Assembly (NCBI GenBank): GCA_037043015.1
Contig: CM073328.1
Location: 3,025,409 to 3,089,408, forward strand
Direction of reading: 5' to 3'
DNA from: Bryum argenteum
Lineage: Eukaryota > Streptophyta > Bryopsida > Bryales > Bryaceae
Length of the DNA stretch: 64,000 nucleotides
Notes under the pieces: generated by a model
Database searches by the model: none
What the model was told of the DNA's origin: nothing
Seen by the model: only the letters and a program-made list of their open reading frames with translations
Shown here: in pieces, positions 1 through 64,000 of the stretch
How the letters are laid out: the number at the start of each line of letters is the position of its first letter
Numbering within the stretch: the first letter of the stretch is position 1
Made by a program: the position numbers and the translations under genes

Positions 1-1
1 G

Positions 2-148
2 AACAACTTTGCAGTGTGGAAGGGGCCTGGATTGATGCATAAGAAGATGGATTGTGAGCAGTGTGTGTGGAGGGTTGCCTCTAATGGCTTCTATCGTGCC
101 GAAAAAGGGAAAGATTATGAATTTGTTCGACCTTGGAAGTCCATGTAA
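2..148 (+). CDS. S-protein homologue (SPH / self-incompatibility S1 family), C-terminal part, cut by window edge
   Basis: The first 48 codons read in one frame to a TAA at 146-148. They match the last third of the complete S-protein homologue at 40172-40591 almost residue for residue: the NxFAVW start, the MDCEQCVW motif with two conserved cysteines, NGFYRA, and an ending RPWxxx. S-protein homologues are small secreted cysteine-rich plant proteins. In poppy one acts as the female self-incompatibility determinant, while most others have no known role. The N-terminus with its signal peptide lies upstream of the window. It could be a pseudogene, but nothing in the visible part is broken. Confidence 0.8.
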   Translation, partial: NNFAVWKGPGLMHKKMDCEQCVWRVASNGFYRAEKGKDYEFVRPWKSM

Positions 149-606
149 GTCTTAGTTTAGTGTGCACGCAAATCTATAATTTCTTGCAATAGCACACTTG
201 TGTTAAGGACCTTCATAGCTTTTGTTATATGCAGTGTCTTCTTTCAAGGAGACCGCACAATAAAGAGTGGAATGTTCCATTTTGTGAAGCTGAATTTGTC
301 CATGATGACTAGATGTTTGTTTAAGAAAGTAATCGTGCACGCTTAGTTACTCAAATTCATTGTAATGCACAGCATCTTGTTGAACCAAGTCATATTTAGA
401 TAGTCCTACCACTCGCTCGACTTACTATGAGTAACAAGAGAAGCGAGAAAAAGTAAGCTTGAAATTATCAAGGAGGTAGTTTAAAAGTTACCGTCTCTCC
501 TCCTCCATCCTCAGAGAGTTTGAGGTGTGATCACATCACAAACCCTTGTCCTTTTCTATTAGAGATGTGTGAGTGTTTCCTAGGGCTCAGTACTCCGACA
601 ATGTGC
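149..606. other. 3' flank of the S-protein homologue; no gene seen
   Basis: This stretch separates the S-protein stop from the convergent kinase pseudogene. The first part is probably the 3' UTR. No ORF, RNA gene or repeat stands out. Confidence 0.5.
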
Positions 607-1850
607 TCAAAAGTCAAAAGTAGGCCTTTCCATTGGGTTAGGATGCCAACACCAATAGAGTAATTTCTTTATGGAGGATATAGATACTCATGGAGCAGAG
701 GCCTTTCACCTCTAATAACAACTTCATAGTTTTCTCGTGTGCAAGCAAGGTCTCCAAAAGGGATGCGCCCTGTCAAAACCTCGTAACAGGTCATTGCATA
801 ACTGTACACATCCACTTTCTTTGTCCATACTTCTCTCAACTCTTGAGCATCTGAGACTCCACTCTTCAAAGCTTTCAATACTTCTGGCGCTCTCCAAAAC
901 CCAGTTCCTTGCACACCTCCAGAAGATTCAAAGTCTGCAACATCACACCTATATATGGACCCCACCTTGTCTATATTAACAAGCACATTGCATGCTTTAA
1001 GGTCCATGTGCAGAATGCCCCTCTCGTGCAAGCACACCATCCCTCTCGCAATATACCAAATCACCCAGATTTCTTTCTCACGTGAAAATGGTGGACCAAG
1101 GCCATTGTTGGCCTCCATATTTCGATCAATGAGTTTGCACAAGTCACCCCAGTATCTCTCCATCAAGAATGCGAACCTCCCATCTCTCAACAATGTACCA
1201 CTCCTCACAAAACAAGTCTCGAGAGAAGTGTCTCGGTAGTAGAGTCCATTGCCTGCCCGATTGGTCCATTGGCGTTCCAGGTCGGCAAGAGAGTAGCCCG
1301 GCTTCAACACCTTCAGCACGTGCAGGTCCGTGCCACCGATGGAAGCGTTGAAGATCTCAGCCTGCCCTCCCTCGCCAATCTTCTTCCCCACTACCAGCTC
1401 ATCATCCCCGTACTCCACGAAAAACGAATCTCTATAGTTGTAATCAAAGGTATTTAAAGAACGGCAGTTCAACTTGTCCTGTTGGACGAGGCGCTGGAAG
1501 TGCAGTTGGTTGGCAACGTGGAGGGAGTCGAGATCGGAGCACTGACCATCCACCTCCGTCCACTGCTCCCGCGACATTACCGCCTCAAACTCCTCCTCGC
1601 TCTTGCACCCGTTCCGCATCTGCTCCAGCAACCTCGTGCGCGCAGTCACATAACTTACTCATCTGCCCCAAGCTGCTCCTTCGAGCTGCCCGCCACTGCC
1701 CCATCGGCCGCCGTCACATACAACTCCGATCGCCCTTCCCCTCCACCTGCTCCCACCGCCTCGCAACTTCCACGGTCACCAATCCCCTCACCATCTTCAC
1801 ATCCTGCGGCCCCTGCGCAGCTCCTTACACGATACGCTTCTGCCATGAGT
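607..1850 (-). pseudogene. Protein kinase pseudogene (moss-type receptor-independent Ser/Thr/Tyr-like kinase), frameshifted at both ends
   Basis: A 326-codon open stretch (669-1649) encodes most of a kinase domain: glycine loop IGEGGQAEIF at about residues 91-100, VLKVLK lysine strand, catalytic loop HMDLKACNVLV, VADFES, GTGFWRAPE, and DVYSYAM. Two signature triplets deviate: HRD is HMD and DFG is DFE. The frame ends at a TAA (669-671) after YLYPP. One base away, a second frame continues the C-lobe (KKLLYWCWHPNPMERPTF) and stops at 607-609, so subdomain XI is split by a one-base shift. At the 5' end the natural N-terminal sequence also changes frame: a V-A-R-R-W-E-Q-V-E-G-K stretch, then AVAGSSKEQL, then GQMSKLC. 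The open stretch itself begins with GTG rather than ATG. I read it as a decayed gene. A sequencing error or unusual splicing could explain one break but hardly all of them. A relative lies at 26264-27556. Confidence 0.75.
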
Positions 1851-3812
1851 TCAACCTCGCGTCCTACCCACAGCCTTCCGCTCCCACACAGAAGAGGAGT
1901 AGTTCCAACAGCCCAAAGCCTGCTTCAAAACTGAAACCCTCCTCCGTCAAACGACGACGATCGCGAGCACCGATGAAGAGCAGAACCTGCACCAGGGCCA
2001 CGCGCGCACGGGAATATTCTCGTGAGCGGTAGACCCGCACAAAGCATCTTCAGCTCGATCCATGTACAAGCTCCGCGTGCATCTTCCACACAAGTTGCAG
2101 CCTACCGAATCCAATTTCAGGAACGCGGCTGCAGACAGATGCCGACAGTGGTGAGCTGAGCATCACCGTGACACCATCCACTCGCCAACTCGCTCGCAAA
2201 CAGACACCACTGTCCACATTCGTCGGAAAGCTTCTCCAACATTCAAGTCCGTTTGGACGTTTAGACCGTCACTGTTGGTCTGGCATCATCCATCTGTGCA
2301 CCACAATTACAGTAAATCCCTTGTTCTGCAGTGCTACAATTCAAATCTTTACGGTTCTCAAAATCAGAGGTGTGCACACAAAAATTTCTCCCCGGGTAGT
2401 CCTCTACCCTGGTCATGTATGTATCAATCTCTTAACTGATTACTACATGAATTGGTTCCCAATAAAGAAATAAAAATCAGGTGCTAGTTCTGTTGATCAC
2501 TTGATCAGTGTGTGGCGGGCTTGGAGTGATGGAGACGAAATCAATGGTGTTTTGGACGTTGAAGACATCGCTTAAGAGATTCTCCTGCTCATCATCTGAA
2601 TTAATCCTAAAGTTGAATTCAATCACACTGAGCTCCATGCGCTTAAAAATGATTTGTTGTTCTTGTAAAACTTAAAACTATTTCCAAATACAACTCATGA
2701 TCCGTATAGTCAAATTTGATTATAAAAAAAAAGAATAAATAAAAAAAATGGGGTAGACTAATAGGGTACATCTAAACAAGATTCTATGGTTAATTCTCCC
2801 AAATTTAATTTTAAAAAAATTTGCTCATATTATCACTCTTCATTTGGTGGCTTGATTGCATGCAAATGTAGGCATGTAGCCCAATGTTTGTTTCTTGCAT
2901 GACCTTGAAACAATTAGGAGAATTTTAATGCAGCTTGCGTGGAGCTACTTTGAATTTAGTTCACACTTACCAACTTATAACAATAATTTGAAATTGCAAA
3001 TACTATATTATAAATAATAAAGTATTTGTAATGTAGTATTTGTTGTCAAACTATTTATCTTTACATGATTTGGTTATACGTGTATCTAAATAATTAATAG
3101 GTTTATATTTCAAAAAAATCAAATATGTGTATGAACCCAAAGAGTAGTATGCCTCCACGACGTTGCCACGCTTACGCAAAAAATCCCCGATCATAATTGG
3201 GCCATAAATACTTGGAAACTCAATAGCATGGGATTTGTCGGCCGGGATCGCAATCCGAATGTTGCTTGCACCTTTATATATATATTTAAAAAAATAAAAA
3301 AATATTAAAATATTAAAATTAAAATTTTAAAAAACTCGCTTCCACCGTCACCTCAAGCACCTCAATCCGACAGCTGGTGCCCAAGATCATAATGTTACTC
3401 AATCAAACACGCACTTATATGGCATGTTGTGTTGCCATAAATAATATCTTCAACAAAACAAAAATTTGGCTGGCATTTTAATTTTTGGTACTGATTATGG
3501 AGTTCCAAACGATGTCATTCATGTGTGATTGAGATTTCTTGTTTCTCTCCCATATTCATAATTGGGTCACTTTTGTAATTTCTGGTAATTTGGGGGGCAT
3601 GATTACTTCAAAATTCAAAATCTTGGAATTTACTGCTTTATTTTGCGATCTAATTGTTTTTCACAACTCTACAAAAAAAATTGCTTTCAATGACACCTCA
3701 TACGCCCCAATCTGACATGTCGTTCCCAAGATCATGATATCACTCGCAAATCAAAACAAAACAAACAAAGCAAGCTACTGCTTGTGCAAATGTACTTGCA
3801 CTTGATGGAAGG
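1851..3812. other. AT-rich intergenic DNA with two diverged copies of a dispersed repeat
   Basis: No convincing gene. The piece up to about 2500 is moderately GC-rich and may be the old 5' region of the kinase pseudogene. From 2650 on it is very AT-rich. Stretches 3148-3420 and 3520-3765 are related to each other and to 25957-26170. Confidence 0.5.
3148..3765 (+). repeat. Two direct copies of a dispersed repeat, third copy at 25957-26170
   Basis: Copy one (3148-3420) has the landmarks 'agtatgcctcc', 'gggccataaatac', 'cgcttccaccgtcacctca' and 'cccaagatcataatgtt'. Copy two (3520-3765) has 'tgctttcaatgacacctcatacgc' and 'cccaagatcatgatatcactc'. The same landmarks recur in order at 25957-26170. 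All three share an orientation, and two of the locations lie just 3' of a minus-strand gene or pseudogene. No terminal repeats or coding potential are visible. Confidence 0.6.
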
Positions 3813-4442
3813 TCACTCAGCCTCTGTCTCTCCACCGACTGTCTCTCCACCGGCTGTCTCTCCACCGGCTGGTGAAAGGCTGCGATTCATTTCCGCCAAT
3901 TCGGACTCCAGCCTCAGAAGCTTTCGCTTCTTCAGGCGATTCTTTTCAATCAAGACCAAGTTCCGATGCTCCAAGGCACCCGCTTCTTGTTGCCACTCCA
4001 ATTTCTCCTCATTGAGGGTGTGCAACAATTGCTTTTCGTTGCTGATTTCCTGCTGCATCACATGTAGCATCCTCTGAGCGGCGGGAGCGTCAGGACCCAA
4101 CTCACGTAACACACGCACATTCACACGGAAGAATGATGCTGGATTTGGCGGGCGCGGTGGAAGGACGACCGCGTCGTGAGAGGCTGGAGTTGCTGCGACT
4201 GTCCCGGTAGCGCCATTGGCATGGAGACAAAGGATGTTCATGTCTCTGTTCAAGATAGTTCCACACACTGGGCATGGCTGCCGATTAGGATCGTCCTGGA
4301 GGCAGTGGTACATGCATTGCCAACAGAAGATGTGACCGCACGAGGTGGCTACTGGATCCCTTGGGGACTTCGCGCACATTCGACATGCCCATGCATTGGC
4401 ACGCAGAGGGTGTCGTTCACACTGAACACGACCTCGTTTCAT
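3813..4442 (-). CDS. RING-finger (C3HC4) protein with coiled coil, probable E3 ubiquitin ligase
   Basis: The first ATG in the frame gives 209 codons. The frame is open a little further upstream but only from non-ATG codons, so an upstream exon is possible. A canonical C3HC4 RING lies at residues 20-60 (C20, C23, C35, H37, C40, C43, C57, C60) with the usual SCGHIFCWQC core. RING domains of this kind recruit an E2 and promote ubiquitin transfer. Residues of about 125-195 are rich in Glu, Lys and Leu in heptad-like spacing (EKQLLHTLNEEKLEWQQE, NRLKKRKLLRLESELAEM) and probably form a coiled coil for dimerisation. The C-terminus is a short repeat, GGET(A/V) three times, encoded by a 15-bp tandem repeat. 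There is no membrane anchor, unlike RMA/RNF5-type ligases. Substrate unknown. Confidence 0.8.
   Translation of the reverse strand: MKRGRVQCERHPLRANAWACRMCAKSPRDPVATSCGHIFCWQCMYHCLQDDPNRQPCPVCGTILNRDMNILCLHANGATGTVAATPASHDAVVLPPRPPNPASFFRVNVRVLRELGPDAPAAQRMLHVMQQEISNEKQLLHTLNEEKLEWQQEAGALEHRNLVLIEKNRLKKRKLLRLESELAEMNRSLSPAGGETAGGETVGGETEAE
3821..3871 (-). repeat. 15-bp tandem repeat encoding GGET(A/V/E) at the RING protein C-terminus
   Basis: The plus strand reads 'ctgtctctccaccg' about three times in a row. On the coding strand each unit gives five residues (G-G-E-T-A/V). The unit length is a multiple of three, so copy-number change would keep the frame. Confidence 0.75.
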
Positions 4443-6621
4443 GGCTATAGCTCGATTCTTCCGCAAATCCAAGCTCACGTACTGACTACCTAGAGCACAA
4501 AACTAGCAATGAAAAGCAGCACAAAACTAGCAGTGAAAAGCACCGATTGCTCCAGATGGGAGATGGTATGGCATGAGGTATGGCTTGGATCTGCTATTTG
4601 TAGGTGGGGATGGTAATCTCGGTGGTGGGAGTCGGCAATGGCTGATGAGCCTCGTTAGACGTGATGTGAAGAAGTGGTACATTCGAATCTAGACATACAT
4701 GCCGAGGCGGCTGAATGCTGAGACCTAACAGTACTAGAAAGTGAACACCGTGCATAATTATATAGTGGTTAGCAGAGAGTTCAGCAAGAGACCTTTTAGG
4801 AGCCATAGGTAATCAAGAGTAATCTTACTCAATTACAAAGTATGTTAAAATGCAAAAGGTCTCCATAAACAGGTGTTGATTTTAAGATTTTTCAGATGCA
4901 CAACTTTGTGTGCATCTCAAATTGGATACCCATGACAATCACATGATGAATTTGTTACCCTTGCAAGTGTCCCAATGTCAATTTTGGTATTCTTTCTCGT
5001 TTACGAATGGCTCTGTGGTTATAATTGGCTAAAAAATCAGCACCTACTCACCAAAGCTGACAAGTGTTAATACTAAATCAATATTGTCATTGACAAAAGA
5101 CGTTCGTTAAGCATTGTATATTTCTGGAGTTCCATGTTACAATTGCATTGTGTGGGATCCCCTTTCAAATGATTGAGTGCTTGCAAAATATCCAAGTGAA
5201 TTTAGTAACAAAGAGGTGAACTTGTGACAAGCACAAAACTTGGTGTATTCAAATGGTCAATGCTGGACCATACTAGGTACGAGTTGGTGGTTGCTACTTT
5301 CCACCACTCCAAGAAGGTCTCACCCTTAATAAAATGATATGGAAGAGATTTCACTTAATGGTGCCTCTTGACTCGAACATGTTATTTCATCCACCATGGA
5401 GAGATTTCTCTTAGTTACTAACGTCATAGGCCACGTACATCTGACAACGTGGCTCCAACGATGATTGAGATGCCACGCCAATAATTTCCCAATATTTCCA
5501 GCATTTGTTTTAGGAATATTTCCTGCCAAAGCTCCCTTCATTTTAAACCAACTCAAACTCCGCCCAGGCTAATTCTAATAAAAAATACTTTAAATCGCTG
5601 CTGGATATTCTGAGTGAAATGCCAATAATAGAAAAAACCGGTGGAGCCTGACATCATTCATCCATAAAATCTGGAGAGAATGTAGAAAAGACATGGTTTG
5701 GGGGAATTTAGGCAAATGAGTTTTTGGGGAGCTACAGTCATTACAAGCTTAGCTAGTGCAATACCTGTGGTAGGAGACACAGGTGTTGGCTCCAATAGAT
5801 TTCCCTTGATTATTAGTTGACTCCAAGGATACTGTACGTGTGGCTAAGTGGGTGAAATAAGTAAAAGCATTTTTGGTGATTGTGAGGTACTTGATTTGTG
5901 TTGTGTAGTCACATACTCACATTGGGCAGAGTTGCGTGTTTAATTTGAACTCAGCCTAAAGAGGAGAGAATCTCTAGAAGGTGCAAGGGATTAAGAGGCT
6001 CCAGTCAAATTCATTTCACCTTTAATTTCCAATGGTGAGGTGAAGAATATCCATGGCTTACAATCTAAGTAATTCCTTGTTATTAGAAATTGCATAACTA
6101 TGCTAAATGAATGTGCATTGCCAGTACATTGTATGCACATTTGCATTAGTTGAATTCTATACAAATTTTCTATGAAGCTTTTTGAGGAAGGGTGAGGGCA
6201 AATGACAAGTCATGTAAAAAGAAGGGGAGTTCAAAAGGCCACAGAGCATAACTACAACATTTTGAGGTATAAAATGATACCAAAACACTAGCAAATATGT
6301 GATATAGACATTCTATTCAAAAGGTGTCAAGCTTCAAAGTTAAAATTGACGAGAGTATGAGTTTCTAATGGATGGCAGCTTGTATATATTCCAAAAAATG
6401 TCTTGAACATAGATAGAGACCCATTAGCCTCAAACTACTAAGCCTCAAATTCTCTTTCCGGTACCTCAGTTCTAGTCATTGACCTCTTTCTAGCACTTTC
6501 GCCATAGTCAACAACCTTCTTTTCTTGACTCTTAAGCGAGAGGTCTTCTATCTTCTTTCATTAAATCCTTGGAACACTTACACCTTCACTCGTAGCCATA
6601 ACTTGTTTTGCTTCATGGTGC
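4443..6621. other. Intergenic DNA, no gene supported
   Basis: The 5' flank of the RING gene is followed by ordinary AT-rich sequence. A 70-codon minus-strand ORF (4594-4806) starts with ATG and has a hydrophobic middle, but no recognisable domain or splice partner. No repeat structure was noticed. Confidence 0.4.
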
Positions 6622-7107
6622 TTAAATTGATCCTTTTCTAAGCCTGTCTCGCACTCTCTCGCTGCAATAATATTTGGGAGTAGATATCAATACTCCACAA
6701 TTGCAACACTTCACCTCCATTTCATCTTTCAGAGGCTTATTCTTCTTTTCCTTTTTCCAATCTTCCTCTCTATCCTTAAAGGTGACCGCATCCTCCCGCT
6801 TGCGTTTCAAGTTCTCGTCGACCTTCCTTTTACCTAGAGAAGGGTTCTTCTTTTTACTATTGTTGCCCTTAATATCTAAATCTTCACCTTCCCTTGCACG
6901 AGGTGTTTTTAAAATCTCATCACCCAATGCAGAAGCTCCATCCAACTTCTTCTGAGCAACGGCCAAATCTTCATCCAACTTCTTTTGAGCAACAGCCAAA
7001 GCTTCATTGGACTTCTCACGCATTTTCTGCTTTTCGAGGGCGGCCTTGGTCTCAGAAGCAATTGTCGACGTAATTGTTGACATAATTACGGACAGGATTG
7101 TCGACAT
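6622..7107 (-). CDS. Hypothetical basic, coiled-coil protein with a Cys cluster
   Basis: A 161-codon ORF that I do not recognise. The N-terminus contains a short self-repeat at the DNA level (STILSVIMSTITSTI). Residues of about 18-60 are helical and charged with a near-perfect 11-residue duplication (LAVAQKKLDxx twice). The middle is very rich in Lys, Arg and Glu (KGNNSKKKNPSLGKRK and similar). The end has a possible metal site, CCNCG followed by YYC. The composition and the isolated setting suggest a transposon-linked or lineage-specific gene, perhaps a fragment. No intron, neighbour or operon-like context helps. It could also be noncoding. Confidence 0.3.
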   Translation of the reverse strand: MSTILSVIMSTITSTIASETKAALEKQKMREKSNEALAVAQKKLDEDLAVAQKKLDGASALGDEILKTPRAREGEDLDIKGNNSKKKNPSLGKRKVDENLKRKREDAVTFKDREEDWKKEKKNKPLKDEMEVKCCNCGVLISTPKYYCSERVRDRLRKGSI

Positions 7108-7319
7108 AATTGTAAATTCTTAAATGCAACATGAAACAAACATTATTTCTAATGTGGATATCGATCACCAAGATTCCTACAATCGATAACACGTATTCTA
7201 GGGTAATCTTTAAATACTCATTCCCATTGTCGTTTTGATTTTATTGAATAACTTTGTTATTGAATTACACTTCTTTGAACCTTATTATGTACAACAGAAA
7301 TGTAAGGATCATAATTATT

Positions 7320-7562
7320 ATGAAAAAAATTGCACCTAAAAGAAGGTTTGATGATATTGAAAAAGAAAATAGAGCAAATAATCTTGACAACGAGAGACAA
7401 ATTGTGCATCAAAAGCATCTCACGCACATAGACAATAATGGAAGGTTGTTAAGGATTGCTCACCAAAAAATAACCGGCACAACTCCTTCTAATCACTTCG
7501 GACCACTTTACGCTATGGCTTGTAATGTGATGAAGGAAAGGAAAGCAAGAGAAGATTTGTAG
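7320..7562 (+). CDS. Hypothetical short basic protein
   Basis: An 80-codon ORF taken from the internal ATG that begins MKKIAPKRRFDD. It is rich in Lys, Arg and Asn and has no recognisable domain. It is divergent from the ORF at 6622-7107 across a 210-bp gap, so the two could belong to one decayed mobile element. Weakly supported. Confidence 0.2.
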   Translation: MKKIAPKRRFDDIEKENRANNLDNERQIVHQKHLTHIDNNGRLLRIAHQKITGTTPSNHFGPLYAMACNVMKERKAREDL

Positions 7563-8454
7563 CCTGCATTTACTAGTGCATTACGGAATTAGAGCACATA
7601 CTAAAACTTTTGTATTTTAAGGATAGAACCCTAATACAAAAAGCATTGTCTCCCTTCATTACACGGCAGTCACAATTCCACCCTCTCTACCTCTTTCAGG
7701 GCGTAGTTTTACGTAAGTTGCCTTTGTAACAAGCAAGATACAAACTATGCCATAGAATCAAGCTCGCAACATTACATTAGGTTTTACTTGTAAATTTGTA
7801 TTGAACAAGTCTTCTATCTAATGTATACAGCATACTAAAATAAGTTAATTACAACATACAACAAAAAAAATTGCAACAAAAGATTCTATAACATACACTA
7901 GAGTACCTTAAGCCGATAAGCAAAAACTAGCAAAGCACCTTAAGTCGATAGGCAAAAACTAGCAAAGTACCTCAAGTCGATAAGCAAGAACTGTGCTCCT
8001 TCTTCCTTGTGCTCACCACCGTCTTATTCGAGGCCACTCTTCAAGTCTTTTGGTGTTGATCTTGAGTTGTCTTCCTACTTTCTTTCTACTTTAAATTTTC
8101 CAATTTATCTATTTTTTCATGAAGGGTTATTAAACTTTCTTGCACACGTTCTCAATCTGAAGTTGTCCAACCCCTTCATCTTTTCAATTGGAGTTATTTG
8201 AAAGCTTTTTCTTTTTCTTTTTCTTTTTTTTTGAAATATTATTGAACTACTATTGTAGGTTATAATCTTTAAATTAAAAAATCCTAATAATGAGAGCAAA
8301 CCAAGATACCATGGGAAAAATAAACCCTCCTCATTATTGTCATTCATATGAAATCACTTCGCTCCATTTCGAAACTCTAGCATAATATTGATGAGAATTT
8401 TATGAGAAGCAATCTCTAACTTTATAGCAATTCTTGTGGTACTAAAATAAAAAT
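7563..8454. other. AT-rich DNA, no gene seen
   Basis: At 7905-7990 a short motif 'ccttaagtcgataagcaaaaactagcaaag' is repeated about three times in tandem with a period near 39 bp. Otherwise nothing is supported. Confidence 0.5.
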
Positions 8455-8484
8455 AAATATAAAAATAAAAATAAAGATAAAAAG

Positions 8485-8518
<34 letters not shown>

Positions 8519-8765
8519 GAAAAAGAAAAAGAAAAAGAAAAAAAAAGAACAAGAAAAGAAAAAAGAAAAAGAAAAAGAAAAAGAAAAAGAAAAAGAAAAA
8601 GAAAAAGAAAAAGAAAAAGAAAAAGAAAAAGAAAAAGAAAAAGAAAAAGAAAAATAAAAATAAAAATAAAACTAAAAAGAAAAAGAAAAATAAAAATAAA
8701 AATAAACAAATAAATATAAAATCAAAAATAAACAAATAAAAATAAAAATAAAATTAAACAAATAA
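8446..8765. repeat. Poly(A) plus (AAAAAG)n / (AAAAAT)n microsatellite
   Basis: A run of about 30 A at 8490-8518 is followed by roughly 25 units of AAAAAG and then AAAAAT-type units to about 8760. The long Phe/Leu-rich ORFs on the opposite strand are artefacts of this simple repeat. Confidence 0.95.
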
Positions 8766-9382
8766 AATAATAATCAAATCCAAAAACTTAGTTACATAAT
8801 CAGCCTTATGGATAATTGCAAGTTACTATGCAACAACTTTGCCAAAAAAATAAACAGTTTAAAAATATCTTAACTCAAGAAGGGGCACACTAAATATAAA
8901 AAAACCCTCCAACCTCCACCCAAGAGTTATTTGACAACCTTTCGTCACACTTCTCGCACAAAGGGAGGGTAGCGAGTAGGGTATAACAGGGGCTCATCAA
9001 GGGTGCCTTTGAAGGGTCTGGCTAGAGATGCTCCGAGTGAGTACTTCACAACTTGCACTTTGAACTACCTTTTGATATATTTGAAAGATACATTGGTTAT
9101 CTACTTGTGCAAGGATAAAGCTCACAACCTCTGTAATCCAACTTGATTACATTCCTCCTTTTTTATCTATCTCCAATACCTTTTTACAGTGTATGAGTAG
9201 AGATGTTATTTCTAGAAGTAATAATTGACACCTATGATTTTATATTTTGATGAACTGAAAATTGAATTACAAGAACTTTACCAAATAAAGATGTGTTAAT
9301 AAAAGATTGGAAGGTAGAATTGTTTTGAAGGAGGTTGAGATACCAAGGGTTACTAGCTTACTAGCTTACAAACAGTTTTAGT
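8766..9382. other. Intergenic DNA, nothing recognised
   Basis: AT-rich sequence between the microsatellite and the TTAA-bordered element. No ORF of note. Confidence 0.5.
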
Positions 9383-10342
9383 TTAACCCCTAAAAGCCCA
9401 AGGGGGTAGGAAGCTTGAACTTCACCCTATAAAGAGCAAGACAATTAGCAATTTTTAAAGATTTTTGAAATTAGATATGAACAAATCCAACCGTAGGATC
9501 TTGTAGGATAGTAGTATGGGAACCTTCACAAAAAAATTCAGAATTCTTGCCCGCACGGATTGGGAGATATATGCATTAGATGAAAAATATACAAGTTTTG
9601 ATTTTTCGGGCAGCAGACTTTGAGCAATTATTACAACTTCATACAATGTTGAAAACGCAGCCTCTCTTGGAAATACATTGTCATGTGTAGTTCTATGTGA
9701 GGGTTGGAGTTCTTATATATATGTAGTTCTATACCATTTTCAAAAAAAAGTAGAATTTTAGGATGTATACATATTTTATAATGTGGCTTGCAATGGGCTG
9801 AGGTACACAAAATCTTGAAACATTGCAAAATTTCTCAAAAACTTTACACACCTTGGGCCACAGTGGAAAATAAAGGGTGTCGGATGGGCCCTTCACTACA
9901 GTTCCAAGAAAAGATGAATAATTGTTATAAAACACATTCAATAATAAAAATAAAATAACAAGTAGCATGTGAGGTGGCATGTGAATTGTCGCATATGGCA
10001 TCCACCCAAATCCTGTCTCACATAAGCAAGTCTCCCTCCACTTTACCCATAAAAGCAATCCCCCTTCCCCCCTTATCCATTGCCCTTTTTAACACCTAAA
10101 GGAGAAGCTCTACAGTGACCTCGAGGACGGCCATTTCTGAAATCCTTGAACAAAGTTTTTATGAGTTCGATTTTGGGAAATCCAACCGTAGGATCGTGTT
10201 CAAAGCAGTCCAATTGGACTACATCCCAAGTTTTATCATTTTTGACCGTACAGATCATGAGATATATTCAGCCAAAGTTCCAGTTTTTATAAAAACAACA
10301 TTTGTAATTCGCAATGTGGTCGATTTCTCGTTTAGGGGTTAA
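9383..10342. mobile_element. TTAA-bordered element with inverted termini (candidate piggyBac-type nonautonomous element)
   Basis: The left border is TTAA (9383-9386) followed by CCCCTAAAAGCCCAAG. The right border is the inverse, tttagggg then TTAA (10339-10342). The perfect inverted part is about 8-9 bp inside the TTAA, so the right end is weakly matched. The left terminus matches, inverted and over 15 bp plus the TTAA, a sequence at 25929-25947. TTAA target sites and CCC/CCY-type termini are the hallmark of piggyBac transposons. A broken piggyBac-like transposase starts just 340 bp away, so this could be one end of that larger element. No intact ORF inside. Internal phrases such as 'aaatccaaccgtaggatc' occur twice (9485 and 10180). 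Confidence 0.5.
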
Positions 10343-10684
10343 ACCATAAGAAGACAAATGAGTAACCACCATTCTCTGCCATAAAATCAAAATAATAAAT
10401 CAAAGAAGTATTCCCGCCTTACATTCTACGCCTGCTCTGTGACCCTGCTCTGCTCTACTGTGAGCTAAAGGTTGCTATCCACCAAGTGATACGCGAAGGC
10501 TCCTCCCCTTCAAAACTAGTCCAGCAGTAACTAAGAGTTAGAGAGAGTTTTACAATAATTTTATCAACTTTTACATTAGTAACAAAAGAATTTCAATTGC
10601 TACAAATTTCGCACATAACTAATACTTGTATGCAATACTATGAATGTGTGTTAAAAAAAAATTACAAAACAAAATCTCACCATT

Positions 10685-12720
10685 CTATGTTGCGGTAGGC
10701 CGGTGAATTTTATGAAAGCAACCCCGGTCGTAACATTGCCATTGGAACCCACAAAGTTCACAAAGGCTATTAGTCCTTTTTCGGCAAAAATCACATACTC
10801 TCCTGAAGGTGCTCTTTGATGGACAATGTATACGTGCAAAGTTTTTCGCCAACATCGAAAGTGACGCCTTCCATCCTAAAAAGTTGATTGTCAAAGTTTT
10901 GCACATCTCTCTCACAAATTGAAGATGTCCATATGCATCATTGGGTCGACCTCTAACTTTGAACGCTTGCTTATGAATTATCCAAAGATTTGTTATAGTT
11001 GTGTCCAATAAGAAAAAAAAAAGTCGATGCCACCATTTGTGGCTCCGGACTTGACTAGTATAATTCCCCCTCAAATGGTCCGCCACATCTACACCTCGCA
11101 TCATCGTGGTGTATTCTAAATGAATTGGTGATGTTTTCACCATTTTCTTAGATTGTCCATCGTGGTGTATTCTAAATGAATTGGTGATGTTTTCATCATT
11201 TTCTTAGATTGTCCATCGCGGCGTGGCACCTCACAAATTTTACATGGGAAAGCCATTGGCCTAGAATGAGTGGATAATAAGCACACCGGTTTCTTGTCAC
11301 GCCACATAACCGCACATATTTTTCTACTATCGTGCATTCTCCATTCTAATGCCCCTTGTGGTTGTTTTTTGAAACTAGTGGTTTCCTTCATCATTTTAGG
11401 CAAACCAATCCTATTGGTTCTTACCGTCCCCGTTGCATAAATGCCTTTCTCCAATAATTGCTCAAATAAGTCTATACTTGTGAAGAAATTATCCATGACC
11501 ACAACATGGCCCTTTCCTTCAAGTCCAACGACCATTGATTGCACTACTTTGTGTCCTTGATTTGTCCCTTCAATATCTTCATCATCTATATAAGATGAAG
11601 ACGCTCCAGCATAAACCTCAAATTTAGACACAAATTTGGATACGGAGTCCACCAAGCACCAAATTTTTAGACCCCATTTCTCCGGTATATTTGGCATATA
11701 TTGCCAAAGTGGACAATATTTGCCTTTATAGCGCACCATCATTTCATCATCCACTGTTATATATTGTCCCAATTGCCAACTTAGTCCACATTGCTCGCTA
11801 ACCCAACTCAATAGCCACCTCATTTGCCATAGTTTGTCAAAATTGGGGGAACTTCTATCTTGGCAAACTCTATTAGGATTAGTGATATGAAGGCATCTAC
11901 GTAATGCGATAAATCGGTTCCGGGAGAACATACCAGAAATCACCGAGCAATGAAATAAGTCATCTGAATTATTCCAATAATATCAAAAGTTTGGCACTTT
12001 CTTCATGCCCATATATATTGAGCAAACCATGAAGGCTTTCAATTCCCTTGGAGTGACATTCTTCCAATCATTTCCTCCCAACGTGTAAATCGCTTTATTA
12101 GTCTCCTCCCCATTTTTCTCCAACCGCTCCCTCTTCTTGTTAGCATACCTATACAAAAACTCTATTGTTCAATGATCTCAAAATAATACAATGTTCAATA
12201 ATATAATGTGATTTATAGAATTTAATTATAGAAAAGCTACTCTTGGTACATAATTATGACAAGAAGGAAAACATTCTTTCAAGCGTACATGAAACTTTGA
12301 ATAGATTGAAATGTGAGTAATTGAAAAGTACCTATTTGTTTCCTTGCAAATTTTGACAAGGATCTTTTTTGGCCAAAATATATTCCAAAGTTGCATCAAA
12401 CTCGGAATCTTCTCAAATATTGATCTTGATTCAGTTGGCACATCCATAAACTCAATAGGTTCTGGTTTCAAAGTATGGAAAAACGTGCCCCAATGGTCCT
12501 CACTGTACCGCATTTTTATGTCTATGGCTCTCTTTGCCTTTGCATTGCCCCTCATTGGGCCACCATTATGCTGTAAGATATCGTCTCTCCCAATATGTGT
12601 GGTCCTGAAAGCTGGCTTCGCCTTTTTTGTGCGGGTGGTGGACGTTCCCGCCTTTTCTACATCAACAACAAAGTGCAACAACAGCTTATGGGTGAGTGCT
12701 CTAAAATGGAGCACGTCCAA
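10685..12720 (-). pseudogene. piggyBac-like transposase (DDE), broken by a tandem duplication and a stop codon
   Basis: On the minus strand the pieces read in order: an N-terminal part (12720-12334), an apparent intron (about 12333-12150, with GTAC... donor and ...TATAG acceptor), a middle part, and a C-terminal part. Diagnostic piggyBac sequence is present: ITVDDEMMVRYKGK, a VVMDNFFTSIDLFE block with the second catalytic Asp, MMRGVDVADHLR, and the KWWHRLFFFLLD block. The C-terminus has a Cys-rich zinc finger (CDFCRKR...CELCG...C...H). Lesions are a TGA after KKVPNF, and a 56-bp duplication (11105-11216) that shifts the frame between the catalytic core and the C-terminal block. No ATG begins the N-terminal part. 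PiggyBac transposases are cut-and-paste enzymes that insert at TTAA. They are common in animals but, to my knowledge, rare in land plants. Confidence 0.8.
11105..11216. repeat. 56-bp direct tandem duplication inside the transposase
   Basis: 11105-11160 is repeated as 11161-11216 with one or two differences ('...gttttcaccatt' against '...gttttcatcatt'). 56 is not a multiple of three, so the second copy reads in another frame. The protein block KTSPIHLEYTTM therefore appears once in each frame. Confidence 0.95.
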
Positions 12721-13404
12721 TTATGGAGCTCTAGTAATCTTCACTCATGATAGCCTCCCTATCCAACAATACCATGTACTGTGAGCATACATTATAGGGT
12801 GCCATTTTAGGGCACCATTTTAGAAACACCTATAAATACAACTTCAAAAATTCATAAGTAATTGTAGAAAAGTCCAAAAATGATGATTCCTTTTCCGCTA
12901 TCTTTCCACTTACTTTCACCATGCAAGAAAATTGATTGCACTTTTAACTTCGTTATAGATTTACGGTGATGAAAATTGAGCAATTATTGAGCACCTTAGA
13001 AGAAGAAGAAGAAGAACACCAGACCCGTAAGGGTTGGCGTGAATAAAGTGTCCGTTCGACCTACCCTTGATGATATGCCCACAGGACCTAACAACAGTGG
13101 TATAGGACTACTAACCCCTCTCAGGGTGGACACTACATGAAAAAAAAAAAATGACCCAGAACTAGTGAGCTGTTATGTTTGTATAAAAGTAAAGGTTTGG
13201 TTTTGTTGGTCGTCACATTGTTGACATACCACGTTGTTTGGAAGAGACATGGATGTGTAGTAGCGGTGGTCCGGGTTCGATTCCCGTTTAACTCGTTTGA
13301 GCATCGTTTACAATCATCTGGCGCTATAGAGCTAGTGGGCAGGAAATTCCAACGGCTTGGGCCCCCTGCATTGTGACAAGGTTGCTATTCTAATATATCA
13401 CTTC
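12721..13404. other. Intergenic DNA between transposase and LINE, with a tRNA-like T-arm
   Basis: At 12800-12830 'agggtgccattttagggcaccattttag' contains a short direct and inverted repeat, possibly near a transposon end. 13005-13018 is a short GAA run. A B-box/T-arm-like sequence lies at 13266-13288. No protein gene seen. Confidence 0.4.
13266..13288 (+). promoter_or_regulatory. tRNA T-arm-like / RNA polymerase III B-box-like sequence
   Basis: 'ccgggttcgattcccg' fits a B-box (GGTTCGATTCC) with a 4-bp stem around the TTCGATT loop. A D-arm-like stretch, 'aacaacagtggtatagga', lies 170 bp upstream, too far for a tRNA gene. A poly(T) run follows at 13411. It may be the relic of a tRNA-derived SINE, or chance. 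Confidence 0.25.
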
Positions 13405-13405
13405 T

Positions 13406-13410
<5 letters not shown>

Positions 13411-13444
<34 letters not shown>
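13411..13444 (-). repeat. Poly(A) tail of the retrotransposon (poly-T on plus strand)
   Basis: An unbroken run of more than 30 T lies about 17 bases beyond the stop of the last LINE ORF fragment. The 3' UTR of this element is therefore extremely short. Confidence 0.85.
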
Positions 13445-13446
<2 letters not shown>

Positions 13447-13460
13447 TTTATATAATATAT

Positions 13461-13973
13461 CTATGGTGGTTGTATGTCTGCTGGTAATGTTTCTCCATTT
13501 TCTAGTTTTCTCTTGTGTAGTATTATAGACATGGCATGGTGTATAGCAATTGTGTTTATTTCTCTGAATGTATTTTTTATGAGTGTCTTTGGTATTTTGA
13601 GTTTGGTTTTGAGGATTTTCATAGATGGAATGTATGTGGATGCTCTGGCACGTGCTGTTATTACTATTAGTGGTTCAACTATCCATCCTTTGTTAATAAT
13701 ATCGTTGATGAGAGGTTGGTATTTTTGCATCTTTCTCTCAATGGTGTCTGGTGAGAATCTGTCATTATAGTATGTAAATTCTATAAATTGAACCTTTAAA
13801 TTAATGTTGGGAGATGTAGGGGGGTTTGATTGGTAGGGTAATCCTTGTATACATAGTAGGTCCGGTTTTAGTCGTGCATTACATTGGCATCTTTGTTGTG
13901 CACAAGTACATGGTAATAGCCATGGTGGGACTGTATTTTCTGGTGGTTTATCATTACATGTGCCCGCATTCAT
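13461..13973 (-). pseudogene. LINE C-terminal restriction-like endonuclease (PD-(D/E)XK-type) domain fragment
   Basis: 170 codons starting NAGTCNDKPPENTVPPWLLP. A Cys-rich stretch (CTCAQQRCQCNARL) leads into KPDLLCIQG, then IEFTYYNDRF, then ERKMQKYQPLI and PLIVITA. The R/K-P-D motif followed by an acidic residue in a beta strand and a Lys-rich helix is what R2-type and Dualen-type restriction-like endonucleases show after a zinc-finger motif. The PD codons are at 13860-13865. The domain joins the RNase H fragment through HNKAVWEIKKLIVSSKHSRC, which reads across 13974-14040 after a frameshift. The family call is mine from motif memory. The alternative is an uncharacterised C-terminal domain. 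Confidence 0.55.
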
Positions 13974-14008
13974 GAGGGTATAACATCTCGAGTGTTTTGA
14001 TGAGACTA

Positions 14009-14940
14009 TTAGTTTTTTAATTTCCCATACTGCTTTATTGTGTCTTTTTTGTTACGAGCGCATGTATATGGTGTTGCTTGCATTTTAACAAAGACATGTA
14101 GCCACGTGTCTGGATCTTGGGAGTCACATACCGAACATGTGATTGATGGATATAGTTCTCTGCCAAAAAATAATTGTTTTCTAGCGTTGCCCATGTATTG
14201 ACCGTGTCTTAGTTTAAGCAAGCATGTTTTTTGGGAGTCTGTTACTTGTTTATTAGTCCAAAACTCATTTGATAGTTTATCATCTATGTCAGTGTTACTT
14301 ATCCATTTATCGATATTGGGGAAGTTTCTAGCAATGTCTGTTAAGTTGTTTTCTTTGTCGTGTTTAATAATGTGTTTTTCAAGGAATCTTATAGGACCTT
14401 TATCTGGCGTTTCATCCATAGAGTGCCACCAGTCTCTTTGAAAGTAATATGGTGTAGAATGTGCGAATTCATGTGGTAAAGTTGCATTGTGGTAATCTTT
14501 GTCTCTACCTTCTTTGGCTAGTTTGTCGGCTTTTTCGTTACCATCTATATTTGCATGAGCTCGTACTTTGTATAGTGATGTAGGTTGTGTTCTTTGTTGA
14601 AGAAGTGTAACTATATCTTGTAGAATGGTTTTGTCTGGGTGGTTATTATGTTGGGTAGGGTGTTTGAGTTGTGTTTGGATATTATATAGACCATTCAAAC
14701 AATCTGTGAAAATGTGTGCAGGTTCATCAGGGTATTTGGAGGAAATTATTTGAAGGGTCGTGTATATTGCCATTATTTCAGCCCTAAATATGTTTTGTAA
14801 ACCTGGGAGTCTTACAGCTTGTTCGATGTTTTTGGATTCATTATATATTCCATATCCTGCAATTTCACGGGTCCAGTGGGTGCCCATATTTTGTGGTGGG
14901 AGAAATGAGCCGTCAGTATAATAGCAGTATTGTGGTAGGA
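14009..14940 (-). pseudogene. LINE RNase H domain plus Cys/His motif
   Basis: All four acidic catalytic residues of RNase H are present: YYTDGSF (Asp codon at 14912-14914), IFRAEIMAI, IFTDCLNGL, and VRAHANIDGNEKADKLAKEG with the HxxxxGNexAD signature. The first motif reads straight into the following frame (GTHWTREIAGYG). RNase H removes the RNA strand of the RNA:DNA hybrid. Downstream, LKLRHGQYMGNARKQLFFG leads to CSVCDSQDPDTWLHVFVKC, a C-x2-C...H...C motif of the kind that precedes LINE C-terminal endonucleases. The frame breaks soon after this, around 14060. Confidence 0.8.
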
Positions 14941-15312
14941 ATTTAGGTTGTGTTTCGTTTCTGAAACTAGGAATTGATGGTATATTATGGTATGTAACTG
15001 AGTTTTCAGTTGGATATATGAGTTTGTTCCATTCTTTGCTTTTGTTGACTTGTATATTTGGTTGTGTTGAAGGGGCAATTTGTATGTATGGTTGGGGGAT
15101 TTGGAGTTTATTAAAGATTGTGGTTAAGGCGGTGATTTGTGTATTATTTCCTACAGTGGTGGTTTTGTGATGTACACAAAATATGTGGAGAGCGGAAGGT
15201 TCTATCCGTGGTTTGGTAAATTCTGGTGGTTTTGTTGGTTCTTCATATATTATTGTATCTGCAGGTATGTATGTAACAACATGTGTGTCTGGATAGGGGC
15301 CTTTATGTGGTG

Positions 15313-16912
15313 TTAGGTTATGGTACCAATTGTGGTCGGGGTGATTATTATGGTGATATTGTTTGGATTGTTTTGTGCGGCAAGTCTAGCCCAATGTATA
15401 GCTTTTTGGGTATCTATTTTGTTATGTGGGTGGGCATATCCAATTCCTTTCCATTTGTAAGAAAATGCTTGCCCTATAGCTCCAAAAATTTTGTCTCTTT
15501 TGAATGGTGAGTAAAATTTATTTATTTGAGTTGAGCATGTTATTGGTGAGGAGAAATATGAGTGTGTTATATTAAACGATGTTATGATGTGGTCGAGTAA
15601 TATTTTTGGCAAGGAGTAGTGTGCAAGTTTAAGTGGGTCGGTTTTTGGGATTCTGTATTTGTATCTTTGGTATAGCCATACAATTTACTTTTGAACGATT
15701 GTGTGGGAGGTGTTAATCCATGTGGTAGATCTTTTGCTCTAGAGTATTGATTCCATAGCCAATTTAGTCTCATTATAGGTATGGTTATGATGTGTTTTCC
15801 TGTTATATCATAAAGATGTGCTACATCATCTTTTATTTGTATGGTGTTTTGGTTGGTGTTAATATCTTTTGAAGGGTTACATTCGTTTACACTAATATTT
15901 ATAAGGGGGACACGCATTGTTGGAAGTATGTGTCTTGTGTCAAAAATTGTTCTTCTCGCAAAAAATGGGTATCTATTATGTTTTTATAATATGTATGTTG
16001 TTTTGTGGTGTAATATTGAGTAAGCAGTGAGGTGTTGTGTTGTATGGTTAGTGGAATGTTTACTGGGAAGAGGTCTTTTTGTGGTATCCATTTGATATAT
16101 GTGATATCATTTGGTAATTTCCATTGGCATAGGTAAGTGTTGTATGTTTTTAAAATTTTGTATTTGTCTATTGTTTTGATTTGTTTATGGTCTAATATTG
16201 TATGTATGGGGTATGTGGATGGGTTATTGATGATTCTAATTGGTGGTTTCGGATAAGGGGGGTGTAGCGGTGTTGGTAGGTGTATAGGGTTTGTACCGTG
16301 GTTAGGTACAATATAATGGTTATGTGTTCTATATTCATGTTTTAGAGTTCTTGGTGCAGTGTGTTCGATGCATGGATTTAGGCATTGTTGGTTACATGTA
16401 GGATAGCAAAAGAGTTGTTGGGCTGTATGTAGCGCTTGTTTTATTACTTTTGTTGGTGTTTGATAATATGTTTTGAATTCATCATGTGACATTAGATTTA
16501 GACCATTTGGCAGTGTTAAGTGTTTTATCTCATATATGTTTTGAAGTAATAATTTGTTGAGATGTTTATGATTTTGTTTAGGGGTGAGATGTGGTAATAG
16601 TTCTGAAGACAAGTTTAGCCACATGTGTTCAAGGGGTGTGGCTTCAAGTGGAAAGTTTCCTATTGTACTTCTCAAGTGGGCACCTCCACATCGTTTGATA
16701 AGGCAGAGTGTTCTTGTTGTGGGTGATCTTAAACAGTCTTGTTGTTTAATTCTGGGAATCTCTTTTGCTCCACCGTATTTAGCAAGTATAAAATGTGTAA
16801 GACCTTTATAGATTATTCCCAATTTTCCTGTATCGTTGAGAGCATTGCGTAGTTGTTCACCAATGCATCTAAGATAGGCGTTTTTTAATGAGAATGCTTC
16901 TATACCGAACAT
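15313..16912 (-). pseudogene. LINE region between RT and RNase H, in three frames
   Basis: Three overlapping pieces (15899-16912, 15582-15917, 15313-15612) form one decayed stretch. The first begins MFGIEAFSLKNAYLRCIGEQLRNALND and contains RTLCLIKRCGGAHLRS and PLEHMWLNLSSELLPHL, which looks like the RT thumb and connection region. It is very rich in Thr, His, Asn and Ile, as elsewhere in this element, because of strong A/T bias. No separate domain recognised. Confidence 0.5.
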
Positions 16913-17272
16913 ATCGTGTGGGAGTTGGGTGATTACGTTGGGGGTGCAATTTGGTAGCCCGCATATTTTCTTTTGTATTGCTATAATTTTTTTGTCTAAT
17001 TTTTTAATAGTGGGTAATGAGTAAGGTACCGCATAAAAACTATATGCAATACCTGCTCTTATAACAAATGTCTACCATACTAACTTTCTTTTTCTGATGG
17101 TTTGACAATTTGCTAGTTGGTTGCATTGTTTAATCAGTTTGGTGGTCGTTGTATGCGTTTGTATTTTCCAATTTAGTGATGGAACAAGTTGTATGCCTAA
17201 ATATACATATGGCTCATTTTGATGTAGAACAGGAATTGGTTGATTTATTTATGATATATTTTGCGGCTTGTA

Positions 17273-18103
17273 TTAGTCTTTGAAAACTATTTGGTTTGAT
17301 TTAGATTTGTTTGGGCATCCGGTAATTGCGCATTTTGGAATTCCTAGGTCCATTCCAGCCCATTCGCAGAATTTGTCCATTTTGTTGAGTTGTCTTTTTA
17401 GTGAGGGGAGTTTGCTTGTTATGATTGCAAGATCATCTGCGTATGCTGCTGTATTAATTGTAGTTTTTGAGGTGTTCAAGGTGTAACCATATTTTCCTCG
17501 TTGTAACCATCTTAAAAGTGGTTCTAAAAAGATAAGGAAGAGATATGGGCTCAGTGTGTCCCCTTGTATTGTGCCTCTTTGTATGGGTATTTTTTGTGTC
17601 TGGCCAAAGTAATCACCAGTAAAAATAGTATTAGATTGTGAGTAGATATCTCCTACTAGTATTACCGCATCCTCAGGATATCCTAAATCTTTCATGATGG
17701 CTAGTAGTCGGGCGTGATCTATTGAACCAAATGCATTTTTAAAATCTATATAGAGTAAATATATGTCTTGTGTTGTTAATTGTGCATCTTCTAAAGCTGC
17801 TATTAGTAGTTGTAATTGTCTAGATGTGCATCTTTCGGCACGAAATCCTTCTTGGCTATCATGTAGAATTTGGTGTTTTTCTCCATATGCTGAGAGTATC
17901 GATGTTAGTGTACTTGTAAAAAATTTGTATATAGTGTTGGCTAGAGCTATAGGCCTATGATTCGATAATTGAGATGGGTCGCCTTTTTTGTATAATAGTA
18001 TTGTGAGGCTTATTTTCCAGGGATGTCGAATTTGTTTTTGTTTATAACAATGTTTGAAGAATAGGAATAAGATGCGGTGAAAGTTTGTAGGCGTGTTCTT
18101 CAA
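17273..18103 (-). pseudogene. LINE reverse transcriptase domain
   Basis: 276 codons carrying the non-LTR RT blocks in order: ISLTILLYKKGDPSQLSNHRPIAL, QEGFRAERCTSRQL, YLLYIDFKNAFGSIDH with the first catalytic Asp, IPIQRGTIQGDTLSPYLFLIF, and AYADDLAIIT with the YADD box at 17432-17443. These residues bind the two metal ions for polymerisation during target-primed reverse transcription. The domain core is uninterrupted, but the flanks on both sides are frameshifted. Confidence 0.92.
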
Positions 18104-18119
18104 GATAGAGTTAGGTATT

Positions 18120-19141
18120 CTATCCGGTCCCAGGGTTTTGTTTTTGCGAGGTTTTTAAGCGTAAATCGAAAGTTTCTTGGTCAAAATATGTATGTAGCGG
18201 AGTTTGCGGATGTCCTCTTTTATCTATTACAAAGCCTTCTAGGTCATGCCATGGATATTGTCTAACTCCGCATGTGCATTCTGGGGGTGGTCCGGTAGGT
18301 AATAACATGTTGGAACAGTGGGTTTGTTAATAGATGATTGTTGTATGTAAATTTCATTAAGAATGTCTTGTGGGCTCGTTAGTATGTTGTTGTTATTGCG
18401 ATCCGTGATGCGATCTAATGGTGGTGTTTCGTGGTTTTTAAATACTTTATTGTTTATCTTTTTAGGACTTATTTCATATAAGAAACAGTATTTGGATATA
18501 GCTTTTTTTATGCATTCTTTTGTGTATTTTAATGTGATTTTTCTTGCTTTTTGTTTTTGCGATCTTGGCTAATGTTCTTAAGTCATTTATCCATGCTTGA
18601 TAAATAGGTCGTCGGATGGCGGTGGTGGGATCTTGACATAGGTGTGATTATTTAATTCATTGATAATTGAGTGTGATCTCCATTGTTGTGTATTTTTGTG
18701 GTATATATTGCTTTTCCGATTAAATGATATGTTCTTCATGCTTTTTCCATGTTTTTGGAATTTTCGTGGTAAAATAACCACCTTGTTTTGAAATTCTTTC
18801 ATTGAGTGTGGGTATGGGTGGTGCGCTGGCGTATTTTCTACACTTCGATATTTTTGAGTGATTTCATCTACATGTAAGAAAGACGCTAGTTTCCATTAAT
18901 CGAGATTTAGGTGTTCGTGTGATAATACGGCGTTCAAGTCATTTAGTTGTAAAGCGTTGTTTTCATGGAAGATTGTATTAAATTTATCTAAATTATCTTG
19001 CGGTATAGGGTTAAGTATTCTAATCGGTTTGGAGGTAGGTGGTATTGGATGGCGTGCAATGAATGAGTTTGTTTTGGGGGATGTGTAGTCTGATGGGTGT
19101 GTGGTCGGAGTTAAGATTGGTTTTACGTAATTGTGGTACAT
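18120..19141 (-). pseudogene. LINE linker between endonuclease and RT, frameshifted
   Basis: Short pieces in different frames (18896-19141, 18587-18802, 18120-18308) have the same A/T-biased composition as the flanking LINE domains. No catalytic motif is visible. They bridge the endonuclease and the RT. Confidence 0.45.
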
Positions 19142-19311
19142 GTATATAAATTGTGATTTTGTGTTTTGATATAAAAACCGTCTATTAGACTTATATGTGT
19201 GTAGTTAGAACCACCTTGTCAGAGTAGTTTGTGTTTGTTGGGACATATGTTAGTGATAAGCTATCGATATATGTTTTCCAAATAAAATCATCCTCTTGTG
19301 GTGGTGTGGTA

Positions 19312-19850
19312 TTATCTTTCGTTTTGTCGTCCTATTAAAGCTATGTCTCTATTGAAGTCTCCACATAGAATAAGAGTGTGGTTAGGATGTGTGTTGATTT
19401 GTGTTGTAATGGTTTGTTGTATAGTTGGGATTAGTTCGATGTCTTCATGGTGTGATGGCATATATAGGTGTATTAATAGCCATGGTTGTAGTGGGTGGTT
19501 TTTTATGTGTATAATTTGTAAATAAGGTGATATTTTTAGCCGGGTTGGGATTTTGGTGATATTCCCTGGGTATGCATATTTGTGGTTTATTAGTGTTAGT
19601 AGTCCTCCTCTAGCAGGTGTATAAGGAATTCGTTGTTGAATGCATCTGGTCAGTGCGTGAGTATTATTAAATATTAGTTTGTAATTTGGGAATAAGTTTT
19701 GTATGTATTTTATAGACTTGGTGGCGATTAGTTTAGTCTCTTGAATGGTGATAATGCCCGGGGTTTGCAAGGCAAGTTCTTCTAAGCTAGGTAGTGCGAT
19801 TTTTAGTGTTCTTTGCGTTAAATGTGATAATACTTAGTTTGTTGATTAAC
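19312..19850 (-). pseudogene. LINE APE-type endonuclease domain
   Basis: The domain begins as KLSIITFNAKNTK (about 19850) and after a one-base shift runs on as IITIQETKL, with the catalytic Glu of exonuclease-endonuclease-phosphatase enzymes, then GGLLTLI, IHIKNHPLQPWLLIHLYMPSHHED, and LILCGDFNRD with the GDFN box. Such enzymes nick the target DNA strand to prime reverse transcription. The usual C-terminal SDH block was not found, so the domain is probably truncated or frameshifted beyond 19312. Confidence 0.8.
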
Positions 19851-20147
19851 ATTGTGTATATTTGGTTGGGGTAGTGGTAGGATATGAGTCAATGGAGGAG
19901 GGTGTGTGTATTCATCTAGAGGATCATAGATTTTTAATGTTTCCTCAAGAAGATTATTTGGTAGAAAAGGAAATTTATGTTTTAACGTATGTATTGATGG
20001 TGCGTTTTGTGTCTGGTGTATAAAATCATATAATTCTTTGTGTATACTAGGGGAGGGGTTTATTAATTTTTGGTTATCCGTGATAAATTGTAGATAGGGG
20101 TGTTTCATGTGGATGTGTCTTTCGGGTGGGTTTGGTAGTGTAGACAT
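19818..20147 (-). pseudogene. LINE ORF fragment between 2A region and endonuclease
   Basis: A 109-codon piece starting MSTLPNPPERHIHMKHPYLQ, rich in Pro and His. It begins in another frame within a few bases of the stop of the 2A-bearing ORF (20153) and runs into the endonuclease. It therefore looks like the continuation of the same polyprotein after one frameshift. No domain recognised. Confidence 0.45.
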
Positions 20148-20152
20148 CTTGT

Positions 20153-21745
20153 CTAGTAATCTAGCATCCGTCTGGTTGATTCGTTTGTTAGTAGATGTTC
20201 ACATGAATTTATATTAGGGCTTATAGTTGTTATTAGCGCAAATAGTATGTGTGCTAAAGGGTAATTTCTTATTTGGTTTAGATATGTATTTAAATGTGGG
20301 AAGTCTCTAATAGTGTTTTGATGGTTTTGGTGATCTTGTTTTAGAATGGGAGAGAAATTTTTTGCAAGATTTTGGTATTCGGGTTGGAGTTTGATTGTAC
20401 ATGTAATAAAGTATGTTTTGTATCTTCGTTTGTGAGCCGGTGGGTGAGTTTCTAGCACGTTTGGCATGGGACCAGGGTTTGTTTCAATATCCCCACATTT
20501 TAATAAATGGTGCGTATCATTGTATTTATAATAGTATGTGTTGAGAGTCTTTGTGGGCACATATGTGGAGACGGTGTTAACAATAGATATTTTGAAAAGC
20601 TTTGTTTTGGTCGGAAAATATATAACTTTAAAGAATAGGTCTTCTAAAAATAGGTTGGTGTTTGATTCCAAATAATTGGGGTCTCTTGTTACTATCTTGA
20701 ATATTTCTATTTCTAGTATGTTTGTTTTTGGTTTATATTCCGGAAATGTTTTATATCTATGTTTATGCGTGGTTGAACGAATGTCAAGCATATTTTGCAT
20801 AGGGTCCCGATTTGATTCTATATCTTTGCATGTTAATAGGATTGTTTTGTTATCATATAAAAGGTAGTAGAATTTTGGATTTTTACGTTTATTTTTATAT
20901 GTAAAGTATTTTTTTATAGTAGTGTTGAGGGTCGGTTGTGTAGAGTAATATGTTATATATTTTGTTATGTATGTAAAAGGATATTCATTATTACTATAAT
21001 TTCTATTCACTTTCTTTGTTTTTTCTTTCCCTCCTATTACCTTTACTTTCTGTCTTCTATTTTCTTCTTTTATGTTGGTATTGTCTAGATTTACTATGTC
21101 GGTATTATTTTGTTTTAATATGTCGGCATTTTCTTGTTTTTCTATGTCGGTATTTTCTTGTTTAACTATGTCGGTATTTTTTTGATTTAGTATGTTGGTA
21201 TTTTTTTGATTTACTATGTCGGAATTTTTTTGTTTTACTATATCGGTATTTTCTTGTTTTACTATGTCGGTATTTTTTTGTTTTATTATGTCCGCATTTT
21301 CTTGTTTTTCTATGTCGGTATTTTCTTGTTTTACTATGTTGGTATTTTTTTGATTTATTATGTTGGTAATTTTTTGATTTACTATGTCGGTATTTTTTTG
21401 TTTTACTATATCGGTATTTTCTTGTTTTACTCTGTCGGTATTTTTTTGTTTTATTATGTCCGCATTTTCTTGTTTTACTATGTCGGTATTTTTTAGATTT
21501 ATTATGTCGGTATTTTCTTGTTTTACTATGTCGGTATTTTTTTGTTTTATTATGTCCGCATTTTCTTGTTTTACTATGTCGGTATTTTTTAGATTTATTA
21601 TGTCGGTATTTTTTTGTTTTACTATATCGGTATTTTCTTGTTTTACTATGTCGGTATTTTTTTGTTTTATTATGTCCGCATTTTCTTGCTTTTCTATGTC
21701 GGTATTTTTTAGATTTATTATGTCGGTATTTTCTAGATTTATCAT
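20153..21745 (-). CDS. LINE N-terminal polyprotein ORF: 24-bp repeat domain plus duplicated 2A module
   Basis: A 530-codon ORF. Residues 1 to about 220 are nearly pure tandem octapeptides of the form NTDIVKQE / NADIIKQK / NTDIINLK. A basic spacer follows (RRQKVKVIGGKEKTKKVNR). Then come two related modules. The first has YYLLYDNKTILLTCKDIESN and MLDIRSTTHKHRYKT. The second has YYYKYNDTHHLLKCGDIETN ending PGP, then VLETHPPAHKRRYKT. The second carries a canonical 2A motif. 2A peptides make the ribosome skip one peptide bond between Gly and Pro, so this element probably releases its N-terminal repeat domain co-translationally. The ORF starts inside the repeats because an in-frame TGA lies just upstream. 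The preceding coding part is in the other frame (21162-22073). Confidence 0.7.
   Translation of the reverse strand: MINLENTDIINLKNTDIEKQENADIIKQKNTDIVKQENTDIVKQKNTDIINLKNTDIVKQENADIIKQKNTDIVKQENTDIINLKNTDIVKQENADIIKQKNTDRVKQENTDIVKQKNTDIVNQKITNIINQKNTNIVKQENTDIEKQENADIIKQKNTDIVKQENTDIVKQKNSDIVNQKNTNILNQKNTDIVKQENTDIEKQENADILKQNNTDIVNLDNTNIKEENRRQKVKVIGGKEKTKKVNRNYSNNEYPFTYITKYITYYSTQPTLNTTIKKYFTYKNKRKNPKFYYLLYDNKTILLTCKDIESNRDPMQNMLDIRSTTHKHRYKTFPEYKPKTNILEIEIFKIVTRDPNYLESNTNLFLEDLFFKVIYFPTKTKLFKISIVNTVSTYVPTKTLNTYYYKYNDTHHLLKCGDIETNPGPMPNVLETHPPAHKRRYKTYFITCTIKLQPEYQNLAKNFSPILKQDHQNHQNTIRDFPHLNTYLNQIRNYPLAHILFALITTISPNINSCEHLLTNESTRRMLDY
20468..20506 (-). other. 2A 'stop-carry-on' peptide coding sequence (intact motif)
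   Basis: Codons read LLKCGDIETNPGP, then M-P. The last eight residues fit the 2A consensus D-(V/I)-E-x-N-P-G-P exactly, and the upstream LL-K-C-G is typical of 2A peptides. Skipping would occur between the Gly (20471-20473) and the final Pro (20468-20470). Confidence 0.88.
20801..20839 (-). other. Decayed second 2A-like motif
   Basis: LLTCKDIESNRDP sits at the same place in the first copy of the duplicated module. The DIExN part is kept, but the NPGP end reads NRDP. At DNA level the difference is small and looks like two compensating one-base indels in a C/G run, so the frame is kept. Predicted inactive. Confidence 0.75.
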
Positions 21746-21815
21746 GTCGGTATTTTTTAGATTTACTGTGTCGGTATTTTCTAGATTTACTGTGTCGGTA
21801 TTTTCTATTTTTAGT
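21075..21815. repeat. 24-bp coding minisatellite, about 30 copies
   Basis: The unit on the plus strand is 'tatgtcggtattttcttgtttt' plus two bases, with common variants (ttttttgttttat, gtccgcattttc, ttagattta). The period is 24 bp, a multiple of three, and units lack stops in several frames on both strands. Variants follow a higher-order order rather than a random mix, which suggests blocks of several units were duplicated. Confidence 0.95.
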
Positions 21816-22073
21816 AATTTTTTGTTTCACTTTCTCTATCACACTCTTGCTTCTCAATCCTTCAGCTTCACCAGTTCCTTCTTTCAGCGCCAACTGCTCC
21901 ATAGCTACAAACCCCAGCCAGAATGTCTTCGGCGTTTCCTCGATTGCTGCTACATTCTTCTTCCTCTTGCTGCCGCTTCCTCCGGATCCTTCCTGGTTTC
22001 TTTTCGTATGTTGAGTTTCGATTTGTGTTACTCTGCAATCGTCATCCGCTTCCGCCATATTTGTGTCCAGCAT
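21162..22073 (-). CDS. LINE 5' ORF entering the minisatellite in the alternative frame
   Basis: A 303-codon ORF starting MLDTNMAEADDDCRV; the second Met (MAEADDD) is an equally good start. The first 85 residues are non-repetitive: TQIETQHTKRNQEGSGGSGSKRKKN, then TFWLGFVAMEQLALKEG. The rest is a basic octapeptide repeat (KYRHSKSK, KCGHNKTK). This repeat is the same DNA that encodes NTDIVKQE in the frame of the 2A ORF, which is +1 relative to this one. Either the upstream part was shifted by a mutation, or the element uses frameshifting inside the repeat. I cannot tell which. No known domain. Confidence 0.5.
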   Translation of the reverse strand: MLDTNMAEADDDCRVTQIETQHTKRNQEGSGGSGSKRKKNVAAIEETPKTFWLGFVAMEQLALKEGTGEAEGLRSKSVIEKVKQKITKNRKYRHSKSRKYRHSKSKKYRHDKSRKYRHNKSKKYRHRKARKCGHNKTKKYRHSKTRKYRYSKTKKYRHNKSKKYRHSKTRKCGHNKTKKYRHSKTRKYRHNKSKKYRHSKTRKCGHNKTKKYRQSKTRKYRYSKTKKYRHSKSKNYQHNKSKKYQHSKTRKYRHRKTRKCGHNKTKKYRHSKTRKYRYSKTKKFRHSKSKKYQHTKSKKYRHS

Positions 22074-22100
22074 TTTCCCCGGTGTACTTTCTCATAATAG

Positions 22101-22952
22101 CCGCGCGTGTCTGACTTTCCCCCTGTGCGCCATCTCGCAAATCCAATTTTTCTTTGTTTTTTCTCGTATTTTCTTTCAACGATTTGGTCTCATAATCGAT
22201 CAAGCTATTCTCGCTTCAATCTGCTCCTTCTCACGCGTGCATAGGGGTCGATATACTGATTGTAAGCTCTTGACCTATTCAGCACATACAATCTTTGCTA
22301 CTAGTTTCTTTTTCAATTCAATGAGCAAAAACGAGTTTAGGGTTAGGTTCTTACCCGAAAGTCAGATCTAGTGTTTCTACGGCCGTCTCTTCTGCAAGTG
22401 CTGTCGTCGCTCTTCTCTCTTGCAAACGAATCACCAATGTCGCGCGGCGGCGAAAAAAAATTTCTCAAATCGGATCTGCGCCTAAAGTCGCGTCTAGGTT
22501 CCATATCTGGCCTGCAGCGATTTCAGCACTCGAAATCCTAAGCTCCTGGTAGTTTCAAGCCTTTCAATGTTGGATCTAAGCTCTATTTCCCAGCCCGCTT
22601 TCAGATCTACAATAGCAACTCCAACAACTCAAACCCTCATTCCACCACTTTCACTACCTACGCTTTGTGTGCATTCGTGGTGCGGTTAGATCACTCCTAA
22701 CACAAATCGCACACACGGGTTACGATTGCAGCATTGCTACGACACCAGATCTGGTCCTATCCGCTCTCTACTCCTCTCTCTCCATTTCCCTACAATCCCC
22801 CCATGTGGTTACTACTCAACTACTTTGAGCACCTTACTATATACTAAGACATGAAAATACTCACATTTGTGCTTCGAGGATTTCTAGCATACTTTGTACT
22901 TCATGCAATTGATTACTACTTCGTTTCAATTCTGAATGAACCTACAAGAATG
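22101..22952. other. Likely LINE 5' UTR and pre-insertion DNA; no gene seen
   Basis: 22100-22800 is more C/T-rich than its surroundings and may include the 5' UTR of the retrotransposon. The exact 5' border was not found, and no protein-coding gene is supported. Confidence 0.35.
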
Positions 22953-23896
22953 TACAGTGGGGTACAGTTTGCTTACGAATTCCTCCCCAGTAGGAGTATT
23001 TGTGAATAGTTTGACAATTCATTCTGAGCTCAAAAATGATCGGAATTGAAATCCGTAAAGTGGGTTGAAATCACATCAGAGTGTACTAAAATATTATGAT
23101 AGAATATCAATTTTTCCTTGTAATGTCATTTACCATATTACAATTACTTCATACATCTACCATAGACTACTCCTACTTTTTGTTTTATTAAAATATACAA
23201 TTTAATTGCAAGTTTGAAAATAATTAGCTTTGGAAGTTGTTCTTAAGGTACTTAGGCACATATTTGTGGTATCATTGATATACCTCTTATTTGATATTCA
23301 ATTGGAGAAATTTCTTAGTAAGTCCTACTAACCAGTAAACTTTACCCAAAACATGTGAAAGCCTTTTACACAGTTACATATGTTTTTGAAAGACCAACAA
23401 ATATCCTTGGAGGATGGTTAGAGGCTATTAGAGTAATAACTCTCATGCCTAGCTTACATTCTTATATTATTCTTGCCAAGTTCAAAGGAAGATTCAATTT
23501 CCATTTGAGTTTTTATTAGAGACTCATAAGAAACCACTTCATCACCAAAAAAAAGTCAAGAGAGGATATTCTTTTTAATATTTAAGTATGTGCCTAAGTA
23601 CCTTAAGAACAACTACTAAAGCTAATTTTAAACTTGCAATTGAAATGTATATCAAACAAAAAACAAAAAGTAGAAGCAGTCAATGGTGGATGGTGTATAA
23701 AGTAATCGTAATATGATAAATTGCATTACAAAGAATAATTGATATTTTATCATAGTATTGTGGTACACTCTGATGTGATTCCAACCCACTTTACGACTTT
23801 CAATTCTGATCATTTTTGAGCTCACAATCAATTTTCAAACTATTCACAAATACTCCCACTCAGGAGGAATTCGTAAGCTAAGTGTATCCCACTGTA
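22953..23896. mobile_element. TA-flanked fold-back element with about 320-bp inverted arms (Tc1/mariner-like)
   Basis: The left arm (22955 to about 23275) and right arm (about 23575-23894) are long inverted repeats around a 300-bp spacer. Shared landmarks include the ends CAGTGGGGTACA and (inverted) CAGTGGGATACA, then GCTTACGAATTCCTCC, AAATGATC, AACCCACTT and, innermost, 'cttaaggtacttaggcaca'. Both ends are bordered by TA. TA target sites and CAGT-type termini fit Tc1/mariner. No ORF inside, so it is nonautonomous. Arms differ at many places, so it is an old insertion. Confidence 0.85.
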
Positions 23897-24128
23897 CAAC
23901 TCAAATAACGATGTGCTCACCCAAAATAAAAATAAAAGTAGAAAATGACATGTTGTATTCATTCAGTGTACCTGCAGTGTCATGCAGGTTGGCGGGAGCC
24001 GTTGCCTCCCTTGAGATTAGGGCATCCAGGTTGTCTGCTCCGGCAGATTGTCTGCTCTCCTTCATCGTCCCATGACTTCCGTTGCCACACAGGCTGTCTA
24101 CAGCGGCATCATAGCCCGCTCCGTCTCC

Positions 24129-25049
24129 TCATAGGCCATCCTCCATCGATCCTCCTCTTCCCTGATGTTCTTTGTGTTGTTGTCTTGAGCTGCTCTTCGC
24201 CGGACACAAACTGCCGAGGTCGCTGCCTCCTACTGTGTTGGACGCCTCGCTGTTCCCCTTCTCGCCACCGCAGGCCTTGTCCATGGCCTCTTTTCGTTTG
24301 CGTGACCTAGTCATAGGCCTTGATATTTGCTGCGACGAAGAAGGTGGCGTAATGAATGTTTTCTGTTGCATCAACACAGGTGCTTCTTGCATCAACAATG
24401 GCGGAGATACAAGCTGATTGCAGTTGTCTTCGTCTGATTCAGTGCCAGAGGTGAAACCTAGGTTACTGTAATCACACTCAGAGGTAAGCGAGTTTGTTTC
24501 TGACGTCGAAATTTCTTCAGTTTCATCTTCAGTGTCACTTTGTATGACCTCATTGTGACTCTCTGACACCCCTCCAACACCTGCAGCGGATCGCGAAGCG
24601 GAGGTGGGTTCATGCCGTTGAGCAGGTGCTGGGGCGAGTCACTCAAGTCGAGGAGCGACGACAAACGATGGCAGCGGAGCGGCGACAGAGCGGGAGGCGG
24701 GTCCTTGCCGATGAGGAGGAGCAACAGCAGTCGGCGTCGGCATGGCGGCGACAGAGGGGGAGGCCGGTGCCGGAGTGAGTCCCTGCCGACAGAGCGGCGA
24801 CAGATCGGGCGGATCCATCGACGACGAGGGCTTGTTGTGGGTGCAGGTCAGCTCTTCGACAACGGTTGATCCCTCTCCATCGACAACAGGAGCTCGCCTC
24901 CGACCGGCTGCAAGCGCTTGTCTCCGACTGGCTCCATGAGCTTGCCTCCGTCCGGCTGCAAGCGCTTGTCTCCGACTAGCTCCATGAGCTCGCCCACGAC
25001 CAGGAGCTTGCCCACGACTAAGAGCGCTGGCAGCACCGTGGCCTTGCAT
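24129..25049 (-). pseudogene. Broken low-complexity ORF with tandem repeats, unknown
   Basis: Two ORF segments in one frame are separated only by a TGA (near 24637-24639), with a second TGA at 24129 and open frame again beyond it. The first segment (25049-24639) starts MQGHGAASALSRGQAPGRGRAHG and has a tandem repeat, GASRRQALAAGRRQAH twice. It is otherwise Ala/Pro/Arg-rich. The second segment (24636-24132) is acidic and Ser/Thr-rich (SDTEDETEEISTSE, SGTESDEDNC), then basic (MTRSRKRKEAMDK). The two in-frame stops in an otherwise open, unusually GC-rich frame point to a recently decayed gene or a transposon accessory ORF. I do not recognise a family. Confidence 0.35.
24885..24995. repeat. 54-bp tandem repeat, two copies
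   Basis: 'ggctgcaagcgcttgtctccgact' followed by 'ggctccatgagctt' occurs at about 24909 and again at about 24953, with nearby partial copies. It encodes the Arg/Ala-rich repeat of the ORF above. Confidence 0.7.
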
Positions 25050-25928
25050 TACTACAGTGAGAAACTCTAGTTTTGCTACAATCTGCTTACACGGGTGCTT
25101 ACTTGAACATTAGATTCAACTTGCAATGCTCTATGTTGGAATGTTGCAGAGTACATAATGCACAAGGTGGAAGAGATGATTGTTTCTGCACTGATTTTTT
25201 GCCAAATTTGTAACTTCAAATAAATGACTAGCAATTTGTTGTCAATATGTGAGTGCTTGAATGATGTTTTCTCCAAAGTGGAGGTTCCTATTTCAAGATT
25301 GCAATAAATGTGATGTCTACTTAGAATCCACTTGTTGTGTTCTGATTGAGTTTGTGATGTGATCATGGTGTCTTTGTTATGTTTTGTCTTTAGAATGGGA
25401 AATTTGAGTCTAAAAAGGACCTCAGAAGTTGCCATGGTGTGTAGAAGTGTGATTGTGCACAACTGCCCTTCTATTTGAGCTGATTCTAACAATATATCTA
25501 AAATTGAATAAAAGATGTTGACTTTCTGAGCATGTGAACACTATGGCAAAAATTGAATAAAATATGTTGATTTTGTAAGCATGTGAACAGTGGAGAGTGA
25601 GGGGAGGAATCATGGGTGACCCTCAAACCCTTTCTGCCCCTCTGTCAAATTTCAAAATTTCCATTTTCAAGTTGTTGCCCAATCAATGGCCAAACTCACA
25701 CTTGATTGGCTCTAGATGCTGCCCACAAGCTGCCCAAGTCCAAATCTTTGCCCTGTTTGTGTTTGAAGCTTAGTAGAAAAAATTCTATGAATTCAAATGA
25801 GGTTTTGTAAATTGGATGTAGTTCTCAACTCACCAAACTCCTAGTAAAAAAAAAATTACTTTGCAAAAAGTTACTTTTTTTACCCACTGGAGCCCCTCAA
25901 AAATCGGCATCGACCAGAATATGGTCAA
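25050..25928. other. Intergenic DNA; internal duplication, no gene
   Basis: At 25485-25595, 'aaaattgaataaaa(g/t)atgttgactttctgagcatgtgaaca' occurs twice with a period near 55 bp. From 25850 the sequence resembles 45020-45107 and ends in the TTAA terminus. No gene is supported. Confidence 0.45.
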
Positions 25929-25947
25929 TTGGGCTTTTAGGGGTTAA
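25929..25947. mobile_element. Terminal repeat of a TTAA-bordered element (right end)
   Basis: 'ttgggcttttagggg' followed by TTAA is the exact inverse of the left terminus at 9383-9401. The preceding 80 bp resemble the sequence before the similar end at 45088-45107. No partner left end of the same copy was found nearby. Confidence 0.55.
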
Positions 25948-25956
25948 GTAATAGAC

Positions 25957-26170
25957 TAGTATGCCTCCTTGGCATTGCCGCGTTCATACAAATAATTTGC
26001 AGTGTTTTTGGGGCCATGAATATTTCAAAATTTAATATCTTGGGATAATATTGACCCAATACCGTGAATTGATTGTTTCTTGCAACTCTGCGTATAAATC
26101 CGCTTCCAATAACACTTCATACGCCCCCATCTCAGTGACAATGCCCGCCCATGACTATAATGTCAGTCAC
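25957..26170 (+). repeat. Third copy of the dispersed repeat seen at 3148-3765
   Basis: Landmarks 'agtatgcctcc', 'ggggccatgaatat', 'cgcttccaataacacttcatacgcccccatct' and 'tgactataatgtcagtcactc' align in order with the copies near the RING gene. It lies just 3' of the minus-strand kinase pseudogene. Confidence 0.6.
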
Positions 26171-26263
26171 TCACACACTGAAAATCTCATTTTACTCCTT
26201 CGAGCCCCAGTCCGGACGTTAAAAAAAGAACTCTACGAACCCAATATCGCTGCAATTCTTACT

Positions 26264-27556
26264 CTACTGAAGTAGCTGGCGCCAACCCAGAACCCTTTCT
26301 CGAAGAAGAGTTAACAATTCTCACTATTTCGGCAAATCCCGAGGCTCTCAGAAGGATTCTGATGCCAACATCTTTCTAACAAATGCTGAATCCTTTTTCG
26401 AATGAGAGCTAACAATTCTCACTATTTCAGTAAAGCTAGGTCTACCTTTCAGAAGGATTCTCATGCCAAAATCTTTTCAACAAACGCTTTATCCAAGACT
26501 TACTATGTTTCGGTAAACAAGGTCGTCGGCCTGCTATAACAATGTCATAATCACAACCAAGAAGGTCATGAAAGGGAAGATGACCAGTGATCATCTCAAA
26601 GCAAATCATTCCATAACTGTAAACATCGGATTCAAAAGTGAACAACTCCGAGGTGATGTTGCGGTTTTTCACAGCTTGAAGTATCTCCGGAGCCCTCCAG
26701 AACCTCGTTCCCACCACACCAACCGAGCATTCGTAATCTGCAACCTCACAAGTGTAGGAGTCTCTTGTTGGATCGAAGTGAGGATTGTTTGTCAAGCGGA
26801 GATTCGTATAGATGAGAATGTTTGAAGATTTTAAATCACGGTGGACGATGTTGTCCTTGTGGAGAGCTTGTATCCCTAGAGCAATTCGTAACATGTTGCG
26901 CTCAAGCTCAACTTCTGAGAATTGGACACCCCTTTCCAGTCGCAGATCAATGAGCTTCCGAAGGTCTCCCCATCGTTTGAACATTTGAAATGCAAAGCGC
27001 CCGTTCATCACCACTGTTCAACTTAGTATGGGAGACTCGCCACTATCACTGTAGCCGTAACAATCACGAATCTGCTCCAGCATCCCTTGTGGCCATTGTT
27101 TTTGAAGATCGTTTATGGAATATCGATCTTTAAAACCTTCAACACCATGTCGCAACATACGGAATCGGTGACGTGCGGAAAATGTGCCTCGTAAATTTCT
27201 GCTTGCCCTCCTTCCGCTATCATTGCTCCAATCTTTAAATCGTCTCAACTGCACCGGAAAAAGTCGCCCGTGTCTGGCCATTGCCTCTGGAGGCTCGCTA
27301 CTATCTCCGCGTTTGTTAAGTGAGCTGCTTCTTCCTCGTTGCTGCTTCGCAATGTTGACTCAAACTCGCTCCAATGAACTCGAGAAGCTTCTATCTCAAA
27401 CTCAATGTCTTTTTCCCGCTCAATCCTCAAAGACTTCGCAGGTGCAGATACCATAGCTCTACGATTGAGTAGAAAATTCATTGAAAGAGAGTAGAAGCTT
27501 CGATGGCCTGAAGCAGTACTGTTCACTACTTCAACATTCTCCTGCTTTTTTGCCAT
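26264..27556 (-). pseudogene. Second protein-kinase pseudogene of the same family, multiply disrupted
   Basis: N-terminal part MAKKQENVEVVNSTASG... to DFFRCS, then a TGA, then DDLKIGAMIAEGGQAEIYEAHF (glycine loop) and MVLKVLK. A one-base shift follows, then DRYSINDLQKQWPQGMLEQ, another in-frame TGA after SPILS, and then a clean 190-codon C-lobe. The C-lobe has GRFAFQMFKRWGDLRKLI, IVHRDLKSSNILI, VADYEC (DFG changed to DYE), GTRFWRAPEIL, DVYSYGM, GRRPCLP and FWHENPSER. At the tail, a frameshift is followed by RPSFTEIVRIVSS and then a second, diverged copy of the same tail (FAEIVRIVNSSSRKG). With two stops and at least two shifts, it cannot make a full kinase. The layout matches the pseudogene at 607-1850 but is only moderately similar, so the two are old duplicates. 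Confidence 0.85.
26312..26505. repeat. About 100-bp tandem duplication of the kinase tail
   Basis: 'taacaattctcactatttc' occurs at 26312 and 26410. 'agaaggattct' then 'atgccaa' and 'atcttt' occur at 26350 and 26451. The period is about 98-101 bp. Confidence 0.85.
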
Positions 27557-27771
27557 TACAACGACGCCCTATCTCTGGCTCAAGGCCTCTCGAGAAGCTT
27601 AGAAAGCTCAATTGAACCTCGCATGTCGCAAGTCTCGTCCTCACCTAATTAACGACAACGCTGCGACAACACCTATCCTTTCTGCTGCACATAAAAAATC
27701 TGTTAAAATTTGCAAAATCCTTCTTATCTAAACCTTCGCCGTTGCTTAATTCCTATACGCTTGGCACCAGA

Positions 27772-28370
27772 AAGTGATCACCGAAAGCGACAATCTCAAG
27801 CTGTTGAACCGAAAACTATTCAATACTATAGAGAGTAGAAAGTACTAGCTGTAATCAATCCACGGATTCAAGACCAACAGCAATGAATCCGAATCATACT
27901 TCACTCAACCTGAGAGGACTCTTGGTTGCTAATTACCGAAGCGAGGCTTGCTTGCTGCAAATTGAGATTGAGAGTGCGCTCATGCGAACTATGTCGAAAG
28001 AAAGGATTTCTCAATTCAACCTCGACTCTCAAGCTCTCGCAAGTGACAGTGAGACCGAGGAATAGATTTTCGGCGACCGGAAGTAACAAGAAGCGACATT
28101 CTCAAGCTCTTGAACCGGAAACTGAACAAATTTCAGACGCGAAGAGAGTACTGTGATCAATCCACGGTTTCAAGACTCACAGCAATGAATCTCTAAATCA
28201 CAATTCACTCAACCTAAGAGGACACTTAATTGCTAATTAGCGAAGCGAGGCTTGAGAGCTCCAAGAGTGCGTCATGCGATCTATGTCGAAAGAAAGGAAT
28301 ATTCGACTCAACCTCGACTCTTAAGCTCTTAGATACTAAGCATGTGACAGTGAGGATGAGAATTTGATAT
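27772..28370. repeat. About 300-bp imperfect tandem duplication upstream of the kinase pseudogene
   Basis: Two copies (about 27772-28072 and 28073-28370) share 'caatctcaagct.ttgaaccg', 'gatcaatccacgg.ttcaagac', 'gcaatgaat', 'gcgaagcgaggcttg', 'ctatgtcgaaagaaagga' and 'caacctcgactct.aagctct'. Short ORFs in it are incidental. It lies in the 5' flank of the minus-strand kinase pseudogene. Confidence 0.85.
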
Positions 28371-29690
28371 TCGAAGACATATTTTAGGAAGGAGACTGTA
28401 ATGGAATGCTTCTCAAGGGCCGAGAATGGCGAATGTCAAGGAGTAGGCTTCCAAGGGTAACTTGGGGTCACAGACCTCAAATTTGAATTCAAAATTATCA
28501 AAAACGGCCTTGGGAGGTCCCCACGGATTCTAGGGTGCCTCCTTGGTAGCTACCACGAACCATTGCCCGCATACAAGAAGGGTGTATCTTCAATTGTTCA
28601 CTCATTGTTTACCAAATAGTTTGATTAAGTACTTACAGTGAACATAAATAGGTTACATTTACATATTTATTATAGTAATGTGCAAAGGTTTTATATTTAG
28701 TTTATCGATATGGCGAAGGGAGTATGTCTGTAAATGTTTATGAAGTGGGATGTAGAAAGAATAGCCAAAATGTTTTAAATCCTCTATTTTCCTTATTATT
28801 ATGCATTCTTCTTCCTACATTGATCTTGCTTTTATCATGCAGATATATCAACCTCATCCTAATCTTTATCTCTTTATACAAGTCCTTACCCATGTACTCC
28901 AGATACAAGGACATCAAAAATGTCCGAATGAAATTCTTTAAATGAATAAAACATCAAAACCTAGGTATAAAAAGATACGAAGTTGGAGATTTCTTGGTGA
29001 TGTTGAAATTATGTGAGATGCAATCAATAACAATCAAACTGAAGTGAAAGTCAATCATAACAAACATAAGTACATTTAAGATTTGAAGTGAATGATTTCT
29101 TAACTTCTGAAGTGAGCATCATTTTCCAATGAAGTCCTCAAATGATACAATTCAAATAGGTGCTCCAATTCAATTCGCTGTTGTGCTGCAGTGAATATGA
29201 TACCATACACAAGGTTCTTGTGGGTACCTCATTCCTGCAACCTCAAGTATGAGAGCCAAATATGACAAATGCAGAATCAAAATGAAAGATACACACCGCA
29301 GTTGTTAAATGATTAGAGATTATACCTTAGCTATCAATCAAACACGTTTCGGTTTCGGTCTCATCAAACGAACAATTTGACAGCAGGTTAGCTCACACCT
29401 TTGATCCGACATCCACTTTGTTATATTTGAAAAGAATGAGCCTACCGGGTAAGCTTATACAAATTGTACATCCAAAAGTGCAATGATAAAGGGTAATAAA
29501 AGGAGCAGCAAGCTGTCTTGCTACGAATAAGGCTTCCCAAATTTTACATTGGTTTCAGAAAAGGATATGGATGTCAGAAGACTTGACTACCAGCCTCACT
29601 GTATTATCCCCTATGTTCTAACTACCAAGGGCCATCATACAAAAGAATGAAAAAAAGAAAGACTGAAAAAAATGACTGCTTTCCTTATCG
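28371..29690. other. Intergenic DNA and 3' UTR of the coiled-coil gene
   Basis: No gene supported. About 29200-29690 is probably 3' UTR of the minus-strand gene. A 73-codon hydrophobic plus-strand ORF (28724-28945) has no supporting feature. Confidence 0.4.
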
Positions 29691-32600
29691 TTATCTCAAG
29701 CTCAGTCTCATAACTAAGGCAACGAGCAAAACAGAGATGAGGAAAGCAGCAATACGAAGTCTGAAACTGCTCGAATTGTCTGCAGTTTGAGTTGTTTCCT
29801 GTACAGTTGGGACGATCCCACTCTTCTTACTCTTCCTCCTTCGAACCTTTGATTTGGAAGACTGTTGTGGTAGTAAAATAGCAGACTGTTGCTGCTGAAT
29901 TTCTTCTGATGCTTGCTCCAGAACAATCTGGAAAGAAATCGATGTCGATTGAATGAGATGGGATTAAACTGGCTCACCATTGACATAAAATAGGAAATGG
30001 TAGCAGCTTACCTCATCGGTAACTTTAGCAGTCACTTCTGCGCCATGGTCCATCTTCGATGACCTCTTGATCTCCTCTTTGAGAGACGCATTCAATTCTT
30101 CTGCTTTCCTGAGTTTTATTTCAAGAACATCGACTTGCTCCTTGAACTCCGTCTGCAAGACCACCGCCAACTATGATTCAGCTACTTGAATCCGCAAAGA
30201 TTTTCAACAAACAGATTTTGAGATACTTGACCAAAAAGAATGAAAAGAGTTCTGTGCCGAACCTGATTAAGGAGGGTGCTTTTCAATGAGCAAACTTCCT
30301 CCTCTGCTTGAGAAACTTTGCGTTGCACCTCGACTAGCTCCAAGTTCTGAGCGGAAATTGGTAACATACATTAAATAGTGTCAGAGGAGTATCATTCTTA
30401 GTGCAAATGACAACGCGCTGGATGGAGAAATGGCAGCGAGCACCTTTTACATGTAAAAGTGATGCACCCCTACCTGCTCATGTTGTCTTGTTTCGGCTGT
30501 CCTCAAGGTAAGCTGCAGTTGTGCGAGGTGCGCATTCAAGGAGGGAATCTCCAATACTCGTGCTCTTAAAGCTTGCAGTTCTACCAACTGTGCTCTAAGA
30601 GATCGTACTTCTCCATCAAGGGAGACTTCCCGGAACGATTTCTTCACCTCTTTCTCTGGCACTTCAGGAGGATTTTGCAGAATTTGAATCTGCGACTTCA
30701 GGTCTTCAATTTCACTCTCTAAGACTTTGTTTCTGGTAGCTGTATCTAGCATCTGTTGGAGGAAAACGAACAGGATTCAGAGTTAAAAAATGCATAATTA
30801 CGCCATAAAAACCTGTCAAGGATCCATGGAATGTCAAAAGTATGCAGCTGGGAATATAGTTAATCGCACCTGAGTATTCAAACAATCCCTTTCGAGGAAC
30901 AAGAGTTCTTTACAAAGCTGAAGAGGTTCAGTCCCATCACAGAGCTGCGCTCCTCTCAGCTCCAGGTGCAATCCCTCTACTTTCTTCTGAAGTTCTTCAT
31001 TCTCTTCCTTGACCACGCTCTTGCTGGTGGTCGACTGATCAGGATATCCTTCTCTCAAATGCTTAAGCGATTCTACGACTTCCTTCAGCAAAGCTGCAGC
31101 TCTCTCCGCCCACAAGCGAGATTCTTTGATGCTCGTCTGAAATTGTAGGTTTTCCTGCTGTAGTTCTTGCATCCGAGCTTGAAATGCCTGCGCTCGAACA
31201 TTGTGGTCTTCGACTTGGGCCTTGCATTTCTCCATCCATTCGGAAGCAAGCTGTTCGTGGGACGCGCTCGTATCCTCCAAAGATTTCAAATCTTCCTGGG
31301 CCTTCTGTTCCCTGCTTCTTGATAGACCCAAATCAATGCTAAGTTCACCCAACTGTTTCTCCATCTCTTCCTCCATGCGTTCCATCTGTGACCTCAACTG
31401 AGAAGTCGATTCGCGTGAAGCTTTAAGTTCGGTTTGAAGGTCCGCGAGACGGGCTTCCAAGGATTCATTTTTATCCTCCGCCTTCTTCAACCTCTCACAA
31501 GTTAGGATCAACTTCTCTTGGTCGTCTACGCTGGCCGCAACCTGCTTCCTCAAAACGATCAACTCTTCGTCCAATTTAGCGTTCTTCGCTTGAAGATCGC
31601 TTGTGTAATCAGCATACGACATTCTCATTCCTTCAGACAAGGAAGACTCTTCCACGGCCCTCCTTTCCATGTCCTTCATCTTGTCTTCCATGTCCTTCAT
31701 CTTGTCTTTCATCCTCTGCTGGCTCTCTCTTAAGATCGTAATCTCCTGATCCAGCTGCCTTACTTTCTCCTCCAAATCCTTAGCGTGATCCCTCAGCTGT
31801 GTCTCGGAGAACTCAGCCTCACATAAAGCCTTCTGAAGCGTCTCATACTTGGACATGAACAGCTCGGAAGGCGTCCCATCCTCTTCCGGAAATTTCAGTT
31901 CGTCGTCAAGACTACTACTTTGAGGAACCATATCCAATCCCAGATCCGAAGCAGAGGCATGATCATGCAAGACTTCCGGTAAGGTGTCACCAGGATGGGA
32001 AGAACTGGCTTCGTGAACCACATTCTTCTCTTCCACAGACCTGACATCGTCATCTACGACCTTAGACTTTTCCCTGACTCTGTACATTTGCAACTCCTGT
32101 TCCAGGAAATCCGCTTTCTCTTGAAACATCGCAAGCGTCTTGTGAAGCTCCACGAGCTCACCGTCAGATTTCAATTTGCTGCTCTCGAAGGAAGATCGCT
32201 CTTTAGAAATATACTGAAGTTGGTGTTGTAAGTCCGCAATTTCTGACTCCAAAAATTGACTCCTCTGCACAGAATGTTCCAGAAACTTTTCAGCATGAGC
32301 AGCCTTCTCCTCCGCAATTTTCACACTCGTCTGCAGCTGAAATATCATGTTCCGATACTGCTCAGCCTCATCATGCGCCTTCTTGAAGTTCTTCACAAGT
32401 TGGTCTTCAGTCTCCAGGAACAGCACCTTCTCGTACTCCACTTTCTTCTGGGCCTCGTCGCAAATCTTCGATTTCTCTTCCAGAGCGGCAATCTGCTACC
32501 GAAACCAGTCGTGACAAGAAGATTAGAAACTATATGGATGACCTAATCCCTGCCTCGAACTTTACAAAGGAGAATTTCGGGCGGACATTCCTCGAGTGAA

Positions 32601-33957
32601 AGTTAAAATACGAATGAGCTGCCGGTTAACCGAGAGTTGGTGAGATAACAGACAATCCAAAGTTAGTGTTACTCGAGAGTTAGTAGGATGAGAGCATATG
32701 AGGATATGAGATCGTTCAAGCTTAGGGTTAACTGATAGTTAGTTAGTCAGAGTTAACTGACAGACAACCAACACACAGCTTACATGGACTGTGACTAAAT
32801 TCATGTCCAAAGGACACGGGTCCACTAAACCAAAAAAATTAGACACTGTCATCTTCAAGTGAGTGCAGAGTGATCAATGGATGGAAGTCAGTACAAACTG
32901 CAGAATATCCTTATGTTGCTTAAGATCGAATCGGATGTTTTGGAAGGAGAGCATGCAATACTACTGAAAAGTCACGATTGGCGAAAGAAACAAGGAGTAA
33001 CTGATTGTAAAATGCTTCAACCCTTAAGCTTGAAGTGCAGGAACATACCCTGCAGTGTGATGCCCGGCACTTGGAAAAGAAAAACTGGACAGACCCAGAG
33101 AAAAGTAAATTAGAATAATTGGACAATCTATACCTGGACTTGTCCAGCCGTGAGCAACTCCTCGAGTTCTTTCACCTTCTCTAGCAATGCATTAGCATCA
33201 TCAAATTTTTCAAACATGTTTGCTTCAAGCACTTGCACCTGCAATGGTCGTTTTTCAAAGCAAAATGAGCCCTGAAGAAAGCAAAGCAAGGGTTCCAAGT
33301 GAATACCGCATCACATCACACAGTCAAGTTTCGCCTTTTAACAGACACTTAAGTTTACGCGAACCATTGGTGCAGAATTTGACTACCCTAAGCCAAAGGT
33401 TTTAATTTAGAGAGTCGACAGGAACGCTAAAAGTACCTGTTTTTCAAAAGTCAGGGTTCTCTCTTCAGCAGTATTGTACATATCCTCTAACTTTTTAGCA
33501 TGCGAAATGGCTTTCCTTATTTCGGCTTCTCTCTCCTTCAATTTATTCTGCAGTACAGTCGGCGACCCTGGTTCAACGACTATATAGTCATCGTCTGATT
33601 GAGCTGTAGGGCTCCCAATCACAGGAGACGAAGGGGCAGTCAAGGTCTCTTCAGCTTTCCTTAACTTGACCGTTAAGTCTTGAATTTGCACCTCCAATGC
33701 GCGGATTATCTGCAACAAGGTAAGGTTTTACAACTTAATACACCACTGAAAACACTTCGACGCATATGATACACGGCACAGTAGAAAATACTTACCTCAT
33801 CAGCAGTGGAATCGCATTTCAAACACTCCGATTCCAACGCAGACATACGCTCGGCGCTCTCTTCCAGATCAGTCATAGCTCGACGCGCTACATCCTGAGA
33901 TTTTGACAGTTCCTCCCGTAGCGCTAATTCGGACGACGATGATTCAGTCATCGTCAT
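29691..33957 (-). CDS. Long coiled-coil protein with C-terminal membrane anchor (possibly WIT-like nuclear-envelope protein)
   Basis: Eight exons join cleanly: 33957-33796, 33709-33437, 33238-33134, 32492-30870, 30752-30474, 30346-30263, 30152-30012 and 29927-29691. All splice sites are GT/AG and every exon length is a multiple of three, giving 967 residues. The start is MTMTESSSSELALREEL. Almost the whole chain is heptad-rich coiled coil (for example MKDKMKDMEDKMKDMERR and ENEELQKKVEGLHLELRG). A short acidic break lies near residues 85-100 (SDDDYIVVEPGSP). The extreme C-terminus is basic (VRRRKSKKSG), then a hydrophobic helix FRLRIAAFLISVLLVALVM and a six-residue tail, i.e. a tail-anchored protein. 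This design fits plant WIT proteins, which anchor RanGAP and WIP at the nuclear envelope, but WITs are nearer 700 residues and I saw no decisive motif. A golgin or other tether is an alternative. Confidence 0.8.
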
Positions 33958-35479
33958 TCACCTTCAAAACGACCGCATGAAATCCCTAACCTTGCAAACC
34001 TGAACATGCAACAAATTCTAACCATTACTGATCGGTCATCGGCCAATAATGAGAGCTTCTATTTCAAAAAGCCTTCACAATCCACTCTTCTTTTCTACCG
34101 CCAAATGAGTGGTCTTTACACGGGCTCCTTGTGAATTATATCGACAACGATGGCCAGGGCCCACGAGTATCTCGTCATTACGTCTCTGACAAAGGTTGAC
34201 CTACTGATTCCGATCCTGCTCAGTCACGTTGCGTCACTATTTACGCAAGGAGACATTGAAGTTACAGGTAACGTTCCGTTCACTTGGACAATGTCAATCC
34301 AATCACGGATTCCAAACACGCTCACGCGTGTAAGATACGAAAGACGACCTGCAAGCAATCAGCGATCTCTACTGACTCCACTGCGTCACTCATTTCTACT
34401 GATCCGCTCTTCCTCCGCCTTTCCATGACTATGACTACTCCGAAAACCTTCCCGTCAATCCATTTTCATGACTGCATACGAGCTGAGATCAATCACTCTA
34501 CCAAAATGGACATACCGAAATCCCCGGATGAACTGAAACGACACCGAAATTCATCACCGTGAAACCGATCACTCCTCAACTACTTGAATGGAAAGAAAGC
34601 GAAAAGGTCAACAATAACGACAACAAGAACGTGATACACTGTAGCTCAACTGCACTAATCCCGAGACTTATCGAGCAAAACAAAAGTGGACACAGAGAAT
34701 CAAGTACCTTCACAGGGATAGCAAAGGAAACGCAATGGCTTCGTGATCGGATCGCGAAAAGATCAGAAATCAAAACGGGGAACATCCACATAAGCGTAGT
34801 TGCATGTTTTCAATGGAAAAAAACTCATTCGCGCACCAAATTCGAGTGCGCGAAACCTAACGAGTTACTGCAGCTCTTCTGTATGCAATCGTGACAGCCT
34901 AACGGCGAGCATGAGATCGTGAACTCGAGCGGCAATTTCAAATAACGGCCGATCCAGAAAGAGCTGGCGATGGCGTTGGCGATGGTGGCGCTGCTAGCCC
35001 GCGCATGTGATAGCTAGCCTGGCGCCGGGTCAGGGCCGCAACCAGCCGCAGAGCACAGCCCAGGGCGGTAATCTGCGGCCGGGCTGCCCAAAAAAGTTGT
35101 TCCTAGACCAAAATTCAAGTGGAAGTCGGTTTGGTGTCCGGAAGTTCGTGCACGGTCCCTTGGCAAAGTTGATTCCTCGTGAAGTGTGTAGCGTGTGGTA
35201 CTAGGGATGATTTTTCAAAAGTGATCGAAAGAACAAGAAACATTCATCTTAGACTGGAAGTTGAATTCTCGTAATATGTAATGTAACATGGTCAAAGCAA
35301 AATCATGAAAACAAGTACATGATATTTTTCTACATAGATTTTTTGATCTTTTAGTTGATAGGAATACAACAAACCATTTATGATTATTTTGGTAAGTGAA
35401 TCCAACAAAGTAAAAAAAAAAAATTAAAAAATATCATATTACCACTACTTTGTTTATACCGTATGATACAATTTTTCTA
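33958..35479. other. 5' flank of the coiled-coil gene; no other gene
   Basis: The first kilobase is relatively GC-rich and probably holds the 5' UTR and promoter. Several short plus-strand ORFs (34150-34894) have no domain, no splice logic and no composition bias. Confidence 0.4.
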
Positions 35480-35489
35480 TAGTAGCAGT

Positions 35490-36215
35490 GCTCCTCTAGA
35501 TATTCAAAGGGCGATTGAGAGGGCGGAGGGAAGTTGCGTAAAAAGAACGTAGAGTGATAAAAGGTTGGATGAATAGTAGATTCTCCACGTTAGAATTGCC
35601 AGTGGGAGATTGATTTGCACAACAGAAAGAGGAATCAGAGGGCAAAGGGAGTGCAATAGGCGGTTACGTAAAAACAAGATAACCTAGTTAAAATAGTGAT
35701 TTCCTTCAAGCTAAGATTGCGAGTGGGAGGTTGATTTGCACAAAAGAAGGGGAAAACAGAGGGCAAAGGAGGCAGTGAGTAGAAACAAGATAAGACGCTT
35801 GCCTAAAAGCAAGGCAATTATTTGGAGTGTTTAAATGGTTGAACAAGCTATTAATCCCATACACGCTAAGATTACATTGGGGTGTTGATTGGTGTAGAAG
35901 TAGAAAAAGACAAAGAGCAATTTTTATCATATTATGGTAGGTGATTTGCGTATATGCAACGCTATCATTCACAGTGAGTCATAGGCTGGAAAATTGTTGA
36001 TTCTCTATACGCTACGATTGCGAGTCGAAATTTGATTTGCAAAATAACACGGGAGGGGCACATGGCAATTGTGTAAAAATAGGAGAGGACCAAGAACAAT
36101 CGCATGTAAATAAGAGAGAGCAATTGCATAAAAGCAAGGCAACCATTTGGAGTTTGTCAAAGTGGATTCCCAAACACGATAGACTTGCAAGTAGGAGATT
36201 GATTTGAGCAAGTCC
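35490..36215. repeat. Degenerate tandem array, five to six units of about 120-165 bp
   Basis: A core of the form 'gattc(t/c)c..(a)cg(t/c)tagaattgc(g/c)agt.ggag.ttgatttgca' recurs at about 35579, 35698, 35849, 35999 and 36165. It is followed in each unit by 'agagggcaaagg'- or 'gagagcaattgc'-like sequence and 'gtaaaaa.caagataa'. Units are strongly diverged. No ORF is supported. Confidence 0.75.
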
Positions 36216-36984
36216 ATAAAGAAATTTCTTGTTCGAAGGACCTTGCTTCCATGTGCACGACTCCCATAATCCTAAAGAAGAATGACAATACTTTTAACAT
36301 GTATACAATCATCAAAAACTGATGTATTATAATAATGTTCATAAGTACCAAAGAAATACTCATCTTACTTTTTAAAACCAAATAGTATAGGAATTTGAAA
36401 TGAGAGAATATTCTCCTACTACGGTACCTTCAGCCACCAAGTAGGTTCTGTCGTATACGGGACGTTCCCGTCCCGGACCATCCACGATTCGTCCTCCCGA
36501 AGGACGACACTCTACTTTTCGTTCGTCTCAGATTCTTCCGCGTGCGTGCGTCTAAGCAATGATGATGACATGGACTGTGGTGCCGCGGCTATTGGCAGGG
36601 ACAATAGCCAACTCGGATCATGGACCCAAGATCTGAGGTGCTTTTGGATGAACAACGAATGGATGAAAGGATGCCTGTCAGTAGTAAGTATATTAGGCAA
36701 TATTCCACCGTTTGGCATTCTGGATATTGTTGCACTGTTTTGGATTTATTAGGTGGACATTTTCAAAGTCTGTTTTATAATATAAACTTTACAACCCTTT
36801 ATTATATTGTATTTTATATATGTATATTGGACCAGGGTAGACACCCACCTAACATAGTGGCATACTTGATTCAGTTTTTTTAGCCTTGTGATGGATGAAT
36901 GTTTCTGAGCATGAACCAACTGCTATGGATGAGAAACTTAACATGTTCATAGTTTGAAGTTTGACCATTTTGTTCATTATTCCC
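36216..36984. other. Intergenic DNA, nothing supported
   Basis: Short ORFs on both strands at 36512-36883 overlap each other and show no domain. No repeat was noticed. Confidence 0.4.
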
Positions 36985-38701
36985 ATAACCCCTAATGTCG
37001 AAAAGAGCCCGAACTAGATCGTTTGGGGTCTCGTCAGGCATGTGCACATGTATTCTTAAATTCAAATTCCTTACCAATTGTGAGATCATAATGTTTAAAG
37101 TTGGAAAATAGTTTTTTCTGCTTGTTGGAAAAATAGTAAGTAGATTTTTGAGGGCTGAAAATCCATTTTTGGTATACAATTTGGTATGAGGCTCTTCGAA
37201 TTCTTGTTCCTAGGTAAATTAGGAACATGTTTATGCAATTTTTACCCTCATACAACCTATAAAAACGAAAGAAATGCTTGATTACTCAAATTGGAGGTAT
37301 GATGAAATTCAACTACAAGGGCCAATATTTAACAAATAAAAAAAGGCATGTGAAGAATAATTGGATTAGAAAACATATCCTTAAATAAAACTCAATCCCG
37401 TTAAATGGCCTCATTTGGCAAATGAGATGTGTCATTTTGGCTCGCGTTCTAAAGCGCACCATTTCAAAGGCATTTCATGCCTCTAAGATGACATATTTTT
37501 TTGAGTAGTAAAAAGCTACCTCTACAATTTTTTTAATATCAAATAAAAGTTTGTTTGAAATTTCTTACACCTCAAATTTTCACAAATTTAGGAAGGGAAA
37601 AAAAAAAAAAAAAATGTAAAAAATAGAAATCTTAAGCTTGTAATTCATGAACTTGCCCTTGTGTAATTGGTAAAAGTTTGAACTTGAGTCACTTGAAAAT
37701 GTCATTAGAAATGTGGTCAAAAACCAATTCTCTGATAATAATAAAATAGAATTAAATGTTTAAAGAATTATTTTTCCGACCTAGTTTGGACTCGAAAACT
37801 AAAGTATTGGTATCTTAAGCCTCAAATGTTGGAATTTGACTTTCTAGATTTTTCCTCATGCACCCGCTCTATAGGGAACATTCACTTAAATATCTCATGC
37901 ATTAATTTGAATTTTAACCCCTTCATCTAGACTACCAAGAAATAACAAAATGCCATTCTTGCTTTCTTAGATCTTTAGCAGTTAACCCCTTCTGGACTAA
38001 GGTGGGTACACAAAGAAACAAACTTTGTGAGTCACTCTAGTTTGAGTTCAAAGAGAAATCACCCTATATTCAATGTTTCAAATATTCTCTCGTCCTCGCA
38101 AGATTGCCTAAAACTTCATCATATAGTGATTTCTTGTATGAGGTTTAACAATTTGAATAATCATTTTTTTAAAAAAACGAAAGAAATGCTTGATTATTCA
38201 AATTGGAGGTTCAAAAATTTGAATAATCATATAGTGATTTCTTGTATGAGGTTTAAGAAATTATCTTGTTCCTCAAGAGATGACGTGTGTGGTATTACCA
38301 TCTTAAATCCTTCGTAATATATTTGTCAAAATTCTTGAACCATTGAATACCTATTATGACTAATATACTTCTGTAAGATTTTTTTTCATCTTCCCATATG
38401 AGCAAAATGCAAACAAAAATTGATATTTTAAACCCCTAATAAAAGATCCTTGATACAAAATTGTCTAAATTATCAAAAAGAACCTTCTTTTGATTCACGC
38501 TCAAAGAAACTCAATATAAGCATTAATTAGAAGATCCAACGGCAAGATCTTGAAGTCAACTTGACCCTTTACTTAAATGCTAAATCTGAATCTTTAATTT
38601 TTCTCCAATTTCAAGATCATAATGGTCAAAGTTGGCTGAATTTTTTTCCCTGCGGAAACCCCAAATAGCCATTTTAGCTTTCTTGGATCTTTGGGGGTTA
38701 A
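36985..38701. mobile_element. Cluster of TTAA-bordered repeat copies, family shared with 42908-45107
   Basis: A left-type terminus 'ataaCCCCTAATGTCGAAAAG' lies at 36985-37005. Its inverse, 'cgacattagggg' then TTAA, ends at 44975. Internal sequence such as 'aaattccttaccaattgtgagatc', 'gaggctcttcgaattcttgttccta' and 'aaagaatgctt'-like phrases recurs in the same order at about 44325-44580. Right-end-like sequences 'tttcttagatctttagcag' (TTAA at 37982-37985) and 'tttcttggatctttggggg' (TTAA at 38698-38701) suggest at least two nested or adjacent copies. No coding capacity is visible. Boundaries are approximate. Confidence 0.5.
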
Positions 38702-40171
38702 TTAAGGCATAAGATGGGTTTAGTTAGTACTTCGAAAACTAACAAACTAACTTTCTACAAATCATCACAAAACACTAGAAAAGAAAAGTATGACTAGAAA
38801 ACACTCTAAAACCACCACTATCAAATTAACTAATGTCATTGAAGTTCAGTCTGGCCCATTCTTAGAACTGATTGACAACGATTCTCCTATTCTCTTGGCA
38901 TCATTTCCACTGATTGTGCTAATACACATGCTTGGTATACAACAATTCTAGATGCCAGAATCTTAACCCTTAATTGTCACCGGTGACCAAACTAGTCACC
39001 AAGGTCATTTTTTTTGCTTTTGGGGTCTGACACAGTGGTAGGGTGCAAATCGCTGGTGCACCACCCATACAATGACAACCTCTTTTAATTAATATAACAT
39101 GTGAAATCACCAAACAGTTTGCAAGTGCACTCCAGAGTCATATATGGTGTAACACTAAAGAATCAAGATACGAAATGTTATACTCATATGAAGAATACCC
39201 ATGATTTACAGTATGGAAGAAGGTATTGTGATTATTCTTCGAATTACCTTTCTGAACAACGAAGTCAAGTCAGTAAAGAAATGAGTGGAAAGTAGAAACA
39301 GTTGCTATCAATCGAACATGCAACTCTCCGTGACTTCCGCAATTATAATGTGAAAGAGTATGAATGAAAATGTAAACATGTGCTCATCGAGTCTGTACAA
39401 TCTCTGTTCATAGTCACAATCACTTTGAAGTACATGATGCCGTGTAATGATCCGCAAAGTTTGGGAACTTACAGAGTCTAAAGATTCATGAAGTTGAATT
39501 CCTTGTCTACAGTGAGTCAGATTATCTCGGCATCAATGATGTCACTTCTCCACAAATGATTCATAGAGTCTGCAAGCTAGGTACCAAAGTTGAAAGATCC
39601 AAGCATCTCTTGGATAAAGTAACAGTAACTGAAATGGACTCCTTGGTCTTATCCATCTTCAACTTCACATAAGAAGAGATGGAGTAATTGAGAAGTTGCA
39701 GTTGCAGAGACATTGCATGTTTTACAAGCTTCTTCTTCGTCTTGCTCACTTACGAAGGTAAGCTACATTCTATCGATCACCATTCTTGAATGTTCTTAGA
39801 GAAACCTCAAACTTGTAAGCAACGTTGAGTTTGTTAGATCGATGTGTTCTTGTGTTGAACAGAATCACTTGTATGGATTCTTTAAGCTTCATGATTGAGT
39901 TGACATTTACTATTTATGTATATTGTAAACGTAAACTAATTAGTTTTAGAACAACGTTGAAGTCAGATGAATGACTGTGCGTTCTATTCAAGATGTTGTA
40001 AATACAAGATATTAACACAATACAAGGAGTTGTAAACCTTTCATGTAAGTGCATTAAAGCACTCCAGTTGTGAGGCGACACAGAAACAAAACGAATTGAA
40101 CACTGTTATGTTGCCAACATGTATGCAAAATTGATTAGCATTCAACTTGTTATATTGGATAGGAGTGGACT
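38702..40171. other. Intergenic DNA and 5' flank of the S-protein gene
   Basis: TTAACCCTTAATTGTCACCGG at 38963 looks like a lone TTAA-type terminus followed by a small palindrome (ggtgac/gtcacc). No gene seen up to the S-protein start. Confidence 0.4.
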
Positions 40172-40591
40172 ATGGCTACAAAGTGGGGCTTGAGCTTGGT
40201 GTTGTTGCTAGTCCTGGCAACAACGATGGAAACAGAAGCTTTTCCATGGGGCATAAAGAAGATGTCGGTGCGCGTTATCAACACACTCCCAGGAGTCTTG
40301 GAGGTTCATTGTTTCACAAGAACCAAGGATCTCGGAGATCAATTTCTTCAACCTGGAGCGGAGTACTACTTCAACTTCAGGACCAATTTTTGGGGCTCTA
40401 ATAAATATTATTGTCGCTTCGTCAACGGGCCACATCTCTACAACCAGTTCGCAGTCTGGCTAGGCCCTGGATTCTTGTGGATCAAGCACATGGATTGTGA
40501 GCAGTGTGTGTGGAAGGTTGCCTTCAATGGCTTCTATCGTGCCCAAGAGGGAAAAGACTTCGAGCTCGTTCGACCTTGGCTCACCTATTAA
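40172..40591 (+). CDS. S-protein homologue (SPH / self-incompatibility S1 family), complete
   Basis: 139 residues in one exon. Residues 1-23 form a good signal peptide (basic start, LVLLLVLATT core, small residues before Phe24), so the product is secreted. The mature part has the family pattern: VRVINTLPGVLEVHC, DLGDQFLQPGAEYYFNFRTNFWGS, YYCRF, then MDCEQCVW near the end. The four cysteines (47, 81, 109, 112) match the spacing expected for two disulphides. In poppy such proteins act as stigma self-incompatibility ligands. In plants without pollen-stigma recognition the role is unknown, possibly cell-cell or defence signalling. An upstream ATG in another frame is ignored because it lacks a signal peptide. 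The C-terminal third is nearly identical to the fragment at 2-148. Confidence 0.92.
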   Translation: MATKWGLSLVLLLVLATTMETEAFPWGIKKMSVRVINTLPGVLEVHCFTRTKDLGDQFLQPGAEYYFNFRTNFWGSNKYYCRFVNGPHLYNQFAVWLGPGFLWIKHMDCEQCVWKVAFNGFYRAQEGKDFELVRPWLTY

Positions 40592-42907
40592 GGCACATGG
40601 ACTGCCGGCCGAACAACGTGTGTGGAATGTTACGTCTATCTTCTCAAGAGGAAGAAGAGTTTAGACTTGTTTGACCTTCACGCCTCCCTTCACAGTTTTA
40701 AAATGAGTTGTTTGTGCTAATAAAGAGTCTCGAGAGGTATCTTACTTACGTCGATTGTGGTAGACAGTTTGTTCTATCCTTATCCGTAGTGCCTCCTTTC
40801 ATTGAGACTCACATAATAAAGCATGAAATGTATATATTTCATGAAGCTCTTAAGTTTGTATGACTTTTGTATTTCAATGACGAGTTTGTTCAAAAAGTCA
40901 TCTGAAACCACCTTTGCTATACTCAACTCGTGTTTAATAGTTTTAGAAGAATTTGTACACGATAGCTTTAAGAATAATGAGCAGTGTGCACTGGCAGGAG
41001 TGTTTGATCCTATCCCCACTTTCTTCGTCTGATCAAACAAGACTTGCTTCGTCTTTTACTCTTTGTCTCAGCCACAGCTTCGCTACAAGGAAAAATACAT
41101 ACTAAATGCACAGTGAATAGTTGTTATTTTATTTCAATTGTTTCTTGCAAGTTGGAAAGTTGAGTTCATCTTGTAATGCCCTGAATGTCTCATACACTTT
41201 TCCGAGGACCGAGAATTTATACTTGATACAGTACAAATAATTGAACTGCTATAATACTTTTTGCCCACCAGTCTGGTTTTTCTTCACTGCAAAGCTGTAA
41301 CGGGGCAATTATAAAACTTTCTGTGAAGGCCTGCACTCATGCTTGTTGTTACACACAACCGATGAACAATTTGTTGACTGCCTAGAGTGCTATAGCTTAC
41401 AAGAGTTCACGAGAAGGATTTAAGTAGAGATACGATCACTGATACTGCACATGAATGCAAGCGCTATCCTAATCCTAAACGTGTAGCATCTAACAAATAC
41501 GCAACAAATATTCGTTTCGTGAAAGTGCAGTGTAAAATAGACCGATTTAAAAACTAGTACTGTCCAAGTATCAGTCGAGAAACTGAAACTCACACCGCAT
41601 GTATGAAGCGGTTTGGTTCTGTCTCGCTAAATCATGAGCCTGAATGAAAGATTGAAAGTCCAGGTGACTCGGGTTTAGAACCTGGTATTGCAAGAGTGGG
41701 AGAAGTGAAGCTGATGGGATGTGCTCAGTCGAGTCCAACGGAAGGGGTTGAAGAAGATGAAGATGACGAAGAGTTCGAGTTCGTCAGTTTCTTTCTTTCT
41801 TGCGTGTCATGATCAAGCAAAGGGGCTTACAGGATTGATTAACATGGAGTATGGATGTGATGCCCTCAAATATCACTGCACAAGAAAGGAGATGAATCCC
41901 TGCTTTATTCAAACTGTGCATGAAATTTCAAACGGGATATCGATTTATTAGGTTGTCTGAAAGGATTTTTATTGAGACAGATGCTCTATCACGCACCATA
42001 TGCAAAGAGAAATCGATCAGTCTCTCAAGAATGTGCGTGAGAAGAGTCTTGCTTTCTACGAAAATCCACAGACTACAAGTCAGGTCTAGGATTTGCTTCA
42101 CAACTAGACTGAATGAGGTTTCTCATGGTGGTAATTCTACATGTTAAGCAAGAATTGCATATGCTTGGTGAAGTGACAAGTGCAAGACGTCCGACTTACT
42201 CTTTCAACTCAGAAGAAACTCTCAATTGCATCTCAAAAGAGAAACAACCATTTTGCAAACCATTCAATGTTGACTTTTCTAAGAGAAAAAAGATATTGCA
42301 ATGAGCGAAAGCCATGTAGGTACTCATTCAACACAAGTATGTTATTGCAAAAACCTCCAAATCTGCGCGCACATTTATCAAGATACTCAAAAGAGGCTTA
42401 AACTGTTGAAGCTGGAAAGGACAAAGAGGTCCATTTTGACTTAGCTGTGTACCTCTTCAACATGTCTTGTTCAAGTGGGGCTTTACATAAACGTATTTGT
42501 GCATCATTTGACACTTTATAGCTTTCAGACTCTGCGAAGAAGCATATGCTATTGGATAAGTTCAAGAGTGACCACGTATTTCTCGACATGTCACTAATTG
42601 TGGAAAAACTAATTCCGATAGAATGTTCTACTATTAACATGTAATTCGTTATAATGGTATTATTCACTGATTTTGAGAAATGTGGCTTTAGGTGGAGTCG
42701 AGCTAAATGTACCCACACAGTACATTTGGCTCAACTCAAGCTCAATTTGATAATCTGAATATTTCCATTATAACGAATTACGTGTTTATTAGTATCTAGG
42801 AGGATCTAGATATATGTTGAAGAATAATTGTCACTCTCCCATTACCACATACTTGAAGCACTATTATAACTACAAACATTGAATTTATAAGATGGGTAAA
42901 TTTTCAG
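40592..42907. other. Intergenic DNA, no gene supported
   Basis: The first 250 bp are probably the 3' UTR of the S-protein gene. Short ORFs (41721-42401 and others) do not form a coherent gene. A small inverted repeat occurs around 42700-42730 ('gagctaaatgtaccc..acagtacatttggctc'), and 'attataacgaattac' near 42770 is the inverse of 'gtaattcgttataat' near 42640, giving a fold-back of about 130 bp in all. Confidence 0.45.
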
Positions 42908-45107
42908 TTAACCTCTAAAAATCCTGGAAAACCGATTCGGTTTTTTGAGATTTCGGGCAGCTCATTTTAAGAAGATAAATTGATATTTTTGCCTAAGATT
43001 TTTACTGGGTGCTCCCCATAGTGCAATGTGTATGTGGTAAAATTTGCAAAGCCAAATTTTAATTTTAGAACCTTCATATAGAAATTTTAGGTTTCAAGTC
43101 CAAAACGGGCAGTTTAAAATTAGTTTTTGTAAGTATTTTTTTTTTGAAATTATGTTTATCACCAAATTATTATTTAGATTCCAAAGTTTTCAAAGTTAAA
43201 AAGTTTACCAATTTTTACAAGGGCAAACCCCAAAAATTTCAAAAACAATCTTCACAATTTCCAGTAATTTTACAATTTCTTCTTTCAAAAATTGCCAAAA
43301 TTTGAGATTTTTGATTTTTCCCAACATTATTTTTTTCAAAATTCACATACTCATAAAGGCACCTACTCACCGTCCAGAATTTTCTTAAACTTAATACATC
43401 ATATGTGGTGCTTGTTTTACTATATTGTTGTTATTAAACCTTCTTTCATAAAATAATGTACATTAAGGTCAAAAAGTGGAATGAGTCTCCAAAATTTTTC
43501 ATGAGCGTACCCAACTTGATTACCTACATGAAAAAAATGAGGGAAAAATGTTTGGAGTAACAATCATCAAGTTGCCCTTGGCACCATTTAAACAATGCCT
43601 CTCGGTCAACGGCAAAAAAAAGTGTTGGACAAACTTTGATTGTTATGATCTCACAAATGACAAACATCCAACCGTTGAAATTTTGACTAGTCCTCAGCAT
43701 GCCGCGGTGAATATGTACGTAGGCCCTGTACACACCGCCTGCCACAATTGGCTTCGCCAGAAGCATCAAACCAAGGATCACCCATTATTTCAGTGTTCTA
43801 CGCCGTTGGTGAGTGCGGTTTGCCAGACTAATTGATGGTAAATGTGGGATATCAAGGTGGGGGGGGGGGTATAGAGCTTTTTTTAGTTGAAAGTGTTATG
43901 AATTATCGTAGGTACATGAGAAAAAAAGTGGCACAATTTGCGGCATGTGATCCGGTTTGTATACAAGTTAGGTACAAGATCTTACAGTTAGAAGTCTAAA
44001 ATGAGAAAAAAAAAAAAAAAAAATCTTCATTTCCCCATTTCCCAACAGAGGTGAAAAATGGCAATTTTTGGTTTTGGAGGTTGGGGAAGCGCTTGGATTT
44101 TTATGGGTCAAGCCTACTCGAGGATGAAACAATTCAAATTGGTCTAATAGTCTACTTACTTTGCCTATGCACACATATTTCTCACATGGCTAACTTCACA
44201 TGAAAATTTCACCCTCTTCCAATGCAAGATGAAAATTTCCAACGTTTAACATAATCTCAAGTATGTAACCATGAGATCTTATACCTAACTTGTCCATGTA
44301 TGTGTGTACCAAAACATAGTTCCAAATTCCTTACCAATTGTGAGATCGTAACATTCAAAGCTAAAAAATAAGTTTTTTTCCTTGTTGCAAAATGGGTTTG
44401 AAGTTTGAACTGAGGCTCTTCAAATTCTTGTTCCTAAGTGAGTTAGGAACATGCATGCAATTTTTACTCTCATGCGACATATAAAACCTAAAGAAATGCT
44501 TGAACTTTTACGTCGAGGTATGCTAAAATTCAACTTCAAAGGTCCCTCTTTGATAATAAAAATGGCATGTAAAGAATAATTGGATGAAAGATTGAAACGG
44601 TGAGATCATGCCTTAAGACCTTAATATTTCCGAGTTCAAGAAACAAGACCTCAAAAAAGATAAAATCTCAATTTTTGGTGAATTTTTGAAGTTCTTGCAA
44701 TCTTATTTATTTTGGGCAAATTTTGAGAATAAACGAGAGCATATACTAGAGTTTGGGCAGTTTTGGGTAGATTTCAAATAGTGTTTTCAAACTTTGACTA
44801 GAAATATCTCCTAAAGTATGAGGAATTTTGAAGTATGAAATGACTTTTCGGAACAATATGGAAAAAACCTTCAACCTTCGAAAGGTTTTGATTTCATGTG
44901 AGCTAAATATAGTAAAAAAGAGGCTGACCAGACCCCAAACACCCCATTGAGGCTCTTTTCGACATTAGGGGTTAAATTAGCAAGCTTTGATATTTATTTT
45001 TTTATTTTTATTTTTTTCTTTTCAAAAAATTACTTTTTAAAGTTGCTACCGACCCTTAAAAAGTCGAAATCCACCTGAAAATGGTCGATTGGGCTCTTAG
45101 GGGGTAA
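42908..45107. mobile_element. TTAA-bordered repeat block (about 2.2 kb), related to 36985-38701
   Basis: It begins with TTAA (42908-42911) and CCTCTAAAAATCC. It contains two right-type ends: 'cgacattagggg' with TTAA at 44972-44975, and 'gattgggctcttaggggg' at 45088-45103 with a decayed border. The stretch 44325-44580 matches 37060-37380. Phrases such as 'tttcgggcag' also occur in the 9383-10342 element. A 95-codon ORF at 43548-43835 is not recognisable. Probably two or more nested, decayed nonautonomous copies. Confidence 0.5.
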
Positions 45108-45882
45108 TTGAAAATTTCTCACACTGCTGGACTTCCATCACATTCTGCATTCTAAATTTTGTGCCTTACCTCGGGAATCACAATGGAACATTCAAAATTG
45201 CCTGCAAAGTTGCCAAGTTGTAATTTGAAGCACCAGAATTGAAGCACCTGATTGGGCGGAAGTGGATATTTCCCCTATCTCATGACATTTCACTGACATG
45301 TAAAGCTCTCACTGGATGACCAGGGGATGGATGATAAGTGGATGAATGAATACAGCTTACTGACTCTCTTCTAGGCAATGAGCTAAGATCAATGTTTACA
45401 TTATTTCAAAGCTCTTATATAATGTAAGGGTTGCAAAATTAGACGAAGGTATCCAAATTTCATCAGAATTTGTTCAAAGAAAAATAAAATAAAAAACTAC
45501 TCTAATAATGTTGTTTAGTGTGGTGTTTTTTGTAAGATTTGAAACTGCTATGAGTCTTTACTCCTGACATAAATCTTTATTAAGAACATTGATGTCTATA
45601 CTGTTGAAAGATCCCCATCTTGAGAAACATAGAGGATTTAAATATTGATCAACAGTAAAAACTTATAACATATTTATGTAAATTAGTGTACGTAACACTT
45701 ACACACCCTTCAAAGTTTTTTCATTTGGATGAAAAATAGTTCGTTAACAGAATCCACGAACGGATAATTCTTCATCCATCCAAGTGGCACCCCGCCTCTC
45801 TTCTCCTCTCACTCACCATTCTCGCTCTGGTTTTCTCTATCTCATCACAAATTTGTCCAAGCAATCTCAATTTAGGGTAACG
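45108..45882. other. 5' flank of the TIM22-like gene
   Basis: AT-rich DNA with no ORF of note. The last 100 bp are pyrimidine-rich ('cccgcctctcttctcctctcactcac'), typical of a plant 5' UTR. Confidence 0.5.
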
Positions 45883-47877
45883 ATGGCGTTGGTGCCGAAT
45901 GGCGACGGAGATGAGAGCGGTGTAGGAGGCGGAAATTGGACAGACGATGACAACATTACCGATTCATCAACCACAGCAACTCCTGCAAATATTTGGAGAG
46001 TCGGGGGCGCCAATCACCCTACTTTCTGTGTTTTCAAAGGGCTTTTCGATGGGATTGCCGGCGGGTTCATGGGCTCTGTATTCGGATTCGGTAATTCCGC
46101 CAATCGCTCATTCTTGCATTGTCGCCATTGAGGGTTTGCGGAGTCCCTTCAATGTTGGAATGAATTTTTTTTCTCGATACATAGATGTATATAATAGATC
46201 AAGGAACCTTTTTGGATGTAATTTTTGTGTCGCTTGCTTCATTACTGGTGTTCTTCAGAAATATATGCTTTTTCAATCAACGTTTAACGGCGATTAGATT
46301 AGTGTAAGGCGAAAGTGGTGTAGGTCACAGAGTTTTTGATGCGCTGCGGCAAATTGGATGTTTGCAATCTTAGTGTAGCTTAACCTCTTTGTCTACGCCG
46401 GTACATTGGAGCTCAGTCACTGTAATTTCGTAATCGAATCAATGAAGCCGAAACCCTCAGTGACGAGAATGCGCGGTGTAGCTTACAATGTTCTTGGACG
46501 CAATTTTTGTGAGCAAGTGGTCTCTTGATTCATAACTGGTGTTTATATGCTCTTTGAATCTATTTCAATTTATGATTAGATAGTGTTTTAGAGATTCTGA
46601 AGGGGAAATAATGCAGCCCGCAGAATATTTCATGCGCAGCGTCAAACTGAACACGCTCAGTTTTTTGTAATCTCTAGCTCTGTGTTTGGGCTAGTGAATT
46701 GGATCTCTTGAATGGGCGGTCATTGTTAATTCTTTGCGATCGATCAGTTTTGAGGATGCAAATATTTGTGACCATTTTGGTATTTTGAGGATCGCTTAGA
46801 TAAAAGTAAGAGGTTTATGTTATTCATTGGAAATGACATTTTAGAGCTATGCCTTACTTGCGATAGGAATCTTAAATTGAGATTTGTTGTACGTGATGCA
46901 GGGTCAGGGCTGGTTAAGAAGCAAGGATTTCAGGGAGCTTTGAGGGAGGGTGGCTCGTCTGCTAAGGTCGTACCCCTGTAATGTTGTGTTATCATTTTAC
47001 ACTCGCCGAATTGCAGCACGTTTGCCCAACATTCTGTCTGGTTCTTTCGTAGTGACCTCTTGTGTGTATGGGATCTGCAGACGTTTGCAATTTTATCAGG
47101 AGTACACAGCCTTGTTTCGTGCTTCTTGAAGAAGGCTAGAGGCACAGAAGACGGTAAGTTCATAATAACCTGGCCTATTTTGATCAAACTGGATGAGTCC
47201 ATCTCTATAGGAGGTGAAACGTATCACGAAGTAGCTGTAAGTTCACAGTAGAAAACGCACTACCAGACGGAGAATGCATCCTCTGATAGTATCATGTTAT
47301 GAAATTTACTGTAGTTGACTTCGTGAGCTCTTTGTAGCTCAGGCAGTTCCGGAACAAACGAAGCATTCAAGTTTTTCAAGCTTTTCGCTCACTGTATTTG
47401 TATATGTTGGATGATACAGCTTGGAATGCTGGGATTGCTGGCTGCGCGACTGGTTTGGCTTTAAGCACCCCTGGTAAGTCTTCCTAGTATGTGAATATTG
47501 CATCCTCTCATATTTAAGTGCATGCTACTTTTTGAGCACAAACTGGAGGCTTTGTCAATATTAACGAGTTTATTTATCCTGTTGCTTCAGGGACACCGCA
47601 AGCATTGGCACAGAGTTGTCTTAGTTTTGGAGCATTTTCCTTTGCGTTGGAGTACCTGAACCGAACGCGGCCTGCTCAAGCAGCAATGCTAGTTTCCTCC
47701 TCACAACAGCAACCTTGTTCCTCTTCTTCTTCCCAACCGCAGATCCACATCAATAATCATTTTCACTTGCATCTTAGTTTACCAGTTCTTCCCCCTTTCA
47801 CTCTGCCCCCTCTCTCATTCACAGGCCCGTTGTCTTTCCTGAACCAAGAGTTTGCAGGAAGGGTACGGCCCTTGTAA
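45883..47877 (+). CDS. TIM17/22/23 (PRAT) family translocase subunit, plastid TIM22-2/3-like
   Basis: Five exons (45883-46090, 46902-46966, 47081-47153, 47420-47473, 47591-47877) with GT/AG introns give 228 residues. The start MALVPNGDGDES is the ATG after the pyrimidine-rich leader; an in-frame upstream ATG only adds a low-complexity stretch. After an acidic N-terminus come FKGLFDGIAGGFMGSVFGFG, then [41 protein letters not shown] (PRAT core with its basic loop), AGIAGCATGLALSTPG and PQALAQSCLSFGAFSFALE. Together they form about four membrane helices. The pattern and the PGTPQAL block are closest to the Arabidopsis proteins annotated as chloroplastic TIM22-2/TIM22-3, members of the preprotein and amino acid transporter family. 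The C-terminal 70 residues are Ser/Gln/Pro-rich and look lineage-specific. Mitochondrial TIM22 is the alternative identity. Confidence 0.85.
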
Positions 47878-49094
47878 TTCGCTGACTTCTTCTTTATAGA
47901 TGGTTCACGTCTTCGAGATTCTCCTCTCTTTTTCTGGAAGTGTTTTTTTTTGTATTTTTGAGCAGCAAGGGTCTGTTGCATTTGCTTGAATTGAACCACC
48001 ATCAGAAGTCAGAAATTTAGGTATGTTCGAGAGGTTTTGTATCAAGAATGTACCATACTGCTGGTGAAGAAGCGGATTGTTGTAAGATGGGCTCGCCGTG
48101 TAAGTGTACCATTCACAAGCGTCCTCTACTGAATCCATCCATCATTCAAGTTGTGAAGAAAACAATTGTACCTCTGAATCTCTCAACTGAAGGAATGCTC
48201 TTCAAGAATATGCCATGAGGGATGTGAGAAAGTGGGAAAGGTGCTAAAGTACTTGTTGAGAACAATGTGATGTGTGCAATCCCTGTAGAAATCCTCACAT
48301 TTCAATTTGTTGTTTGAGGTTGGTTTGCATACGAAAATTGCACGCATGCATGAAGCTTCAAAAGTCCATGCAGGCGTGAGGTTTTTGTTTAACACATCAT
48401 ATTTCTAAGTGAGTGATGAATTCATTATAGGATGTGCAAAAATAGTAGAAAATGGCATAACTCTGTGAGTGATGAAGCTTGTAAAAAAATGTTACATGTT
48501 TGTGACCTCCTGAGCTGGTCGTGTACCTCAAGAATACATTGTGTCCTTTGTAGCTACACACAAATTTGTTCACTTTTGCACCTTCCGAACTCTATGAGTG
48601 AATCAAGTATTTGCCCTTGGATAAGTGTCATTCACGATATATAACTTAAGTGTCATTCAATATTTCATACTTGTACGATCATGTCACTTTTGAGACCTCT
48701 TGTATCGCTCCTCGACGCTGAAACGGCCTTCAGAGCAGGGAGGGTGAGCTCGGAAGTACCGGGGAGATTCGTCCACCACTGCTTTCACTGCAAATGAACG
48801 GCGATGGCGGGACCTCGCTTTCCCCTCCGTCCTTCGCTTGCCTGGCTCGTGCAGTGCAATATGTAGGAACAAGGCGCCTCTCGGCCCGTTAGCTTTTTCA
48901 ACGACTTTTCAAAATACTTTTTGGGCAAGTTCCCTGAATAAATAAGCAATCCCGCAATGGGGCTGAAGACCAAACAGACAAATGGTTATCCGCCACTTGG
49001 ACCGCCAACTTATCCACTTTCACCATCGTCTCTCTCCTTCTCAGCCTGCTCCCTTCACCACCTTCAATTGCTCTAGCAATTCATTCCTGCCGCA
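47878..49094. other. Intergenic DNA between TIM22-like and cpSRP43 genes
   Basis: No gene supported. Short ORFs on both strands lack domains. The last 150 bp are pyrimidine-rich and form the likely cpSRP43 promoter and leader. Confidence 0.45.
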
Positions 49095-51257
49095 ATGGCC
49101 GCCCTGCGAGCAGCACCCATCGTAGGCGCTGCACGGCTCACTTCAACGGCACCTTGCTCCTCCTTCTCTTCCTCCATTTCTAGAATCACCTGCTTCAATT
49201 CCAGGTTGAAAGGTGAGAGTTTGGGGTGCTCGTGGAGGGCTCCTGTGGTCGTGGTCCGGGCTCAGGTGGAGAAAAGCTCGGTGCAGGAGCGGAGCGTGGA
49301 GGAGAAGGACCGCGACTTGGCTGCCACCAGCTACTTTCAGGAACAGGTCATCGAAGAACCTGCGGAGGTGAAAGAAGAAGAAGCGCCTGAGGAGCCTGCG
49401 GAGGTGAATTATGGGTTTGGAAACTCGGGTGGTGAGGAAGATTATGGTGAAGTGAACAAGATTCTGGCGAGTCGGGTTTTTGAGGGCGAGACGCAGTACT
49501 TGATTGAGTGGAGGGATGATCATCCTGAGAGCTGGGAGCCCCCTGAAAATATCGCCAGGTTTGTGTTTCCCCCCTTCCTCTTCGAAATGCGAGCGAATCT
49601 CTGAACGATTTTTACAGCTTTGTATGAGGTTGGACCGATACGAAAATTTAGGGTTGGAAGAGAATGTGAAGCTTGTAATTGTGAAATTTAGCGCCCACCG
49701 ACGCTTAGTTTCAAGATTTACATCGGTACAATCGTGTCGAATCTTTCTTCAGAGGAGGGTTTATAAATGTAAGTCCATCATTTCGATCATGAGGATATTA
49801 AGCACCAAATTACGAGGTGATACCGTTTCATGAAGTTTTGAATTTTCGAGCGGGCCTGGACCGTAAGCCGGTCTTACAACGGAAGATTGCAATATGGAGT
49901 CTTTGATTTGTTTTTCTGTTTGACCTATTTCGAAGTATCAAATCGGAAAAGTGGTTCGATGGAAATTTTATCGTTTGGTCACCCGTATGGAATCAATCGA
50001 TTAGGGTTGAACGCAAGGAATCCATTCTGCGGCTTTCAGTTTAGTAAATCTCCTCCATTTACAAGAGCATCCCATCATTTGGGTCAATTTATGATTTGTT
50101 GATGTACTTGAGTCTCGATTACGAGTACTGCTTCTTCGATCGAATCATGCACCTCATGTCTAACAAGCCTCGCGTTTGATCGACCTCTGCATTGTGATTA
50201 GTTCGTCTTCCAGTATGCCAAGCTTAGAAAATTTGTTGCAACAGTTTCCTGTAAAAAAAAAATCAGTTTCCTCTGATTAGATTACACACTTCTGCAAGAG
50301 AGTGAAACCTGCCTGTAATTTGATACTTAGTGAGGGTCTATCAGGATCATCCTCCTACATCAAGTCTCTGAGATCACGGGCATGAGTATTGAATGTTCTA
50401 TGCCTTTCTTGCAGGGACGTAGTCTCCGAATTCGAGACGCCATGGTGGCAAGCAGCGAAGAAGGCAGAGGACGCAAAGCTGAAAGAGCTCCTAGAGTACG
50501 AGGGCCGCGACGTAAACTCCATAGACGAGAACAAACGAACTGCGCTCTTCTTCGCTGCAGGATTAGGCTCCGAGAGGTGCGTCCGGATGTTGCTGGAAGA
50601 GGGAGCAGACGTGCACTGGCAAGACAAGGACGGCTACACTGCGTTGCACATCGCCGCCGGCTATGTGCACAACAGTGTTGTGCGAGCTTTGCTGGAAGCC
50701 GGAGCAAACCCTGAGGAAGAAGACTTGAAAGGGCGATCGCCTTTGCTTCTTGCGCAAGAGCTTCTGGAGCGGACGCCAAGGAATAATCCCATGCAGTTCG
50801 CTCGACGAATGGCCCTCGACCAGGTCCTTTACCCTTCCCCTTCCATCAGAATCATCAGTTTGTTTCCATAGCTGGTTCATAACGTTCCAATCCATGCTCT
50901 CAGGTTGTGAAGCTGCTGGACGAGGCGATCTACGATGACGTAGAAGTGGAGAAGATCCTCGAAAAACGTATCGACGCAAAGGGAGTAACCGAGTACTTAG
51001 TGAAATGGAGCGACGACTCCGAGGATAGCTGGGAACCAGCCATGAACATCGGCGAGGATCTGATCAAAGATTACGAGGAAGGACTAGAATACGGCATCGC
51101 CGAACGAATAGTTGAGAAGCGACAAGTGGATGGCAAGCTTGAGTACCTTGTGCAGTGGGCTGATTCCGCGGAGGATTCGTGGGAGCCTCCTGAAAACATC
51201 GCTGATGAAATCATCGCCGAGTTCGAGAGTCAGTCTAAAGTTGAAAGTTCAGCGTGA
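49095..51257 (+). CDS. CPSRP43: cpSRP43, chloroplast signal recognition particle 43 kDa subunit
   Basis: Three exons (49095-49558, 50415-50823, 50904-51257) give 408 residues. The first 55 or so are a Ser/Arg-rich transit peptide. Chromodomain 1 follows an acidic linker ([19 protein letters not shown], ending [10 protein letters not shown]). Exon 2 encodes the ankyrin repeats ([56 protein letters not shown]). Exon 3 carries chromodomains 2 and 3 ([15 protein letters not shown]...YLVKWSD, and [21 protein letters not shown]). In the stroma cpSRP43 binds the DPLG-type motif of light-harvesting chlorophyll proteins through its ankyrin repeats. It pairs with cpSRP54 through chromodomain 2 and delivers cargo to Alb3. 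It is slightly longer than the 373-residue Arabidopsis protein. The Arabidopsis gene (CAO), as I recall, lacks introns, whereas this one has two that separate the domains. Confidence 0.97.
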
Positions 51258-52258
51258 GCCTGCCTTAAACCCTAAACCCCTCTGAGAAAAGAACACCCTC
51301 GCTTTTGTATGATTGATTTAGTTCTGATAGGGTATTATAGTAATCAGAAGCTTGCAGCTCAAGCCAAGGTACAGTCGGAGAAAAGCAAGATTAGCTAAGC
51401 TATGGAAGGAGTCTAGATAGATGATCAATTGCATGAGCTTCAGTATTTTAGATCGAAAGCTGCATTGTCACTTGAGGACAGACTCTATTGTAAGTTTCTA
51501 TTGAATTTGAGAAAGCAAATGAAAGTATGTGAGCAAACAAGAATGAGAGTGATGTGAAATAAGAGGTGATTACAAAGAGGCTCTGAAGACTTATGATTAT
51601 TACAAAGATTTGGCCCACTTTATGCTTGGGCCGGATCAAGTGCTGGCCTGAATTCTTCAAATTTCAACAATAGGATGGCTCGATTCTTTCAAATTCGGCC
51701 CAAGGGCTTTATATTAAGACCTAAACGGAACTTCAATTTATCCTGCGACAACTCCCCAACTTCGCAACTCCCCAACTTGGGCCCAAAATGTGGCCGTTGG
51801 ATCTGGCCCGCTCTCCAGCCAGCTCCAGCTTGTGTATAAAGTAGGCCTTACATTGATGACATCAAAAAGAGTGATGTGAGTGGAATGCAAAGACTTTTGT
51901 ATTGATGTTAATAAGATATGCATATACACTGATTCTTAGATTTGTAGATTTTAGGTGTTTTCTATTGATATGCAATATGTACTTGCAAAGCAATCATATA
52001 TGTATATAATTAATATCAACCACATATTGACCAATCAGCTAATTATCTCACATTTGACAATCAAAAATGTATAGGTGGTGTGATATCTATGTTTGCATCT
52101 AATTAAGGTTTTATATACAATAACTTCTCAATATCAACCTATTATTCTAAGTTTACAATATAACTTCAAGTGTGAATGATGTGATTCTTTAGGTAGCCAT
52201 ACAAAAATAAAATCATAGACCAAAGCCAACCACTACTTGAGATCATGGCAATAAGATC
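51258..52258. other. 3' UTR and intergenic DNA
   Basis: About 200 bp of probable 3' UTR, then AT-rich DNA. No gene or structured repeat was noticed. Confidence 0.5.
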
Positions 52259-52627
52259 TTAACCCTTAAACGCCCAAGGTGACCCGAGGGGTCACCTTCC
52301 AACAGAATCTTCTATGTAGCTCTCACTGTACTCAACTTTTCACTTATATTTTGATGTTAAACTGGTCACCTTCTTGTGATGCATTCAAAAAGTGAAATTT
52401 TACAATTCAAATCACAATTTGAATGAGTGATTTTGTGCTTTGAAAGGATTGTGGTAGCGAGGTTGGAGTTGTACATAACCCAGTAAAGGTTGCAAGCTCA
52501 TCATTGATTGGTGCATTCATGATGCCCTTGTTCAAAAAGTGCACTATTCATGATGCCCGAGTCCAAAAGATGTTGTGATCCAATTTTGGGCTGCCCGTTT
52601 CACACCCCATGGGCATTTAAGGGTTAA
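52259..52627. mobile_element. 361-bp TTAA-flanked MITE with matching terminal inverted repeats
   Basis: TTAA (52259-52262) is followed by CCCTTAAACGCCCAAGG, and the right end is the inverse (CCCTTAAATGCCCATGG read backwards) followed by TTAA (52624-52627). Terminal repeats match at 15 of 17 positions. Just inside the left end sits a small palindrome (ggtgacc...ggtcacc). No ORF. TTAA duplication with CCC termini is the piggyBac pattern. The termini resemble the CCCCTAAAAGCCCAA ends at 9383 and 25929. Confidence 0.82.
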
Positions 52628-54266
52628 AGAATAAACCTACATATCATAAATAATGGCTTAGGTAAGGAGCATTTTACATGAATCATCCATGGAGCAACTC
52701 CAAAATTGCTTAGATTCAAAAAGTAAGCAATTGTAGTTGCATCAACAAATACTTATACCAAGACACCATTTCCAATCTACATTATTACATTATTACAAAT
52801 AATTAAATACTCCAATTATTATAGAACATGGACATTTATAACCACTTATGCTTAGGTTTACCAAGCCGCCTCCTCCTGGCGATCTCTTCCTTCCCTTCTC
52901 CCCTCTACCCTAATTGTTAATGAAAGACTGTTTGATTGACAAAGATAAAGGAACCCTAAATTTTTGCTTATTGATGGTGATTATACAATATTCAATTAGG
53001 GCAAAATCAAGACCTAGCCCTATGATTTTGCCTTTTATAAATCTCAAACACAATGATTTCTTTACATTGAAATTTGATCCCTAGATATGAGAATTTAGTA
53101 AATCCATTCACGTGAACACTAACATTAACCTTCAGCCTCCTTGGGTAATTTAAAAATAAACATTCCTCCTCCTCATGAGATTTATTTTCACATTACCCTC
53201 GTCGTGGATGAATACCCAAAACAAAATGATGTCCACATAGTTGCCACGTTGTGTTATTTTCTTTATTTTTTCTAAGATCTAAAATTCTTTCATTCTCCCA
53301 ATTACTTTTAGTGGGCAACATGCAAACAGAATACTGACAACAATAGTGTAAAGTGTATGGCTGTTACTGATCTACAGCAACAATTCTATTCTCCCCAAAA
53401 ACACCCCTACTTCCAAAATTGCACAATAAGTAAACATTAGTAAACAAATGATTGATTGTCCGTCGGTAAAGACGATGACCGGTGAAGCCGGTTCATAAGA
53501 ACCGGATGACCGTCTTCTCTCTCATTTCACCACGAGCTTCAGCCGATTGTTGGTTTTGCCGCTGCCAGATCGACACATAAATGCAAACCATTTGCTGATG
53601 AAAATTGCAACTCCTTTTCCTTCCGCGCTTCGTTGCTGCTGCTTGAAAAGCTTCAGATCTAGGTCAAAGAAAATTGTTTATTCCTTTTTGAGAAATTGAA
53701 CTTTTCGAAGGCGTTGATTCGATATCTGGTGCAGATCTAGCTCATTCGAAAGTGTAGTTCATAAAGCTACATTGGAAATAATGGTTCAAGAGGAGCTAGG
53801 TTAATTTGATCTGGTGATAAATTCATTTTGCGACAAATTTTTCTGGAGCTCAACAGCGAAAAGGAATGAGCTGATTTGATTGAGCGGCACGGGCTTCACT
53901 GGAACTAGACAGGCTGTTGTGGAATTTGTACTCTATTTGAGAATGGACGCATTCGTAGCGGTATTTTTTTTGTGTAGATTTAGATGCACTTGATTTGATT
54001 GTGCGGCACGGGCTTCACCGACGTAGAAACTCTGTTGGCGGTCTTCTTGCGGAGGTTTTTAGCTTGTTTGAGAATGGACGCAATCGTAGTGCTGTTTTGT
54101 TATATATTTTAGCTGCAATATCAGTTTGGCACAGGGTTAGGGTTTTCATAGTTTTCGGGCGCGATCCAGCTTCAAGAGAGATTTTGATGAAATTATCATC
54201 TTGGTATTGATCGGAGTTACCGATGTTGGAGCTTCGGCCTTTGAGACGAATTTAGGGTTTGAGACA
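52628..54266. other. Intergenic DNA and long 5' leader of the CLC gene
   Basis: To about 53450 the sequence is AT-rich with no gene. About 53500-54266 is more balanced and probably forms the promoter and 5' UTR. A 24-bp phrase 'gcggcacgggcttcac' occurs twice (53884 and 54003) with similar flanks, a partial tandem duplication of about 120 bp. Confidence 0.5.
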
Positions 54267-57200
54267 ATGGGAGACGACGGGGACAGGCGCTCATTGTTAT
54301 GGTCGCCGGCGGAAATTCTTTCCGATTCCGAGGAGGAGGAGAAACCTCAACACGATGGCCAAAAATTCGACACTGTGGCCAGCTTGTGGACACCTGATTC
54401 ATCGCTCCTCGTGCCCGACGATCGTCTCCGACGCTCAAGTCTCTGGGGCTCAGCCGTTGCAACAAGCTCAACAAGCCGTGAGGACACAAGAGCAGGGAAG
54501 CAAGTGGCTGAAATTCAGGTTGATATAGATATGGAATCACGAGGGTTACTGGAAGGCAATGGAATGCATGATATTGAGCAGCCTGCTTCACGAGGTGAGA
54601 TCAAGGAGTGGGTGAGGAGAACGGATCAGAGGAGGAGTATGGCGGAACGATTCTCTGAGTTTCTAAGGCCGCAGCCTGATGGTGCTACTACTCCTACTGC
54701 TGGTGAGAGGAGACGATTCTCTGATCCTGGGCGAGGAGTGCTGGATAAACGAGTGTCGCAGTTGAATGTTCGCCCTTCGTTGCAGCGTCGAAACTCGTTG
54801 GCTATGCAAGTCTCGGAGCGCGTTCCGCCTGAGTGGGTGCTCCTGCTTCTCGGTTGCTTGCTTGGACTCGCAAGTGGCATCAGCGTTGTGCTCTTCAACA
54901 AAGGGGTATGCATGTCTCTCTATATTGCTAATTCCAGTAGAGCATACTAACCTAAGACTCCACTGACATCGGCGTGCCTGACTGCGATAGAAGATAATAT
55001 ATGCATCACGTTTAGTATGCTTTCATTGAGAGGTCACTATACACACTCTTTGCAGTTGCATGAATTTTGTGCTCTTAGTAAATGAGTTGCATGTCTCTCT
55101 ATTATGGCAGTCTTATGATCGAAGTGGAGGATTCTAACCTAAGCCTCAACTGGCATCAGCATGGCTTTTTGCATCTTTTTTAGATTCTACTCTGCTCAGT
55201 GAGATAGGAGATACCATATGCATCACGTTAAGTATGCATCCCGTGAGAGATGCTGGTTACAGTTGCATTAATTTGGTGCTCTAATAAATGGGTTATGTAT
55301 ATCTGGATCTCGAAGCTTTGTTAAGGTAGAGGACGTTATTTTTAATATCTCAATCAGCATGTAGGTTAGTGCTTATATTGAGAGATCAATGAAGTAGCTT
55401 TGGAGGAATACGAGAGCTAAACTGGGTGTGCTACTCAACCATGGGCTATGCATGTCACTTTTATGCTAACTCTTAACAAACGGGTTACGTATATCTGAGT
55501 TTCGAAGCTTATAACTTGAGGTAGAGGACGTAATATGCATCATTATAACCAGCATGTAGGTCAGTGCTTTTATTGAAATATTTGGCAGCTCTGCTTGAAG
55601 AGCCAAATTCTCTTGAGATCAGTGAGTATGAATGTCTTAGAGAGTAGGAGGTAGACACTTCAACGATTAGTGGTAGCAGAAATTTATCTGTTCATGCTAA
55701 CAGGGGTTGGTAAAGGTTTATGCGGATGATTATGATAATTGGTTTTGATTCATGCAGGTACATGTCATACATGAGTTGGCCTGGGCAGGAACACCGCACG
55801 AGGGTGCAGCATGGTTACGAGCGCAGAAGCTGGTAGACATATGGCACCGAATTTTATTGATTCCAGTGGTAGGGGGAGTGGTGGTGGGCATGTTTCACAT
55901 CGTCATTGAGATTGTGGACATGATACGAGCGGCGCAACCATTACCACAACGAACGAGAGGGAGCAGAATAGATTGGCTCGCGGGAATAAAGCCTTTCATC
56001 AAGGCTCTTCAAGCGGCGCTGACTCTTGGCACTGGGTTATCTTTGGGACCGGAAGGTCCCAGTGTTGATATTGGCACATCGTGGGCTAATGGTTTCTCAA
56101 GTATCATGAAACACAGCAAAGAAAGACGTATCGCTCTTGTAGCCGCTGGTGCTGCCGCTGGCATCGCTTCAGGTGCTAAATTCTCATCCCTTGAAAACCT
56201 TTGAGCAGGCCTCTGTACTTCCGTGCGTGATCTGTTGATGATATTTGTTTTTCTGGCTTTCATGAGTTTTTGTCATCGTATCACGATCTCACATGATTTT
56301 CTGGTGTAACTAAAAGGTTTCAATGCACCGGTTGCCGGGACATTTTTCGCCATCGAAACAGTATTGAGACCTCAACATGCTGAAAACTCACCCCCACTTA
56401 CAACGGCAATGATTATACTAGCAGCAGTGATCTCGTCTACTGTGTCCCAGGTTCTACTCGGAGAACGGCCTGCCTTTACTGTTCCACCCTATGAACTTCG
56501 ATCTGCAGCTGGTATAGTCTCTTCACAGCCTCTCTTTAGTGTTTGTTGCACATTTTCAATGAATTGTGACTGAGTACGAGGTTAATGTGGCTGCAGAGTT
56601 GCCATTCTACATACTTCTTGGAGGCATCTGCGGCATCATGAGTGTAGTGTTCACTCGTCTGGTGGCATGGTTCACGCGCACGTTTGCCTTCATGACGGAC
56701 AAGTTCGGTGTGCCGACGCCTGTTACTCCAGCAATAGGAGCCTTGTTCACCGGGGTGATCGCATTGCGATACCCTGGTGTTTTGTACTGGGGATTCACGA
56801 ACGTAGATGAGATTCTCAAGACGGGGTTTACTGCCACTGCTCCTGGACAAGGCCTTCTGGCGCAACTTACAGTCGCAAAGATTGTTGCCACTGCAATGTG
56901 TAAAGGCTCAGGTTTGGTGGGAGGTCTCTATGCTCCCAGTCTGTTTATTGGATCTGCGGCTGGTGCTTTGTATGGCAGCATCATTGGACAAGTTTTTAAT
57001 ACTTTCTTGCCTGGGCATAATGCTGTTGCTCATCCTCAGGCCTATGCATTGGTAAGCTGCCGAACACAGCGACTGTTTGCTACAATCACGCTTTTCTCCT
57101 GTTTCTGAATGTGAACTACTTGCTATGTTGTGCTTCAGAGCCAGTCATGTTTGATTGTTGCTCTTTAACACTTTTGGGGAATTTGTAACAGGTTGGAATG

Positions 57201-59229
57201 GCAGCTTTGTTAGCTTCAGTATGCTCAGTTCCTCTTACATCTGTGCTACTGCTTTTTGAGCTCACGAAGGATTACCATATCTTGCTCCCTCTCATGGTAA
57301 GATCACTTTTTGTTTAATTCTCGTTTTATTGATTATGTTTTTTCACTTTCAATACAAGTACTATATGGACTTGATTCGGAGGTCCTTTCTTTTGTGGAGA
57401 GCATGGCTATGAGGCTTTCTGACAAGTAGTAAGTTACTGCTACGTTGCTTACGTATTAGCAAGTGATTTGTGCAGGGTGCAGTAGGACTTGCAATCTGGG
57501 TGGCGGCCGTGGGAAATCAGAAGAAGTCTTCGTCCAGAGAATCCTCGACGCTGAATGGGATTGTAACCGTTGGCTCTGGTGAGATACCTGCTGGGCGTGT
57601 GTGGCGCCAAGCTCCCGGACGTGAGGCTGAGATTGAGCTTATTACGCTGGGTAGTGATGATGATCCAAATTTAGTGTACATATCAGACGAAGTCCTGATG
57701 AAGGAGTGTCAGGTACACACACCGTCTCTCACTACCTATCTCCATCTCGGGGTTATCAAGACAAGATGGTCTCACTAACATCATGCAGCAAATCTGACGT
57801 ATGTACACTTAAAAGCCTCTGAAAGAGGTGTTACAGTGCGCCTTATTTGGCACACATTTAAAAGAGTAACTCTTGTGGGACTAGTTGGTAGGTACCTTTA
57901 TAATTGCAAATGAAGTAACTCTACTTAGATGTAGGAGAGCTTTATTGTTCTTTGTTTTTAGGCGTTGGTTTATTGTTTGTTTTGTTTGAAAGAGTCTTCT
58001 TGTAAATCGTCAATGCATGTCCTGGTTTTGCAGGCATCGCAAGCCATGTCAAAGGACTTCGTGAAAGTGAATGCAATGGTCACAGTAAAGGAGTGCATAG
58101 GAGCAATGCTGGCGACTGGACAGCGCTGTGCTTTGGTAGTCGACGATAATGACCTTCTCGAGGGAATCATGTCTTCCAGCGACTTGCAACGAGAAGTACT
58201 CCGAGCTACCGAGGAATCTGCATTTTCTGATACCCCAATTATTGTAGAGGTATGTCTTGCCTCTGCTTCCTCATCGAGCATCCTGACTCGAGAATGTACC
58301 CGTTCGCATTAACACCGTCCATCTGCTTGAACCCTTCACTTTAGATTCTTACCTTCTTTCCAGGTACCTACTATGTGAGTAGACTAATCGATTGCAGGTA
58401 CGAATCACCTGTAAAATTTAGATTCATTCTATGGAAACTTCATCATTTCTTATGTACAATTGAAGAAGTTCTCTTCATGGGTTCCAAGTTTTCAAATATG
58501 ATACACGGTTTCAGCATTAAACATGTGGATGTTGTTGGTGTGTGTGTGCAGGTAGACACGATGTTGGTAGCTGCAATATGCACCACCAGCATTGAAAATG
58601 TGGCCGATGGCCACAACGTAGTAGTCTGTTACCCAGACACAACGCTACAGGCTGCCGAGGAGCTGATGCAACCGCGCGGTCTTCATCAACTACCCGTCGT
58701 CACTCGTGTTGGCAGACAATGGCAAGACCGTGGTCATAAGGTTGTCGGAGTATTGCATCGTGAAGCTATTCCCCTTTGCATCAAGTAAGCTCTCCTCTCT
58801 TCTTATCAATGCTCTTGAAAAGTTCCACAAACCTATGATCGAAACGAGTGATATAGAAATGTCAAATGAACACAAATCGTCTTGTTAAGTGGCCGAAAAT
58901 GAGAAGAATCACTGGACATAGAGACGGATTTTTGTTTATTCATTTCCGAAGTTAGTTGTTGTAGCATTCTATTACTGTTCATAGCCTAGGCTTAACCAGT
59001 ATTAGTTTTTGTCAACTTGGTAATAGGAAAGAGAACAGTCTGCCGTAGGGTTCGGTATTTGGAGCCTTTCGGTGAAGGGTGTGTCCTTAAATGGGTCTTC
59101 CAGAACTTGTGTCTCAAGTTTGTTATGTTTTGTAGGGAGGAGGCTTCAAAGCGAATGGCAGCAGCCATGTCTGTCCGGAAAGCGAAAGAAGAAGAGTCTC
59201 AGTCGCCTCATGCGGACGGACTCCATTAA
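54267..59229 (+). CDS. CLC-f: CLC-f type voltage-gated chloride channel/transporter
   Basis: Nine exons (54267-54905, 55758-56172, 56317-56511, 56597-57051, 57192-57296, 57476-57712, 58034-58249, 58552-58784, 59136-59229) join in frame to give 862 residues. The start chosen is MGDDGDRRSLL, since no ATG precedes it in frame. A long acidic, Ser-rich N-terminus leads to the first helix (PEWVLLLLGCLLGLASGISVVLFNKG). The anion-path signatures follow: LGTGLSLGPEGPSVDIG with the gating Glu near residue 312, GIASGFNAPVAGTFFAIETVLRP, CKGSGLVGGLYAPSLFIG, and SVCSVPLTSVLLLFELTKDY. The last third holds two CBS domains (DFVKVNAMVTVKECIGAML, then DTTLQAAEELMQPRGLHQLPVV). The exact block order and sequence fit plant CLC-f, reported in plastid envelope or Golgi membranes. 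It is about 80 residues longer than the Arabidopsis protein, mostly at the N-terminus. Confidence 0.96.
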
Positions 59230-60110
59230 CATTTCTATATAATTTCAGTACCATACTTACTACAGGTTTTGGGGCTGTTGAAATTTTAAAGTAAAGTCAA
59301 TGCCACCCCGAACCAAACAATCGATCAGTAGGCCATCCATTCATTCTTTCGTCACGTGTGACGTTCTATTTAGATTGAGGCTCCTGTAGAAATCACTCTG
59401 CCGATGAGTTTAAGCATTTGTCCATTATCAGTATGTTCTAATACTTTAACGGGGTAAAATGATGAGACCCTTTCCCTTGATGTTTCTTGCTCTTATGATA
59501 TTATGAGGTGCAGTATCTCTTTTGCACTTTCTGTGATGCTGAGAAGCAGATACGAATTCTTCAAAAGAATCAAAACTACAGTACAGTTCACTAAGAAGTG
59601 AAGAATTTTGTGTTTCAAGCTAAATCCTTATATTAAGAATCCGCATAATAGTATAGTGTCATTTCAAACTTCTCTTGTAAAAATAAGAACACACTAAATG
59701 TAATGTAATATAATTACACATGCTCAAACAAAACCCTCTTATAAACACAGAATCTTAACATCAAATTCACAACCATACACAATCGGTATGAAGCGTTGCA
59801 CTGTAAGAAACCTTTGATTCTTTACTCGAACGACTGGCCCCAAATGGGGTTAGTCACAACTCATTTCACTTTCCAGATATTACACGCTAAATCATACTAA
59901 AACCTCCCTTACAATGGGTCTCAGAAAGGATGAACTACAATTGATACTCTCAGATGTACTTACCTTATAAAAAACTCACTATCATATTAAAGTGGGATGC
60001 ATCAGGACCTCCACATCCATTGTTATGTGATCAACTATACCTGTTCAGTAAAGCAAGTACCGTAATATACATGGAGTTGATTGACCTTGAAAGAAGAGAG
60101 AGCACAGGTA
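59230..60110. other. Convergent 3' regions; no gene
   Basis: 3' UTR of the CLC gene followed by AT-rich DNA running into the 3' end of the minus-strand small gene. No ORF or repeat is supported. Confidence 0.5.
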
Positions 60111-60584
60111 TTAAGTTTTGGCCTTGCTTCTCTTAGGCAAGCAGAGCTTGTCATAAATGCTGTGAGCAATGGCCTGCAACTCCTCTTTGATGCGGCCTCC
60201 TATGCCTGGAGCTCGCACATCACTGTCCGCTGTAAGTGAATCCAAATGCTCCCTCCGCTTCTCCTCCTCCGTCTGCACATGCGAATCGATTCATAATCTA
60301 TTTACAAGCAAGCCCTAAAAGATAAACTGCAGTTCGAGTTCTCATGCACCTAATTGAGCCTTGATTGAAGTTCTGTCTAAAAGCGATGCATTCTTATAAA
60401 TAAATTGAAACATTCTGCCTTCGATCGAGCAATCACAGAGCCAATTGCGCTGATAGAAAAATTAAGCTTTAGCATGACATTGAACAAACCTCAGAAGTAG
60501 ACAAACTACTGAGGAATGAAAGACTCGAGCGTAGCGTACCTTGTGATGATGAGGAGCCAGCATCGTGGAATTGGATGCATCCAT
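60111..60584 (-). CDS. Small two-exon protein of unknown function (68 residues)
   Basis: Exon 1 (60584-60540) encodes MDASNSTMLAPHHHK. A 267-bp GT/AG intron follows. Exon 2 (60272-60111) encodes TEEEKRREHLDSLTADSDVRAPGIGGRIKEELQAIAHSIYDKLCLPKRSKAKT and a stop. Both lengths are multiples of three. The charged helix, the GIGGRIKEELQAI block and the basic tail look like a genuine conserved small plant protein, but I cannot name the family. No signal peptide or membrane segment. Upstream, 'ttgcaggg' style sequence could mark another intron in the 5' UTR. Confidence 0.6.
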
Positions 60585-62356
60585 GTTTGCGATCGCCCTG
60601 CCTGAAACAAAAAATGAGGGCAATCGGGCACATGAGTGCTGGAGCGCAAAGTGGAAACCTAATTGCGAGAATTTGCAAGAAAAGAGCTCGCGGCCACGAT
60701 TCAATTTTTGGGTTATGATCGCCGTGCCATCACGTACCCTACCGCTGCGATCAATCTGCGAAAGTGCGTTGCTCTGATCTGATCTGAGCTCCTCCGAAAT
60801 GGTGATGCAGCACGGTCATGCGGAATTAGGTGTGACGGTGATAGGTGCTCAAGGCACGGACTTGGGGATACCGACGCGCACTACCCACGGTATTACCATG
60901 TGGGTACAAAGCCTATCAACTATGGAGTTAATGAGGAAGAATTTCAAATAAGTGAATTCAATATGCAAAGTTGTTGTCTTTCTACCAATGTTTCCTTTTA
61001 ATTGCAACTTGACTTGTTTGTTGGACATGATTGTAAATACAATCTCATGTTGTATTTCATATGATGTTGTAATTTAATTACTCATTCACTAATGATTCAA
61101 ATTAAGATGTATTTGCAACCACCCTTACAGAAATGACTTAATTTTAGATCAAGAAGAAAACCATGAAGAAAACTATGAATCACTTCGTTTGGAACCTTAG
61201 AAAATCTACCAAAAATTGAAACGTGTGCCTACAAGAGTAGAATCTTGGTTTGTTATTTTGCAATAAGAGGGATGGGCATGGACAAAGTATTTTTGTGTGC
61301 GTGGCAACACCACGTACCTTTGTCAATGCATCCGACTCTACTAAGGAAGCTCATTCCTGAGCTTTTTTTTTGAAGGTGATGAATTTCATCTGAGTTTTGC
61401 TTCAAACTTTCGAATAGAGAATTGATTGCATTCTTTTCCAATTTCTCAACAATTTATGCGGTAAGCTAGAGAGCTCTACTCATCGCCTAAATTTCAATCC
61501 TATCAAGACTCCATCCTCAACTTAAAACGGAACAATCGCGTTTTGTTTGAATGTCTTCTGACAACGTTCTCGTAGTATGTATTTTTTCACTATCAAAAGA
61601 GTCTAATTAGCGCAAGCTAGAAGGTTCTCACTTAGAATAGAAATAGTTCAAGTTTAGTTCGTTATAAATAAATTTGATATGTGGCAGAGGGAACGTGATT
61701 TTGTAGAAATTAAATAGGTCATTCAAGTTTCTCGAGACCAATTTTAGTCTTTTATGGACTTTTGACTGCAATAAGATTTTTGCAGTGGAGTAGTTTACAG
61801 TGAGATGTTGAAGGAGGACTACTGATTGTCATTGCAAGCAGTTAAGTATGCCCCATGCTTGAAAATCCAAAAACAAGAGCTGTTTTCACTAAAATGTATG
61901 GCATCAATTCATACCTTATTATATGCTTACAAGTATCGTACATGGATAAAGATTTACTTATGTTTTTATACGAAATGGATGCTTTGCAAACATTGGCTAT
62001 GATGGTATGATAGGCGAAGCAGTTGATTGACAAAGGGAGGAATACAGTCACATGGGGAGTAAAGAAAGCTGCGAAAGATCGAGTTAGAAACTACGAAGTC
62101 AAGGATTTTCTCTATACGTATGACAGCAATTTCATCTGACGAGAATGAAGTGTGGATCATTATCTCTAAGCAGAATCTTGCTAGTATTTGAATACCATGA
62201 TTCTACCAGTCGTCAAACCCATCCTCATCAACCTCCTCCCTTTCGGAAATCATCCCCCTCAGAAAATCAACCTGCAGAAAAAGAAATTAAAGTTAAATTA
62301 GTAACTGCTCAATTATCAGAGAGGAGGGGTAACTTGAAGTTATACACAATCTGCCA
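60585..62356. other. Intergenic DNA
   Basis: The first 250 bp are the 5' flank of the small gene. The rest is AT-rich without convincing ORFs. The last part (62150-62356) is probably the 3' UTR of the methyltransferase gene. Confidence 0.45.
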
Positions 62357-64000
62357 TCAAGGAACCCGAAGCTTTGCCTGGTGTTCAGAGAGTCTGAGCT
62401 GCTTTGCAACAAACAGCACTTCCCGTCCATTCGTCTCCGTCAAAGTCCTGTTTCTTGAACAGGAAATCTCCTTGTGCAGCACCAAGTCCACATGAAAACC
62501 ATTACTCAAGAACACTTTGGATAATGCTGCGCTGATACTTTCCTGAAGCAGATCACACCATAGTTTCAGTAAAAGTAGAAAGGATAAGAACAAGGATGTT
62601 CAATGTTTAACGGCTCTGTACCTGTGAACATTCACCTAAAGCAGAACACGGGAGCTCCCCGAGGAAGATCGAGTCCTTCATAGCCAAACTGCTTACGCAT
62701 CTAAGAATGACTTCTAAGCCCTCAGTGGACAAGTCTTGCAACCCCTGCATGATGATGCAACAATGATGACCAGTCTCTAGAATTGGATATACTACATGTG
62801 ATTGCAATCTTTTATTCCAAATCTATAATAATTCCATTACATCCACTCACTTTTTGCAACCACTTTATACTTTGCTAACCACCATCTTTACTTCCTTTTA
62901 CTGCGCCAGTTTCCATAATAAACCATGGAGGTTGTAATAAGATTCTGTTTAGGATTTGGGCTGCAGCATTTCAAGAGGTCTGCAAAGCTCACTGAGTAGA
63001 ATCCCTTTCATGAACTATATCATTAAGGAGGTCTGCATGTTTCACAAGAGAACAAGCTCGAGAGACATACGATTGATTGAAGGAGAGGAATGAGGACCTG
63101 CATTGCCCAGACACTGGGCCGAGTGCCCTGATACCCCACGCTCACGAGGTTTCTCTCCCAAGAGTCATCGTTCCAATCATTAGCCACAGATACGTGACGA
63201 AACAGACACCCTCTCTGAATCCTTGCGCCTATCGCTGCCATTACAAACAACATCGTAAGGTGCAATTTTTAGTTAACAAATGCGTGGTGAAGTGATTGCT
63301 TTAAGATTGCAAAATCCTTTACCTCATAGGTGCGTCTACCTTCCAGTCTCTCTGCCGCAACATTGTACGTGTCGCTCGGGGAGACGTCGAAGGCTGTTGT
63401 TGCCAGTGGCCAGGGTAATCGAAATGGCCTTGTGTCCATCCCATCAGTCAACAGCACTACCTGAATCATTCCGATATCATTCCAATTAAGTGACCAAAGT
63501 ACATTAGTGAGGATGTCCACGTTTCAAGCTTTCCTAGACAAGGTGTCAAAGCAAGACTCTTGCTGAAAGCCTGATTTGTTGGAGACGAGTTGAAATCTTT
63601 CCGATTAAGTAACCGAAGTACGTAATTCTCAAGAAATGGCAACGAAATGGTTCCAAGGTTTTCTGAGCGAGGTGTTAGAGAACGATTCCTGTTAAAAAGC
63701 ACGACATTTCAAAGAATGCCGGAGACGATTCGAAAGTACATTAGTGAGGATTTCTAAAGTACATTAGTGAGGATTTCCGAAGTACATTAGTGAGGATTTC
63801 CGCAATTAATTTGTTTCACGCTTGATTCTTGCTGAAAGCACAATTGAGGAGTGATAGAGACGAATTGGAACCCTTCCACTCTAGTGACCGAAGTGCGTTA
63901 GTGAAAATCACCACGCGAAAATAGCATTGAAAGCGTGTCAAGCTTTCCTGAGCAACTCTTTGAAATGAAGAGTGTTGAGACGATGCGCACCTGTCGAACT
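62357..64000 (-). CDS. S-adenosylmethionine-dependent methyltransferase, leucine carboxyl methyltransferase-like (LCMT/PPM1 fold), 5' part outside window
   Basis: Five visible exons: 64000-63991 (only VRQ), 63460-63340, 63228-63098, 62744-62622 and 62542-62357, all with GT/AG junctions, giving the last 189 residues. VVLLTDGMDTRPFRLPWP is the SAM-binding motif I of this family, with GMDTR diagnostic, followed by AFDVSPSDTYNVAAERLEG at motif II. GCLFRHVSVANDW, LVSVGYQGTRPSVWAMQ, GLQDLSTEGLEVIL, SIFLGELP and SISAALSKVFLSNGF complete the fold. These enzymes methylate carboxyl or hydroxyl groups. The plant members with LLTDGMDTRP have no firmly known substrate. The N-terminal half and start codon lie beyond 64000. 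The intron 63461-63990 is filled with degenerate tandem repeats. Confidence 0.88.
63480..63980. repeat. Degenerate tandem repeats inside a methyltransferase intron
   Basis: 'gtgacc(a/g)aagt(a/g)c.ttagtgaggat' recurs at about 63490, 63606 (decayed), 63731 and 63884. Between copies run 'ttgctgaaagc' and 'gagacga.ttg' segments, giving a period of about 120-150 bp. Within it, 'aagtacattagtgaggattt' is itself repeated three times in tandem (63733-63800). Confidence 0.85.

Follow-up and report, generated by a model that had tools for sequence, protein, structure and literature searches.

A conserved 2A (StopGo)-type peptide in ORF2 of a common Dualen-like LINE of the moss Bryum argenteum and its predicted role in releasing the leader

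The window analysed here is a stretch of 64,000 nucleotides from the moss Bryum argenteum (assembly GCA_037043015.1, contig CM073328.1, positions 3,025,409 to 3,089,408 of the forward strand). Its minus strand harbours a copy of a LINE, whose parts are given below in the order in which the element reads.

21735..22049, minus strand: ORF1 remnant, matching residues 1-107 of the ORF1 reading of copy L032 with 75% identity
20153..21826, minus strand: open frame of 557 codons that takes in the repeat array, the intact 2A with a degenerate 2A-like site ahead of it, and the beginning of the post-2A region
21086..21823, minus strand: upstream leader, an array of NTDIVKQE-like repeats of ~8 residues each, from translations (limits by eye, approximate)
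20801..20839, minus strand: degenerate upstream 2A-like sequence LLTCKDIESNRDP, read in the window, with a similar relic at other loci
20468..20506, minus strand: 2A (StopGo) peptide LLKCG-DIETNPGP, from translation and family conservation
20468-20491, minus strand: its core octapeptide DIETNPGP, predicted to be broken between its final G and P
19836..20467, minus strand: post-2A region, from the 2A to the endonuclease, frame-broken, predicted to be mostly helical in a relative
19126..19809, minus strand: APE-type endonuclease (EN), frame-broken, from Pfam Exo_endo_phos matches below the curated cut-off and an AlphaFold model of the relative P0082
17273..18154, minus strand: reverse transcriptase (RT), Pfam RVT_1 E=1e-28, nearest solved chains R2 proteins
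15313..15684, minus strand: PCIF1-like block, Pfam PCIF1_WW 3e-7, 30.6 bits against a cut-off of 31.1
14507..14929, minus strand: RNase H, Pfam RNase_H E=3.5e-14, residues 153-293 of ORF 14009-15385
13776..13868, minus strand: KPDLLCIQGLP...FIEF motif of the restriction-like endonuclease type, after a zinc knuckle and RHN, with motif and order as in relatives
13411..13444, minus strand: poly(A) tail of the element, a plus-strand poly-T (limits approximate)

The remainder of ORF1 found no match in window positions 13001-22600. The AlphaFold model of P0082 (mean pLDDT 68.9) places an APE-type nuclease fold, as in exonuclease III, APE1 and the LINE-1 EN, behind a helical region; the 50 matches listed for it are nuclease-fold proteins or full-length LINE-1 proteins, none of which assigns the post-2A region. 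Compared with solved proteins, the RT is closest to R2 (2.7e-22, a further R2 chain at 8.4e-21), with LINE-1 at 1.3e-11. The PCIF1_WW-like block sits between RT and RNase H. It scores above the cut-off in copy L032 (32.6 bits) and below it in copy L031 (26.3 bits), and precomputed Pfam annotation gives the domain in 19 of 58 wider relatives. PCIF1 is a cap m6A methyltransferase.

Three other features of the window lie outside the element. A DDE_Tnp_1_7-type transposase, which we take to be piggyBac-like, occupies two overlapping frames at 10685-11982 (minus strand), a small protein of the plant self-incompatibility S1 family is encoded at 40163-40588 (plus strand), and a chromodomain-ankyrin gene is found at 49077-51254. 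The hand-joined product of the latter is 89% identical to its best match, 79% identical to the Physcomitrium and Ceratodon proteins (across 85% of the query), 60-66% identical to those of liverworts and 61% to those of Selaginella and Diphasiastrum, values that point to a moss host.

Read from 20506 down to 20468 on the minus strand, the letters translate as LLKCGDIETNPGP. The octapeptide DIETNPGP conforms to the 2A/StopGo core (D/G/C/N)(V/I)ExNPGP, and the ~6 residues ahead of it conform to the expected context, for example an L-rich stretch ending in (A/S/C)G before the D: HHLLKCG in the window, LFLLLCG in other subfamilies. This context was judged by eye against the classes in the accessible text of PMC12846837. 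Both other minus-strand frames are interrupted by stops at the site. The window copy itself is a dead, frame-broken relic, because its 2A frame does not run through into the endonuclease, with breaks near 20160, between ~19810 and 19836 and further down, and because its ORF1 match is limited to residues 1-107. The degenerate site upstream has counterparts in 13 of the 24 loci L001-L024, with NRDP in 12 of them and NWDP in L014. This inactive-looking first 2A (NRDP) is kept in the subfamily of the window, including its long-frame copy.

That long-frame copy shows what the window has lost. Locus L002 is 98% identical to the window copy over a 112-residue test piece, and L031, its wider stretch, has one frame of 2286 codons that comprises the leader, the degenerate 2A-like site, the 2A, the post-2A region, EN, RT and the PCIF1-like block; RNase H-like residues come next, in another frame of that copy. 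ORF1 is separate and ends before the ORF2 frame opens (L031, L033). Among 31 distinct 2A sites with a downstream EN hallmark, the two lie in the same frame in 24, of which 19 run without break or stop up to the EN and 5 contain stops, and in different frames in the other 7. A sequence-only reading of this DNA had proposed an intact 2A at 20468..20506, in an ORF upstream of the endonuclease, that separates an N-terminal repeat domain from EN-RT. The peptide itself is borne out by its translation, its open frame and the genome count given below. Its position upstream of the endonuclease also stands, in a single frame in the near-identical L031 and in a broken one in the window copy. The repeat domain applies to the window's subfamily, where the repeat array does lie upstream, whereas other subfamilies have different, K/N-rich leaders.

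As for the type of element, the window order is APE, RT, PCIF1-like block, RNase H, CCHC, RHN and KPDLLCIQGLP...FIEF. CCHC, RHN or RHD, and RPD follow in the same order in 10 of 11 relatives scanned; in the remaining one, P0028, the CCHC was not found by pattern. The Dualen/RandI group of non-LTR retrotransposons is reportedly known from Chlamydomonas. The moss element shares with it an APE at the front, RT, RNase H, CCHC and a PD..E endonuclease motif at the end, and thus has both the APE-type endonuclease and the RNase H domain expected of Dualen. According to the accessible part of PMC4640811, the Dualen group encodes both an APE and a restriction-like endonuclease (RLE). Judged by domain order and motifs rather than by an RT tree, the element has a Dualen-like, dual-endonuclease layout. 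For the C-terminal endonuclease, alignments with Haematococcus P0020 and with solved chains were not significant, and the agreement lies in motif and order. The moss host and this domain layout support both parts of the earlier proposal of a Dualen-like element in a plant. The best named proteins among the wider relatives come from Haematococcus and comprise Josephin, RT and RNase H, plus EN in P0015, whereas a profile check found no Josephin match in the moss element, which has the helical post-2A region instead. 2A-bearing LINEs of the L1Tc/CR1/L2 type have only an APE and an I/CR1/L2-type RT; the C-terminal PD..E motif and the R2-like RT similarity of the moss element would speak against membership in that type.

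The family is common in the host. The DNA pattern for D[VI]ExNPGP has 167 exact matches in the 258.8-Mb assembly (89 forward, 78 reverse), and the reversed-pattern control has 0. Motif places were listed for the first 100 of the 167, a list that is complete for contigs C1-C4. With the 112-residue query that contains the motif, all 150 scored candidates matched (best 150 of 287). As a query that avoids selecting for the motif we used the 187 residues downstream of the 2A, which gave 150 matches among the best 150 of 296 candidates scored; 81 of these rows fall on C1-C4, and 76 remained after 5 whose match began after residue 4 were dropped. The exact motif stands at the expected place in 61 of the 76 copies, contrary to the possibility, raised in the sequence-only reading, that no other copy conserves it. 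The other 15 have a relic there, with 1-2 residues changed or a stop, accompanied by a frame shift in 2. The share of exact motifs is 13/19 in copies with open frames of <500 codons, 31/38 at 500-1000 and 17/19 at >1000. Subfamilies with as little as 40-58% identity in the domain after the motif have the motif in common.

Outside this genome, the motif is frequent among close relatives and rarer beyond them. Among 36 closer relatives (ENA or JGI contigs, P0001 included), 21 have the exact motif, 7 have a predicted start at MPN or MPD, which is what comes after NPGP in others, and 4 begin further downstream. Another 4 carry a variant or relic: GDIHPNPGP in P0071, NPDP in P0074, DIQPNPGP in P0090 and NLGP in P0092. 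With H as the third core residue, the case of P0071, the motif is active according to the accessible text of PMC12846837. The wider relatives number 58 proteins, and the expanded motif is present in 5 and absent from the other 53, so not every member of the wider group has a 2A. Two metagenome proteins carry it, P0001, with 64% identity across one third of the query, and P0007 (GIEPNPGP). In the green alga Haematococcus lacustris, 3 of 5 named proteins have a 2A before the Josephin domain, GDIEENPGP twice and GDIEPNPGP once. None of the 120 cpSRP43 proteins listed contains the motif.

One might object that the octapeptide belonged to a single source element and is found in its copies by chance or mere copying. 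Within a subfamily the motif is indeed inherited by descent. Nevertheless, it is common to the diverged subfamilies, to relatives from other samples and to algal elements, and the codons differ where DNA was seen, which leaves this explanation next to no probability. A chance motif was likewise rejected on the 167 matches against 0 in the control, the copy survey with the motif-free query and the off-frame control described next.

Selection acts on the peptide. There were 68 sites with the exact motif, 56 of them distinct, and from these we chose 15 representatives that are <80% identical over the next 67 residues and free of stops. G at -1 is present in 15/15, C at -2 in 13/15 and L at -5 in 14/15, none of them demanded by the search, and conservation drops upstream of -6. 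Up to four synonymous codons are used at core positions, where the residues were demanded by the search and codon statistics are therefore conditioned on the motif. Between diverged subfamilies, the amino acids of the 2A are constant and the codons differ. In ungapped comparisons of 1033 pairs from 55 distinct sites, pN/pS in frame versus one frame off was 0.36 versus 0.96 at -6..-1, 0.60 versus 0.88 at -14..-7, 0.28 versus 1.57 at +8..+37 and 0.89 versus 0.99 at -30..-15. An aligned analysis (29 sites, 90 pairs) gave dN/dS of 0.11-0.17 downstream and 0.46 upstream (~33 alignable codons per pair); in the 2A itself synonymous change is saturated, with pS 0.76 and pN 0.08. On the strength of these pN/pS and dN/dS results, translation very likely passes through the motif. 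The leader is of low complexity and, by the same measures, under weak constraint at the protein level. Its A/C-rich strand is poor in stops by composition, and therefore a long open leader alone proves little.

Two other ways of reading the conserved peptide have to be weighed here. ORF2 could start at the Met of PMPN, leaving the motif in an untranslated or uORF leader, as Met directly follows NPGP in 14/15 representatives and the 7 relatives predicted from MPN or MPD might suggest. However, in such a leader the peptide would not stay constant at the protein level when synonymous change has reached saturation, and one group of relatives shares ~20-45 protein residues just upstream of the 2A. 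On peptide conservation and these shared residues, a start at this Met only was judged very unlikely. Alternatively, the peptide might serve in protein binding or targeting, with no recoding. Several subfamilies have a hydrophobic stretch ahead of the motif, and 2A-like N-terminal signals can double as signal sequences (available part of PMC4981915). Yet the conserved positions are those of StopGo, NPG|P included, and most of the stacked modules read (see below) keep their own motif or a close relic; a role of this kind is highly improbable.

Given the motif, its frame, its conservation and the selection on its protein sequence, we consider it highly probable that this is a functional-type 2A in ORF2 of a common moss Dualen-like LINE, where skipping would release the leader and a separate enzyme polyprotein would follow. 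At NPG|P, ribosomes on ORF2 would leave out the Gly-Pro bond, let go of the variable K/N-rich leader and continue, with no stop codon involved, with a separate polyprotein beginning Pro-Met-Pro-Asn, predicted to comprise the post-2A region, APE, RT, the PCIF1-like block, RNase H and the C-terminal endonuclease motif. That skipping occurs, and that its purpose is to free the enzyme from a fast-changing leader, is what we infer from the sequences. The motif could instead act mainly as a stall or termination signal or skip in part, yielding mostly leader and little enzyme as a form of dosage control, or mixed products. Small quantities of enzyme probably suffice for LINEs, and residue -3 varies (K, L, Q and others). 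Some natural 2As apparently terminate translation instead of resuming it (available excerpts of PMC11512398), and some are partial (PMC4981915, as far as its text was accessible). On the other hand, core and context match active classes, although sequence alone cannot give efficiency, and we regard this alternative as unlikely. In natural StopGo sequences, following the accessible text of PMC12846837, L-rich upstream classes ending in (A/S/C)G are associated with D at p12 and with S at p15. The moss LFLLLCG-DIESNPGP fits this L-rich class fully, and HHLLKCG-DIETNPGP of the window and WLLLAAG-DIEENPGP of Haematococcus fit it except for T or E at the variable p15.

Several loci harbour more than one 2A. 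Among the 100 places listed, nine pairs of exact motifs lie on the same strand <6 kb apart, in frame in 6/6 cases on C1-C4 and 2/3 on C5, and two further pairs, at L022 (C6) and L023/L034 (C10), are out of frame. In total, 8/11 pairs are in frame, several of them related copies and not independent events. In-frame coherence as proof that stacked 2As are translated together is weakened by this count. Seven pairs were read in DNA. Four have an uninterrupted single frame (L057/L058, L065, L066, L067), the L024 pair is in frame with 15 stops between, and in the L022 and L023 pairs the two 2As are in different frames. In L065 (G000:C5:2175400-2180000), truncated EN modules are stacked within a single very long frame that also includes a (TH)n stretch and several 2A-like sites, among them an additional DIETNLGP relic. 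Upstream of it, at C5:2174315, a further module with the same open-frame length of 2489 codons is preceded by GDIEPNTGP (L083).

A separate observation concerns a GC-rich DNA motif of 21 nt, GCTCGGCCTCCCGGCCTCGCC, found ~160-950 nt upstream of the next 2A in L022, L026, L049, L065 and others. It has 129 genome matches with <=1 mismatch (reversed control 0) and is absent from the window with up to 4 substitutions allowed. Across 22 sites read, its DNA is nearly invariant and the reading frame changes, on which ground the recurrent ARPPGLA peptide was rejected as a protein repeat. It resembles a signal that acts at the RNA or DNA level in this LINE group.

It is tempting to speculate that the 2A is an insulator that lets the 5' end of the LINE evolve by stacking and swapping of modules, and an old trait of green-lineage Dualen-like elements. 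Each module would bring its own 2A, so that whatever is fused in frame upstream, be it junk, a repeat array or an older, truncated module, would be cut off in translation and the enzyme polyprotein released intact despite the fused sequence. This reading would explain the in-frame double or multiple 2As, the inactive-looking first 2A and the hypervariable leaders. Because three pairs are out of frame, we hold it to be possible but rather doubtful; these pairs may be decayed copies, or evidence against shielding.

A native 2A repertoire in moss and green-algal LINEs would be the first use in plants that we found. It would mean that StopGo is naturally encountered by the ribosomes of land plants, and it provides a collection of 2A variants native to plants. 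With the stacked modules, the tolerance of retrotransposons to rapid change of the 5' end can be tested. In the literature covered, which does not include the taxon list of Odon et al. 2013, we found no earlier report of a 2A from a plant or a Dualen element, and priority is not proven.

Viral StopGo/2A peptides, of picornaviruses and others, have the same core octapeptide and the L-rich (A/S/C)G upstream class, as far as the partly accessible sources go. Several 2As in one polyprotein also occur in picornaviruses (available excerpts of PMC11512398). In the accessible text of PMC12846837, nearly 10,000 viral StopGo sequences surveyed gave no evidence of natural use by plant viruses, and 2A works in plant cells. 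In contrast to the viral cases, the 2A described here belongs to a cellular mobile element of a plant host. In animal and trypanosome LINEs, the 2A is on the N-terminal side of the endonuclease; the elements of Odon 2013 are reportedly from animals. As described in the accessible part of PMC4981915, LINEs with a 2A occur in trypanosomes and in animals such as sea urchin, and their APE-type elements (L1Tc; those of Odon et al. 2013) have the same D(V/I)ExNPGP in the LINE polyprotein. Compared with these, the element studied here differs in its moss host, its green-alga relatives, its Dualen-like look and its separate ORF1.
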